This document shows, piece by piece, positions 1 through 64,000 of a DNA stretch of 64,000 bases. Under the pieces are notes generated by a model. The model worked only from the letters and a program-made list of their open reading frames with translations, was not told the DNA's origin and made no database searches. Origin of the DNA: Lepraria neglecta (taxonomy: Eukaryota > Ascomycota > Lecanoromycetes > Lecanorales > Stereocaulaceae); contig CM065648.1 in assembly GCA_033220425.1 (NCBI GenBank), forward strand, positions 2,790,001-2,854,000. Reading direction: 5' to 3'. The translations under genes were made by a program, and so were the position numbers. Positions within the stretch are counted from its first letter, which is position 1, and the number at the start of each line of letters is the position of its first letter.

Positions 1-691
1 GGCGTGTATATCACGACAGCCCACAGCTAGTCGATTAGTCCCGCGTCAATCTTCGAGTTGGCTCGGGGCAGTCGCCTTAGAAGTCCCCCTTAGTGGGTTA
101 GCTACTAAATAATTCGGTCAGTGTTTCGAAAGACGAAGTTGATATTGCACATTTCGAAGGGTGATAGGCCAGATTTTCGTTCAATTCTAGGTCCCTAAGA
201 ATCCAGAATGTATAATCTCTAGCTTTAGATATAGCTTATATATGATTAGAACTGGGATATTTGAGCGTAGAAACTCGCGAAGAAGTAAAAACAGGAGCTT
301 AGAATGACAATTTTCAGTGCTAAGTGATTGCTGGAAACAAGACAAAGACGTAGCAGGTTGGGTTCCAAAGGGGAACTTTCAGGGGGGACCGCCCCGAGTC
401 AACTCGGTCAATCTTGTTCAAGACACTTCTTATGGAGAATAGCTGTCAACTTGCCGCATTGTGGGAATGCTCTCTTGCAGGTACGCTCTAGGATCGTATC
501 TCTTGTTCTGACAAGTTAGCATGGAGTGCCATCTATTGCCAGCTTCAGCGGCTGCACAGTGTACCTTAGCCAGAAAAGGAAGTCTTGGCAGGCACGAGAA
601 AAGGCCCTTTCTGCGTCCTGTTTCTTCCTACCAACCAAATCCAATGGTAAAGTCGCACCTCCCACCATGAATCTGACATTGCTCCTATAGG
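1..691. other. intergenic, no gene seen
   Basis: I see no convincing coding region. Short open frames here have no family resemblance and no splice-supported extension. The right part is presumably the promoter and 5' leader of the mannosyltransferase that starts at 692. Confidence 0.5.
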
Positions 692-2207
692 ATGTTCAAC
701 CTTCGAAGAAGCAAGCTGGTCCTTCTAACCCCGCTGGTCGCCTTAGCGTTACTAAGCCTGGCTTGGCTGCAACTCAATCGCAAAACATATCGGCCCCAAT
801 TCCCTCTCATCAAACCTCTTGCAAACGATAGCACTACGCCGCCTCCAAATACCGTCTCACCCGGATACCAGCCAGGTCTGATCGAGTTCTGGGACACGCT
901 ATCACAGGCTCTGATAGAGACCGCGCCAAAGTGCTCCCTCCCACCCGAGCCTATCCAAGCTCCTATCAATAGCTTCGCCAACGTCAAGAAGGGATTCAAT
1001 TACCGACCTGACTTGCTTAAGCTACCAGAACAGGATGTCGACGACCTACGAGATGCACACTCACGCTTCGTCGCGAAACTCCCAGAGCTTGCGCTACATT
1101 TACCCTACGCGAAAGGCACAAAGGGCATCGTCACAACCGCATCTGGGGATTTCGTGCCGATATTGATGGTATCACTGCGAATGCTACGGCGAACAGGGTC
1201 GAAGGTGCCGGTGGAAGTGTTGATGGAAAGAGATGATGAGAAGACGGAGATATGCGAGTCAATACTACCGAAGCTGAATGCGAGATGTTTGATACTCTCG
1301 GAGATTTTTGATGCGATTCCTCCGAAAGTCGAGATATCGCGGTATCAGTTGAAGGCTTTCGCGATGCTCTTTTCGAGCTTCGATGAGATACTCTTGCTGG
1401 ATGCAGATAACCTCGCTATGGAGCAGCCTGAGCATCTCCTCTCGACGGAACCGTTCGTTTCCAAGGGGTTTGTGAGCTGGCCTGACTACGTACGTCCCTT
1501 TACCCACCCCCATCTAGTAAACTTTGCTAACAAATAATTCTAAGTGGGCCAACACAGCATCCCCCCACTACTACACCATATCCTCGCAACACATGCCCTC
1601 CCCAGACAAACGCGCCTCCTCCGAATCCGGCCAATTTCTCATCTCCAAGACTCTCCACACACCAACCCTCCTTCTCTTACTCTACTACAACTACTACGGC
1701 CCAACTCACTACTACACCCTTCTCTCCCAAGGCGCAATGGGCCAAGGCGACAAAGAAACCTATCTCGCAGCCGCCATGGCCCTTAACAGCTCCTACTATA
1801 CCGTGGCAATGAACGTAGCAACATTAGGCTTTCGTTTCAGTAATGAGCACGAATTCAAAGGCTGTGGCACCGTGCAGCATAACCCGCTTCTCGATTACAG
1901 CTTCCGCGAACTCCACAATACCACCATCACTGAAGCTGCCATCAAAAATGCTCCATCCTTCATCCACGCCCAGACCTACAAAATGGATGCCTCACAGATA
2001 GGAGATACTTTTGGCGCGGAAATCAATATGCGCATGTGGGGCCCTAAAGAGGGTATAATGGAGAAATTTGGACGGGATGTGGAAAAGGAGGTCTGGAGCG
2101 AGACGCTGTATACGGGGTGTCAGCTTGAGAACAGCTTTAGGGCTTGGGAAAATAAAACGGGGGTTTGTAAGCGGATTGGGGGAGTCTATAAGTTCTTGTT
2201 TGATTGA
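692..2207 (+). CDS. GT71-family alpha-mannosyltransferase (MNN1/MNN2-like)
   Basis: Exons 692-1489 and 1545-2207 encode about 486 aa. The 55-nt intron has a GTACGT donor, a GCTAAC branch point and a TAAG acceptor, and its removal keeps the frame (phase 0). A short cytosolic N-terminus (MFNLRRSK) is followed by one hydrophobic segment at about residues 9-27, the type II signal-anchor layout of Golgi glycosyltransferases. The catalytic domain contains GTKGIVTTASGDF, the FDEILLLDADN block with the DxD-like metal/nucleotide-sugar motif at about 230-240, and later GDKETYLAAA. The family transfers mannose from GDP-mannose to cell-wall or secretory glycans in the Golgi. The exact linkage (alpha-1,2 or alpha-1,3) cannot be told from sequence. 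Confidence 0.88.
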
Positions 2208-2955
2208 TAATTGAGGGGCCAAGAGGCCTCTGCCTTGGGAAACAAGTTGGGAAAGATACATGCATTTATAACTCATGGACTTCGATGGGAAGTAGACATG
2301 AAATACATAGATACCGCGCTTTTTTCAACAAAGACATAGTAATGAAAATAATAGGATATGGTCTGCTTAGGTTGAGCCAAATTCAAGAGGCTGCTGGCCG
2401 GCCTACCCTTAAGCCCAGTTTCGTTCACAACAATCGCAAAATAACCACGGTGTGGATTGCGGACATGTCGACACTTGAGCTATGTGTTCACCGGCGCCAG
2501 GACTAGCAAAAAACCGCGCAACGTACACTCGGAGGCTGTGCGACTCCCTGGGTGGGATGGGGGTTCATGCAGCGGTTTGGCAAAGCAGTGGCTCTTCGTG
2601 AGGCGAGAGTCACCTACGAACCAGGCTGGGAGGATCTACTCTCTATCGATCCGATTTGCTGCGAGATTGTCAAACGCGCCTTACGCAAGCTGGTATATAT
2701 GCCTCTTTCTCATCTTCATTTCCGATGGAGTGCTGCAGTCTCTGACACGTCTCGTGTTGAATCATTTTTCGTATGCAGGCACGAAGCATGAAACATGCAA
2801 CATCGGAAATGAATTCTGCACGGCTGTTGCCTGTAAGCCCCAGCCTCGCATCTTCCGGACCTTTAAATTCCTTCTCAGATCTGTTGTTTTAGCTCTCCTG
2901 TGTTATAGATGTTGGTGGGAGCGTGAACCAATATGTGCCTACAGCTCTAGATGAA
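2208..2955. other. intergenic, no gene seen
   Basis: Several open frames cross this stretch, but none shows family similarity, a signal peptide with a sensible continuation, or paired splice sites. The 3' part probably carries the promoter of the next membrane-protein gene. Confidence 0.4.
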
Positions 2956-3821
2956 ATGTTTAGAATTTCAAACCACGCCTGTCACAATTTCATTGCAATT
3001 CTCCTTGTCTCCAGTCTCGTTTTTATCCCACCATGTACCGGTTACGTCAACTGGATCTATCCTACTGCCGGCTCGACTGGCTTAACCTACAACTACATCG
3101 ACACCGTCTACTTCACCTGGACATCCAACATCACGAACCCAACCCTCGGCCTCTGGTGCGCTACGGCTGACAACCAAACATTCGCTCCCCGTAAGCCTCC
3201 TTTCCCCCTTTCCTGTTCCCAACCCTTCCCTTCGCAACCTACCCTGAACGGTAAAGTCCACAAGCTCACCCAGCCCTAGCACCCCCCTGGGCCTCCACAG
3301 TCCCAACAAACGGCTCAATGGCGCAATCATTTCCCTACAGCAAATACTTCAACGGCACCTGCCACATGGACCTCTACTCCCCCGAGCCAGGCGCTGCACC
3401 TGGGATCAATAGTCCTGATTTCCTCCTTGCTCACGTACCTACTGCAGCGGCACAGACGTGGGGAGTATCTGCTACAAGTCTCGCTGTCTCCTCACCCGCT
3501 GGGACAGGGTCCTCTGGTGGTACTGCAAGGGGGAGTTCAGGGCTCAGCAAGAGTACCCAGGCTGTTGTGGGTGTTGTGTGCGCTATTGGTGGACTTGCTC
3601 TTGTCATTTGGATTCTTTTTTGTGTTGAGAGAAGGAGGAAGAGAAAGAGAGAATTGGGGCGGGAGTCTGCTCATTTGGAAGTACGCAAGCCTGTTCCGTG
3701 GGAGGGAAGCACGTATGAGCTTAGAGGGAAGAAGATGCTGGCTGAATTAGAGGGAACGACCCGGGCAGAATTGAGTACGTCTATGCGTGGTGCTAGAGGC
3801 CCTTCTTCTTTGGCTTCGTAG
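2956..3821 (+). CDS. secreted single-pass membrane protein, function unknown
   Basis: Exon 1 is 2956-3190 (donor GTAAGC). Exon 2 most likely begins at 3301 after CTCCACAG; an alternative acceptor at 3279 also keeps frame and adds seven residues. The product is about 251 aa. It starts with a signal peptide (MFRISNHACHNF..LLVSSLVF), followed by an ectodomain with YVNWIYPTAGS, FTWTSNI, LWC and NGTCHM elements. Next comes a Ser/Thr/Gly-rich stalk, one transmembrane segment (about VVGVVCAIGGLALVIWILF) and a basic cytosolic tail (ERRRKRKREL). This layout is common in fungal plasma-membrane proteins of unknown role. A longer start at 2923 in the same frame is possible, but it would bury the signal peptide. 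Confidence 0.7.
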
Positions 3822-4603
3822 GAGTCAGGGGAGCGAGGAATCGTAACACGGTGGATTGATTTCCGGTGTTTGTATTCTATGTATGTAGAATGTTTGAGAA
3901 ATTTAATTACGTGGTGTTCTTTCATATTGTCATCTAAATAGCTCTCGCGCTTTGAAATCGGAGTTTTGCAAAGGACCTTGTGACATAGGAGTACTTCAGT
4001 GGCGCGTTTGGTTAACAAGATTGACTGGCAAAGGGTTTGCTTTGTGGTTTTGAGATGTGGTCGTGGATAGTCTATTTGCCTACTTACTCGATCATTGCCA
4101 GCTCTCGACCCCTCTCTACAAGGCTAAATACCCTTTCTCTCCAATCTCTTACTTTGTCTCATCCCTTGGCTCGACTTCCCCTTCCTTTCAGCCCTATTGG
4201 TGGCCGTTGTCCTCGCCGATGGCTCTCTGCTACGTCTCTCTTCGCGTCCTTCTACCTGAGGCTTTACTTATGTAACTTCTATTGCGATACTTTCTTGGGG
4301 TTTTTGCTTGTCTTTTGGCTCGATTCTTGGGTCGCCGAAGGCTCTTTTGTAGTAGGTCAGTCTCTTTTAGGGCGCTTGGTGGTCGTGTGTCGAGGGCTGC
4401 AAATCCCTCTCTGCTGAACACGTTTTGTTGGTGGAAATTGCGCGCCACGGACAGCTCGTTGGCAACAGAGTGGGCTTCAGTATAGCCCTGATTGAATGAT
4501 TTTTGTGCTTCAGACCCTGCTTTGGCAACACACGGAGCTCTAACAGAGCCCCAATTGGTTATTTCCACACCTTCAGACCCTTATTGGAGTGTCACCCAGG
4601 GCG
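3822..4603. other. intergenic with an imperfect ~65-bp duplication
   Basis: I see no supported gene. Near 4456-4580 a block starting TTGGCAACA and ending CTTCAGACCCT occurs twice in tandem, imperfectly, just beyond the stop codon of the neighbouring minus-strand membrane-protein gene. Minus-strand open frames across it have no recognisable family. Confidence 0.35.
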
Positions 4604-7600
4604 TTAGGAACCGGCCGATTGAGCAGTGGTCGAAGGTGAGGACCCCGAGGGTATACGGGGCAGTATCTGCATTTGGATACCCAAATTTTCTTCGATTGAT
4701 GGTTTGTGTACCGAGGTAGCGTGCGTGCGCACATGATGTATTGATCCCGCTAGAGTTGTATCATTGCTGTAAGATCGGTTCTGCTTGACAAATGGTCTTG
4801 AAGGCGGGATTGTCCCCGCTTCCAGTGTCTCACTCGTAGGTGTACGACCATCGATGATTTGTAAATTGGCGTTCCATATTCGGTCGTCCTTGGTCATCCA
4901 ATCCCAGGCCAAACTCTTAGTGTTTGACCCGAGGAGTCCAAATGTCGATATATTCGCACACCTGGCGAGGAAACGGGCCGATCTTCTGAACCACATTGTG
5001 TGCTTCTTGAACCGTCTTGTTGCTTTGAGACCTGTAAAGATTTAGCTTTCAGAATACTATGTGCAGTTTCATGGGTGGGAGATAGTTCTCAAGATCATAT
5101 GGCCGGCAAAACCCCCAACAATTGCTTCCGAAATATCATTCGAGCACTTGATTTGCGACACAATCAGGGGCAAAGAGGCCGAAAAGTAGCACATACCTTG
5201 GGCTGCATTCTCATAGTTTTCGGTGCTGAGATGGCTCTGGGTGCAGTATTCCTGTAAACATCTCGGGATTAGTACCTCCTTTCTAGGTCCGCAATTGGGT
5301 CATGCGATAGATTAGAAGAGCACAAAGCTGGGTTCAAGTCCGCTCTCTGCTCCCGAAACAAGGGGTGAATTGCTCCGGAACCATACATACCATTACAACG
5401 TAAGCTAACCCGGCGACAAGGACAATACACGATAGTCCGGTGCCGAAGCCCCAGTAGTATTTCACACCATTGGCTTTGTAATAATCGTAGGTCTCGAAGT
5501 CCATATAACCCTACAAAAGGTCAATAGTTTGCCTTTGAAACATAGTAAGACGGCGTGTCCATACCCCAAGGGAACTCCAGATACTACACATACATGAGCA
5601 GCTCTGGTTCTCATCAGCTACAGATTTGACAATCGTATCTAGTGACTCGCAGGTAGCAAGACAAGTAGGGCACTCCAGGAGATCTCGCGAGAAGCAGCGA
5701 TTGGTCGACTATCTGGGTTACAATCCCAGACGACCGTCCGTTTAGGACTCGGTGACCAACTGGTCTTGCACTTTTACTTTGTGGCTGGAGCAGCTAAAAG
5801 GCGAATTGAAGGGAAGTTGTCCTGGCTTTTTGCTACCCGCGAAGGTTGTCAGACGTACCTGATAAGCTCCCATGGTCTGAGCCCAGACAATGTAGGCAAG
5901 AAACATACAGTTCGCAACCTCACACAATGTTATGAACAAGCCAAGCCGATCCGTGAAGCAGAGATTGGCCCAGTCTCTGCGCAGCTTTCGGACCCGTTCT
6001 CTAAGATTATGCAACCACTGGTATTTGTTATAGACATCCAGAGTACGTCCAGTCCGCTCTGACAGCCGGGAGATACGATCCTCAAATGGTAAATGCTTCA
6101 TCCATTGTGGGATGCATTCTGGAGCCTGCAGAAAAGTAGCTCGGACCCACCACAAAATCATTTCAGCGGCGAAGATGGCAGTAGCAAGGGTAACGTAAAT
6201 CAGATATCCTCCGGATCGACAGCCGAGACCGTAGGTGGGTGTGAGATCTGATAGCCGTCAATTTAAACATAATATTGGTTGACAACCACATTAGACTCAC
6301 AGGAAAGAATGAACGCACCTCCAGCGGTACCGTAGAGAATGGCTACAGACCCGGCAATCTGCCAGAACATCTTCCGGTCGAACCATATCAGCTCGTGGTG
6401 GTTGGGCTCAACATCCGATATCATCCTTGTTCTTGCTCCATCTGCGTCACGAAGCCTGCAATCACTTCGGATTAGAAACGCAATTTCAAGCTAACGATGG
6501 GGTTATGAGACAAGTCTTAGGAGCGCACCCGAGGTAGGTACCCCAAAATCTGCTCGCTAAATACTCAGACTGCAATGTAATTCAGGGTTGAAGGGCTCGA
6601 AATTGTACATACCAATCCCTTCCGTAATCAGCAATCCATGCATCTTCCATACTGGAAAGGACCGAGTGTGCGCATCCGTTCTGAACTGCATCAGAACAGC
6701 GAATGTTGTGAACAGATCGATGGGAGACTTACATGCCAGCGTACCCTGCCTTGTCCAGCAAACTTGGTAAAGAAGTCATTATGGAAATAATCATCGTTCT
6801 CTAGAACTTTCGTCCAAGCAAAGTCATGCTCACTCTTCCCAATAGCCGTTATGTAAGAGCCCCTCCGCCTATGGTCGAGGAGAGAAGTCCGTACGAGGTC
6901 GAGCAAGTTGTTGAGTTGTAAGCGTATCTCATCTGTGGCGATTGGGTTGCGATCCGTGATTGAGCATAAGGCGAATACTGGAAGCCAAGCAAGCAGTAGC
7001 CCAAGAGCAAGATCGTGCGCGGTTTGATTATCCCCGAGCTCTCCAAATGCCGCTTGAATCGATATAGTCAAGGCAATCACGAATAGCCCTACAGACACGT
7101 ATGCTGCAATGACCCCCTTTTTGCGTCCTGCTCGTATGTATTTGGCTAGCTCTTGGCGTTTCTTCACCAGGCTCTCCGTTCTGTCTTCGGCCGCGGTCAG
7201 CTGTAAGCTGTCGCTGAAAAGTGCTATACGTAGTAGCTTTTCGGCGTGGTCTATTGGCATTCGTTGCTTGATGGTGTATTGATTCATGACGCTCAATAGA
7301 TAGAAAGAGTCTCTGACTTGTGCGAATTGCGAGTCTGGACCGGGAACTTCGTTATAGGGCGACGCCATGTCCAGTCTATACATTCTAGAGTCAGAACTTC
7401 TCTTCCAGACCTGCGCTGGGTTCAGAGACGAATGTTGGGACCATATAGGGGGTAAAATCCCGCCATTTGCTCGCAAAACACGGTCTCACCGCTCGTATGG
7501 CAATGCAAATCCGGGGTGAAATACTCCGAAAATACACATACATCATGGCGCATTTCCCTATAACGTGGATATTCCAGAAAATGTATGACATCCCAGCGAT

Positions 7601-8457
7601 GGGATTGCCAATCCACCTTGCCAATGCGAATGCTGTCGACCTGTGAATTGGGTTAGAACCTTATCTCCAAGTCCGCAGTTGGGTCGATAGCCAAGTATTT
7701 GAACCACGTTGAAGGCGAAAGCCCCGCCATTTGTGTCCAAAACATGGTCTACTAGCTCAGAATGCCACACGAATCGGGGTTGCAGTGCTCCTAATATGTA
7801 CATACCAGTTCTTGTTGCCCTCATATGGAGCCTGCAGTAGGAGTCCGATGACTGGAAAGACCTGCGATTAAGGTCAGCGATTGCTCCAAGTAGCGCCGCG
7901 AGTGGCAAAAGAAATCGGATATTGAGCCAAGCCGACTCCCAAAAGATCTCGCAAGAAGCAGCGTTTGGTTGGTTGTTTAGGGTAACATCACAAGAATTCA
8001 ACCAATTCGGGCTCTGTGACAGCTTGGTTTGTAACTTCATCTTTGCACCTAGAGCTGCCAAAGGGCACCTATAAGGGGATCTTGTCCAAGTTTTTGCTAC
8101 CCACGAGCGTACAAGGAGCCTTACCCAGGTAAAAATAGTCGAGCTGACATCCTTCCAAGCATAATACTGAACCCCCTTCCCGCACAGATCCTGACAGCCC
8201 TCATACGTAATAACAGACGGCTTCCCCGAATGTGCAAAAATACCATGGACTCTTCCCGTGTAATTGTAGGTGCTGTTATGCTGAGAGAAATTGGCAAATG
8301 TAGCAGCGCAGGTGGTGAAGTCCGGCCTCATACTGTATAGTGGTGTGATGACATCATAGCAAGGCACAAAGGTTAGAAGGATAAGGAGGAGGAGAAGATT
8401 CGTAAAGGGGAAGGCCCCAGTTAAGGGAAAGAGCCATGTGCTCGGGCGGCATGACAC
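4604..8457 (-). CDS. large multi-pass fungal membrane protein, 12 exons, function unknown
   Basis: Exons in transcription order: 8457-8125, 7861-7806, 7640-7542, 7384-6733, 6680-6609, 6569-6529, 6455-6319, 6247-5859, 5603-5565, 5510-5391, 5251-5197, 5031-4604. All phases agree and give about 806 aa. The product has a hydrophobic signal-like N-terminus, a short ectodomain ending in GCQDLCGKGVQYYAW, and repeated membrane segments. Conserved blocks include FPVIGLLLQAPYEGNKNW, RWIGNPIAGMSYIFWNI, RVRWHNGCAHSVL, YLASRFWGTYLGLRDADG, AYQSCSCMCSIW and EYCTQSHLSTENYENA. It matches a large, functionally undescribed family of ascomycete membrane proteins. Oddities: the first exon has no in-frame ATG before the signal-like stretch (the first is at 8331), so the N-terminus is unresolved; one intron (6570-6608) is only 39 nt; six introns of 139-263 nt fall into two sets of related sequences (see the separate intron entries). 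Confidence 0.72.
5032..5196 (-). repeat. probable member of the second related-intron set (165 nt)
   Basis: This is intron 11 of the membrane-protein gene. It begins GTATGTGCTACTTTTCGG and has a TTGCCCCTGATTGTGT block resembling the corresponding part of introns 2 and 3. Its 3' half is more diverged, so membership is less certain than for the other three. Confidence 0.45.
5252..5390 (-). repeat. member of a second related-intron set (139 nt)
   Basis: This is intron 10 of the membrane-protein gene. It shares with the intron at 7641-7805 a 5' block (GTATGTA, then GGAGCA and CACCCC-like) and a 3' block CTATCG followed by ACCCAA(T/C)TGCGGAC(C/T)T. It also shares the 5' block with the intron at 7385-7541. 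Confidence 0.65.
5604..5858 (-). repeat. long intron related to the intron at 7862-8124 (introner-like pair)
   Basis: This is intron 8 of the membrane-protein gene, 255 nt. On the minus strand it shares with the 263-nt intron 1 a 5' block containing GGGTAGCAAAAA, a middle block and a 3' block around CGCTGCTTCT(T/C)GCGAGATCT. The blocks lie in the same order with similar spacing. Flanking exons are unrelated, so the similarity belongs to the introns. Confidence 0.7.
7385..7541 (-). repeat. member of the second related-intron set (157 nt)
   Basis: This is intron 3 of the membrane-protein gene. It shares the GTATGT..TTTTCGGAG/TTCACCCC start with introns 10 and 11, and the GTTTTG..CAAATGGCGGG centre with intron 2. 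Its acceptor is the CTCTAG at 7385-7390; a CAG further upstream would break the frame. Confidence 0.6.
7641..7805 (-). repeat. member of the second related-intron set (165 nt)
   Basis: This is intron 2 of the membrane-protein gene. It resembles intron 10 in its 5' and 3' blocks and intron 3 in its centre, where both carry a TGTTTTG block followed by CAAATGGCGGG. Confidence 0.65.
7862..8124 (-). repeat. long intron related to the intron at 5604-5858 (introner-like pair)
   Basis: This is intron 1 of the membrane-protein gene, 263 nt, with a GTAAGG donor and CGCAG acceptor. It aligns over most of its length with intron 8, including the GGTAGCAAAAA and CTGCTTCTTGCGAGATC blocks. An open frame runs through it, but that peptide breaks the conserved W/FPVIGLLLQAP junction, so I treat it as intron. 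Confidence 0.7.
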
Positions 8458-9378
8458 CGCGCGTCTTGTTCGACGTAAGCACTTCGAGCTGAATTGCGCT
8501 GATGTGCTTTGACGAGAATGGCAATGTCAGGCTGCAATCTTGCAGCACAGATAGATAGCAGTACTCAGCTCGAAGCTTAGGCGCCATTGATAGGAGCTTC
8601 CCCGCATACGCGCCCTGGGTTGTCGGCTATGAGCCCTTGGTCGTTGATGGCATTGGTTCCCAGAATCGCCAAAGCTGAATGAAAGAATAGATCTGGAGTA
8701 GATGTGGAGGCGGGCTGAGTTGTGGAGCCGCTATGCGCTCCATTCGCAAAACAACCGTGCCTACGAAGTACTTGCACGCAACCAGGAGCTGCAGGGACTG
8801 GGGGGAAAAGGGAATGCGAGACGAGAATGTAAAAGACGTTGTAATGGCCAGGATTCGGATGTGAGCATGAGGCGTAGGTACACAGCTATAGCCATTCACA
8901 TTAGCTTATCGGGAGCTTCATGTTTAATGCTTGTGTGATGTTGACACTATTGTCTCCGAGGGCTGCAGTACTGCGTAGCGAGCTAAGAGAGACTGGAAAC
9001 CTTTTCTGGTCTTAGGCCTTAAGTTCCTGACTGTTTCCCGCTCAATATCAAAAATGTCAGATATCAAGTTTGGGGAATGTTCAAGCTATCTTGCTAACAG
9101 CGACGCATTTGGAACGACGTGAATGAAACTGGGCTGACATCAGAAAATTGAATTGCTATTGCTAAAGACATAGCTGCACATCATTATAAACCATATCTGG
9201 AAAGTTCCGCCATCGTCGTTAAAGCTAACGTTAGGAAAGTGGTATCAATAGCAATTGCACGCTGGTTCGCTGCTGTGTATCTCAAGCCATATCGCCCGCA
9301 ATTTTCGTAGCCAAATGACAAGGGTATCATGTATGACTGAAGGAGTGTACCGTAGTAAAGAGTGATCCCCGTGCTGCC
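8458..9378. other. intergenic, no gene seen
   Basis: I see no supported gene. A first coding exon of the minus-strand membrane-protein gene may hide near 8458-8590. A 10-nt inverted repeat (TTCGAGCTGA and TCAGCTCGAA) lies at about 8484 and 8564. Confidence 0.4.
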
Positions 9379-12266
9379 TCAGTAGTAGACCTTCTCTTCG
9401 TAGATAGGCGGTCTCGCCGACTCATGGTCCCATACCATCTTGCCCTTCTCATCGAAGCCTGCCGCTTCATCGGTCATTGGAATGACCTTGCTAGAGTGAC
9501 GACACTCTTGTCTGCTAACGCCCATCTCATCCCGGGGAATCCATAGGATGGGAGTGGCGCTCGAGATGGCAGGGTGGTAGAAGGCGTCACGCTCAACCTC
9601 GGGATCATAAGTAATCTCTGCGAATCCACGGGGTACAAGGCGGCGTAGGGTGTGGTAGTCACAGTATTTTTGAGGAGAGAGGAATTTGCTGAAGAAGTTG
9701 GGCTTCTTGTGGGGTGCCGGGGGAAGACTGTTGCCATCTTTGTTTGGCGAGTCGCTGTCAATCGAGGTGACGTTGGTGGCTTTGCCCTCGGGCATGTGGT
9801 CGCCGTTGGTGTTTCCGTCCTCGAGGGCTAGCAATGACTCTTCTTCGACCTGAAGTGATTTCGGAAGGTACATGAGCAGAGGGTCGATTGCTGAGTTGAG
9901 GGAGAAGTGGAAAAGGACGAGGAAGATAAGATAGATGATCATCAAGATCAAAGGACCGATAGCAGCTTTGATGGCGAATAAGCCAATCAGACAAACGATG
10001 GCAAGATAGACTCCAGTCGTGGTCTGTTGTAGCGCACGTGGGTACACTAGACCCTTGGTGTCGATGTTGGCATTGAACACAAACAAGAAGTTGTAGCGGT
10101 AAGCTTGGTAGATCAGGTAAAGACCAACTGTTGCAAAGCCTAGGACGAGTGGCGCAATGATGGAGTAGGTGAGAGCTGTCGATGAGTTAGAGATGCAAGA
10201 GTTGAGGCTGCGATTTTATGCTTACCAATGACCGTCAAAAGTGTGTAAATGGGGAAGACCGTTCCCCATCCTAGGCCTGAAAGGGTGACAAATCTCTTGT
10301 ACATCTTCCGTGGCGTGGAATCGAGGAATTTGCCCAACACCTTGAAGAGAATGACTCCAACAATTTGCAGCAAGGCACCTGAGCTGATAGAGAGACCTTG
10401 GAGAATAAAGTATGAAATGTAAAAGTTGGACGCTGTGGGAAGATCTGTCGCCAGGAGACTAGTGGCTGAACTTGGGTTCTGAATGATCGATATGACGGCA
10501 CCCGAAGCGCCAGAAGTGATGGTCGTCACTAGGAACACTTGAATGACCTGGAAAAGGAAGTACGAGTTCTGCACCCGGAGTTCGACGGTTGACAAGGATG
10601 GTTTTCCGGCGATTTTGGCCATCTTCCTCAGGATGATTGGTAAGAGAGCCATTAGCACGGCGAGAAGTACAGAAGGAAGAAGACCTTCTACGACTCCGAG
10701 GATGGCCGTTGGAATCTTGTTGATGAAGCTGAGCCATGGTAGTAACGGCGCTTTCCCCGGGCTACCTGATGATAGCTGCTTGATGTTGGAGATGGCACCA
10801 ACGAAGGCGACAGGAATGGCCCAGAAGACAATCAGCAAGGTTACGAAAGCCGTAGTCGCAATGTTCCTGATGATCCTTGAAGACCAACTGATCTTAAGGC
10901 TCGTCCAAATAACTTCTTCGGGGTTGATCCCAATGAATCGCGGCGACATCTGGAGGGGCTGGTGATGGGCAAGGCTCTGATATGCTGCTTGTGCCTCGGT
11001 TTGGGTGTAGTATTCCACAAAAACAGCTCCAATAAATTTGCCTTCCCCAGCGCGGTAGGTTGCTTGCATGGCGTCAATCTTGGGGATCAGACGTTCCAAC
11101 TCTGATCTGCACCAATTGATTGTATCGACCTTTTTGCCAATAAGGAACTTGAGGCGATGGGTAGGTCTCTGCTTAGGCGGCACCCATCGAGCGGCTACGG
11201 AGCCAGACTCGCCATTCTCGGTACCGTTGGTAGTGTTCCCAACACTCTCTTCCTCGTGGGTGCCCTTCTTGATTGCCTTGAGACGGGTGTCGTTTGCTAG
11301 TTTGACGAGCTTGGTCTCTGCCGCCTCGAGTTTCATGGCAACTTTGTCGCGTTCTTCAACGAGCTTCTCAATCTCTTCGCAGTCGTTGGCGATCCACAGA
11401 TTCTTGACTTGTTTACCCAACATGCGACGTAGTTTGCCTTCATTGAGATATTCTTCAGGAACGGACGTGAAGAGAACGGTTCTTGAAGACATGCGATTCG
11501 CGTATAACGGCGAGAGAAGGTAGGCTTGACGTAGATTGATGTAGTAGATGCTCTCACGCATAACCATGTAGAAGACGAAGCCTTGGTGTATCATGAGCTT
11601 CATTTCACAGAGGTACAAGGATTGGCAGATCATGACTTACTGAAGAAGATCCAGCCAACAAATGTGTGGGCATAGTAACGGTTCTTGTTTGAGACGTTGC
11701 TGAAGCTGATTACGTTCAATTGCAGCTGGCCTCCACCCCCTGTAGCATTGACGGGAAACAGGATGGGCCATGTAATGAGGCAACCAACGAAGCACATAGC
11801 CACAGATATCTTGAGGTAACGCAGCAGGAGGAAGCCATCGAGGGAGTGATGGTTGAGGACATAGCTGTCTGGGATCTTATTGAACGTGCCGACCCAGTTG
11901 AACAAGCCGGTAGGGAGGTCTGGGGAACGCTCTCTGGAGAAGGCGAGTGTTGGCTTGTGTGAATGATTGGTGGGGACGAAAAGGGTCATTTCACTTACTG
12001 TGGACGAAGAGATCCGAGGAAAGTTCTAGGTGCGTAGCTTCGCCTTATGCGCGGGCGAAGGCACAGGAAGACACCGACATAGATGGCGGCGACAAGAAGG
12101 ACAGGAATAAGGGTAGCGACGAGCTGTGAGGCAGACGAACTGTTTTTCTGGCTGTCACTACTAGCTGAACCTGCCTGAATATGCAGTCAGTACAATTGTT
12201 GAGTCCTTGGTGGAGTTGCAGACGACTTACGCTCTGTCGGGGAAAGAGTGCCCGTGTTGCGTCCAT
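9379..12266 (-). CDS. CSC1/OSCA-type calcium-permeable stress-gated cation channel
   Basis: Exons in transcription order: 12266-12231, 12174-11999, 11933-11641, 11581-10226, 10175-9379. Introns are 50-65 nt with GTAAG donors and the phases are consistent, giving about 885 aa. The N-terminus is short and Ser-rich, with a first membrane helix (LVATLIPVLLVAAIYVGVFL). Two more helices flank LKISVAMCFVGCLITWPILF and THTFVGWIFFSFVFYMVMRE. A long cytosolic RRM-like domain with a Lys/Glu-rich coiled part follows (about residues 190-370). The conserved pore region comes next (WSSRIIRNIATTAFVTLLIVFWAIPVAFVG and following helices, including RFVTLSGLGWGTVFPIY). The tail is acidic and Ser-rich and ends in PPIYEEKVYY. 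The family forms plasma-membrane or endomembrane channels opened by osmotic or mechanical stress. Confidence 0.93.
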
Positions 12267-14326
12267 ATTGAGGACTTGTCCCGTGTCGTATGCTCTCCTT
12301 GAGAGCTGGTAACGAGAGGAGTCCCGCAATCAAAAGCAATTGAAGGAACAAGTATTTATCTCAGTTAACTGTGCCTCAGTCCTTAGAGTAGTTTGTAAGG
12401 TTGGTTGATGTAGAAATGAAATTGGAATTTTGTCGATTTCGTTGACGCTTCCGGCAATATGACTGACTATCAACATTGGACTTTCTAAGTTCTGGGCGGG
12501 AATGCTAACTGTTTATCGCTAATTAGAGTCCAAATGTGGTACGCGGTTTCCCTAATTTTGCTAGGATCTTGGCAAAGCCGAATTGATTAATTTCTTTTAG
12601 CCAATCGATTCCCGCCTCGTGAATACGATCGATCGAAAGGGAAACCTATGAGGTTAGAGATTAGGCCGTTGTCTCATTATCTACTCGTCTTCGATTCTCA
12701 TACACACGAAGACCCTTATTATATTAAAGTCAATCTCAAGGCATGATGACACTAGCGCCAGGGTTCTCTATGCGCTACCACTCAATTGATCCTGCGCCCA
12801 CAATCTAGACTTTTATGCAGGTGTGGGGGCGAGAATCTCTGGAAATACAGGTTTCAACAGCTTTTCAGAAACCCCCTGCACAGCTGAGGTGCTGTTACAA
12901 GAAGGCCCAAATCGACGATAGCGACCAGCCTCAAGTCTCAGCTACATCCCTTCGAGCTAAGCACCATCGATGGGGATCGCCGTCGCCGGTGTTCGAGACT
13001 TTCCTTCCTCTCAAGCCTCAGTGGCTGTGCTGCGCCTTGGCTTTTGCCCGGGATAGCGCCGCATGTAATAACCTTTTTCGAACCTCTGATGCCTCCTGGT
13101 GCCTCTTTCTTGTGACTGAGCATCTCCATTCGCCATCCACCGCGTAAGCAGCCATCGCAGCTGTGCTAAGTGGAACGGTCGACGCCTTACGCCTCACTCG
13201 TGCAAGCGAGCCGACTAGCCAGCGAAGTGGTTTTCTTCCGGCGGCTTGTCATTCTCTCGACCAGTGGTCAGAATGACAAATTCCAGATGCACTTGATGGT
13301 AGACTTACGTGGACATGCTTTCAGAACATTCCGCTTCAGCTCTTCTTTCACTGCTCCGACCTTCGGAGACTTTACTTTCATTCCTTGCGGCTCAAGTTGC
13401 AGTGGCTTGCGTGTTTTCCAGCGGACCTAACGCCACTCCTCTTTCAGCTCTTTACTTTCTATACGATTCTGTTACTTGCAAAACCTGCTTGTTGACTCCT
13501 TGGAGTACGAAGAAAAAAGGGTGCAGAGCAGCTGATGTGTAAGGACTAATACGTCGGGAATAGGTCACTCTTCTATGAGATGTCCGCTCTAACCATCATG
13601 GAGCAGCGTATGTCTGCGTTGACTGGAGTTTTCATGCCTTACAAAGAACGTACTAGCCACGTGCTGTTGCGAGAAGCTGGAGATTACGACATAAACCTGC
13701 ATTGGGGTTGTTGGAAGTGCGCACCGCATGGTTGTCGCACTAGCAAGGCATCAACACAGAGTCGTTTCGAGGCGCTGGTTCCACATTACGGGTCTTGTCC
13801 CTCTATGGTCCCTTTGGCTGGTGAATGCACAAATCTGCGTCAAAGAACAGGTATACAAGGCCTGAAGCCCCAATTTGAAAATATCCTCCTTGTCACTGCT
13901 GTTCAGGAATTTAACGAACAGCACGCGACTGTTGGCTTACAATTCCATGTTATGACCATCAATTTTTCCGCCTGATGTGCAAGCATCCATTTCTCGGGAT
14001 CTAAAGCCGACGGCTGACGTTTGATGTCTTTGCATACTACGCAAAGCCTAACCAGAAGCAGAAGTTGATCTTTCCCTTACGACTACACAGACGTATTCGT
14101 ACTGTACGAGAATGCTCTCATCTCATCTCGAAGAGCGGCATCATTGCGAGTTGGCTATGTTGCCTTTGATCACTGGTTCTTATGATGACATCATGAAATC
14201 GTCATGACTACGGATAGGTATTCTATATAGGAACTGCGTTCTCTACAATTCGACATCATAACTACGTCCCTAGTAGAGCACCTTTAATCACCTCAATTCA
14301 TCCTACGTAACTTACCAGCTTTGAAA
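12267..14326. other. long intergenic region, no gene recognised
   Basis: Two kilobases contain several open frames of 80-130 codons, for example around 12815-13147 and 13580-13975. None has family similarity, repeats or paired splice sites. The left end should carry the promoter of the channel gene and the right end that of the dehydrogenase. A short non-conserved gene cannot be excluded. Confidence 0.4.
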
Positions 14327-15558
14327 ATGGCACACCTAATTACCGGCAACAAGTTCGACCCTAACAAGGATATTCCGGATCTTCGTGGGAAAGTAAGTGA
14401 CGTTCTTTCGCCCTTCATGGGCTGTGCAGGAGCCAGAACTAAAAAATAGTTGCAGGTATACGTTGTTACAGGCGGTACGGCCGGCATCGGATTCGGCATC
14501 ACGGCTCATCTGCTTCAGCACAACGCATCCAAGATCATCCTGCTTTCACAGAAGGAGGAGCATGCAGAAGAAGCAAAGGAAGAGCTCAAGAAGTATGGGG
14601 ATAGCAGCAGAGTGCACTGGGTGCAGTGTGACCTCAAGGACCTTAAACAGACCAACGAGGTTGCAAAGCAATTGAAGAGCGAGCAGCAAATCGATGGAGT
14701 AAGAAATATCTGAGCGGTCATTATGGGTGCAAGGGATTGACGCATACTCCAGCTCATCTGCAACGCCGGTGAAGGTGTAGGGAAATACAACGTCACTGTT
14801 GATGGACTCGGTATGTCTATCATACCATCCTCTCGCCTCCAAGAACAGCTAACACTTAGTCCATTCTAGACTCCCACTTCCAAGTGAACCACCTCTCTCA
14901 AATGCTTCTCGCCCTCACTCTCCTCACAAACCTCCAATTAAACCCCCACTCTCGCCTTGTTCTACAGTCCTCCGACCTCCACCGCGCCCCCCTCTCCTCC
15001 ACAACTTTCACCTCTGTCGATGAAATCAACACCGATCTCGGCCCCAACAGCCTCTACGCCCGCACTAAGCTCGCACAAATACTGTTCGTGCGTGCCCTTG
15101 TACGGCGCATGGAGAACAATGAGCCGGGCTTCCAGAGCCCTAAATACAACGGGCCGTGGATCAATGCTACACATCCAGGCGGTGTCAATACGGATCAGCA
15201 AGAGCAGGCTGTGGAAGCATATGGGACAAAGGGGAAACTGGGAGTGAAGGCTGTGAGGCCATTTCTGAAGGACCCGGTGGATGAGGGGTGCAGGCCTGCG
15301 TTGTTTGCTGCTACAAGTGAGGACGTTGCGAAGGAAGGCATTCAGGGGCAATATGTGGGTCCAGCCTCGGTGTAGTATTGTTAGAGGTGTTGGGTAGTCG
15401 TTGAGCTGACATTTTGCACGCAGATTGTGCCAGATCGGAAAGTCACTGAGCCGTCGAAACAAGCAAGAGATGAAGAGTTGGGGGAGAACCTCTGGAGGCT
15501 CAGCGAGCAGATCTTGCAGGAAAAGCTGGGGAGTCTTCCGTATAGGCAGGAACTATGA
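14327..15558 (+). CDS. short-chain dehydrogenase/reductase (retinol-dehydrogenase/WWOX-like)
   Basis: Exons 14327-14392, 14456-14698, 14753-14810, 14870-15369 and 15424-15558 encode about 333 aa with consistent phases. The Rossmann motif TGGTAGIGFGI (TGxxxGIG) lies at residues 27-37, the NAG motif in LICNAGEG, the catalytic serine in VLQSSD, and the YxxxK pair in SLYARTKLA. The protein therefore has a complete NAD(P)-dependent SDR core with a family-typical length. The C-terminal exon (IVPDRKVTEPSKQARDEELGENLW) matches the usual tail of this fungal subgroup. The last donor, GTGTAG, is unusual; the alternative is a stop right there, 44 residues earlier. The substrate is unknown. Confidence 0.88.
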
Positions 15559-16046
15559 GCGAGAGCAATACCAGGTTCGGTTTTCTAACGCTAAAAGCTT
15601 TGTCAGACCGCTTTATCTATCTGGGGACAGGGGCATTTTTACTTGGAAATCACCGGGAAACCCACCTTGGCCTCCTTTTTCTTCACGCTAGTCAATGGTG
15701 CAGCTAGGGTCATCAATGCCACTGGGCGGAAGACACCTAGCTCAAGCCCATTGTCTGTTGTCCTTTGACATGAGTGAAACGATTTCGTCTCGGTCCCAGC
15801 CACTCTATAAAGACTTGTCTTGTAGATTTCCTTTGTCCTTCAGCAGACTATTATCATCACGCCACACCCAACAAGGAACACCAACAAGAACGAACAAGCA
15901 ACAACGAGAATGCCAACCTACTTGGCATACAAACTTGCTTGCTTCAAACCCACCTCCATCTCCCTTTCCATCTCATATCCATCATCCCACCAACAGAAAT
16001 CTCTCCCCCATTCTAACGACACTAACATCTATCTTTTACAACAATC
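15559..16046. promoter_or_regulatory. upstream region of the small MGC protein
   Basis: No conserved coding sequence is visible. A TATA-like element (CTCTATAAAGAC) lies at about 15801-15812, and a long pyrimidine- and CA-rich leader precedes the ATG at 16047. This is a plausible strong promoter with a leader of about 200 nt. A 182-codon open frame crossing the region has atypical composition and ignores this layout. Confidence 0.45.
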
Positions 16047-16214
16047 ATGGGTTGCGGTCCTTCCAAGCCCGCCCCCATAGACAAACGCAGTATCGGCCGC
16101 CCCGGCACATTTCACGAGAGTGCTCGCCCTCTCCACCTTTCTGCACCACCGCCCCGTCAGCAGCAACACAAGATTCCCCGAAAGCCGGTTCCCAAGAGAT
16201 ACAAGGGAAGCTAA
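16047..16214 (+). CDS. 55-aa protein with N-terminal MGC lipidation motif
   Basis: The ATG lies in a good context (CAATCATGG) and opens a 55-residue frame beginning MGCGPSKPAPIDKRS and ending PRKPVPKRYKGS. Gly2 followed by Cys3 is the classic pattern for N-myristoylation plus palmitoylation. The rest is Pro-, Gln- and Arg/Lys-rich with no membrane helix. Such a peptide would sit on the inner face of the plasma membrane through two lipids and basic charge. I recognise no named family. The TATA-like element and leader upstream support a real gene, but conservation cannot be tested here. Confidence 0.55.
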   Translation: MGCGPSKPAPIDKRSIGRPGTFHESARPLHLSAPPPRQQQHKIPRKPVPKRYKGS

Positions 16215-16336
16215 TTGCGTTGAGAGATATGCTGTGGGGTTAATGACTTTACGATTGCGAATAGAATGGCAGACTGAGAAATGTGTCTTTGAAAAGTAGT
16301 ATCTACATAATGAATATGACTCTGACAGTATCATTG

Positions 16337-17449
16337 CTACTCTCCAAAGCTTGTCTCTGTTTTACAATCACAGGCGTGCGGCAATTCATGAAATCTGGGC
16401 GTCGGAGGCCCCACGTCCAATTCCGCCCCGCCCAACTGTCCCGTCAGTTCTGGTCTATTCTCATGATCATGGGGTAACTTGTTGGGAGTGGGCGGTGCCG
16501 CATCCATTTCAATCCGGCTCGACTGCCCCGGCTGTTCGGGTTCGTGGTACTGCGTCCCTGCTTCTGGCGGCGTCTCCCGCGCAGTAATTACATTTTCTGG
16601 TCCGTGTCCCTCCTGTCGATGCTTTCTTTTACGCCTGATAAGGAAATATGTTGTCAACCCAGCTACAACGATGAAATTAGCTCTACTAACGCCGATGCCG
16701 ATTTTCGCGCCTATGCTAAGGTCATCAGAACGTGGTGCTGAGGGAGGTGTTGAAGCCGTCATTGTTGGCGGAGACGGAGGCTGCGACGTGGTTGTGCGAA
16801 GCGAGACGGAGGATGTGGAGGATGGAGAACGTGAAGAGGGTGTAGCGGACGTGGTCGATGTGGAGAGTATTGTGGAAGTAAAGGGAGTCGGTGTATGGAT
16901 TGTCGATCCATGACTTCCAGCAGCATAGTAGGTGCTGAGCTGTTCGAGCACGTCTCCCGAGTCTGTAGGTTCTGGTAGGTCTTGATCGTTGTGAAAGTTG
17001 ATTTCGACTATGCCCTGGCGATCGTTATAGAAAGTGTAGTTGTTCGGGTTCGGACAAATCATATTATCGTGGCATCTCGTAGTATAGCGGGAATAATTGA
17101 GTGAGGCTTGGTTGAGAGGACCGTAATCTTTATCCACAATCACTGTCGGCTCTCGCCTTACTGTATCTGGAACAATATGGTAGGGAAGCGGGTATTGCTG
17201 ACCTAGGTTGAAAGGGCATGCGGAACTGTTCTAGCTGCTATCTGTGCAGAGGCTACTAATCAATTGAGGAAGGCAGTAGAGGTTCGTTATGCACTCGAAC
17301 CCATATGGACAGCAAGATGTGACAGGCGTGGACAGGTCGCAGGGTAAGTAGGCATCTGCTACATTGCCAGATTGATCAAAGCAGGTGCGCACCTGGCTAC
17401 GGCAGAGTCGAATAAAGAAAATCCATACAACAATGGTTGCAGTTTGCAT
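16337..17449 (-). pseudogene. stalked single-pass membrane protein, copy A, interrupted by one stop
   Basis: The frame from the ATG at 17449 to 16337 is open except for one TAG at 17231-17233, within LCTDSS*NSSACP. Related proteins have Trp at this place (compare STWNNPACP in copy B). The product would be about 370 aa. It has a signal peptide, a Cys-rich ectodomain (CFDQSG, LPCDLST, SCCPYGFECITNLYC), a Ser/Thr/Pro stalk and one transmembrane segment (about IVVAGLTTYFLI). The cytosolic tail carries EPEQPGQSSRIEMDAAPPTP. A 75-nt stretch starting near 17190 may be an intron that also keeps the frame. This is either a recent pseudogene by TGG-to-TAG or a truncated secreted fragment. It is tandem with copy B at 18196-19177. 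Confidence 0.6.
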
Positions 17450-18195
17450 CTTGCTAGACTAAAAGAAATTGGGAGAATGGCTGTCATGACAGGTGGACAA
17501 TAATTTATGTCAAGAGGTAGAATCTCAGCCTTTCTGCATAGTTGCAAGGATTCCAGCATCGGTGAGGCGCGAGTGCGTACTCCTGCTGCAATGAACACAA
17601 AGCCAAACTGCATCATTGTTTCCGTCATGCCGGTCAGATAGGGGTATGCGCCGACGTATGAGAATAAGCACTTTACTTCACAATCGTATATACCTTGGAA
17701 CCTATCATCGAACTCGAAAATTCGATGTAGAAAGGCTTACCAAAATCGAATCCCTACCATCGAGGCCGCGGGCTGGTTGATGTTCAGTACATGAGCAATG
17801 TTTGGAAATGTAGGACCATGCTCTTATCACTCAGCGATCCCGCACACCACCATTTTTGTAACGTTCCATCATTCACATCTCAATGCAGGTGTAGTGGTTG
17901 GGAATTTTAGTTGGCAGGTAAGATACAGGGCTACAGCATGTGTTTTCAGATGACATTGAACAGGACCCAAATGATAGGAGCGCTTCTTGAGATAAAATAA
18001 TTTCCTGTTTCATCCTGCAAAAAATATTTGTCTTGGACCGGGCTTCAGTCAATACACGATGCAACCAATCAAGCGGGCGCTGCGATATTGGGAAGGACGA
18101 AGTCCAATTCTGGCCGGCGTGCATAGTTTTGAATAGGGAGAGAGCAGTATATTGCAATGGAAATGACCACGAGAGCACTAGTATCTGATTTGACT
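17450..18195. other. spacer between the tandem membrane-protein copies
   Basis: I see no supported gene. The spacer should include the promoter of copy A and the 3' end of copy B. Confidence 0.4.
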
Positions 18196-19177
18196 TCATA
18201 AGCCTGGGTCATCTCGAGCATGTGGCATCTCATGTACCTCATGATCGTGAGGCATCATCTCATAGGTTAGAGGAGCCGCATCCATTTCCATCCGGCTCGA
18301 CTGGCCATTCAGCTCTGACTTATGACAATCCATTGCTGCTCCTGATGACATCCCTTGAGTACCATTATCTCCTACGCCTTTTCCTTTCCGTCTACCTCGG
18401 AGGAGGAAGTAAAGTGCGGCTCCAACCAAACAAAGACTTAACGCCACACCAACACCAATACCGGCCTTCGCTCCTGCGCTGAGCCCTGTCGAAGGCAATG
18501 GTGGGGGCGCTGTGCTTGGCGAAGAAGTCTGCGACGTAACTACAGCAGTCGTCTGTGAAGTGATCGAAGCTGCTGTCGAAGTCATAATGCCCGGCGTTAT
18601 GATCGTAGATGGATAAACCCCAGCCTCGTAGTAGGTGCTCAGTGCGGCAAGTAGATCCGAGCTCCCGGATGGCATTGCTTCGTTGTTATGATAGTCTATC
18701 TCAACGATGCCTTGGCCTTTGTCGCAGCATGTTTGGTTGTTCGCGTAAGGACAGACTGTGTTGTCGGCGCAGCGTGTAGTGTTGAGCGTGTAGTTAAAAT
18801 AGCCGGTTGACTGCGTTGGGTGTGCAGGGTCTTTGATGGAATGTTAGTCAAGGACGTATACTCATATAGCGTGCGCTTTGAGGTAGCAAGGGGCATCGTT
18901 GGGCATACGCACCAGGTCCACGTAGTGCGAAAGGGCAAGCGGGATTGTTCCAGGTGCTATCGGTGCAGGATCCAACGTATGTAGCCCCGTCTAGGTTGCA
19001 GTATAGGTTTGTTATGCATTGTCAGCCCTCTGCGCAGCAGGAACTGACTGAGGTATCGGGGTTGCATGGTAGGCCTCCGGATATGCTGCCGCTTGAGTAG
19101 AAACAATTCTTAATTTGGCTGGTGCTGAGGTCGATTAGGAGAGGAAAATATAGAAGTGAACGGAACTTCTTTTGCAT
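18196..19177 (-). pseudogene. stalked single-pass membrane protein, copy B, interrupted by one stop
   Basis: Exons 19177-18913 and 18830-18196 are joined across an 81-nt intron (GTGCGT donor, GACTAAC branch, CAAAG acceptor). They give a 299-residue frame broken once by TGA at 19022-19024, in SCCAEG*QCITNLYC. A Trp codon (TGG) is the likely ancestor. The rest is intact. It has a signal-like start (MQKKFRSLLYFPLL), a Cys-rich ectodomain with GSCTDSTWNNPACP, and TRCADNTVCPYANN. The GIVEIDYHNNEAMPSGSSDLLAALSTYYEAG block follows, then a Pro/Ser/Thr stalk, a transmembrane helix (GVGVALSLCLVGAALYFLL) and a tail with LNGQSSRMEMDAAPLTYEM, close to copy A. The two copies are diverged tandem duplicates. 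Confidence 0.6.
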
Positions 19178-19999
19178 TGTATTAGGGCTTACGGATTATA
19201 AGAGTCGTTTTTTGCGAATGACTTTCTAAGATGTAATGAGGAATCAGGACTTTTACCATCTTGGCTGGAAGGATTTTCGAAGGATTCGAAGGATTCTGGC
19301 TCAGCAGCTGTGGCCGAGGCTTTGACCTGTAGGATTACAATCCTTGTAGGACAACAACGCTCTTAATGGTTAAGGTGGTTGGTTTGCCTTTTTGACCCTC
19401 GTAGTTGGACCGGTTTAAGGTCTTAATGGTCCCGGTTTAGTCCGTTTAACTTACATGGTAGGTGGTTGGAACCATCCAAACCGCCAAGACCTCAGGAATA
19501 GATTTTTGATATATATTAGGTTAGCGTATTACCCAAAAAGGCTAGTACCCATAGCCCTATACCTGGAGTCTACCCGCAGAAATCTAAGCCTGAGTAGAAA
19601 TCAGTGACTTTAATTCTTCAAGGAAACTCGTACCGAGCTCCAGCCTTTGGACCCTCGAGGACCATTAAAAACAGTTAGTAACTACTGGTTTTAATGGTTT
19701 AGGTGGCTTGACTTTCAAACCAGACCACCTAGCCACTAAAACATCGTTAGTTGGACCGGTTTCACGTCTGAAACCAGCTCATTCAAAACATCAACAGCCT
19801 TGTAAGACAAGCTTAGCGGCATTCTTCACAACTGATATCTAAGGGACATCACTGGCGGTCAATACGCAGTTGCTTGAACTGTCTGCTCTGCCTGGTACAT
19901 GATAATCCGGAAGACAATCAGATTCATAAATCAATAAGCCAAAGTAAATATTCACCGCTCCATAGGGTCATGTTGTGGCTGAAATTGCCGTGATCATTA
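19178..19999. repeat. diverged repeat region between copy B and a third fragment
   Basis: Two similar blocks lie about 330 bp apart in direct orientation, at about 19361-19417 and 19688-19763. Each has TTAATGGTT(A/T)AGGTGG near its start and TTGGACCGGTTT near its end. The second block also folds on itself, since AGGTGGCTTG faces CCACCTAGCC. No open frame is present. It could be the remains of a small non-coding mobile element. Confidence 0.4.
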
Positions 20000-20547
20000 G
20001 AGCGATAAGGATTTAGATCCATGTATATCTACAAGCTTTATTAGTGGAAATTTGAGACGCACTAGCATCAAATGTGTTTCCTGGACATTATCATCACTAG
20101 GCCTTGCTGTTGCCCGAATCACAACGTTGCTTGCCACATCCACATTATCCGCATGCTCATCTGACTTGATATTTACACGGCTAAGACTACTGATAGCGTT
20201 TCTATTATGATCATACTCAGCAGCATCCGGGAGAATTACCGCCTTGCCCTCGCCATCCCTATCTTCCAGCGTCCAATTCATGTTAATCGAGAGAATCTCA
20301 TAATTAAATCACGCCCTGGTAAAACCTCATCCGTTGCTGTCCGGTGTAGCTATGGAGCCAGTTCTAGAAGAATTATTTCCACATTGCCTTCTCTTTGAGG
20401 CCTGAGAAGGAGGACGAGGAAAACGCTGGTAATGAGTGAGAAAGCAACAAGGATTGTAATCATAGCGCCTACGCCCAGGCTAGCAGGTGATGGCGGCAGT
20501 GGTGGGAGACGTGGTGTGGGAGTAGGAGTCTGCGATGTAGCCTGCAT
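20000..20547 (-). pseudogene. fragment resembling the stalk, membrane helix and tail of copies A and B
   Basis: The minus strand from 20547 encodes a Pro/Thr-rich stalk (TPTPTPRLPPLPPSPASLG), a hydrophobic helix (MITILVAFSLITSVFLVLLL) and LRPQREGN, then a stop at 20350. The arrangement is like the stalk and helix of the two preceding copies. A second open frame follows at 20281-19997, and no ectodomain is found upstream. I read it as a decayed third copy, with low certainty because the similarity is mostly compositional. Confidence 0.35.
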
Positions 20548-20639
20548 GATAACGCTAAGAGAGATTGAGGCGAGGTCTTGGAGTTAGAGATATTGTGTAC
20601 CAGAGACTGAGAGGTGAGACAGGAGTTTCGAACGCTTTA

Positions 20640-21218
20640 GAAGTTGAATAGTGGATAGTAACGAATGCGAGATTTCGGCTACCTTTTTGGGCGCATTGGA
20701 ATGTTCGGATTACGCTATTAAATTGTGCTGGTGCTTTGCTGTTTGGTGGTATGCTGATTGTTCCTTATGTCAATCAGCTTTGGGATGGGATTGCAGATCC
20801 CTGGCTTCACTGCCCACCACAACTAGATCATTGGCGCCTCTGAGATGGAGTGTGCAAACGCTTCGGTTGTTCCGAAGATTGCAAACCCGCTGGGCAAGGC
20901 TGGAGGCCTACTGTCATTAACGGCGCTGGGGTCTAGCGAGTTGGGCCTTGCTTGGCATACTCATCGTAGGGTAGTTTGTGATTGATGTTTTGTAAGACAG
21001 TAGCCAATACTTGGAAACAATAAAGAGACAACAAAACTTGCGTGACTGATTGGCAATTGGTTTGACACAGCATCGCCGACCGCAGCCTCCTCTAGAAGCA
21101 AACTCTGCAGGCTGCTTCGGGTAGTGTCTGTATTAAATGTTTGTGCACGGAAGAGGCCTGCAATGCGAGCCCATATGAATAGCGCAGGCATTTTTCCGGA
21201 CACGGTCTATTCTATAAT
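20640..21218. other. intergenic, no gene seen
   Basis: Short open frames only. This should hold the 3' flank of the acyltransferase gene. Confidence 0.4.
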
Positions 21219-22588
21219 TCACACAGCTTTCTTCCCACCGATCACTGCCACCCAAAATGCCACTGTCAACAGCAAAAGCACTACGGAAAATTGCCAGAGT
21301 TCCCACCATCCGCGAAGCTTCACCTCAGTCGTAATATGCTCGCCTTGTCCAAGAGCGGAAGGAAAGCGCCCAGTTTTTGCGTGATGCTCGAGAAGTTCGT
21401 CCTTTTCAAGCCATCGCTGTTGCAGCCACGCGTCAAATTCTTCGAGCGTCATCAGTGGGATGTCAGATACTCTGAAACGTCGCCAGTGCATGTGGATTGG
21501 TGGTGGATGGCCATCAATGTAGGTGGAGCTCAGGGTGTATACATCTTGACCGTATTGTCCTTCTCTACGGCAAGTTTAATCAAGGAGTCGCACTTGGCAG
21601 GAGAGAAAAGAAGGGAAAGGGCAGAACTTACGGCACACCGTCATAGGCCAAAGTACAATCGTACATCCAATCCAAAGTCCCCTCCAACGCCTTCAGACAG
21701 AAGTATGTCCCAGTACTGCGCGGAATGAGCTGATAGCGCATATCCGGGGTACCTTGCTTCCCAGCCCATTTGACGCTCTTAGCCCTCCCATTTTTACTCA
21801 GATTTGTCCCCTCAGGGAACATCATCAACCACATCGGCGCAAGGCCATTCGGGCCTCGACGCGTCAATTGGTTCATACGACGCGTCAGTCTAGGACCATC
21901 TTTCTTCATCTTCCTTGACATGAATACGAAACCAGCAAATCTGAGCCCGAGTCCAACGATGGGGATGTACTTGATCGAGTCCTTGAGCACTATGTAAACG
22001 TGTCCGTGGGTGCTTGGCTGGTTAGTGTATGCAGTCCACCAGAGATAGACCCAGTCGTTGTACATCTGGACGTTTACGTGATCAGTACATAGAGAAAGAG
22101 GGGCCATCGTAAGGTACCTGGTGGTTTGCGATCATGACAAGGCGAGATGCAAAGTCGCATTTAAGCCGACCATCTGGCAGCTGGTGAAGTTGGTCGCGTA
22201 CGCTCTCGTCGCCGCTTACGTGCACTTTGGTAGTCGTCCACCATTGGGTCATGGAGAGTACGAGGAGGGTCATCTGTCTTTTGGTCCAGACCATATAGCG
22301 GTAATAGAAGTCTCTGTTTATGATGTAGAGAGGTGCTCCAAGATACTGAGTTGGTGCAATGCTGTAGAAAACTCATTAGGGCAGGGAGGAAATTTCATTG
22401 GTTTAGACGTACGCAAAACATCCAAGCCAGAAGTACGTGAGTAAGAGCGCTATACGAGCGAATCTCGTACTCGTAGCGGCTTCTGGCACAGGCGTACTTT
22501 GGAGAAAGGTTTCATCCGGCCATGGGTAGGTATGATCCTTGGTAAGTTTCGTGGTGGGACTGCCTTGAGCATTCCTTCGTGAAGACAT
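21219..22588 (-). CDS. PlsC-type acyltransferase (lysophospholipid acyltransferase, AGPAT-like)
   Basis: Exons in transcription order 22588-22413, 22361-22118, 22065-21632 and 21564-21219 encode about 399 aa. The family NHX4D motif is formed across a splice junction as NHQ|MYND. The later signature FPEGTN (EGT box) follows at about residue 220, with FAGFVFMSRKMKKDG between them, the usual block order of membrane 1-acylglycerol-phosphate acyltransferases. A membrane helix lies near the N-terminus (FARIALLLTYFWLGCFAYV region) and another at the extreme C-terminus (FSVVLLLLTVAFWVAVIGG). The enzyme should acylate lysophosphatidate or a related lysolipid in the ER. Its closest relatives appear to be the AGPAT3/4/5-type and yeast Cst26-type group. 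Substrate specificity is not readable. Confidence 0.9.
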
Positions 22589-23165
22589 AGTGAAAATTGA
22601 CTAGAAGTCCTGATAGTTTGTTGAAAGGTTTCTGTGCAATGAATGAACCCTCTTATAGCTAGTGGTGGGACTCGAATATAAGCATTGACGTGGCCTTATC
22701 AGGGTCACTCGAGGGTCAAATGGAGGGGTTTCTAGAGACATTGGAGCCTGGAAAGTGCGCCCATGTGTAATGTAAGACCTTAAAGAGCGAAGGCTGTGCT
22801 ACGCTAGAGCGGATAAATGCAGCAGCTGTGGCTACCTAAAAGAGCGATCAGATGCAGGGACCATGGCAGTTGCCACTTGGCAGGCTGCAAGTCGAAGGTG
22901 CAGGAGGTTAGATGGTGAAGATGATCAAAGGAATGGAGATCAGTGGAAGCACTAGATGCTGTAGAGCGTACAGTAAGATACGCTTGGGTCCAAGGCGGTT
23001 GAATGACCTCTATGACGCGTCAGGCGGGTCCCTGTCTTTGTTTGTCCAATTTCTCTGGCGTAGGATGTGGGCCCAACGGGCCGAGGCCCCGGGAACCTTC
23101 AACTACGAATGCTTAAGTACGATATCGCTGCAGCTTCATCCTCCTCCTCAATCCGAGAGCACATC
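22589..23165. promoter_or_regulatory. divergent promoter region, acyltransferase / bZIP
   Basis: About 580 bp separate two outward-facing genes. I see no coding sequence. An in-frame ATG at 23109 could lengthen the bZIP protein by 19 residues. Confidence 0.45.
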
Positions 23166-23996
23166 ATGGCTCTACAGCAGCACAAGTCTGACAAACGGCT
23201 TACCCCTTCGACCTCCACCCCAGACCCAGCCCGCGTACGAGACAACCAGCGCCGATCCCGCGCTCGCCGGAAAGAGTATCTACAAGAGCTAGAGGCGAAG
23301 CTCAGGCAGTACGAGGCATTGGGCATGCAGGCCAGTGTGGACATACAGACCGCTGCTCGAGCTGTCTCGGCTGAGAATGCTAGACTTCGGGAGGAGAATG
23401 GACGGTTGATAGAGGAGAACGAAAGGCTGAAAGAGAGGCTGAGGATTGAGAGCCAGCAACAGTCAATTGTGGTGACAGGCGGGGATAATCGAGGCTGTAC
23501 AAAGGCCATCTCGGACTCGGCTGTTACGGAGCCTGAGGACTCGGGAGCAGGAAATGTCCCCGAGATGCTGAGCCATGAGTCTTTAGACTCGAGCCCCCAT
23601 GCCCAAAGGCAGCCTACTCAACTTGTTGCTATCAATTTCGAGCCATCCGTGCAGACCCTAGCACCCTCGACCCACACGACTCCAACAACTCTACAAACTC
23701 CTCCGGGAACCCTTGATCCAATCGACGAGAACCCCGCCACACATACCTACCATCGTCAATCGGCGCCGGAATCAGAGCCAAGTGAGGGACACTGTGTTCG
23801 CAATCACGAGTCAAGCATCGGCGACGATACATCATCGTGTGAATACGCTGCGCACATAATCACGTCCATGCGGGCAGACATCAGCACGGAGGATATCAGT
23901 GCCCATCTGGGATGTGGCCCCAATGTTGAAGAATGGCGGAAATGCAAAGTGAATAATGCAAAGCTATTTATTGCTATGGATCGGTATACTGGATGA
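23166..23996 (+). CDS. bZIP transcription factor
   Basis: A single exon encodes 276 aa from the ATG at 23166; the same frame is open upstream with another ATG at 23109. The basic region RVRDNQRRSRARRKEYLQEL (about residues 20-40) has the fungal NxxxSRxRR DNA-contact pattern. It runs into a leucine-zipper-like coiled coil (ENARLREENGRLIEENERLKERL). The middle is Ser/Thr/Pro-rich and looks disordered. A conserved C-terminal patch follows (ADISTEDISAHLGCGPNVEEWRKCKVNNAKLFIAMDRY), seen in a widespread, poorly characterised group of ascomycete bZIPs. It acts in the nucleus; targets are unknown. Confidence 0.87.
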   Translation: MALQQHKSDKRLTPSTSTPDPARVRDNQRRSRARRKEYLQELEAKLRQYEALGMQASVDIQTAARAVSAENARLREENGRLIEENERLKERLRIESQQQSIVVTGGDNRGCTKAISDSAVTEPEDSGAGNVPEMLSHESLDSSPHAQRQPTQLVAINFEPSVQTLAPSTHTTPTTLQTPPGTLDPIDENPATHTYHRQSAPESEPSEGHCVRNHESSIGDDTSSCEYAAHIITSMRADISTEDISAHLGCGPNVEEWRKCKVNNAKLFIAMDRYTG

Positions 23997-25250
23997 ACAT
24001 GCTAAAGATGTCTAAACAAAGCATCCAAATCAGCTCTTGCATTCCTGATCATCCGAACCCTAACCAACCAACCCACGCCCTCACCTCCAGTATCTCCGAC
24101 GTCGTGGAAGAAGCCGGCTAGGAGATCTTGAGTGTACGGAGGCATCAAGGAAGTTCGACCGTCGGGAGGCAGTGCAATGTCATATTCATGCTTATGCAGG
24201 ATTGAGCAGGAAAATGCTCAGCCAATTGGCCCAAGACTCAGCTAAGACTTGAAAGCACTCCCAATAGACCCTTTCCAGCCTTTCAACTCTAATATTTCCT
24301 CTACATCTGTCCCGAAAGATTGCTTTCACGCCCTCTGGGCTTCAGTTCTTGTTTTAGTTCGTAAATAAAATGGTAGTGCGGGTTCTAGCGCCACTACTAC
24401 TAGAGAACAAAGGGCACTTGATATGATGCGAGCAAGCTAGTATTTCATTGTGTATGCCTTCTTGAAGTAACTCATCTTGCCGCATATATCTCAGCGGCAA
24501 GATGGTACTTGGGTGGCGGGCAACCGCGACGATATTGAGCATGTTCGGCAATTCACTAGCTCTGATGTCGTCGACGATGGTGCTACGTCCGGCTCGAAGT
24601 CTTACCCAACCCACAGAATATTGTTGATGAGGGCGTTCTCCAAGTCTTGAAAGGATTGACTGGCTTCGAAATCGTGTATTTCCAGCCCCCCATAATTCAC
24701 TGGCCCAAAGGACAGCGTGCACGACATCAGAGCCAGTTTGAGCGACATTGCACGTATCGTCGTTATTTCCGAGGCCTTCGGACGATTATTGCATTGTTAC
24801 ATGATATGGTGGGCCCTGCTCATCTTGGCTTCGGTAACGAATTCGGTGATAAGAAGGTACTGCGCCTCATCTTTCATCCACGCAAGCATGTAGCACGTAC
24901 TCGTAGGAAGTGAAGCATCGTCACCTAAGCGGCAGCTCAGAAGGTGCAGCAAGGTTCGGAAATGAAAAGGTTCGCTCACAAGTGGGGCTCTTGAAAGACG
25001 CGAAGATCATTGGCGGATTTGAGGAATTCACATGCTCTTTGGTCACTTTCAGGCACCATGTATGTCGTGAAGTCTTTTCAGTCAATGACTCATAATAATT
25101 GAGGTAGACATTTGAATTCCGGTCTTCGGAGTTCTTAATCTTGATTGTCCTCCAACTCTTCCAGTGCTCTTCAATCTCAGTGCCTCTTCAAGACTCTTTA
25201 CACGCCATTCTCTCAATCAATAATCAGTCCATCGTTTTTGCCTCGACACA
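23997..25250. other. intergenic, no gene recognised
   Basis: Open frames of 60-120 codons on both strands (for example 24354-24722 minus and 24647-24913 plus) show no family features. The right end is the promoter of the caspase-like gene. Confidence 0.4.
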
Positions 25251-26705
25251 ATGTCTACACACCCTCTAAGAGACCATGTGCTTGCAGGATCAGACCCGTC
25301 AAAGAAGCAGGTTCGCCTAGAGAAATTCAAGGAAGACCTGACCACCCAGCTACAAAGACCCTTTGCGAAGCAAAACAGACCGTACAACCACGTGAATGTT
25401 TTTCTGTTCTCGTGGGAACAAGCAGACTCGAATAACTGTGAAGATGTGACAGTGGTCAGGAAATTCCTTAAATCAGATTTCAACTTTCACTGCACAGAGT
25501 ACAAGATTCCGTCAGACACGGCCTTCAAACCAGACTACAAATCATTGAAGAAAGCTTTGTCAGAGTTCGAAGATCGTTCTTCCAAAGACACGCTGTCTAT
25601 CCTTTTCTATAGCGGGCATGGCTACTCCAACATTGCCATCAGAGACACCTATCCTGCCATCAAGCATGACCTTACACTTTTGTTAGTTTACATCTTTCAT
25701 TCATTCAAGACTTGTGGTAGAATGGTTCATTAATCTGATATTAGCCCCTCAAAGACGGAACTGGAAGCATTGGGCGAGAATTTCTTGAGGTACAACCACA
25801 AACCCTTCGGAGTTCCCTATGACTACGTCTGTTCTGTGTTGTTGTCGATCGAAGGCGACGTGCTGCATCTTCTTGAATGCTGTGCAGGCGGCGGCAGCGC
25901 CGGTGCCGCCAAGCACGAGATCATCGCGGCCTCCACATTCAAGGAGAATACAAGGAGGAATCGAGGATACACGCCCAGCGGACACTTCGCACGAGCGCTG
26001 ATGGATTCTATGAGGTCCTTAAAGGATAAGTTCAAGATTTTTACGACTGCACAACTAGCTGCACAGATGCAAGGCCAAGGTAGATGGCTGAGCCCTCCCC
26101 TATTGACCCAGCCAGTCTATATTGCAAGAATAGAGAACAAGGCATGCATTTGTCTTACTCCACTGCTGCCCTGTGACACGCCGCCTCACTTGAGACCTCG
26201 ACCTCCTCCCGAAGTATTCGACAAGTCGACAGACAAGGCGCTCCTGTCAATCTCATTCGACAAAGATGTTGGGGCTGTCGCCGGTGACATACATACTTGG
26301 CCCACAAGCCGCGATAGGCCTGACTATGTCAAAGACGTAAAGATAGTCGGTTACTTCGTCGGCCGATCGACTGTCGTTCTGATCACCGTCCCTTTCCTGG
26401 CCTGGCTGGTGCTCGAAGAAAATCCTGCCTACGAGTTGCTCGAATTCGTCCCCTCAGACAACCTTCTGCTCACCCACGCAGGCCGCTCTCAGATTGGGGT
26501 TCCAGAGATAGCGGTTGACCCCAGGTTGGATTACGAGACTGCATCAACTGCACCAAGGGAGCTAGCTGTGCGTCCTTCTCGCCCCCGTGGTTCTCCGTCT
26601 TGGGGCTCTCTCGGGGAGTTTGCAGGGAGATCAGTTCTGTCCTCCTTCTCAGGAAATGTGCCTTTTGACAGAGGTACTTCTGGAGGGACCTCAAGCAGCT
26701 CTTAG
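25251..26705 (+). CDS. caspase-like (peptidase C14) protein with a recently lost C-terminal tail
   Basis: Exons 25251-25681 and 25745-26705 encode 463 aa. The caspase fold shows beta-strand NVFLFSW at about 49, then ILFYSGHGYSN with the catalytic His at 123. HLLECCAGG follows, with the catalytic Cys most likely at 190 (D-x-C-like position). It lacks the Pro-rich N-terminus of type I metacaspases. A second region (about 230-400, including KIVGYFVGRSTVVLITVPFLAWLVLEENPAYELLEFV) follows. The frame ends at TAG 26703-26705. Nine bases further lies a GTAAGT donor, and an acceptor at 26770 is followed in the same phase by SPGKRKRD..HPAPKR and a TGA at 26831-26833. An ancestral last exon with a basic, NLS-like tail thus seems cut off by one CAG-to-TAG-type change. 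Likely role: regulated proteolysis or cell death. Confidence 0.8.
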
Positions 26706-26833
26706 CGTGAGAGTGTAAGTCCCAATTTTTAGCATCTCAATTTCTAGACTTTAGCTAACTTTCCTTGCAGAGTCCTGGAAAGAGAAAGCGAGATTTCATC
26801 TCTGGAAGCCAACACCCGGCGCCCAAGCGTTGA

Positions 26834-28161
26834 GCACAATATTCAGTCATTGAAAGCGTTGGAAGATCGTTTGTCTTGTGCCTTTAGGCCATAGAAGAGA
26901 CAGAACGACGCATTGATGCAAGACTCACCATCCCAGTCTGCTTTAGGTACTCTCCAAAAAAGACGATAAAGACACCATGGTAAAGTGCAAAACTTTTGAA
27001 TATTCCATCGTGCTCAAAAGGTTCATAATTATAATTTACCGATAGTAGCCCGCAACTAATTCGGCGCACTCTGAACATAGAGGGTGTTCCAGGCTTGGAA
27101 ATTGAACCTATACGCAGGCTGATTCTTGTTAACTCAAGTCTTTCCCGTTCACTTCTGGTCCAATTTGCTGGCGAAATTCAACTGTAGCCTTATGCTTAAT
27201 TTGTAATTGGGGGGGAATTTGGTTGTTTTGCGGCTTGTGGCCAATTCCGGCCTGGCCCAGCATTCCAAGCCGGCGCGGTGCGTTGTACAGGTGCTTGCTC
27301 GTCCTGGTTGAAGCCATCCAGAACTTTCTTTTCAAGCAAGAAATAGTCCCGATGGCGATGCAAGCTCGTATCACAAAAAAAGTCAGGTGCTGTTGCCGAG
27401 CTGAGTCTGGCCAAGAACAAGGGCCTAGAATCTCGATCAATTCCAGCCCCAAATGCCAAGGGAAATGGCCGCGGCGAGGTGCCTTAGCGTACCACGATAT
27501 TCGGCCAATCTTGGGGCACTCTGCAAGCCCCCAGCGGCCATTATTTCGCTTACAGACCTGGCCGCTCATCTCCGTGCACCGCTTTTGGACGCTGTTGCCG
27601 CTGTTGCATGAGCCCCTGCGTATCAGAGCGATGGAAAAACGCAGAAGGCTGACCTTTGCCACAAGCAGAGATGGCGGAGTCTGCCTAGAACCTGCCGTGG
27701 AACATGGCCCAGCGTTTTGGAATGGAGCTAAAAAGCCTGCGGGTAGGGATTCACGGTATCGTGAGTGAAGGACTAACAGTAATTACAGATGGAATCGGTA
27801 AATATCCTCGATAGTTATTTCCGATTTGCTGGGCGGTCTTCAGTGCGCTTGCCCGAGGTGGTTAGCACATGGAAACTTACAGCAAGCAGACTAGTGATTA
27901 CCGTATTAACAGTTGCATACGGCATGCGCTAACACGAGAGGGTTGAGGCTGAAGGTGTATGCGTTAGTAGGGGGAAGGATGAGGTTGCATTTGAACGGTC
28001 TTGGGGCCACATTGCACTTCTTCTTCTTATCCATTCCGCGTTTGAGCATTCTTCTCACCAGATCCCCTACACGATAGCACGCCTAAGCCGTAGCTCATCA
28101 AACAATAACTCTTGGTCCTCGCTCGTCGTTTGCAGCCTCTACACCCCTTTGATTCGCCGGA
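26834..28161. other. intergenic, no gene recognised
   Basis: Overlapping open frames of up to about 180 codons occupy 27129-27768 on both strands. Their composition and the absence of any known family suggest chance openness in a GC-richer patch. Confidence 0.4.
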
Positions 28162-28969
28162 ATGGATGACAAGACCCCTTTCAGTGAGCATAAATCCTTA
28201 CGGGTCGCCCAGTACTCTTGGTGACTGACACCACTTTTAGGCGCTGTACCCCCATACGAGGCATCTCAGACCTACCCTCAACAACCTCAAGTACAGCATA
28301 GCACGTCCTTCGGCTCAGCCCCAGGTCAGCCTCAGGTCCAACACGAGTATGTAGAGCATCAGGCTCCCTGTTCATCCGACCGCTCTCCTTCTCATCTGAA
28401 CATTGCTGACGGTCCTCCTCTCCAGTATTTATCAATCTCCTATGCCCACTGGCCAAACCGCAGGCACCACTACATACGAAGAACCACCAGCCCAACAACC
28501 AGCCATGGCCACCAACGAGAAGCAAGAATACTACACTGCTGCCCAGCCGGTAGAACAGATGCAGCAGCAGCCAATGCAGCAAGCGCCTGTGCAACAGATG
28601 CAAACGCAGCCATCGATGTACCAGAATGCGGTGCCCCTGCACAGCTTGACCGAGGCTGCTGCCCCCATCGACTGCCCAACCTGTCGCCAGAGAGGCTTGA
28701 CGAGGGTTGAATTCGTGGCCGGAAATACCACCCAGTACGTCCCATCCCGCTCTACATTACCCTGATGCTATCTTCTTGCATGCTAAGGCTAACCCTTGTC
28801 TCCCAAAAATAGTGTCTGGGCCCTCGTCCTCTGCGTATGTATAGGTCTTGGCTGCGTACCCTACTTGATCAACGGCCTCAAGGATGTCAACCACAAGTGC
28901 GGCAACTGCGGCGTCTTTCTTGCAACATGGAAGAAGAGCGGCCGCACTGTCGTCCACGCACATGGCTAA
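28162..28969 (+). CDS. LITAF-domain (SIMPLE-like) zinc-binding membrane-associated protein
   Basis: Exons 28162-28183, 28241-28346, 28426-28734 and 28813-28969 encode 197 aa. The N-terminal half is Pro/Gln/Tyr-rich with PPY-like motifs (AVPPYEAS) that can bind WW-domain ubiquitin ligases, and a Gln-rich run (MQQQPMQQAPVQQMQ). The C-terminal LITAF domain has both zinc-knuckle halves, CPTCRQRG and HKCGNCG. They are separated by the hydrophobic stretch VWALVLCVCIGLGCVPYLI, which inserts in the membrane as a hairpin. Family members sit on the cytosolic face of late endosomes or the plasma membrane and work in endosomal sorting. Splice junctions reproduce the family's GNTTH(V/A)WAL block. Confidence 0.9.
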
Positions 28970-29593
28970 ACATAAGCACAGCAACATATGCTGGTGGAAA
29001 TGGAGGCAAAATTGAACCAGGACCTGGCTCTAGAATGACTACAAGGACGGAAAGCTCTAGCAAGGGCTTTTACAGTCGACGTCTGTGTGTAGCGAGCGTG
29101 TCATACCCGTTTGAATCAGCAGCTGGGGTAATGTAATGGCGGTGGATTACCCAGTTGTTTTCTTCCTATGATATCATGTTTTATAATGCATGCTTGTCTT
29201 TGCAAGAGCTCAATACAGTTCATCCTGGACTTCCAACTTTCACATTTCTTTTGCTACGCGGTGGGACTGTTCTCTACGCAAACCTTGAGAATGCAAGGTT
29301 AACCGGTTTTATACGCGCGCGCGAAAGGCTGTGACAAGATTTTCACCAATCCAATCATCTTTCCTTAGCTTATGCATCCTTTCAGGCTCCAATGTGACTA
29401 TCAATAGCCGGCTGCAGGTATGACACAGCGTGCATTGCAGCCACCGATTTAGGGCTGTGCAAGCCGTAGCTGATGCTTCTCTCAAAAGCTGGTACCACCT
29501 TTTTTTTCCTTTTCAAACCTTATCATTGACTTTGCACTTGAATTTATACTTCCTTGATGTCGTTATATATAACATCCAACTAGCATTCGTGTT
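28970..29593. other. intergenic, no gene seen
   Basis: I see nothing coding. A CG dinucleotide run (ACGCGCGCGCGAAA) lies at about 29311. The right part is the leader of the next gene. Confidence 0.4.
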
Positions 29594-31459
29594 ATGGCCG
29601 TTGCCTTCGGCAACGTGACGGCTAATCACACAGACCCATGGACACCAGAGCCGAACGGTCGCGGCACCTGGAGCCTACTCTCCAGCTGCGTCATCACTAT
29701 TGCCTTATGTGCTTGGACTGCTTTACACTTGAATGTGCCAGAGCATGGGACAGCGGACCGCCAATGGCTCAGAAAGACAAAATGGTTGATGCTTGGCTTG
29801 ACTGCGCCGGAGATGGTGGTATATGTGGCATGGCGCCAGCGTCAGGAGGCAAAGAGGGTGTTGCGAGATGTGAGAAAGGCATTGGGTCAACCGACACCGA
29901 GGTCTAATTTCAGACGAATATGGGACAGCCGCCTTGGCCCTAGACTTAAACGAGCACCTTCCAGTACCAGCCCGAAAACTGAGTCGCCCGCAACATTGCC
30001 AGTAGCAACCACCATTCACAAGCCTGAGTGGACGTTCGTCCATGGTTTTTACGCAGTGATGGGCGGCTTCGCATTCGACACCAGCACCGCAGACCAGCCC
30101 TTCCTGCCAGATCCCCGTACGCGAGCCGCACTCACTACCGCGGGCCTCAGCTTCCTCCTAGAGCACGACCCAGATCTCCTACCTGCCATCTCAGAAGAGC
30201 AAATCAAAGACAAAAGCAAAGCCGACGGCCTGCAGAAACTCCTCATCTGCGTACAAGCAACCTGGTTCTGCGCCTCCTGCATCACTAGACTGGCCAACTC
30301 GCTACCGATCAGTCTGCTCGAACTCAATGCTCTGGGCCATGCTGCGTGCGCTTTGCTTATTTATGCTATGTGGTGGCAGAAACCACTGGATGTTGATGAG
30401 CCGAGTTTGATTCAAGGGGAGAAGATGGAGCCGCTTGCGGCGTATATGTGGATGTCTTCGGGTAATAGTGCTGGGGGGTGTAAGTCTTATGATTTAGATG
30501 GAAGGCTGAGAGATGAGTTTGATGCGCTTTGGATGTATCAGTATGCGAGGTTTAGCGATCTCGTTTTCCCGAGGGACAAGGCAGTGGGTTCAGATGGCGG
30601 AGGGGAAGCAGTGCAGAAAACACCAGAATCCAGAGTCCACCTAGAAGATGCACCTCTACACCCGTCCAAGGCATCTAACGGTAACGACCTCGACCAAGCC
30701 CAATACCCAATGTCGGGACGCCGTTACTCCCCAAAATCCATTCGCTACCGCCTGATAACCTACCTCCGTTCCCACCCCCACCTCTCATCCCTCCTCAGAA
30801 TGCGCTTCCCACCCGGTCTCGGCGTCCGCAAAACAGCCATCTCCAATCTCTCCCCTGCCACCATAACCCGCTGGCACCTTGCCCACACCGCCATCAAGAA
30901 ATACAACCTGTCAGACGACGTCCTCTCCCGCCAATGGAATCGCTCCAGTCTCTACGACCAAGATTCTAGAGTCAAAGCCCGCATTGGAAATCTCCTTCCC
31001 TTGATAGGCAGTAGGCCGCTAGAGGTATGGCTTGGCTTTGCCGTAGCTGGGGTGCTGTATGGGGGATTGCACATGCTGGCGTGGGACGCGCCGTTCGAGT
31101 CGCGCACGGAGCAGATACTCTGGCGTATCGCGGCTAGTTCGGTGACTGCTACGCCGTTGTTGTTCGCGCCTCTGGCGATGGCATTTGGGGATACTTTTTT
31201 ACGGCAGGGGGCTACTGATCTCGTTAAAACCCTTGGAGGGCAGAAAAGTAGGAGGAAGGCGAGCGGTGTGAGACTTTGGGTAACGAGTGCGTTGGCGGTG
31301 TTGTTGGTGCCGCTTCTTGCTTTGGCGCCGCTGTTGTGGGGGTCTTATGTGCTGGGGAGGGTCTATCTTGTTGTGGAATGTTTCAAGAATGTTGCGCATT
31401 TGCCTGAGGGCGTTTTTGAGGATGTGAATTGGCCAGGTTATCTGCCGCATATTAATTGA
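29594..31459 (+). CDS. multi-pass membrane protein, function unknown
   Basis: A single exon encodes 621 aa. Block WSLLSSCVITIALCAWTALHLNVPEHG near the N-terminus, a second helix with LMLGLTAPEMVVYVAWRQ, and the block EWTFVHGFYAVMGGFAFDT belong to a widespread ascomycete family of undefined function. More helices follow around residues 210-260 (CVQATWFCASCITRLANSLPISLLELNALGHAACALLIYAMWW) and again in the last 150 residues (WLGFAVAGVLYGGLHMLAW, VTATPLLFAPLAMAFG, ALAVLLVPLLALAPLLWG). The central 300-450 part is hydrophilic. No catalytic motif is apparent. Confidence 0.82.
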   Translation: MAVAFGNVTANHTDPWTPEPNGRGTWSLLSSCVITIALCAWTALHLNVPEHGTADRQWLRKTKWLMLGLTAPEMVVYVAWRQRQEAKRVLRDVRKALGQPTPRSNFRRIWDSRLGPRLKRAPSSTSPKTESPATLPVATTIHKPEWTFVHGFYAVMGGFAFDTSTADQPFLPDPRTRAALTTAGLSFLLEHDPDLLPAISEEQIKDKSKADGLQKLLICVQATWFCASCITRLANSLPISLLELNALGHAACALLIYAMWWQKPLDVDEPSLIQGEKMEPLAAYMWMSSGNSAGGCKSYDLDGRLRDEFDALWMYQYARFSDLVFPRDKAVGSDGGGEAVQKTPESRVHLEDAPLHPSKASNGNDLDQAQYPMSGRRYSPKSIRYRLITYLRSHPHLSSLLRMRFPPGLGVRKTAISNLSPATITRWHLAHTAIKKYNLSDDVLSRQWNRSSLYDQDSRVKARIGNLLPLIGSRPLEVWLGFAVAGVLYGGLHMLAWDAPFESRTEQILWRIAASSVTATPLLFAPLAMAFGDTFLRQGATDLVKTLGGQKSRRKASGVRLWVTSALAVLLVPLLALAPLLWGSYVLGRVYLVVECFKNVAHLPEGVFEDVNWPGYLPHIN

Positions 31460-31555
31460 TGTTTATTTCTATATGCATGTTGGGTATCATTCTATCTATG
31501 GTCCTGTCTTGGGCCTTGCTGTCATTCCGTCGTATCACCAGAAAAGTCTTGCATC

Positions 31556-33089
31556 TCAGTCAAGGGAGCTGACATTGATCTTGTTCACAATACTTTGCAA
31601 GCGCTCCTCGCTCGTTCGGTAGACCCTCGGAAGCCCAGTCTGCTCATAGGTCTTCCCGTTTTTGATCATCTCTGCAATTCCTTTGGCGGCAAGGAAGATG
31701 ATCGGCATGCCGTGTCCGTTGAAGCCGGCTAGGATGTATTGATTGGGTCGGCCGGGGATGGAACCGATATGTGGCTGGAGGTCGGATGTGTAACCCATTA
31801 CTAGAGAAGGAAGCTCAAGATTAGTATACAAATCTTGACCAATCTCTTTTTGGGAGGCTCAAATCACACGATGCCCAATTCAGGAAGGAGCACTACTTAC
31901 CACCAGTCCACACCTTCTCCACGTACGCTCCGCTGTCCTCCCATCCTAGGAAATGGTCCTGCATATATGTCTTGAAGTAATCCTTGGCAGGCTCAATGAC
32001 CTCGCTGTCGTCCATATTGTTATACCAAATACTCCTATCCTTGCCCATCGTGGCCTTCGCTCCACCAACGATGATGCTGCCATCTGCGCGTGGGATCAAA
32101 TAGTCATAAATACCGCCACCTTGGCCGAGTACATAGGAGTTTGTCAGATAAGGCGCCTTCTCGAGATCCGGGGTCACGATTCGGCAGCATGTTCCACGGC
32201 AAGGCACGATCTTCTCCGTGTACTCGGGCAACACGCCAGCAGTATAGCCGTTGGATGCGAATATCACTTTCTTGGCCTTGATATTGCCACGAGTTGTGCT
32301 TACCAGGCATGGTTCACCCGCATCTGAGGGAGAAGAGACGTGGGTGACGGGAGTGTGGGTTTGCAGATTGAGTCCTTTGGAGACAGTGGAAGCTAGAAGA
32401 TGCATGATGAATTTGTAAGGCCAGAGATGAGCGGCAGTGAAGCTTGCGCATCCTTTAGCACCTTTGACCCCGGAGACCCGCTTTGCAAGCTTTGCCGGGG
32501 TGAATTGCACGTCGTTAATGGAGGTGAGGCCTTTCTCTACCAGGCTCTCAAACCCATCTTTGGACTTTTTGGCGAAGGCTTCGCTCATGAAAACATCGAA
32601 TGATCTCGTCAGAGTAAAGTCGCAGTCAATGTTCTCTTTTTCGACAAGGTTCTTGATGGCTTGGATGTGTGCGATTTCGAAGTTGGACATTTCGGCTGCG
32701 GCTTCCAGACCGTACTTCTCTATGTTGTTCGCCATGCCTGCATAGACTTGTGGCTTGAGGTGCCCACCTGAGTACCTACATTAGCACCTTTTCATTTATA
32801 TTAACTTGTGGGATGGGCAATCAACCATACCGTTCCGTGCCGTAGCACCTGAGCATGCTTGTCGTGCCTCTAGAAGTACAATGGATGGTAGTGAAGGGTT
32901 ATCATTGAGGAGATGATAAGCAGTGCTTGCACCAGCATATCCTCCACCAACGATAACAATGTCACATTCAGTAGGCAGATCTTCTGTGGTTCGATGGTCG
33001 TCCAGTCCGTGAGGCTGGATACGCCAAAACGGAAGTGTTGACTTGGCATCTAGATAGTAGGATTTGGCCTCTCCATTAATGTCTGCCAT
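31556..33089 (-). CDS. FAD-dependent oxidoreductase (DAO family)
   Basis: Exons in transcription order 33089-32831, 32767-31901 and 31800-31556 encode 456 aa. The FAD-binding Rossmann motif CDIVIVGGGYAGASTAYHL lies at about 43-62. It is followed by the family ATARNGGHLKP block, formed across the first splice junction, and the C-terminal flavin-contact block GYTSDLQPHIGSIPGRPNQYILAGFNGHGM. I started at 33089 (MADINGEAKSYYLD); the frame is open 17 codons further upstream without support. Members oxidise amino groups of small substrates, with a hydrogen-peroxide by-product. The substrate is unknown. It is divergent from the NmrA-like gene, with about 580 bp between. Confidence 0.9.
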
Positions 33090-33666
33090 GTTGAGTAATC
33101 CGAAATGCGAGTATGCAACTAGAGAGGCACGTGGGAGCAAGAGATAGTAGTATGGTAGATGGAAGTAAGTGCTAAGTAGGTCAGACTTTGGCGTAGAAAT
33201 TTATAAAAACTTGGTACTAATGTTCTACTAGTGTTCAAGGCTCTGATAGCAAAGTGGCAAAACAAATGATTGGTTGAGAATTGTGTGAATCCCTCGGGGT
33301 GTCAGGGGCCCGAGTCCGCCGCAACACCGAGAAAGTGTGTCTTAGGGTTAGGGTTAGACTTCAATCGTCTTGCTTTATCGGACGATTTGGAAGCATTCGG
33401 ATGGCTCGCTTTTCAACAAGAGGCGATTCTGAATGCCCCTCGCTCCCTCGCTCGGCCATGGCTAAGTTGTCGGGCAGATATTTTGGAGACGACGCGAATA
33501 GGCAGACCCACGGTTAGGGCGGGGTCTGTGAGATGCTGCCAGCATTAGCAAGCTATACCCCGCAGACCAACTAAAAAAGAGGTGCTCTCCCGTGAGTAAT
33601 AACGTACAGAGAACATCGAGCTCCAGAAGCCTCATTCAGAACTACCACCAACCAAATCCCTCCGCA
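33090..33666. promoter_or_regulatory. divergent promoter region with a short telomere-type repeat
   Basis: The shared upstream region of the oxidoreductase and the NmrA-like gene. TTAGGGTTAGGGTTAG (two and two-thirds units of the fungal telomere repeat) lies at about 33342-33357. No coding region is supported. Confidence 0.5.
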
Positions 33667-34745
33667 ATGGCCGCAAAGAAAATCCTCGTTGTCTTCGGCG
33701 CAACTGGCAACCAAGGTGGCTCTGTCATCAAGTCCGTCTTGAAGGATCCAAAGACTGCAAACGAATTCAAGATCCGCGGCATCACTCGTGACCCTTCCAA
33801 GCCAAACGCCAAAGCATTGGAAGCCCAAGGAGTCGAGTGCGTTGCCGGCGACATCAATGACAAGGAATCGATCAAGTCTGCTTTCCACGGCGCTTATGCT
33901 GTCTTCGCCATGACCAACTACTGGGAGAAGATGGATGCTGAGCTCGAGACCAATCAGGGAAAGAACATTGCTGATCTTGCGAAAGTGAGCATCTATTCCG
34001 TCCCATCCAATCCAATGAATAGTTAGATAGATATTGACATGCGAGCAGGAAAGCGGCGTGCAACACCTCATCTGGTCTTCCCTCTTGAACGTAACCACAA
34101 TCACGGGTGGTAAATTCTCTAACGTCGAGCACTTCGACTCCAAAGCGGCGGTCGAACAGTATATTCGCGACCATGACATACCAGCCACATTCTTTCTTCC
34201 CGGCTTCTTCATGTCTAATTTCCCCGGCTCGATGTTCCGCCAAGCTCCACCAGACAACCACTGGACTCTTGCTATGCCTGCGCCCGCTGATACCCCGGTT
34301 CCACTATTCGACGCTGCTGGCGACACGGGCAAATTCGTCAAGGGGATACTTACCCATCGAGACCAGGTACTCGGCAAGAGGGTCTACGCCGCTACTGACT
34401 ATTATACCTTCGATGACATCGTAAACACCTTCAAGGAGCTGAAGCCTGAAGCCGGCAAGAACGCCAAGTTCATCCAGCTGACCAAGGAGCAGTACAAAGG
34501 TGCGTTGGCCAAAGCAGGTATGCCCGAGAAGGCGCAGGTGGAACTCTATGAGAATATGGCTTTTATGCATGATTATGGGTATTATGGGAAAGCCAGTCTT
34601 ACTGAGAGCCACGCAGTAAGTCTCTACCGTCCTCTAATATAGCTTATCCCCAGTGCTGACACAAAGTCTACAGATACTCGACGAAAAGCCAACGACCTTG
34701 AAGGATTTCTTCGCCGAGGCAAAGGCTTTCGAAGGTGTCAACTAA
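33667..34745 (+). CDS. NmrA-like NAD(P)-binding protein
   Basis: Exons 33667-33984, 34049-34615 and 34674-34745 encode 318 aa. The N-terminal dinucleotide-binding motif KILVVFGATGNQGGSV (GxxGxxG) lies at residues 5-19, with GITRDPSKPNAKAL, VAGDINDKESIKSAFHGAYAVF and HLIWSSL following, as in the NmrA and HSCARG group. This is an atypical SDR that usually senses NADP(H) redox state or binds regulators rather than catalysing, although some act as reductases. Residues PGFFMSNF and the C-terminal FAEAKAFEGVN are family-typical. The introns have GTGAGC and GTAAGT donors, and all phases are zero. Confidence 0.9.
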
Positions 34746-35359
34746 GCTTTATCTACATGGGCTACCACTGTCTGTAACAGGCGTCACCTAGAGCTCTAGG
34801 TCTGCGACATAGTCATTGCGAATATAACGACATGCTTATTCCTAATTTATAGAGTACACCTGCAGCAGTCTATTTTAGAGGGTCAATCTACCCAAAGATA
34901 GGAAGGTTTCGTTGGACGAGATACTGATATTGCGGGGTAACAACAAAGATAGGGGGATGATGACGCTAAAGGATCTTCGGCTAAACCTGGACGTTCAGCC
35001 CCGCTACTGCAAGCTACCTGGAGCTGACAGCTTGCGCCCAACTATAAATAGAATGCCTATTCATGAGGAAACGAACAATTTATGTATTGACCAGCCTGTC
35101 CAAAAAGGTCAGAACATTATTGAATGAATGGCTATCAAGGAAACAAGCAATGCTATCATCTATCAAGGGAGCAGATCTATCAGTTCAAGACTGACGCTTA
35201 CGTTGGATGAAACACAAGGTAGAGATTCTTCCTGAAGGATCATTTGACTTTGTATGATCCACAGTGCGAGAGACAATTCTGGAGGGTAGTATTTTCTCTT
35301 ATTCCTCTCCTCCTACCGAGCTCAATAGATTCTCTTTCCTCTCTACGTTAACCGAAGAC
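34746..35359. other. intergenic, no gene seen
   Basis: I see nothing coding. An open frame begins at 35264 with GTG and merges into the HET gene; the first ATG in that frame is at 35360. Confidence 0.4.
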
Positions 35360-37153
35360 ATGGGTCTCTTTGGTCAATCTAACAATCAAGTTCCTTCCAC
35401 GATGTTGGTTAGGGCTCAAGGCCCTTATCAATATGGAACACTGGACCAAGAAGGCCATCAGATGCGTGTACTCACCTTACTGCCTTCGATCAACACCAAA
35501 GCCGAAATAACCTGCACCTTAGCAATAGTTGGCGTCGACCACCTTCCAAATTATGAAGCACTATCTTACTCTTGGGGAGCAAAAGGCGACAACTGCCCCG
35601 ATCCGATTTACATCGACGGCCATGCGATGACTGTCTCAAGCAATCTCGAAACCGCTCTCCGAGCCTTACGACTACCGAGCAAACCCAAAACGCTTTGGGT
35701 TGACGCAGTATGCATCAATCAAAATGACGTCGCCGAGAGAGCGATACAAGTGATGATCATGGGTACTATCTACAGCAAGGCAAAACGCGTACTCATTTGG
35801 CTAGGGGTACCGTCAGAAGATAGCGCTCTCGCTATGTCGTCCTTGGCAAACCTGAAATCTAAGAAGAGCCTTGAGCAAATTTCGCTACCCGCCCATAAAG
35901 CCATCGAAAACCTCATAAGCCGCCCCTACTCATGGTTCTCCCGCGTGTGGGTCGTCCAAGAATTTACTCTCGGCCGCAATATCGTCTTCATGTGCGGTCC
36001 AGACTTCTTCCAGTGGGCAGGGATAGAGAGTTTCTTGGGGACTCTTCTCCGCTCACGTGGAGGACTCAGTCCCTACGAGCGCGAGAGCAACACCTCGAGC
36101 GAGAAGATTGACTTACTCCCTCAGAGCGACGTGTGGACGAGGCTATTGATGGAACGGCGGGGAATGCTCGCCCCAGGCTATGGAAATTACAAGACTGACA
36201 AGTCTATGCACGCGCTCTTGGAGTCTCATATCAAGCTTGATGTCACCGATCCCCACGATAGAATATACGGGTTCCTGGGTGTTGCCCAGACGTATGGCTT
36301 GAGCTTTTCAGGAGTCGTAAAGAACATCGGCAAGGCCCTCGGATTGTCTTCATCAGTGTCCCCTCCTACAGTTGACTACACAAGACCGGTGCACGAAGTC
36401 TTTACGGACTGGGCGAAGTGGATGATTGAATCTGAAAAGAGCCTAGCGATCTTGTTTACATGCCAGATGACAACCATTGAAGACGACCTCCCATCATGGG
36501 CACCAAGTTGGAAAACACGGCCGGACGACCAACTCATACCCAAGTTCTCTGATGCAATGGTCATGTTCCACGCATCAACAAGAGTGCTGATGCTCGTGAA
36601 CAACAACAAGCAAGTGACGACTTCCTCCTCTAAATACACTTTCTCAGCCGACAATAGCCTGCTCTCTGTAATTGGCATTCTTCTCGCAACATTCGACGAC
36701 TCCTACACCTTCAAAGAAGTTGAGCCAGACTACGAGCGCGGATTATTCGAGTTCCTACCCTCAGGCTACTTAAGCGGGGTCTCCTCAAGTCTATTAGACC
36801 ACTGGAATAATTACCAAGCCCATAAAAAAGCTATCAAAGTCCAAATAGGCACCACGTACCAAATTGCCAAGGACTACAAAGCGACGCGGGAGAAGACTCC
36901 TGCTCGGATTGAGAAGATAAGACGGGTTATCTGTAAGAATCGAAAACAATTCCAGAGCATGAGTGGGAAGACTGGGCTGGTGCCTAAGCAGACGAGGTGT
37001 GGGGATATGATTGTTCTGATTGTGGGAGTTGAGACGCCTTTTGTGCTGAGGCCGGAAGATGGGAAGTATGTATTGATTGGAGAGGCCTTTGCTGAGGGGT
37101 GTATGAAGGGCGAGAAGGCCGGAGGGAAGAGGGAGACTTTTGTGATCAAATGA
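35360..37153 (+). CDS. HET-domain protein
   Basis: A single exon encodes 597 aa from the ATG at 35360. The HET domain occupies about residues 30-200. It shows the family's three blocks: MRVLTLLPS near the start, NYEALSYSWG, and the pair KTLWVDAVCINQNDVAERAIQV..IYSKAKRVLIWLG. The last block is followed by PYSWFSRVWVVQEF. The domain triggers cell death or growth arrest in fungal self/non-self recognition (heterokaryon incompatibility). The C-terminal 350 residues include VTDPHDRIYGFLGVA and a final RCGDMIVLIVGVETPFVLRP..YVLIGEAFAEG block, typical of stand-alone HET proteins. No WD, ankyrin or NACHT partner domain is fused. Confidence 0.92.
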   Translation: MGLFGQSNNQVPSTMLVRAQGPYQYGTLDQEGHQMRVLTLLPSINTKAEITCTLAIVGVDHLPNYEALSYSWGAKGDNCPDPIYIDGHAMTVSSNLETALRALRLPSKPKTLWVDAVCINQNDVAERAIQVMIMGTIYSKAKRVLIWLGVPSEDSALAMSSLANLKSKKSLEQISLPAHKAIENLISRPYSWFSRVWVVQEFTLGRNIVFMCGPDFFQWAGIESFLGTLLRSRGGLSPYERESNTSSEKIDLLPQSDVWTRLLMERRGMLAPGYGNYKTDKSMHALLESHIKLDVTDPHDRIYGFLGVAQTYGLSFSGVVKNIGKALGLSSSVSPPTVDYTRPVHEVFTDWAKWMIESEKSLAILFTCQMTTIEDDLPSWAPSWKTRPDDQLIPKFSDAMVMFHASTRVLMLVNNNKQVTTSSSKYTFSADNSLLSVIGILLATFDDSYTFKEVEPDYERGLFEFLPSGYLSGVSSSLLDHWNNYQAHKKAIKVQIGTTYQIAKDYKATREKTPARIEKIRRVICKNRKQFQSMSGKTGLVPKQTRCGDMIVLIVGVETPFVLRPEDGKYVLIGEAFAEGCMKGEKAGGKRETFVIK

Positions 37154-37259
37154 GTCTTCGCTAAAGGACTTGATCTTTGACGATGGGGTAAGTGTTGATA
37201 CACAAATCCCTCAAGCATACTCATTGCATTCCCCTCCACCAACCCCCCGACGCTCTTGC

Positions 37260-38243
37260 CTAATAAATCTGCTTTATCGAGCCCTGTCCAACCACAAACC
37301 CATTGACTTCAAGTGTGAAAAAAGACTCCCAAAACCTATGCTCGAACATCCACACAGGAATCTGTCTTGCAGCTTGGACGACCCATTTCCATTCAAAAGT
37401 AGGAGGTGCCGTCAGGCCCGATGCGTCTGCCTTTTCCATCTCTATCCTGCATGGATAAGCTCTGACGCCGATTTCGAACGGTGCCACAATATCCCTATCG
37501 TCGTATTGGGCTGCATCCTGTAAGGTCGCTAGGACCGTGAAGAAGACTTCTTCCTGGGGGAGCGGCCTGCCGGGAGAGGAGAAAGACATAATGAGCTCGA
37601 AGTCCGCATTTGAGGGATTTGCATCAACGTTTGATTTACTCTCCTCCGGCGTTTCGGTGAGAAGGACGGGCGAAGTCCCGTTCAGGTCTTGCAACGCTCC
37701 TGACAACGACGACGGTACAGTAAAGTTTTGCACCAGAGTCTGATTCCCACTGATCCTCGGATCCTCGAACCAAACCCACGCAACAAGCTGGCCCTTCCAA
37801 ATACAGCCGAACACCGAATTCTTGAACATTTTATCTGTCTGCATGGAGTAGATTGCATCATAAACACACCAGACTGCGAACCGGGTCTGGACTGTCTGCG
37901 CCGGTTCCCTCGGCCTTATTTCTATCATGGCATCTGCGTATCCGGGAATGGAGGTTTTTGTATACGGTGTCAGTCCATAGTAGTCTTTGACGGCCAGGGT
38001 AGCAAGTAAGTCTATCGCGTTCATGAAGATTGATGTTTTGGATAGGTCTATTGAGTGATACACGGGTTTTATTTGGAATCTTGGGTCGCGGCCATTGATG
38101 TTTGAGGTTAGGTTTGTTTGGGAAGAGTTGGATATGGGCTGGAAAAGAGAACTGAGGGGCGTTGGGATTGTTGCGGACTGGACTTGAGACAAGTATGTTC
38201 CGAGTAAGAACAGGGAAGCTGTGGCAACATTTCGGAGCCTCAT
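37260..38243 (-). CDS. predicted secreted protein, function unknown
   Basis: A single exon of 327 aa from the ATG at 38243; the same frame is open upstream but has no ATG that improves it. It starts with a clear signal peptide (MRLRNVATASLFLLGTYLSQVQS) and then Ser/Asn-rich sequence. A roughly 250-residue domain follows with YHSIDLSKTSIFMNAIDLLATLAVKDY, RFAVWCVYDAIYSM and FGCIWKGQLVAWVWFEDP. PVWMFEHRFWESFFTLEVNG lies near the end. Only a few cysteines and several N-glycosylation sequons are present. I do not recognise a named family. The order of blocks looks like a conserved fungal extracellular protein. Confidence 0.72.
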   Translation of the reverse strand: MRLRNVATASLFLLGTYLSQVQSATIPTPLSSLFQPISNSSQTNLTSNINGRDPRFQIKPVYHSIDLSKTSIFMNAIDLLATLAVKDYYGLTPYTKTSIPGYADAMIEIRPREPAQTVQTRFAVWCVYDAIYSMQTDKMFKNSVFGCIWKGQLVAWVWFEDPRISGNQTLVQNFTVPSSLSGALQDLNGTSPVLLTETPEESKSNVDANPSNADFELIMSFSSPGRPLPQEEVFFTVLATLQDAAQYDDRDIVAPFEIGVRAYPCRIEMEKADASGLTAPPTFEWKWVVQAARQIPVWMFEHRFWESFFTLEVNGFVVGQGSIKQIY

Positions 38244-40554
38244 ATTGCATTTCGTCAATGTGAAACTATTAACAAGAATACTTGAGTTGGAGTTGAGAAT
38301 GCTGTTTTGTGATCCGGACAGGCGATGCGACACGCGCAGGGAAAAGCTCCCGAAGTCACGTCTACGGCTCTCACAGCTATGCGACGTTTGTATTGTTCGC
38401 CTGACGGTTATCTCAGGCGCCTATGTATGAGCCGGCACCATTTATTTACCCCTGCATTTCACCCCGTGAAAGTCGAAGGAAAGAGCGTTGATCAAGTTTT
38501 GAGATACAGTGGAGGATACCTTAGTCACTCCAGCACTCTAGATACTGTAGAAGACATTTTCTAATTTTGGCTAACCCGCATGCTTGCTTTTGTTTTGGAT
38601 CGTCAACGTAAGCCCCACAGATGAATACGCTCCGTTGAAATGAGCGATTTGCCACGAGTGGAGCCGATGAGAGAGTGCCGCGGGCTCTGCCTTGAGACCT
38701 GCGAATTTCGATCAGGCTTTTCACTTTTGCATGTGGAGATCATGGGGAAAAGCACACAAGGAAAAGCACACAAGCATGATATGCAGCGCTAGCTCCGAAA
38801 TCAAGGAGAGGGGCCTATCTACCCTCTGCTTGTACATATGGAGGTATTATAAGGTGTGGCAAGGCTCGAACTGCAAGACTCGAGCGTGGAAAGTAGCTTG
38901 GGGAAGTTACAGACGTCAGTAGCAAGCTTGGAGAAACAAAGGTTTTGAAAGGTGACAATTTTCGACATGCGCTAGCAAAATGTGAAATAAATATCTGAAA
39001 CCCTTAAAGTCCCAATTCGCTCAAACGCTATTCTTGAGCTAAGCGGTATCAACTCGAGGTTTTATATGAGCGCCGTTGCTGAGGTCTGGCAGTGGTAATC
39101 GCTTGTGGCTTGAAAGGTGACTCGACTACGGCCTTGTGTATTAAGCGAAATTCCATGGTAGCGAGCTCTCCTCATAGGAGTATAGCATTGGCCTTGCTCC
39201 TAGCTTCTTCTATCATCCTCTTCCACCTTCACTGCCCCAGAAGATTTCTAAGTTCCCGTCCCTCAACCCAGATCCGCAAATGAGATTGGCTATGCTAGCT
39301 TTTTCCTTTCTGCTCGTTCTCTGGACTGGCCTCTGTTCGCTGCTGGCATGGGCTATACTCTCCTGGGTAGTCCTCCCACTATCCTGAAAGCATTAAGGAT
39401 TGTATCCTTGATGATAAGCGGTTTCTTGGGTTGGCTGATTGAGCTGTGTCCAAAAATTTGCATCAAGGGGTCTGATCACGCGTTGAGCTTGCTCAATTGT
39501 CGGCAACATGTCTCGCAGCAGACCTGACTGATTCACAAAGCCGCTTCAGCTGATGTAGAGAACAACCATGCTATTGTGTTGACAATAGGAGTCTTATCAA
39601 TGGACCTGCGGAGTCGTAAAGGATATGAAGAAGACAGAGAAGACCGCGGAGCTTGATACGTCTCTCTTCACGAGATGACAATTTTCTGTTCCCTCCACAG
39701 AATGGCCTCGATTTCATTGTTAATGTCGAGCGAAAAGGGTAATTTATGCTAAATTTCCGTTTAGAAGAGTCCTCTATATTTTCTTGATAGTGTTCGGAGA
39801 AAGGCGCAACTCCAGAGTCATATTGAAAAGGAGTAGAATTCGATGAGGTTTCGAATATCTAAGCTAGTACAATCTGTGGTGTTCGGAGTAAGGCAAAGCT
39901 AGAGCTCGACTTTCGTAGGACTTGTGTAATAAGATCTACCCGGGACGCACCCTATAAGGGCCTCAATAAGGGCCGTACGGGTAGCGGGCCAAGCATTCTT
40001 GACTTTTGGCCCCCGTGGCTTAGGGGTAGCTCTGGCCCGGAGCATAACCTTTACAACTTGTGTGTCAAAGAAGATGAAATGACCAAAAGTTGAGGACAGC
40101 TGGACAAATGCAAGCGCTTATGGCTTGAGGTAAACGGATCCTTGTATTTTGAATGCGACTTTCTCGCAGGAGAAAGCCATCAACTGTTACTCCTACATCA
40201 TCACCTTTTTCGTCGCAATGACATGAACATGAGGGCCTATGTATTCATGTTTTTTAGTCTGCAGTGGGCTATTCCTCCTGGGTAGAGGCAAGCCATGTGG
40301 ATACAAATATGCAAATAGCTTAGAGTGCTGACCTTAGTCGCATGTACTAGGCAAACATTGTAAGTGGAAGAGGGGCTTTAACCTCGGACTTTTGTTCACT
40401 AATTATCTAGAAACCCAACAAGTGAAGCGTAATTCAAGAGAAGATGTTCCCGTGTTTATGACATACCAAAACATCAAAGAATGTGAAAGTACAGGATACC
40501 TGGCAAAGTGAAGATTAAAGCAGCCCTCAAGGTTATGGCAACCAACGGCTGAGT
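38244..40554. other. long intergenic region, no gene recognised
   Basis: About 2.3 kb without a supported gene. Small features: a tandem duplication of GGAAAAGCACACAA at about 38755, and two similar short blocks beginning GTGTTCGGAG at about 39788 and 39877. Open frames are below 80 codons and unremarkable. Confidence 0.45.
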
Positions 40555-41780
40555 CTATGACAAGGAAACACAGACGTTGTCCGGTCCACAAATATTCGTG
40601 CCATCGCAGTCATTGTAAGTTTGGCAAGGGGCCCCTTCACCAAGAATCAGCAGTGCTTCAACAGATCTGTCGACCAGCAATTGAACACTTACCAAGACAA
40701 TGCCCCTCCCATACGCATGAAGCCACTGCTGTGTTCGAGGAGGTTGAAGCGGTTGAGGAAGATGATGACGATTCCTTGTGGCCTTTGTGCGTTGTTGTAG
40801 TTGACAGTGTAGTTGGTGGAGGCACTACTGATGAAGCCGGGGTTGAAGCAGGCGATGACTGCGCGGATGAACTGCCGCTCCCTCCTCCAGAGCCTCCTCC
40901 AGATCCGCCGGAGCACAAGTTCGATACGTCACCTACTGAATAAATTGTCGTACTGCAAGCGCCGCTTGAAACATCATAGAGTATTGATGTATCGACCGGG
41001 AGGCCGCTTGGAGGGTCATTGATGATGGTCAGTTGGCCTCCCGGTAAGTTGTCTTCGCACGTAATCTGACCATCACCTCCGCCTTGAGTATTGGACCCAG
41101 TCCAGAGATCGATGTGGTATTGTTGCGAACCGTCCCAATCGGTCTTGCATTCGGCACAGTCGTCCTCATTCCGGAAGTACTTGTGAAGGGAAGGAACATA
41201 GACAAGGCCACACTGCGGGAAATTGTTGTTATCTGTAGCTGTTGCGAAAGAGATCGGATCGTCGTAGGTCCCGGTTCCTAATCCATGATTTAGAGAGTAT
41301 TTCATAGCGCTAGAGTTGCTCTAAAGTCGCTCTAGAGTCACTCTAAAGTCATACCTCCTGCAATGGGCTCGCCATTCGAATCTTTCCCACGTCCGCAGTC
41401 GAAAGCGTTGGCTGGTCCAGGTGGGCTATTGTCGGGCCTGAAGGTGGGGACTGAGTCAGCGGACATGTTTCAAAGTCTTGGAAGCAGAAGACATGGAAAG
41501 GATACATGTCTGGGAGCAGTGTTTCTGCAGAAGACTGTGTCTCAGGGGCGGAAGACATAGGTCAAAAACCTGTCTTGGAGTACACATCATGCCAAAGAAA
41601 AGAAGACATGTTGCGGGAGAAGTGAATGAACAGGCCTGGAGGTAATGACCCCAAGAAGTGCACTCACCAGCCGTAGAAAGTTACCTTGACGTTATCCACC
41701 GGATCACAAGACGCTGCAAGTGAAGTTAAGGCTTGGCTAATGCAAGAAAAAGCAATGGTAGTGAGTGTATTCTTCTTCAT
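40555..41780 (-). CDS. secreted protein with Ser/Thr-rich linker and C-terminal Cys-rich module
   Basis: Exons in transcription order 41780-41668, 41437-41355, 41277-40693 and 40634-40555 encode 286 aa. A signal peptide (MKKNTLTTIAFSCISQALTSLAA) precedes a globular domain: CDPVDNVKVTFYGWPDNSPPGPANAFDCG, then TGTYDDPISFATA, CGLVYVPSLHKYFRNEDDCAECKTDW, YHIDLWTGSN and ITCEDNL. A Gly/Ser then Ser/Thr/Pro linker follows, and finally a small Cys-rich module (CVWEGHCLGAPCQTYNDCDGTNICGPDNVC). The N-terminal domain belongs to a recurring ascomycete secreted family without a defined activity. The tail module resembles small disulfide knots attached to secreted fungal proteins. An extracellular, possibly cell-wall or substrate-binding role is inferred. 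The third exon follows an intron carrying a short tandem repeat. Confidence 0.82.
41278..41354 (-). repeat. intron with short tandem repeats
   Basis: Within this 77-nt intron of the secreted-protein gene, a roughly 12-nt unit (CTCTAGAGT and CTCTAAAGT variants) recurs about four times at 41312-41350. It is a young expansion inside an intron, with no sign of affecting splicing. Confidence 0.55.
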
Positions 41781-42645
41781 CTTGGAGGAGAAGAGAAACT
41801 GGAAACAACGACGGAATCGAAACGGGCGGAAATTTTAGTAAAAGATGCTGATGAAGAGGAGATGCGGCGATCTCTTATGTAGAAAACGCACCTGCCACAA
41901 CAAAAAGCTGACAGCATGTTTTATGTTTCGGCCTCTTGATGACCGCGTACGGCGCCGACGCTAACAGTACTCCCCTTAATGAAACGAAGTCCTTCATGGA
42001 TATCTTCGCCAAGTAACGAGATCCTGAACGAATCAACTACTCGAGCACCAGACACACAGTCAATTTCGATTAAACATCGAGGGCCCAAAACTCCAAACCC
42101 GGGGGCCATGTTTCAAAACGCCCGGAAAGGTATCACGGCCGGATGTGGGCTCAGCCATGCTGTAATGCAGATACGTACTGGGTCTATGAAATCCGCAACG
42201 TCCAGGCATTCGTTTCAATGGCACAAGGCGATGATATTTCAGTATGCATCTTCCCATCGAGAAAGGTGTAGGTGAGCGATGATTTCATCGTGATGAGGAT
42301 GAAACGGCCCCCGATGCCGCGTTGGCGCTGGGCCACTTGGGGTCCGAAACACGGAAAGGTTACGAAAAGTTTAAGCGAAGAACATGAAAATCACCGTGCC
42401 ACAGGAAAGAGAAAATCTTATGATAGTCTTTATTGTAGGGACCAACGAGGCTAGCATCTGTGCTTGTCGAGAAGAGAATGTCGCTTTAGGCTGCACGTTC
42501 GCATTCGTGGTTGACTTCGCCTCATCCTGTCCCGGAGGAAGATCAGACCTGGACCTACCTGGTGCACCTAAAATCGTGCCAGCTTTTGGGAAATAAGCAT
42601 CAGCCTTGATCGTAAAAGTGAAGGTCATGCATGGCGCAGACTCAC
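41781..42645. other. intergenic, no gene recognised
   Basis: Open frames under 100 codons only, without recognisable families. Confidence 0.4.
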
Positions 42646-42990
42646 TCATCGGTCCCGGAATCCCACTCTGCATACTTCCCTCATAACACTCATATTCCGC
42701 TTCCTAAACTCCTTCCTTGCCTCTTCAAACTCTTTCTTCGTGCGCTCAGCTTCTTCCAAAGAGATGGGATAGTTGTCCACAAGGCTGATAACTCCATCAA
42801 GGGCCTCCACAAGTGAACGTCTCAGCCTTGCACACTTCTGGCGGGGTTCCTCGACCCAACAATCTTGGCGTTGACAGGCTACCATGCCAGTGCTCAGGTT
42901 GCGTCTGTTGGGGTCAGGGAGACGTAGCATCAGCTTTTTAAAGTGCCCAGGTCTTGTTTTGTTGTCGAGGCTGAGTTGATCCAACTTCAT
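42646..42990 (-). CDS. possible small helical protein, unknown
   Basis: The ATG at 42990 opens 114 codons. The middle (ARLRRSLVEALDGVISLVDNYPISLEEAERTKKEFEEARKEFRKRN) has the charge pattern of amphipathic helices. The N-terminal part contains a few Cys (CQRQDCW). A GTATGC donor-like site follows MRE near the 3' end, so the true end may be in another exon. I recognise no family. It could be a real lineage-specific gene or a chance frame. Confidence 0.3.
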   Translation of the reverse strand: MKLDQLSLDNKTRPGHFKKLMLRLPDPNRRNLSTGMVACQRQDCWVEEPRQKCARLRRSLVEALDGVISLVDNYPISLEEAERTKKEFEEARKEFRKRNMSVMREVCRVGFRDR

Positions 42991-43048
42991 CTGGAGAATA
43001 CGACTAGCCTTCGACGTATTGTGGTATGCGAGTTCTTCACTACTAACG

Positions 43049-44187
43049 CTAATCTAGTTTTGTCATTCGACCATCTACACTGGATGGGGCTAATTTGCAG
43101 GGCTCCAAGACCGTTTCTCGCTCTTCGCCACCACCCTCTGACTCCTTAGCTTTCTCTACTGGTTGCTCCGTTGATTCTTCAGGATTTGCATTGGTCTCTG
43201 GGGGATTTGCTTTTGCGGCTGTGAAGAAGGAAAGCAGCGCCGCCGACCTAGACAAGGCGACCGCACCATAGTAGGCGGCTTGATATCCTTTACATCGTGC
43301 GCTTGCCGCCGAACCTTACCCTCCTTTCATAGACTCAACAGAATTGTCTATGACGGTCAAGACAGCGACACCCAGTACCGCACCACCAACTTGCAAGGAC
43401 ATTTATAGAGGCAATGTTAACTGTTCAATTCATAATCGTGGGTCAAAATCATCAAACTTGCGTTGAACACGTCAGCCACTGACCCCTGATCTTTCAAAGG
43501 CGCAGAGCCTACCACTACCACATTGGCAACGAGATAGACAGTGCCGACGCCAAGGATGTAGAGGACCATCCCAGGAAAGCAATATCGCCAATAATCGTCT
43601 TTCGACTGAATCAGCGAAAGCAAGACTACGCCAATGATTGCGAGAATCCAGCTAACAATGAATAGGATGCATGGCCCAACTGGAAATATTAGGCGGGGAA
43701 CGACCATGTTCACGAGGAAAGCTGTGACTCCCAGTGGCAGAAATCTAATCGCAGTTTGCAGCGCTGTGAAGCCGTAATCTGCGTGGCACAAACAGTAAGC
43801 AACTTCCTGGGCCAAATCGACGATATGAGAGTTTTGGTATGTTTGCGTACCCTGGAGTTCAATAGTAAGAAAGTAATTGGCGCCTTACCATACTGCGTAT
43901 GTGAGCGCCGCCAAACCACAACCCACTGCTAGGTCGGCCCCAGTCCACAGATATCTTGGTACGAGGGGGTTGCTTGCAATTCGGGCTTCGACGAGAACGA
44001 AGCAAACAAGTAGGATAACAGCTGCCACAATTGTTCCGATGACTGCTCCAGTATTCCAGCCACTGATATTTCCAGATGTGAGGCCATAAATCAACAGCAC
44101 CAAGCCAGGAATTGAGAGCACTGTGCCCAGCGGGTCAATGCGAAGAAGGATCTCTCGGAGATAAAATCTCCAAAATCTTTTAAACAT
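43049..44187 (-). pseudogene. truncated MFS (DHA2-type) drug/metabolite transporter
   Basis: Only the C-terminal half of a 14-helix major facilitator protein is present. It has the helices following LLRIDPLGTVLSIPGLVLLIYGLTSGN, then VEARIASNPLVPRYLW, ANYFLTIELQG, ALQTAIRFLPLGVTAFLVN and the LQVGGAVLGVAVLTVIDNS segment. The acidic tail is rich in Glu and Pro. The N-terminal half, with the diagnostic motif A loop, is missing; upstream of 44187 the sequence turns AT-rich. The remaining frame is interrupted by in-frame TAA codons where Gln is expected in relatives. It lies back to back with the PKS remnant, as efflux pumps often do in metabolite clusters. Confidence 0.75.
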
Positions 44188-44189
44188 GA

Positions 44190-44720
44190 ATATCTTCGCG
44201 ATTACCTTACAACATTTTATAATTTTTACGGCGTTAGAGTCACACTAATAAGAGCTTTAATTTTTTTCTGTCGAATTTTTAAATAAATTCAACCATTGAT
44301 AAAATAAAATGTTGGGTCAGCGGAGGTAGGGACAGATTAGAATGCCAAGAAATGAAGAAGATCTTGAATACGCTAAATAGTTCCAGGTTGCTAAATACCG
44401 TGTTGAACCCTGCAGATGGCCGCACGAAGGATCGGAATATAACATACCCTATATCTTACGTAGTACAGGTGGTACGGGTCGCCCCGCAGAAAAAGATCTC
44501 CAAACTTGCCGGACGGGCCAGATTCAACCTTGACGAAGACCGTGAGCACAAGGTGTTATCCAGTATAAGTATCGATATGCGTTCGTATAAGTAATCAACC
44601 TCATTTAAAGTCCGAAATGGCGTGATTTCCTCACGGAAAGCCGGAAACGCCCCGTTAGCGGACTACGACTCAGGTCGCCCTATGGGCCCTTAAAAACTGA
44701 ATCGGTGGGCTCCTTCCCCT
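44190..44720. other. AT-rich junction between the MFS and PKS remnants
   Basis: The first 150 bp are clearly AT-richer than the surroundings (runs such as TAATTTTTTTCTG and AAATAAATTC). The remainder has no recognisable gene. It may mark the breakpoint that removed the first half of the transporter. Confidence 0.4.
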
Positions 44721-44727
44721 ATTCCCG

Positions 44728-47183
44728 ATGGATTCTACTCCCTGTCAACCATCTCATCTTTCTCCACGTATCAGCTCGAATTGGTCATCCCGTGAACAGC
44801 AAATGAAAATTGCATCCCTAAACCAAAAGCCAACCGCGACAGTAACTCTGCCAGTTCGAATATTATGGGGAAGTACCGAAATGCCACGAATTGTTTGGAT
44901 TTATATTGCGGTCTTTGATTCTACCAACTGGCTATGGGGAAAAGACCTTCGATGAAGGAGTGGCTAAATTTGAGTCTCTGGACTGACATAGATGGCTGTA
45001 TTATACCTGACACAAGTCGATGAGTCAACGCGATTCCACTGTTACTCCACCTTAATCATTTGGGAATGCGAAGGCGCGAAGGATGCCAAACCACTGTGCG
45101 TGGTCTCGCGAACAAAATCTAACACTATCGGGCTTTTCGTTGGCGCGCCTCAAAACAATTACCATACAGTTACAGACGCTGTTTTTGGCGATACATTCCA
45201 GAAACCCAATCGTTCCATGATCGCCCCGTGTATCTCAGCTCGCACTGCGTATCATCTCAATCTGCACGGACCCAATGTCACTCTCAATACAAACTGCGCT
45301 AGTGGAACACTCGCGCTTTCGCTGGCTGTCGATGAGCTCAATAGTGGAAAATGCGATGTGGCCATTGTTGGAGGGATCTCTGTCCAGCTATATCAGTATG
45401 TGCCCGACTACTCGGATCTCAATCCATGCTCAAATGCTAATTCCTCGTCAGTGGCGGCTATGTGACACAGCAGGGCCAAATCTTCTCCACAACTGGCAAT
45501 TGTCGCCCATTCGATCACCGTTCAGGTGGAACGGTCCCTGCGGATGCAGTCGTTGTAGTTGTGTTGAGGGGGATGACAAACACGCCTACAAGCCAGCAAG
45601 ACCTGTATGGTATTATTGCCGCCACTTACGTCGAGTAAGTCTATCCCCTTCATGAATGGTGATAAGCCGCTCACAGAACCGATGACAACAGAATGCACGG
45701 CAGCGGTACTCCTATAGGGGACGCTCTTGAGTTGCAAGGGCTCAAAGAGGCTTTTGGACTAAATAATGGCACTTAACGTTCTTGCATTGTTAGAACCAAT
45801 AAGGGCAACATTGGCAACACTCAGGTGAGGGTCAATACTGCCGATGCAACTCAACCCCTTAACTAACATCGCACAGCATGTTTCCGGCCTTGTATCCCTG
45901 GTCAAGATTTGCAAATCCATACAAGGCAGGACTATCCTAGCAACATCCTCCCTAGAGAAGTTAAGTCCAATGATAGACGAGGACATTCCATTCAGCTTCG
46001 CTTCCAAACCTACGAAGCTGAGCAAAGACATAGTCGTGGGCATCTCGGCTGCGGGGTGGGGCGGCGTAAACTCACACCTTATTCCTGTGTCTCCCCCAGA
46101 GACCCGACTGAAGATCTTATGCCCAGGATCTCGTCGTAGTCGATTCAACAGACAACTTCTGCAAGCACCACGCAGCAGCGTTACACACCAAACTGAAGAG
46201 TCGACAGAGACAATTGCTGCTTTCATTGCTCTTAGTGCCTCTGCAAACGGATGTTAATATCGAGACTGATCTTCGTGCTGTGGGCCTGGATAGTCTGTCA
46301 TATACGAGGTTGGTGGGCACAATCAGGTATCTACTTGGGCCGCCGTCTATTGGGTGAGTCTTTCCTGGAGCAATGAAGACTACGCCTTGGACGCTGATAC
46401 TTCTCCATAGCACCTCCGGCCCCATTTTATATCCATGTACGCCGTCTGACCTTGCCAGCATCTTCGTCGCGAAGCGCAAGGGCCGTTCCAATGCTGTCTC
46501 CGAATCAGTTTACCTTCCACCGCAGTGGTAGAGGTGATCTTGCCTACATCCTCCTCCCGCCTGTTGGAAGAAGCTGTGCTTCTCTTAACGACATGATCCC
46601 CGCGCTTTCTGACCATGCCTCCGTTCTTGTTCTCGAACATCCAAATTATATTCGTCCCTGGAGCACCTTTCTCTCAGTCGGACAGCTCGCAGCACAATTT
46701 GTGGTGGCTATAGAAAGTCAAAGTTTGGATTGTAAGCAGTACGTCTTCATAGGTGCCTCCTTCGGCGGCGTTGTTGGCTTTGAAATGATACGATCGATGC
46801 TTTCGCGCTCTAAGCCTCCGGGTATCCAGCTTGTATTCTTGGACAGCCCGTCACCACAAGTCGAAGATGGAGGGAAAATGTTGCAAGAGGAATCCAGTAC
46901 CAAGACACCCTCTGTGGATGCCGTGGTGTCTGATGTCCAAGCGGAAAATGCCATAGCGCGTGCAGGATACGAGGCTAGTACTTGCATGCAGGATATCAAT
47001 GTACTATACATTGCCGCATCATCCAAATCAAGCACGGATAGTGCCAGAGTGGAGAATCGCTGGTTTGAGTTATTGCCCAGGATGACAGTCGAAAAGGTCA
47101 TGGGAGACCACACGGATGTCGGCAATGCTCAAGCAACCGTGAATGTTATTGAGGAGTGGCATACTAGTAGGTTGGGTCAGTAG
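44728..47183 (+). pseudogene. decayed type I polyketide synthase remnant (KS - ACP - thioesterase)
   Basis: Fossil of a type I PKS. The parts seen, in order, are most of a ketosynthase (about 45.1-46.1 kb, with the active-site block NTNCASG and the HGSGTPIGDA and NKGNIGNT blocks), a phosphopantetheine carrier with GLDSLS (about 46.25-46.35 kb), and a thioesterase-like hydrolase (46.45-47.18 kb, with GASFGG and GDH). No acyltransferase or reducing domains lie between. Family introns are still recognisable. The copy is broken in at least two places and should make no product. The thioesterase part keeps the longest open stretch. Age: moderate, since active-site blocks are still readable. Confidence 0.7.
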
Positions 47184-48136
47184 ACGAGCCAATGTAAGCC
47201 AGCGACGCCAGTCTCTCGTTCACTGAATTAAACTCTTCAAATGGAAAAGAAAGCATTGACACAGTCTTCGAGACGCATACCAAGACCTCTACATAACGCG
47301 AATGGCCTCTGACGACCTACAATGAATAGACTACTGATTTCTAGACTACCCAATGGAGCTGTGAGTAGCCACAGAGATATTGCAGCATTTTTGCTCGAAG
47401 ATCCGTCACCGTTCTCCGGTAGTAGATCCTGAGTCCAGAAAGATCTCAGGTATCTGATCATTTGACGTGGCTTTCGAGACGAATCCGAGAGTTGAGAATG
47501 CCTGTTTCCGGCTCAGAGAATTGTTTGTACTGGAGTCATCATCACGTGTTCGTTTCATTTCGCTAGCACTGAGTTTCTTCGTCCAAGTGTCGCGACGGTC
47601 ACCATTAAGGCCATGAACAAAGAGTCCCAATATCAGCAAGGGCTGAAGCACCGTCTTCCGACTCGTAGAGGACTTCCAAGCCCATGCTTACCATTTTGTT
47701 CTGGCCGGGAGAGAGTAGCTGAGGGCGATAGGGCCTACAGCCTTGAGAGTGCTTCGGTCGACGAATCGCGGGTAAGATCCGATCTTGATCTATGCTATAG
47801 CTTCACTTGAACGGACTTTTAGGAGGTTTATTGACCCGTTGCGTGGAGCTCATACATGCATTGATAGAAAACCGATCTAGAAGCTTGCGTCACGAGGTGT
47901 GGAGGTACCTTTTCCAAGAGCAAAGAGTTCTATTTATAGCTGTCAGGTTGCCATTTTACGTCTGGCCCAGGCCCTCGATGCTGCTCATCTCAGCAATCTC
48001 CGTCTATTGTCATAACGACAACGTTGAAAGACCGCAAGCCAATTGGGGGCAATCCATGACAAGGCGCTAAATGTCAATTACAGCGTGAAAGTCTACCGAG
48101 CAGGGTTTGAAGCTAGAGTGGTACATGATATTGGAG
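47184..48136. other. intergenic, no gene seen
   Basis: No supported coding region lies between the PKS remnant and the 3' end of the CorA-like pseudogene. Confidence 0.4.
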
Positions 48137-49828
48137 TTACTCCTTGGGCGAAGTGTCCTGGTTTTTTGATTTTTTTAAGCCTGCATGGTCTGTGCCAGCC
48201 TCTCGCTGCCGCCGCCACCATTGCCACAAAATGAATACTATTATGGTCAATGGGATCGTGATCGTTGGAAAGTACCACCACTGAGGCGATACAATCAGAT
48301 TTGCTTTGCCGTTGATGTCCGTAGCGGTATTGAAGAAGACCATGCTGAAGATTGCCTGGCAATACATTAGTCCGAAATTCCCTTGATGAGAGGAGGAGCT
48401 GATGTCTTACAGAGATGAAAGTACCAGGCAAAAAGACCATAGTGACTGCAGCAATAGTGATCATGGACGAGCTATCCCGCTTCGCCTCCATCGAGATCTT
48501 GGAAGTAAGCTCCGCGATTTGCAGATTCGTCCGATTGTCCACCTGTGAGGCGATACTGAAGAAGAGGTTCATCATGAGTCTTGTCCGCTCGTTGTAATTC
48601 TCGACCCATCGTTTCCAGATACAATTCCGCGACTTGAAGAAGATTATGGTTTCGGCAGCAGAGTCCGTGAGCGTCAGTTTGGACCTCGCCAAGGATCCAT
48701 ATGTCTTGCTTGTTTGAATCAAGAAGTCTAAGCGCTCGTCAAGATCATAGAGGTCTGCGATGATGGTCTGTAAGCTCCGAGAGAGTGAGTGCAATCTTTG
48801 GGTACCGTGTGGAGTGTGTATTATGGAGTGGAGAGGGATGCCTTCTCCGCCGTTATTTTCCTATTAGCGAGGTCAGTGGGAGATCGCTACTGTGATTAGC
48901 ATCAGAATTCTGATGGCAAGCCTCACCCAGTGAAGTAATTCCTCTCTGAAGCGGTTTACTAGCGACTCCCAGGAGGAGCAGCATTCCTCTGCAATCAACA
49001 TATCGATAGCAAAGGGGCAGGATAACATAGCAAACACATCCTCATGAGCACGACGTAAGATGCGATCTTTCGAATATATGGGACAGTCAAATAGTAGGTA
49101 CGTCGACGACCCAGTGTTGACGTTGTACGAAAACCAGGCATTGGAAGGTCCGGCGTCCCATCCAGTGAGGTACTGGTAATATCCCTCTGTAAGATCCGCA
49201 TCAGCCAAGAAACAGTCTCGAGGGACGCCAGGGTGCTACGAACCGATTCTTTGCGGATTCTGCGCAGCATCACGGTGAGTGAAACTTGCATGCCCAGCCT
49301 TAGCCCACGGACTGGGTCGTAGGATGCCCTCCAAGAAGGGAGGACTTATTTGGAAGTACGTGCAGAGTAATTCGAATGTCTGTCTCTGCACATGTAGATC
49401 GCCAGTAGTCCGACCAGACTGTTTGGACCCGCCCATTAGACTTTACTGCTGTGTTCTTGGGCACTCAATTCCTACCATTCGATTTACTAGTGACTCTAAT
49501 CTCGACGTCATGAAGCTGAAGTGCATCAGAAAATAAGGTGCCGGCTGGGAAAGGACAGTGCGCATACAAGACCCTAAGCGTTGGATTGTCAGAGGCATTC
49601 TGTCCCATATTAGGTATTAGTAGATGACTCAGGCTTCGACAGTGTATCTTATCTTACATATGAGAGATACTTGAGGATAGAAGTATCATCAAGTTGTTGC
49701 TCCCACTCCACAGATCGACGTTGATTACCGATATGATACTCCATGTCTAATACATCAATCTGGGTCTGCGCTTGTTGTGGTGGCCAATTCCGATCTAGGA
49801 CTTCTTTTATTTCTGATTGAGGATGCAT
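48137..49828 (-). pseudogene. CorA-like membrane protein, interrupted
   Basis: Recognisable exons in transcription order are 49828-49658, 49599 to about 49240, about 49430-48927, 48860-48411 and 48355-48137. The C-terminal part keeps the fungal CorA-like signature: SSSMITIAAVTMVFLPGTFIS, then AIFSMVFFNTATD and SPQWWYFPTITIPLTIIVFILWQWW, that is, two membrane helices after a long coiled stalk. The N-terminal half (RQTFELLCTYFQISPPFLEGIL, SNAWFSYNV) matches the usual cytosolic domain. The frame is broken by TGA at 49465-49467, a frameshift near 49385 and TAG at 49236-49238. Related proteins are often linked to HET-type or ankyrin proteins and are thought to move magnesium or sense stress. Confidence 0.7.
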
Positions 49829-50223
49829 ATTTGAGGAACCGTCAACAACGATAATATTATTAAGGAGTCAGGGGTCTAGACGAAGAGCTAACAACCATAG
49901 AAGAATAGCTTTGTAGGCTTCGAGTAAGATATCCATCAACGACTAGGTAAATACAAGTTCAAGGGAGAACAGAAACATGTTTGTGCGAAACCCGTGCTGC
50001 TCTGATCTGAGCTGAGCGCTTATGCACGACTAAGCCACCCCTGTGAGCCACAAAGGAGGGCGTAGTATTTCATAGAGAATGGCCACAAAGTATGTCTTGT
50101 GCTTGCAATGACTAAAAGAAGTCGAGGTTGCAATGTTGAAGTGTTCTGACTGGTGTCTGACGATGTCTAAACTGGATGATGTAGGATGGTGGTTTCCACG
50201 AGTGGGAGATTGGTCCTTCAGTA
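49829..50223. other. flank between the CorA-like pseudogene and the transposon, with TA target site
   Basis: No gene seen. The TA at 50222-50223 is the left target duplication of the Tc1/mariner element. Confidence 0.5.
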
Positions 50224-50250
50224 CGGAGGATGACACCAAAAGTCTTGAAT
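50224..50250 (+). repeat. left terminal inverted repeat (27 bp)
   Basis: Exact reverse complement of 52244-52270. It begins immediately after the TA dinucleotide, as expected for Tc1/mariner ends. Confidence 0.88.
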
Positions 50251-52243
50251 CAGTGGCATACTAGTTAAGTCGTTTCTGTCCACTCCGCACTCAGTACCGT
50301 TAGTTTATTGTATTACGAACACAATACATAATATTTTTTTTGCAAGCTTTATAGCAACTCCGACAACTCCAACTTCTTCAACCAATAGCAACTATCTATT
50401 CAGACACTAATACTAGCATTCAGGCTCCCATTATGACTGCTATCAGGACTATAGCCTTGCTTCCGACCCTTATACCGCTGCTGACGCTCCGCAGGGATGT
50501 ATGGACGTATATCAGACCATTCGCCTTCCTCCCTCCCTTCCCTATACTCGTTCCCACCGCGCAATTCTATAACTTTAGCAATATGACGTGGGAGGCGTTC
50601 AATCCACGATTGGATACGCTTCTGGCTGAGTTCTTTTTCCCAACAGCGCGTCCAGACCTCAGTAAGAATCGCCCTGGTCCGCGGGCAGCCTTTGCGAGTT
50701 GTACGCCTCTTCATCCACCACCAACACGGTTCTATAGCATTTAGATCCGGGGAATTACCGCACCACGTAAGGCGGAGGACGTTAGCGTCCAGGAATATCT
50801 GATCTTGGTGCTTAGACGCATGCGAAGGAGCCTTATCCTCTTGGACAAGAGCCTCAAGGCCACATATTTTTGCAAATAGGATAAGCAATTTCAGCAGAAT
50901 AACCGTTTGATAGCGGTACCAATCGATACCTCCCTTCTTTGCGTTTCGGACGACTTTGCCATACTTTTGGTCCTATTTCCAAGCAGGCTTAGTACCACCC
51001 ATATTCTTCAGTCCCATTCTTTTCATTGCCATCTCAAGTTCCCATTCAGCTTTAAGCTTTGGCTCCAAAATCTCATTCATAGCGTCTATATACGCCTTAG
51101 ATTATTTCTTTTCTGCTGCGGTCTCGTCCTTCCAGATATGGAACGGCCCTTTTCTATCGTATGTGAAACAGCCCCAAAACATAAACTCCATAAAGCCTCC
51201 CCATCGCAGCCGCGTACACGTTACGTCATATTTTTCCCGCGAAGTTCTCCATATTTCTAACTTTGCCACGGCGTTGTCCTAAGCAAACGGACGTCTCATC
51301 AGTCCAGATCACTTTTTTCCAATCTTCTATTATCCAGTACTGGAAGCGTAAAGTAAATTGATAGCGGGCTTCCATCATAGCAGGTGTAAGGCCCGGTTTC
51401 TTTGTAGTTTTAACATTGTTGAAGCCGTATCTGCGCAGGGTTCGAAGCACTGAGGAAGAAGAGACTCCATTTTCAAATCCTAGTACTGCAGATGGCTTCT
51501 CTCTACCATTACGGTCTTTCTTTACTTAATTTATTAGCAAAGATACCTCTAGATAAGGAAAAGTATATACCAGCTGCTAGGATTTAAGCCTCTTTTATAG
51601 GCGTTGAAATACACGGTCTACCAGAACGTCCTGCATCCGCCATATATTCTTCTTTTAAAATCGACGAGGCTGCAGGGTCAAATCCGCGTTCTCTAGCCTT
51701 CTTCCGTAGCCTTTTAACTGACGTTGCATTATATAGTCCAGCCTGTGTAGCTGCTATCTTCTCCTCTATACCGTATTCGGCTAGGGCGAGTGCTTGGAGT
51801 CGTTGCGCTATCGAATGATTGACTGAACGGCCATCTTTGGCGAGCGTCTTAAGGCTTGGGGTCTCTTCTGGGGCAGGGAGAGCTGCTGTAGGAGGCGAAT
51901 AACCTATACGGCGTGGGCTTTCAATGATTAATGGCGCATCGACTCATTCAGCTGCGCGACTGGACCGTGCCTGCGAGGATTTCTTCTTGGTGGAGCAATT
52001 GGCTGAGATTCAGGCCCAGCTGCTACACCGCGGCGGCGAGGAGCCATTGGTACAGTAACATCTATAGCCTACGGAATTCCCTATCTATATAGTACCTGAT
52101 ACGTATCCCTCTAAGCCCCCCTGGCCCCCATTCCTGACCCCATTGGCGGTGTTATATCGATATTTAGCTGCAGATGCGGCAAAATTTTCGGTAGGGCTGA
52201 GGTCTGAGGCCTGCTTGGCGCCGTGGCATTCAGTACTAGCGCA

Positions 52244-52270
52244 ATTCAAGACTTTTGGTGTCATCCTCCG
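52244..52270 (-). repeat. right terminal inverted repeat (27 bp)
   Basis: Exact reverse complement of 50224-50250, followed directly by TA. The perfect match of the two ends contrasts with the heavily mutated transposase. Confidence 0.88.
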
Positions 52271-52272
52271 TA

Positions 52273-52814
52273 TCAAGGGTCCATTGCAGAATATCAAAAT
52301 AATACCCCGGTTAGATGATCAAACCAAAGTTGAGGAACGAATGCTTTCTTTCGATACAAAGACATATATATATATATATAGATTCCTCGAAGGTAATGCT
52401 TTTAGTAGTTTACGCCGCTTTGCTCTCGCGTTAGCAATCATTTCACTTCCTTCCATACGGAAATAGTATTGCGCAACCTTAAATCCGGGGTAGAACACCA
52501 TTTTTGCCGAGATTTAGCCGTAGCTCAAGACTAGAAATAGTCACCTCTCTCTGCCATCTGAATTTTCTACATCACCTTGTCTGCGAGTGTCAGTGCCCAT
52601 CAGAAAGCTTGTGACCTGACGTGAGGCAGATAGAATCTCTCCCCAAGCGCCTCTTCATTACCTAACCTGAGCTGTGGCCCGTTTACGATCTCTCGAGGAA
52701 AGTAGCATCATTTTAGTAAGGAGACTTTCAAGCTGTTGTATAGTGATTGATAATCTGATTTTCGTTCCAGATCTGACTTAGGAAAGAGTCTGCCTGAAGT
52801 AGCAAACCTCCAAC
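52273..52814. other. intergenic with a TA microsatellite
   Basis: A run of about nine TA units lies at 52364-52381. The remainder should hold the promoter of the next gene. No coding sequence is supported. Confidence 0.45.
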
Positions 52815-54356
52815 ATGTCTACCACAGCCACCGAGATCCATCCTGAGCTCACGTTGACGCCAGTAAGACAACTGCGCAAGAAAAGACCCTCGTTCAGCCC
52901 TGTCAAACACTTGGCATCAAAACCAAAGGCTCGCTCAATGTCAGGGACGAACAGCATTAAGCCTGTCGTTCAAGATACGCGGGAAATGGGTCCTACCGCC
53001 TCCTTGAATTTCCAAGAATTTTCCTTCTGGGACAATGAATCAAAACAGATGGAGAACATTTCAGCAGAGCTGAGGGCTGCCCTCATGGAGCACATGCGCA
53101 CCACCTACAACGTGGGTACTATGGACATCTGTTTCCCATTCCTAATTCTCTACTGCGAAGATTCTGTCCCAAGCCCAGACTCACGCCCGTTCATGATAGC
53201 TGGGTGTATTGGAGTGTGGTTGGAAGAGGGAGATAATTTTCCTCTTGAGCTGTTTCCAGGAAACCTTAGCGGACAGGTACTTGCATCCACGATTGAGATT
53301 GATGAACATCTAGCTTCTGATCTCAAGCCATACCGGATTCCGAAGAAGCAGACACTCCTGGCTTTGGCTTCACAATACTTTCCAAATGCCACTCATATTT
53401 CCTACATCAGCAATCGACTAGTCGTTGAACTCCCCAAGCAGAGCGTCGATGACTACTCCAACTCCCTTGAACATCTGCCCGTAACAATATCCAATTGCAA
53501 CCTAAGACTTGCGTACCATAACGGACCACAAACTACCACAGAACTTAGACGATCGAAGCAACCAAAGCCGAAGTATCTCGACGGCGTTTACGACGATGTA
53601 GACTATGTTCAAGAGAGAGGCTCATTCTTCCCTGGCACAATGCTAAGTTCAAGCGAAGAGAATTGTATCTCAGCTGGAATATTGGTTAGCAAAGGCAACC
53701 AGAATTGTCTGACGGTTGCGTCTCATTGCTGGAGCGAGGAGTATATACAGTCCGCCGACAAGCTTGGAGACTCGGCCTATTTTAAAGTTACGCAAGGCTC
53801 TTTGAACGTTGGCACCAACGTTGGCTATGTTGCTGAGCGTGTTGGAACAACTGACATCGGATTATGCAAGCTTCTGCCAGATATAACGTTCGAGAATCGT
53901 TTTCTTGAACTCGACGTCACAGCGAAAACGCTCCTACGTTCCAATGACATCAAGTTCGGCGACGTATTTCAGATCGACAGCTTCGTGGCCGGATTGCAGC
54001 AGCTTGAGTGCCTTGGCATAAGGGTCAGGGCAGAGGGAGGACGGGAAAAGCAGCTTATTGGAACGAGGGAGAGTCTTCCGCAGCCTGGGGTGTACGTTGC
54101 TGTTGTTCAAGGAATTTATGCAACTTCGGCGCCGGAGATCTATGGGAGGCCACAGATCAGGGAAGGAGTGTGTGGATCGGCTCTGGTTCGAGCTCTGAAA
54201 GCCAACGGAAATGAAAATGTCCTCAGTGATGGAGAAATAGGGGGGTTCATGCATTGGTCCGATCTAAGGGCTAAGTCACTGGAAAGCACGCTGCTTTGTT
54301 TCTGTGATGCTCTTGACGATCTAATAGATGCTGGCTGGAACATGGCTCCTATTTGA
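52815..54356 (+). CDS. possible chymotrypsin-fold peptidase-like protein with a Cys nucleophile
   Basis: A single exon encodes 513 aa. The first 110 residues are basic and low-complexity, then comes a domain of unknown type (about 105-260). The C-terminal 235 residues can be read as a trypsin/3C-like fold. LTVASHCW (His304) looks like the serine-peptidase TAAHC box, GTTDIGLCKL (Asp347) like the catalytic Asp strand, and REGVCGSALVRA (Cys453) like the nucleophile loop, with Cys in place of Ser. A GEIGGFMHW strand follows, as expected after the nucleophile. The spacing (43 and 106 residues) fits the fold. No secretion signal is present, so it would act inside the cell. I know relatives only as unnamed fungal proteins; the peptidase assignment is inference. 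Confidence 0.6.
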   Translation: MSTTATEIHPELTLTPVRQLRKKRPSFSPVKHLASKPKARSMSGTNSIKPVVQDTREMGPTASLNFQEFSFWDNESKQMENISAELRAALMEHMRTTYNVGTMDICFPFLILYCEDSVPSPDSRPFMIAGCIGVWLEEGDNFPLELFPGNLSGQVLASTIEIDEHLASDLKPYRIPKKQTLLALASQYFPNATHISYISNRLVVELPKQSVDDYSNSLEHLPVTISNCNLRLAYHNGPQTTTELRRSKQPKPKYLDGVYDDVDYVQERGSFFPGTMLSSSEENCISAGILVSKGNQNCLTVASHCWSEEYIQSADKLGDSAYFKVTQGSLNVGTNVGYVAERVGTTDIGLCKLLPDITFENRFLELDVTAKTLLRSNDIKFGDVFQIDSFVAGLQQLECLGIRVRAEGGREKQLIGTRESLPQPGVYVAVVQGIYATSAPEIYGRPQIREGVCGSALVRALKANGNENVLSDGEIGGFMHWSDLRAKSLESTLLCFCDALDDLIDAGWNMAPI

Positions 54357-54905
54357 AGGCTGAGGAAGTTACCCGAAGCAACCTGTTTTAGCTTCAGTGG
54401 GAACAAATAATGGACCTAACTATGATTGATATATTGGAACCCCTGTGCGATGGCGAAGCTCTTTGAGTAAGACCTCGGAGGCATTTATTCAGAAGCTGCT
54501 ATTCATTGGTCGATATTCGAAGGAGGTGGCTATGTTCAGGCGACAGCCTTGGTTGAAATGCACACATCATCTGCAAAGTAATTATAGCCAATATACATAA
54601 GGAGCCCAAACAGGATCCTGCCCCTTTTGCTGCTCCCCCCTGCTCCCCCAGTGCTCCCTCTTGCTCCCTCGCTGCTCCCTCTAAAACGGCCCTGCTCCTT
54701 TTCTCGAACGAAAACGGCAATCTCCAATCCTAAGTTCGGGGTGTATATAATATATATATATATAACACAGCCTATCTAGAAGTAAATAGCACAGATCATA
54801 CCCTATATCCGAAATGCTCATCTAGATCCCATACCATACTGTACTATATCCAACGCTGGTCATCGATCGTGATTCACGTAAAGATCACCTCTGAAGTCGT
54901 CCCGT
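54357..54905. repeat. intergenic with CTGCTCCCTC-like tandem repeat and TA microsatellite
   Basis: At about 54630-54690 a short unit of the type TGCTCCC(C/T) with variable spacing recurs about six times (CTGCTCCCCC, GTGCTCCCTC, TTGCTCCCTC, GCTGCTCCCTC). At 54745-54768 there is an alternating TA run. No gene is seen. Confidence 0.55.
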
Positions 54906-57694
54906 CTATCTCGTGAAGCTCATGTTGTTATTCCCGTTCATTCCATTGCCAGCCAGACCGGTTCCATTCATCCCGTAAGTGCCATTTCCGTATCGCATAA
55001 TTCCAGTTCCCATATCGAAGCCCGCATTGCCCTGTATGGATGCTTCGTGTTCCATGCCGTTCCAATTCGCAAACATCTGATTCGAGTCTTTCAGCCACCA
55101 GTCGTGGTCTTGTATGAGTGAGTCGACACCGCCGAAAAGCATCGTGGGTGACGTGGTCGGCTGTGCCGGTGGCGCCTGTGACGCTTGGTTGTCGTAATAA
55201 TTTTGTTGGGGCTGAGGCATGGCGTAGCTTTGCTGGTTCGGCTTGTTGTACTCGGCCGCCGAGTGTGGTGGCATAGTCAACGAACCATTGAGACTTGGGA
55301 CGCCTGATGGCATTGGGCTGGCCAACGGAGCAGTGGTTGGGAAGAAGCCGTTGGTGGGAGCACCGTTCGCGGTGTTGACGGTCGTGTTGAGGTTAGATTC
55401 GATTTTGGGTTTCGTTGCCGGCGGAGGTAATGGTTGCATAGGCGTTGGCGGCGGTATCTGGTTACCCATCTTCGGCGATGAGCCGTGGTCTTTGAAAGGA
55501 CCGAATTTGGCTTCGGCTCGCATGAAGGTTTTCTCCGCCTCTTCTGGGAGATCAATGCTCCAACGCCTTGCCACTAAATGTAGTATGTTTAGAGTCCGTC
55601 GAGCACAAAGCCAGCTCTCACCAATCTCTTCGAGGTGCTTCAGGCCATGGACGATATCTCGGGCGGCGTTTTTGTCGGGCAAGTTAAGCAGGTGGACCGT
55701 ACATGCTGAGTGGGATATGTAGACTACGATGTTGCAGATTTGGCGAAGGCCATGGGTGCGTTTGTAGAGACGTATGAGCTTTGAGATCGTGGACGCCGCA
55801 TGGGTGAGGAATTTGCGAGGAGAAACGTGCGCGGGGAGAGGAGAAGTGGCTTGCTTGTATTTGAGGAAGGGACGGAACAAATGGATGAAGAGGAGTTGGA
55901 AAAACATGCTACGGCGAGGTTAGCTTGGCAATTGCACATTTTGTGTCCAAGCTTACTGCATGACCAGCACATTTGGCAATTGGCCCTCTTTTGGCTCCAT
56001 CTCTTTCGGCAAGTTCTTCCGCCATGCTTCCAGTCGGGTATGTAGCTCACTCAACTTCTTGAGTTCTGCCTGCTTGCCGAGTGGTTTTTCTAGCTGATGT
56101 GGGTGGTAGAAGTATAATAAGAGATCGCTGCTAATCTCACATAATTGAGATGTCTGGAGAGCGATAGCGCGGGTTCGCGACGGCTGGGAATTAGCTTTGC
56201 CCACACCGGAATCTGCGTATGGCGACCACTTGTCGGCGTCTTCCACGGGAAAGACGTCAAATTTGGGCACTGCAATGCTCGATAGTGGTATTTGAGGTTG
56301 TCGCCCAAGGTAATTTGACCAACACCTGATTCGTTAGTGGGTTTGTCTCTAGAGCGGGAGAGTAAGCATACTTGTCAAAGAGGAAGCATCCCCAGATCGT
56401 AATCCTACGAGCATCAATCTCTGCGTCATCGAGGTTGCTTGAGCCGGAGTCTATATTCAAGCCTAAGTCGTAGGCCATTCGAAAACTCATGCCGCTGTAG
56501 ACCCATCCGCGAGCCTCTCGCCCACACCCAGCTTCACGCACAGACATCAAGGCTAATGCTTGGACCGTCGCAAGCCTTGGATTCTCATGTTCATCGTTTT
56601 CCAATATCAATCTCTTCGCTTCCCTGAAAAAGTGATCGCCAGTGGTCGCCGAGTTCTTGGGGTCGGATCTGGCCTGTAGCCAAGAAGTGAAATGGCAGCC
56701 CAAAGCCAACATCGCATTGACCAACAGGGGAGTGCAGTACTCGGTTCTGCGCTTGACGCTCCGAGGTACATTTCCTAGAGAGAAGTCGTGCCAGAAGAGT
56801 TCTTTCGAAAGCGTGGTGAAGTAGGTGTAATGCCAAGTGAAATACATATTGAGGAGATGTAGGATGAGGTTAGGGTCCGAGGTGACTTCCGTCCACGAGA
56901 TGATTGCATCCTCCGAGTGTTCGTAAGGCTCCGAATCATCCATCGATGATATACCATCTTCGCCGTCAGGTTCGATGAAAATCAGGTTCGACGTTCCTCC
57001 GATTATACTCATGGATCCATTATCCAAACGCAGCTTGCCCATCTTGCCCGATAACTCTTTCTCGAACTGGGGAACGCCCGAGGGCGTCCCATCGTCCATT
57101 GGTGCTTCGACGACTCCATCATCATCGCCGAGAGCATTGTCCCTGGCCAAGATTGACTCAGCAACATCATCCAAGCTTTCACACGTCCTTATTTGTTTGA
57201 CAAGGTCGGGCACCTCATTATCGGGATAATTGAGGATGGCTTGGATGAGGGTCTGTAGGGTGGAATTGCGAGTCTTGAGGTTGTCAATGTCCTTCTTGTA
57301 GACGCCTTTGCGGCGGTGGTCTGAGTTGGGATCGTAGACGCATTCAGTGCCGTAGACAGAGGAGCACGCAGCGCAGCTGGGAGTATTGCCATCACACTGT
57401 GTATTGCAGAGCCTCAGTCAGCGTCCACACGGTAGGCAGGTAAGAGCAATCTATTCCTGCAGGTGATGAGAAAGCTAAAGAACGGACCTTGGATTTCCGC
57501 CTGCGACATGCTATACATGCGGTGCTGACGCATCGTCTCTTCGCTGAAGCGGAGCCCGGAGAGTCTTTGGAACCCTTGTCTCTGCTGTGCGACTTGGCCT
57601 TGTTCCCCTTTGGGACGGATTCGACAGCGTTGGGAATATCGTTGGTTGTTGTATGGTCAGGGTCGTCATCTTCGATCTTAGGTGAGCCAGCCAT
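54906..57694 (-). CDS. Zn2Cys6 transcription factor, NirA/NIT4-like
   Basis: Exons in transcription order 57694-57488, 57396-56372, 56325-55957 and 55908-54906 encode 867 aa. The binuclear zinc cluster is split by the first intron. It reads C-IAC-RRRKSK|C-DGNTPSC-AAC-SSVYGTEC, spacing CX2CX6CX6CX2CX7C, at about residues 57-85, followed by the linker HRRKGVYKKDIDNL and a short coiled coil (LKTRNSTLQTLIQAIL). The fungal-specific middle homology domain (about 200-560) contains HLLNMYFTWHYTYFTTLSKELFW, ARGWVYSGMSFRMAYDLGLN and CWSNYLGRQPQ. The tail is Pro/Gln/Asn/Gly-rich, typical for activation. Proteins of this type are commonly labelled nitrate-assimilation regulators, but direct orthology to NirA is not established here. 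Confidence 0.85.
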
Positions 57695-58209
57695 ATCTCC
57701 TCGGAGATGCGGTGGGAGGAAGCGAGGGAAGGCTCTCGGACCTGAGCCCGTCAGTTTAGTAATGGAAACGCGCGGTTTCTTTGTTCTGGCGAATGGCTTT
57801 TACAGAGTAACGCATGCCCCCAGAGTTTTGCTGGAGCGTTTACTAGCAAGCGAAGCAGGCCGCTTAGACGTCAGAGGTGATAAGAGATTGCCATTGTCGC
57901 CGGCTCAAAAGCCAATAGAATTGGCAAGACGAGGCTCTCAAGCTCCCAAGCTAAGGGTATCAATGGGCGGAAAGAGGCCTAGAACCGAATTGGCCCGGAG
58001 GCCGCTTAATTAAGGTCGGCATCAGTCAGCCGCTCAGATCTCGACGGCAGGGACTACAAGACTGCTAATGCCTGTGATGAACGCATTAGACTTGCGGGAT
58101 ATACGAGCTCGAAACTGCAGTTGGACTTGCAAGACCTACTGACAGTGATGCGCTTAGAAAATCAGAACAGAACGCTTCACCGCGCACTGAGACACGCGTC
58201 GGTTCCTGC
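57695..58209. promoter_or_regulatory. divergent promoter region, Zn2Cys6 regulator / tubulin cofactor D
   Basis: About 515 bp between outward-facing genes. I see no conserved coding sequence. An open frame extending the minus gene's antisense strand here is a shadow. Confidence 0.5.
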
Positions 58210-61200
58210 ATGATGGATGCTGCAGGCGATCAGGACATCAAGCTACAACGATCCTCCCCAGATCGTATCGCTGAGCTTAGACGTTCTCTTCCCCGCTTCT
58301 TGTGGAAGTCCAAGGCCACAGGGGAGGGAGCCCCACCTGTTACGAGGGTCCGAACACTGGTCTTGAAATCCAAGACTGAACGGCTGATCAACCTGGTGGG
58401 TCCATCTCATGGCATTTGTGAGTTAACCCCAAGCTGATGCACACTTTCTATTCCAGTTGGAGCCATTCCAGGAATGGCCGCAACTACTGGATCCCCATTT
58501 GGTAGACATTCTCCAACCACTGGTTTCTGCCTTCATTGAGTACCTGTTCAATCACAAATCTAAGTACCGCCAAAATGTGGACAAGCCCGTCTCGTCGAAA
58601 ATTATACCATTGCCTAGGGCGATCTGCAAGATCATTTACACGTTGTGCAAAGTTCGTGGGCAGAAAGTGATCACCCAATTCCTAGACAATGACCCGCACA
58701 ATCTGGAACCAATGCTCGATGCTTTGGAGCAATGGAGTCAAGCAGAGGATCCTGGAGTTGGTTCCACATGCACAAACCAGGCTATGGTTTGGGAGGAGAG
58801 ATTCGTCATGCTACTTTGGCTGTCTCATCTCATGCTGGCTCCATTCGAACTCGTTTCATTGGCTTCTCAAAGTCCCGGGATAAATCCTGACGCTACTACA
58901 TCTTTGCGTATCGGATTTCACAAAAAAACACCCCCTATAGCGAAGCGCCTTGTTAATGTCGCTGATCATTACCTCGGCTTTGCGAGCAAGGAGAGGGAGG
59001 CGGCAGCTGTTCTGTTATCACGTCTGGCTCTGAGGAAGGACATGCGAAAGATCGAGCTCCAAATGACCCTTGTCAATTGTGCTCTACTGATACTCGATAG
59101 AAGCCATAGCAAGGCTGCTCCACTGCCGACCTATGCATTGATTGGTATCCTTTCATTCCTTGCCAAAATCATTATTTCTGCTGAGAATGAGGTTCGCAAG
59201 CCTTTACTTGCGCCAATCTATAAATCGGTTCAACATGCCCTGGCCGATGATTCTCCTTTCCACAAGGAACTCAACTCTTCAGCAATGGCACGCAAGCTTA
59301 TCATCAAGATCCGTCGCGCGCTCATAGTAGCTGGGATAGAGATCGACGCGAAGAATCCAAGATCTCCATCATGCGTTGGTGAGGACGCTCTTGAGGAGGT
59401 TATTGATGAGATGCTCACGGCACTGGCCGACAAAGATACATCAGTGAGGATCGCTGCAAGTAAAGCTCTGAGCGTCATTGCCGTTCCCTTGAAATTCGAG
59501 ATGGTGGCTCAGATCGTGGAACCCATCTTGGAAAAATTGCGAGAAGATATGGTCTGGACATGGTCAGAGCAACATGAAGTCCAGTCTATCGGCTGGCCAG
59601 ACCTAGCTGCTCATGGTATTAACTCACCACCTGAATTGCCGGCGCATTGGGAACAGAGCCTAGCTCAAGTGAACCCCATGAGTTGGCACGGCCTGGTACT
59701 TACTTTATCTCAATTACTCTTCCGTGGTTCGATGCCAAAGTATCTTATCGATACTGTCCTTAAAACACTTGATCTTGCACTTCATTTCGAGCAACGGACC
59801 TCGCTGGGAGTATCAATCGGCACAAACGTAAGAGATGCGGCGTGCTTTGGTCTCTGGTCACTCGCTCGACGCTATAAGACTGCTGACCTTAAGGCCGATT
59901 CCGATTTGACATTCCAAGTTTTGGCGAACGAATTAGTGGTAGCTGCTACTCTGGATTCTGCTGGCAATATTCGCCGAGGAGCATCGGCTGCCTTGCAGGA
60001 GTTGATCGGTCGACACCCGGGGGAGATCAGGCATGGCATCCGAGTTGTTCAAGTTGTGGACTACCACGCAGTAGCATTAAGATCTCACGCAATGCTTGAA
60101 GTTGCTCGCAGCGCTTCCAAGATCGATAAGGTTTATTGGCACGCGCTCTTGAATGGCCTGTTGGACTGGAGAGGAGTAGGCTCCCCAGACCCGCAATCTC
60201 GGCGCCATGCTGCGGAAGCCATAGGTTCTTTGGCGGCCATCGATGCCCTAACATCTGTACATGACACTATTAAAATTGTGAGGGACAGATTACGTAAGAC
60301 CTCGTCTTATAAGATTGAGGTGCGGCATGGATTGATCCTTGCACTGGGGGAAGTCGCTCTTGCAGGAGCTAAATTCTACTTTGAAATGGATGTCCATGGC
60401 TCCGTTCACACCAACGACCAAATACTTGAATTCGGTTCACATTTGGCAGTCCAGACGGCTGAACTGTGGACGGCTTATTGCACCGATAGACCTGAGGTGA
60501 AGGATGGCAGAGCAGACGATGCAATTCAATTCTTCTACCTGGATTCAATGCTCCGTTCTGGACTCATGTGCGAGGCTGTTTGTTCGCTGATCTCAGCCCT
60601 TGCATGGATAACCTCGACGTTTTCCTTAGTCCCAGTAAAGGAATTGATCGCCCGCGTTGAAGATATGCATGTGTGTGTAAGAGCACTCGAGCGGAGTCTC
60701 GAGAAAACCGATCCGGATGTTCTCCAAGCAAGTGCACAGACAGCGGAGAGCCTATTTAGACTTCTTGACCAGCATACCCAAACACAACTAGTCTCCAAGT
60801 GGGCTCAACGCCTTCACCCTACAACACCGAAAACTCCAGATGGATCGAAAGCTGGAGCAACAATGGCTCTAGTTGCAGTGTTCCAGCAGGTTGGTGATAT
60901 GGAATTGTCAGCGCCGTCCGGCCCTGCTATTCGTGCTATGTTCCAGGATTTCAGCATCGATCCTGGAAACGTACTCATGCCGCCACTGCGAGTTCTCATC
61001 CTCCATATCCTTCTCGAGCAGCTCAATTATCCTGTGACTAGCATAGAGTTAAGATGCACTACTCTGAAGAGTTTGACCTCGGGGGTCTTGGAATCCGAAT
61101 GTGCGTATCTCTTTACGTGGATTCCGCGCGAGCTAATTCTCCTAGTGATTACTGCCGATTTGTCAAATGCCTTGGAAGTTTGTCTGGCTGATTATACTAT

Positions 61201-62246
61201 TGACCAACGTGGCGATGTCGGTTCCCTGGTCCGTATTGAAGCTATCAAGGCCGTAGCTACGGTCTTGAGAAAGAATCTTGTGAGTTTACGCAATAGAAAA
61301 ACGCTGGCCGCAAAGATATGTGGTCTTGCTGTGGAAAAACTCGACAAAGTACGATGGCGAGCTTGGAATTGCTTACAGCCAAACTGGGGCGTGTTTGGTC
61401 TTGGACTGCGACCGCAAGTGTATGTATCTTCAATTTTGACCCACAGCATCTAGGATCGGCTAAAAATAGCAGCATTATCGCTGATATCGCGCAAACTTCG
61501 ACCACTGATTACTTCAAGCAGTTGATCTCATTGTGTGATCAGGGTTGGATCCAGGTGCCGCTGCTCGAGGGCTTCATTACCTCAGCCGGAGCTGGCTCGG
61601 AATCGGTTCTCCAAGCTTCTAGGACAGCATTCGTTGCTTACACCAATGACCGTTCGCTCGTTGCACTGAGCATGTACTGCACGACTATCGTCGACTTTGT
61701 CCATGACAATCACTCCAACGATCGATTGCTTCTCCCTGCGATGGACTTTCTTGGGTTCCTGTTTGACGCTGGCGTTCTGCCCCGTCTTGCGAACGAAATG
61801 TTCGGGTATGCAAATTCAACTCTTTGGACAGTCAATCAATTCAAATACTGATATAGAAAAAGCTGGAAACGACTTTTCAATGTCATCCAGGCAACTCAAC
61901 TCAACTCAATCAACATTCACAAGATTGAAGCTGCTGTCAAAATCTATGTGGGCTTGGCTGGCATGGCTTCCCTTCCCAAAATCAAAAGTGTAGCCTTGAA
62001 GAAGTTGTATCAGATGTTGATACATAGATATCCGAAGGTATTCTATTCTGCGTTCGACCAATGATTTTAGTGGAAGCTGACTAGTCTCAGATACGTAATG
62101 TTGTTGCTGATGCATTGTTTATTCTTACGCAGGATGAAGAGCTTTTGGGGGTGAATTGGTCGAAGCCGCAGAAAGACCTGGAGATTGTCATTTTGAGAAT
62201 TAAGGAGAAGCTTCAGGCGGAGGACAGACAGCACCTGCTTGATTGA
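58210..62246 (+). CDS. TBCD: tubulin-specific chaperone D (cofactor D)
   Basis: Exons 58210-58395, 58457-61419, 61470-61805, 61857-62037 and 62091-62246 encode 1,273 aa with consistent phases. The length and HEAT/ARM-repeat composition match cofactor D. Recognisable blocks are RYRQNVDKPVSSK-like FNHKSKYRQNVDKP, WEERFVMLLWLSHLMLAPFEL, DKDTSVRIAASKAL and NVRDAACFGLWSLARRY. Further blocks are LLEGFITSAGAGSESVLQASR and the terminal HRYPK|IRNVVADALFILTQ. The protein holds beta-tubulin and joins it to alpha-tubulin with cofactors C and E; it also acts at microtubules in the cytosol. Two adjacent ATG codons (58210 and 58213) could start it. The third junction uses GTATGT with acceptor AATAG at 61469; the nearer CACAG breaks the frame. 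Confidence 0.93.
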
Positions 62247-63135
62247 GGAGATATTCCACTGTACAACACCAACATTACTAAAGCGCTACAAGGTTCGACG
62301 ATAGAAAGAAGACGGAGAAAAAGCTCCGAAGACTTTGTATGATTAAAAGCACATTGCTGGCCTTGTACATATTATTCGAGGGCATCGAATGAAAAGTAGA
62401 ACTAGTGTCAGATATGAATTTCACCCACCCGGTACCAGGCAGTTAGGTGAAACTCAGCAAGCACTACATTTTCTACATGAGAAGTGACATTAGTCGACTG
62501 AGACCAGGTTCTGAACGCTCCGCTTCGTATAGAAGCTCTTATACAAAACAATGTCATTTTCAAGTTTCAAGATGTTAGGGAGGTTGTGCCTTTCCTATTT
62601 TAGAGAATTGTCAATGAGAGGCTTATGGTGTATTTTTCATACCTATGCTAGAGTATCTGATGTTCAGTGAATTGTTGCAGGCCTTCACATTCCTCTTGTC
62701 CTTTCCCCTTTATATTCAAAATCATTCGGATAGGCCTGGAGTCTATCTCAAGGTTCTTGCAATGGCCATGATAGCATTTCATTCATAGCTTGATTAGATG
62801 CGTCACATATGAACAACTAGCTCTCCCCCAGCCTGAGGATTGTGTGAAGTCATCCGAAGGGCTCGATTTGAGCCTTTTAGTGAGTTTCGGTTGGTAATCA
62901 ATCCATAGCTCTTACAAAACATTACGCTTGGCTAGTGATGATGTTATGGCATATCTTAGATGCAACATGTTTCGTTAGGTCTACGCGCGCGTTTCAGCTA
63001 TTGGCTTGGAATGATGGTGCACGAACATTGCCTAGATACACATGAATAGCGCTAACAACAACTAAACTCCTGAAATGGCGGGCAGTACAGCACGATCTCA
63101 CAAGTCCAGACACGGCCACTTAAAATCGCACCGTA
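62247..63135. other. intergenic, no gene seen
   Basis: Nothing coding is supported. This is the shared 3' flank of two convergent genes. Confidence 0.45.
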
Positions 63136-64000
63136 TCACGTAAATGAGTAGCCAACAAGAGAATTCCAAATGTGAACAGCGAAACAGCCACGCACCTTTC
63201 CAATATCAGATGACAGAGCATCCAACGGCACCCGCAAGACCCACGCCTGCCGTAACCAGAATGCCCATACTGCCCAAGCCAGCAAGTACCCTCTCCAACG
63301 TCCAGGTTTGATTTCTCGCCACGAGTGAGGTGGGGGCATAGTTGGAGGTACTTGGCATGGAGCTGTAGTTGGAGGTGCTTCTATGACTAGAGTAGCCGCT
63401 GTACCCCTATAAGAGGGCTGCGAGACGGGTCCAGTTGTACCGATAGAGAAATGGTGCCCAATTGTCTCGGCTACTTTGCGCACATCGGCTTCCCATGTGG
63501 TGGGGACAAGGAAGCGGCAACTCTTGTCATTGAAGGCGATGAAGTAATGGCCGCTGTTTGGGCTGAGAGAAACGTGCTGCACACATAAGGCTATTAGACG
63601 TATTGATTAGATTGGCATGGGAAGACGTACGGCGATATCGCCTTGCATGGCATTTTCCATGATCTTTTCCAGCTCGGGATATTCATATTCGACCCGCCAG
63701 ATGAAGCTTCCACCTCTTCAAAGTACGAAAAAACTTCTGTTCCGACCCAGCGCTACTTCGGTGATAGGATTCCCCTTATCAAAAGCTCTCTCGACGATAT
63801 CTTCGAGGCTATCTGAGTCGACATGGTAATTATAATTACGTTCGTGGATCGCAAAATAGGTGCCGTTAGGGCCAAAGGTGAGCTTGGGTGCAATGCTCCA
63901 GTCCTCTCATTCCTCTTTAAACCAATCGTGGACTCTGGACGCAGTACTCCCTTCCCAGGCTTTGATGGAATCTATGTCAGGCTACGTGATACGCGGGGTA
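63136..64000 (-). pseudogene. repeat-containing protein, 3' part, interrupted, runs off the window
   Basis: The minus strand from the window edge encodes three similar units of about 35-40 residues: KLTFGPNGTYFAIHERNYNYHVDSDSLEDIVER, EVALGRNRSFFVL..GGSFIWRVEYEYPELEKIM and HVSLSPNSGHYFIAFNDKSCRFLVP. An intron lies at about 63581-63630 (GTACGT donor, TGTGCAG acceptor). The C-terminus is Pro-rich with a Trp-rich hydrophobic patch (YLLAWAVWAFWL). Two in-frame TGA codons lie at 63907-63909 and 63718-63720, where Arg or Trp would be reached by one change. The fold is like the beta-propeller-type repeat proteins common in ascomycetes, name unknown. The 5' part lies beyond the window. Confidence 0.5.

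Follow-up and report, generated by a model that had tools for sequence, protein, structure and literature searches.

Introns that resemble one another within a single gene raise the question of whether they were gained by repeated insertion of mobile introns, and by how many kinds of element. Such a gene lies on the reverse strand of a 64,000-nucleotide stretch of the Lepraria neglecta genome (contig CM065648.1, positions 2,790,001 to 2,854,000; hereafter the window), and the initial annotation had proposed that two families of introner-like elements struck it repeatedly. The intron boundaries given there stand: with ten introns removed the gene translates as one open frame (Table 1), in which the exons between the look-alike introns are, as claimed, not repeats of one another. 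The start codon of the 4604..8400 model is provisional, and its stop lies at 4606-4604. Judged by eye the product has numerous hydrophobic stretches, and a Pfam search of the protein returned zero matches.

Table 1. Features of the host gene, with coordinates counted from the first letter of the window
Feature	Coordinates	Strand	Basis or remark
Host gene	4604..8400	(-)	Spliced translation: 778-codon open frame once ten introns are removed
Stop codon	4606-4604	(-)	Counted from displayed sequence
B4, family B intron, 165 nt	5032..5196	(-)	Most diverged of the five, 62% to consensus
B1, family B intron, 139 nt	5252..5390	(-)	Groups with asparaginase-gene copy L055 (85/90); absent from paralogue
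Ordinary short intron, 54 nt	5511..5564	(-)	Spliced translation; missing from paralogue
A1, intron carrying family A element, 255 nt	5604..5858	(-)	Position uninterrupted in paralogue
Family A inverted-repeat element in A1, 198 nt	5646..5843	(-)	Leaves 15 + 42 nt of intron
Ordinary short intron, 53 nt	6248..6300	(-)	Spliced translation; in the paralogue the matches on either side of this position are 59 nt apart
B5, family B intron, 157 nt	6456..6612	(-)	Paralogue has an intron of at most about 48 nt in the same stretch
Ordinary short intron, 52 nt	6681..6732	(-)	Spliced translation
B2, family B intron, 157 nt	7385..7541	(-)	Absent from paralogue
B3, family B intron, 165 nt	7641..7805	(-)	Absent from paralogue
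A2, intron carrying family A element, 263 nt	7862..8124	(-)	Position uninterrupted in paralogue
Family A inverted-repeat element in A2, 213 nt	7895..8107	(-)	Leaves 17 + 33 nt of intron

Similarity among the introns of the host gene

Intron pairs were scored against 300 dinucleotide shuffles per pair. A1 and A2 scored 371, where their shuffles averaged 148 (z 12.2), and the six pairs among B1, B2, B3 and B4 gave z values of 2.9 to 14.6, the weakest being B1 with B4 (score 132, under the shuffle maximum of 136). B4, initially included only as a probable member, is placed in family B mainly because of its matches to the other two introns, B2 and B3 (z 7.7 and 6.1). The eight pairs that cross A and B are noise (z -1.0 to 1.2); therefore the two separate families proposed earlier are real, and A and B as a single family is ruled out. 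The likeness of the A introns, described as extending along most of their length, is genuine but limited to the inner 198-213 nt. All four introns assigned to the second family belong there but a fifth, B5, had been missed, which matched the B profile at E 1.7e-15 before being added to it; the gene's other introns, counted as five of 39-73 nt, are in our model three short ones (52, 53 and 54 nt) and this fifth family B intron. The single paralogue compared is uninterrupted at the positions of A2, B3, B2, A1 and B1. At least three of the five family B introns (B1, B2 and B3) are missing from it and, as far as this comparison goes, may be gains relative to the paralogue, loss in the latter being the alternative.

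Family B across the genome

Copies of family B, which lie at non-homologous positions, align over their whole length, with GTATGT as donor, CTRAC as branch site and AG as acceptor. Most of them cover the profile from position 1 to 169; the first six and last two columns are nearly invariant, and while the donor, the branch A and the AG are kept the remainder has decayed. The set studied comprises 21 copies, 18 of them read completely and three at their edges; apart from L007 (256 nt) they measure 84-175 nt, and the consensus is about 169 nt. Removal as a GT-AG intron leaves an open sense frame in 18 of the 21, for which one-step removal is enough and a nested donor is not needed, and the copies with readable coding context are all sense introns. 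Individual departures are few: C1:4292275 starts ATATGT, the frame at L054 is off by one base as assembled, and L007 is not situated within an open frame. The hosts are unrelated, among them genes for an asparaginase, a feruloyl esterase, an aquarius/NFX1-like helicase, Rsa4/Notchless, an MFS protein and an anticodon-binding domain protein; at least four copies thus lie in unrelated genes, and paralogous hosts are ruled out as the source of the similarity. Protein matches cross the B junctions in each of these hosts, with one extra residue beside the junction in the feruloyl esterase. The search for further intronic copies proposed initially is positive: elsewhere in the genome, copies occupy entire introns of unrelated genes and end exactly at the splice sites. 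These properties together suggest that family B introns are spliced. The copies are not near-identical, as had been supposed: their mean pairwise identity is 59% and their relationships are star-like.

How the copies were found bears on these counts. BLAST with two single B copies as queries matched each to itself alone; a profile or consensus search, unlike single-copy BLAST, retrieves many. The second of two consensus BLAST searches gave 19 places with E values from 1e-39 to 8e-8, including two in the host gene, and pattern searches gave 17 matches for the donor side against 3 in a reversed control, 5 for the right end against 0 in the control and 9 for an internal pattern against 0. About 37 places are known for family B, five of them in the host gene. 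The 21-copy set draws on 1) the window (n=5); 2) L007, which adjoins a chance 12-mer match, and L015, which adjoins an A copy; 3) consensus BLAST (L047, L049, L050 and L051, with L049b a neighbour of L049) and a second consensus BLAST (C4:1964376 and C8:60480); 4) the donor pattern (L052-L056), with C1:4292275 found by both the donor pattern and the second consensus BLAST; and 5) L027 from a 200-kb sample. Five or six copies found via the donor pattern bias the set towards intact donors. The pattern's 17 matches include ten within the 21-copy set (B1-B3 counted there), also L007, L047 and L051, and four left out of the set (C3:607451, C3:2957332, C4:794201 and C6:3933599). Places of the second consensus BLAST outside the set are C2:3274841, C6:3879912, C3:4604476, C1:5575718, C1:3908509, C1:4135047, C3:4243347, C7:4074309 and C1:4545567, and the set also omits right-end-pattern and internal-pattern places beyond those named. 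L057 (C1:3009191), another of the 17 donor-pattern matches, starts GTATGG and was dropped as a chance pattern match. The 200-kb sample consisted of 20 10-kb pieces spread evenly along contig C1 and contained two matches to a 17-copy B profile: L027 and L038, the latter a partial match (E 5.5e-5) upstream of a possible start codon and at most a candidate intron. Extrapolated from these two matches, the genome-wide number would be of the order of a few hundred, its error being very large.

Insertion sites, the family A element and alternative origins

Taken together, the sequence data are very probably best explained by family B being an old family of introner-like elements that inserted at least five times independently in the host gene, and family A being a separate inverted-repeat element. 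The gene would then be a fossil record of repeated intron gain by family B; in this respect the initial proposal holds for B, with five insertions instead of four, and fails for the A element. A spliceosomal intron of about 169 nt with its own donor, branch site and acceptor would have given rise to many copies that entered exons seamlessly and in sense, for the most part between two Gs. The host reading frame would have survived because the inserted copies could be spliced out. Copying presumably went through the intron RNA, by reverse splicing or by use of intron RNA in break repair, and not by DNA transposition, and a fold joining the two intron ends may have aided it.

It is unlikely that family B is instead a DNA-transposon-type introner moved by a transposase, its ends being terminal inverted repeats and GG its target duplication. 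The two ends of the consensus, TGTATATTTTCGGAG and TGTAAACATTTCGGAG, can be paired like inverted repeats along some 15 bases (P 0.012), and three of 17 single copies (L015, L047 and L056) reach P<0.05. In the other 14, however, the end repeat is not significant, and of 210 pairs of internal segments 9 match the ends in score. Near-terminal inverted repeats in family B are possible but weak. A G precedes the intron in 15 of 20 copies and follows it in 16 of 20, and a 2-bp duplication is therefore possible; a GG duplication is, however, indistinguishable from a GG preference, and at lengths of 2-6 and 8 no target-site duplication rises above the cross-copy control, whereas family A still has one. 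The uniform sense orientation of the readable copies also speaks against transposition as DNA.

Duplication within the host gene, with the outside copies derived from there, would account for five of the about 37 known places lying in one gene and for B2 and B3 forming the best pair among the first four B introns. Yet identity among the window copies is 57.2% and to outside copies 58.4%, and in the tree the label 'window' needs five changes, B1 joining L055 and B2 joining L047 and L052 (85/88). Being as distant from one another as from outside copies, those in the window look like independent insertions, and the exons between them, part of a single open frame, are not mutual repeats. Local duplication is thus disfavored by this scatter and very unlikely.

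Non-autonomous MITE-like DNA elements have inverted-repeat ends, a target duplication of fixed length and dispersed copies. Family A resembles them: it is an element of about 213 bp, too small for coding sequence, present in at least 32 dispersed copies on both strands. Both ends are recognisable in 17 of 20 copies and the consensus ends pair; across those 17 the 5-bp flanks show an identity of 0.66, where comparison of different copies gives 0.29 and shifted offsets give 0.16-0.31, indicating a 5-bp target-site duplication. The element has CTCGCGGGT ends. Judged from these features, family A is a MITE-like non-autonomous inverted-repeat element, separate from B, that appears to have inserted in two introns of about 50-57 nt. 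That A, like B, is an introner whose element created its two introns, as the initial annotation had it, is highly improbable. Both A introns are absent from the paralogue and therefore may be gains, and the left end of the element contains GGGT and the right end CGAG, which are possible splice sites. But stretches of 15-17 nt and 33-42 nt separate the element from the splice sites of the gene model, and these stretches are not shared by A1 and A2, so that the likeness stops short of the splice boundaries; the 5-bp duplications occur genome-wide; and 17 of 20 copies leave no open frame across either the empty site or a hypothetical GGGT..CGAG splice in either orientation, the remaining three being close to an estimated chance expectation (a slightly different joining gave 4/20). 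On these three counts the introner interpretation of A is ruled out. Secondary insertion into existing introns is the case filtered out of introner searches in a eukaryote-wide survey (PMC9860276), and the A element matches it.

Finally, the idea that the B introns are ancestral and have stayed similar through conservation of an RNA structure or a regulatory element can scarcely be credited. The 17-copy consensus folds strongly (z -4.1; the consensus of the first six rows gave only -3.67 kcal/mol), but pairs are kept no better than shuffled partners (0.712 versus 0.701, with 62 of 500 shuffles as high), which rules out RNA structure as the keeper of the likeness; paired and unpaired positions vary alike (0.716 and 0.719), the hosts are unrelated, and at least three B introns are absent from the paralogue.

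Related systems and implications

Introner-like elements are already known in ascomycetes and family B joins them; the five insertions in one gene are the unusual part. In Dothideomycetes (Fulvia, Dothistroma, Zymoseptoria and relatives), as described in PMC4457414, entire spliceosomal introns have multiplied into unrelated genes, yielding hundreds of near-identical elements; several families may coexist, some of them decayed, less similar and presumably inactive, and four genes hold two elements each. Compared by description only, family B resembles these in its whole introns in unrelated genes, its decay and its repeated entry into one gene (five times here), and differs in its mean identity of 59%. 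PMC9860276 reports for ascomycetes no target-site duplication beyond GG. Like those pezizomycotina introners, family B shows likeness up to both splice boundaries, non-paralogous hosts and no duplication beyond GG; it differs in its strongly diverged copies and possible, weak end repeats. Given that two single B copies find only themselves by BLAST, a family of this sort might escape a pairwise search like the one outlined there.

Sister stwintrons and cropped sister introns of Hypoxylaceae and Xylariaceae, according to PMC8469720 and PMC12403724, insert seamlessly without target-site duplication and span 58-90% similarity in Hypoxylon. Their near-terminal inverted repeats, one following the donor and the other lying between the branch site and the acceptor, are complementary as RNA. 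Family B shares with them the seamless insertion, the absence of duplication, the similarity range and the placement of its possible, weak repeats. In contrast, it consists of single canonical introns, of 84-175 nt except L007, and its repeats UUUCGGAG/CUCCGAAA differ from the NTIRE-10 sequences published there. A more tentative reading, which we consider doubtful but worth stating, is that RNA-borne introns land preferentially in the host gene, given at least five independent entries of the now decayed B family, seamless, in sense and mostly at G|G sites, where few other genes are known with more than one. Here a near-terminal stem would bring the end Gs of the intron RNA together, and the RNA might return via the transcription of the gene or via break repair; the route is the same as that proposed for the Xylariales stwintrons, but with a plain canonical intron.

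The origin of new spliceosomal introns is an old open question, in which ascomycetes are, according to PMC9860276, the outlier: their introners do not bear the hallmarks of transposition as DNA. The Lepraria genome offers an internal control, namely family A with target duplications beside a diverged introner family B without any. Family B is also old enough that two single copies found only themselves by BLAST while a profile or consensus found many, and introns derived from introners may therefore be undercounted where surveys depend on pairwise identity. A gene that was in all probability entered at least five times moreover invites the question of what makes some genes attractive to introners.

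Two repeat families in introns of the window gene

The window, G000:C3:2790001-2854000, comes from a genome of 42.0 Mb on 11 contigs, which we take to be that of an ascomycete on the basis of its introns and of the initial annotation. By spliced translation, the minus-strand window gene becomes a single open frame once ten introns are removed, ending at 4604 (stop position by count); its start codon is provisional, and Pfam gave no match for its protein. We compared the six introns singled out in the initial annotation pairwise, with 300 dinucleotide shuffles per comparison. The two long introns (A1 and A2) resemble each other at z 12.2 over shuffles and the four shorter ones (B1-B4) at z 2.9-14.6, while long against shorter introns showed no likeness (z -1.0 to 1.2), which bears out the proposal of two separate families in one gene. 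The likeness of the four shorter introns likewise stands, but their count does not: a profile built from these four recovered a fifth, B5 (E 1.7e-15), so that the predicted introns are five of family B, two carrying family A and, instead of five ordinary ones, three of 52-54 nt.

Copies of families A and B and related loci; positions without a prefix are in the window
Feature	Coordinates	Observation
A1	5604-5858	intron containing A
A2	7862-8124	intron containing A
B1	5252-5390	frame restored
B2	7385-7541	frame restored
B3	7641-7805	frame restored
B4	5032-5196	frame restored
B5	6456-6612	frame restored
L015 A element	L015:1458-1678	
L015 B intron	L015:2237-2392	frame restored
L035 A elements	L035:5778-6003, 7203-7415	same orientation
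L047	L047:1501-1668	frame restored
L049, L049b	L049:1494-1657, 1717-1827 (G000:C7 near 280400-280730)	frame restored; 59-nt exon between
L027		frame restored
L050		frame restored
L051		frame restored
L052		frame restored
L053		frame restored
L055		frame restored; 93 bases in view
L056		frame restored; 26 codons only in view
B copy on C4	C4:1964376	frame restored
B copy on C8	C8:60480	frame restored
L058, L059	C1:4292275	frame restored; non-GT start
L054	L054:232-315 (G000:C3 near 1863200)	frame one base off, as assembled
L007	L007:2008-2263 (G000:C8 near 3653237)	outside any open frame
L038	L038:5357-5451	partial B match, E 5.5e-5
Paralogue	C8:671862-674157	
L064	G000:C8:672236-672332	paralogue locus near the A1 position

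Family A as a transposon-like element within introns

Genome-wide there are six occurrences of the 12-mer GGGTAGCAAAAA (reversed control 3), two of them in the window gene, and three of the remaining four places are additional A copies (E 2e-23 to 4e-16) that align with only the interior of A1 and A2. BLAST with two of the outside copies returned 15 and 23 places; hand-merged with the two window copies and a second copy in L035, these make at least 32 distinct places. In an alignment of 20 copies, 198-226 nt long, both inverted-repeat ends, starting CTCGCGGGT, are recognisable in 17. At these 17 the five flanking bases agree between left and right at 0.66, compared with 0.29 from one copy to another and 0.16-0.31 when the offset is shifted, so that family A makes a 5-bp target-site duplication, which is not clear in the two window copies. 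Without the element, the window introns shrink to 15 + 42 nt and 17 + 33 nt, remainders of ordinary-intron size with their own ends. Neither over the empty site nor after a hypothetical splice within the element ends, in either orientation, do 17 of the 20 copies have an open frame; the three that do (L017, L019 and one in L035) are at about chance level by our own estimate, and a slightly different joining opens four of 20 (L009, L017, L003, L035). The surroundings were displayed for five outside copies (L002, L003, L006 and two in L035), the rest being judged by frame tests only. Given the intron remainders and the frame tests, family A most likely entered existing introns rather than creating them, and the earlier reading of it as an introner family is rejected on the interior-only match, the duplication and the closed frames. 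The L035 pair encloses one open frame, presumably PEX14-like. L015, in and near an MFS gene, is a second place with both families, at most about 800 bases apart. The introner survey of PMC9860276 filters away TE insertions within existing introns.

Family B across the genome

BLAST with two single B copies returned only themselves at E <= 1; a six-row consensus recovered seven places, three in the window gene, and a 17-row consensus 19, two in the window gene. Pattern searches gave 17 matches for a 20-base donor-side pattern (reversed control 3), five for a right-end pattern and nine for an internal one (reversed control 0 for each). The merged total is 37 places including the window and L015, with L027 and L049b extra; about three of the 37 are perhaps chance matches. 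We examined 18 full sequences and the edges of three more; 18 of these 21 copies are predicted GT-AG introns that, once taken out, leave the sense frame open. On these sequence features family B is a putative introner-like family, as the initial annotation proposed.

Several host proteins align across the predicted junctions. The joined exons of L055 align ungapped with L-asparaginase I, and those of L052 without a gap at the junction with aquarius, while L047 has one extra residue beside its junction relative to feruloyl esterases, perhaps a codon added at insertion. Junctions also lie inside matches to an anticodon-binding domain (L051, residues 21-115) and MFS (L015, residues 37-181), and at C8:60480 a match to glycosyltransferase family 17, scoring under that family's curated cut-off, crosses the junction. 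The L049/L049b host, Rsa4/Notchless, matches over query residues 16-127, spanning the second of two junctions; like the window gene, this host has more than one B intron, in its case two. Among eight B-host peptides in the domain comparison, five of them longer than 100 residues, four had no match.

Other copies are less regular. The copy at C1:4292275, 81% identical to the consensus, starts ATATGT instead of GTATGT, which would reflect a non-canonical donor, a damaged gene or an error in the assembly. L054 carries a shortened 84-nt B intron at a Walker-A-like motif. The 256-nt L007 copy lies upstream of a possible start codon, which we take to be dehydrogenase-like, and its two profile matches cover overlapping parts; it perhaps includes a second, nested or duplicated B piece in a 5' untranslated region. 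The L038 match, which precedes a possible start codon by about 200 bases, is perhaps in an untranslated-region intron.

Probable intron gain and the B fold

A diverged paralogue of the window gene on C8 (42-54% identity in the three longest matches) agrees with the claim that the B introns record gain. One match, 606 bases long and free of stop codons, spans residues 55-260, within which lie the positions of A2, B3 and B2 (residues 69, 88 and 121, derived from window-gene exon lengths), and the 74 residues between its GAYQ and residue 612 take up 222 bases; at least B1, B2 and B3 are thus absent. Another piece, of 97 bases, continues without a break across the positions of A1 and the 54-nt intron. 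The stretch matching the B5 region has only about 48 extra bases, room for one short intron, and about 70 extra bases lie near B4. Loss of the B introns from the paralogue, rather than gain in the window gene, is less likely because at least one short intron position is kept there; a 59-base gap at residues 413/414 falls at the window gene's 53-nt intron. At L064 the paralogue seems to have an intron of its own whose end lies some 10 nt upstream of the A1 position, so that the intron positions of the two genes nearly coincide.

If 12,000 genes are assumed to share 30-120 B copies, 1e-11 to 1e-8 genes are expected to have at least five; hence chance does not account for the five in one gene, even when selection of the window on that account is allowed for. 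Over 17 rows the copies averaged 58.6% identity, computed before one boundary correction; the corrected means are 57.2% for pairs inside the window gene, 58.4% for window copies against the rest and 59.2% for the rest alone, and identity of single copies with the consensus is 57-83%. No branch of 14 in the B tree was starred, the label 'window' changes five times (mean 4.5 with shuffled labels), and B1 groups with L055 in 85/90. The five window introns thus look like separate arrivals.

In 20 copies, G precedes the intron in 15 and follows it in 16, and no target duplication exceeded the cross-copy control at lengths 2-6 and 8. PMC9860276 describes ascomycete introners as without TIRs and TSDs and, for those of fungi, refers to an RNA-based interpretation by reverse splicing. 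PMC4457414 reports decayed families as well as genes that carry two elements each. Our literature searches returned no paper that could be tied to family B. GT, branch A and AG are conserved in B copies, although donor-pattern finds lean towards intact donors. For the consensus the predicted fold has an energy of -55.6 kcal/mol (z -4.1), with UGUA and UUUCGGAG near the donor pairing with CUCCGAAA and UACA in the branch site-acceptor interval; 15 longer copies folded singly have a mean z of -0.8. Xylariales stwintrons, according to PMC12403724, have near-terminal inverted repeats of which the 3' repeat lies in the interval from branch site to acceptor, an arrangement resembling that of B. As inverted repeats the B ends pair weakly (P 0.012; nine of 210 internal window pairs equal; three of 17 copies below 0.05), and pairing is not kept across copies (0.712 against 0.701 with shuffled partners; near-terminal 0.799 against 0.789). 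The B fold may have been of use in copying, and its decay afterwards, a step that we infer, would have left an ordinary intron.
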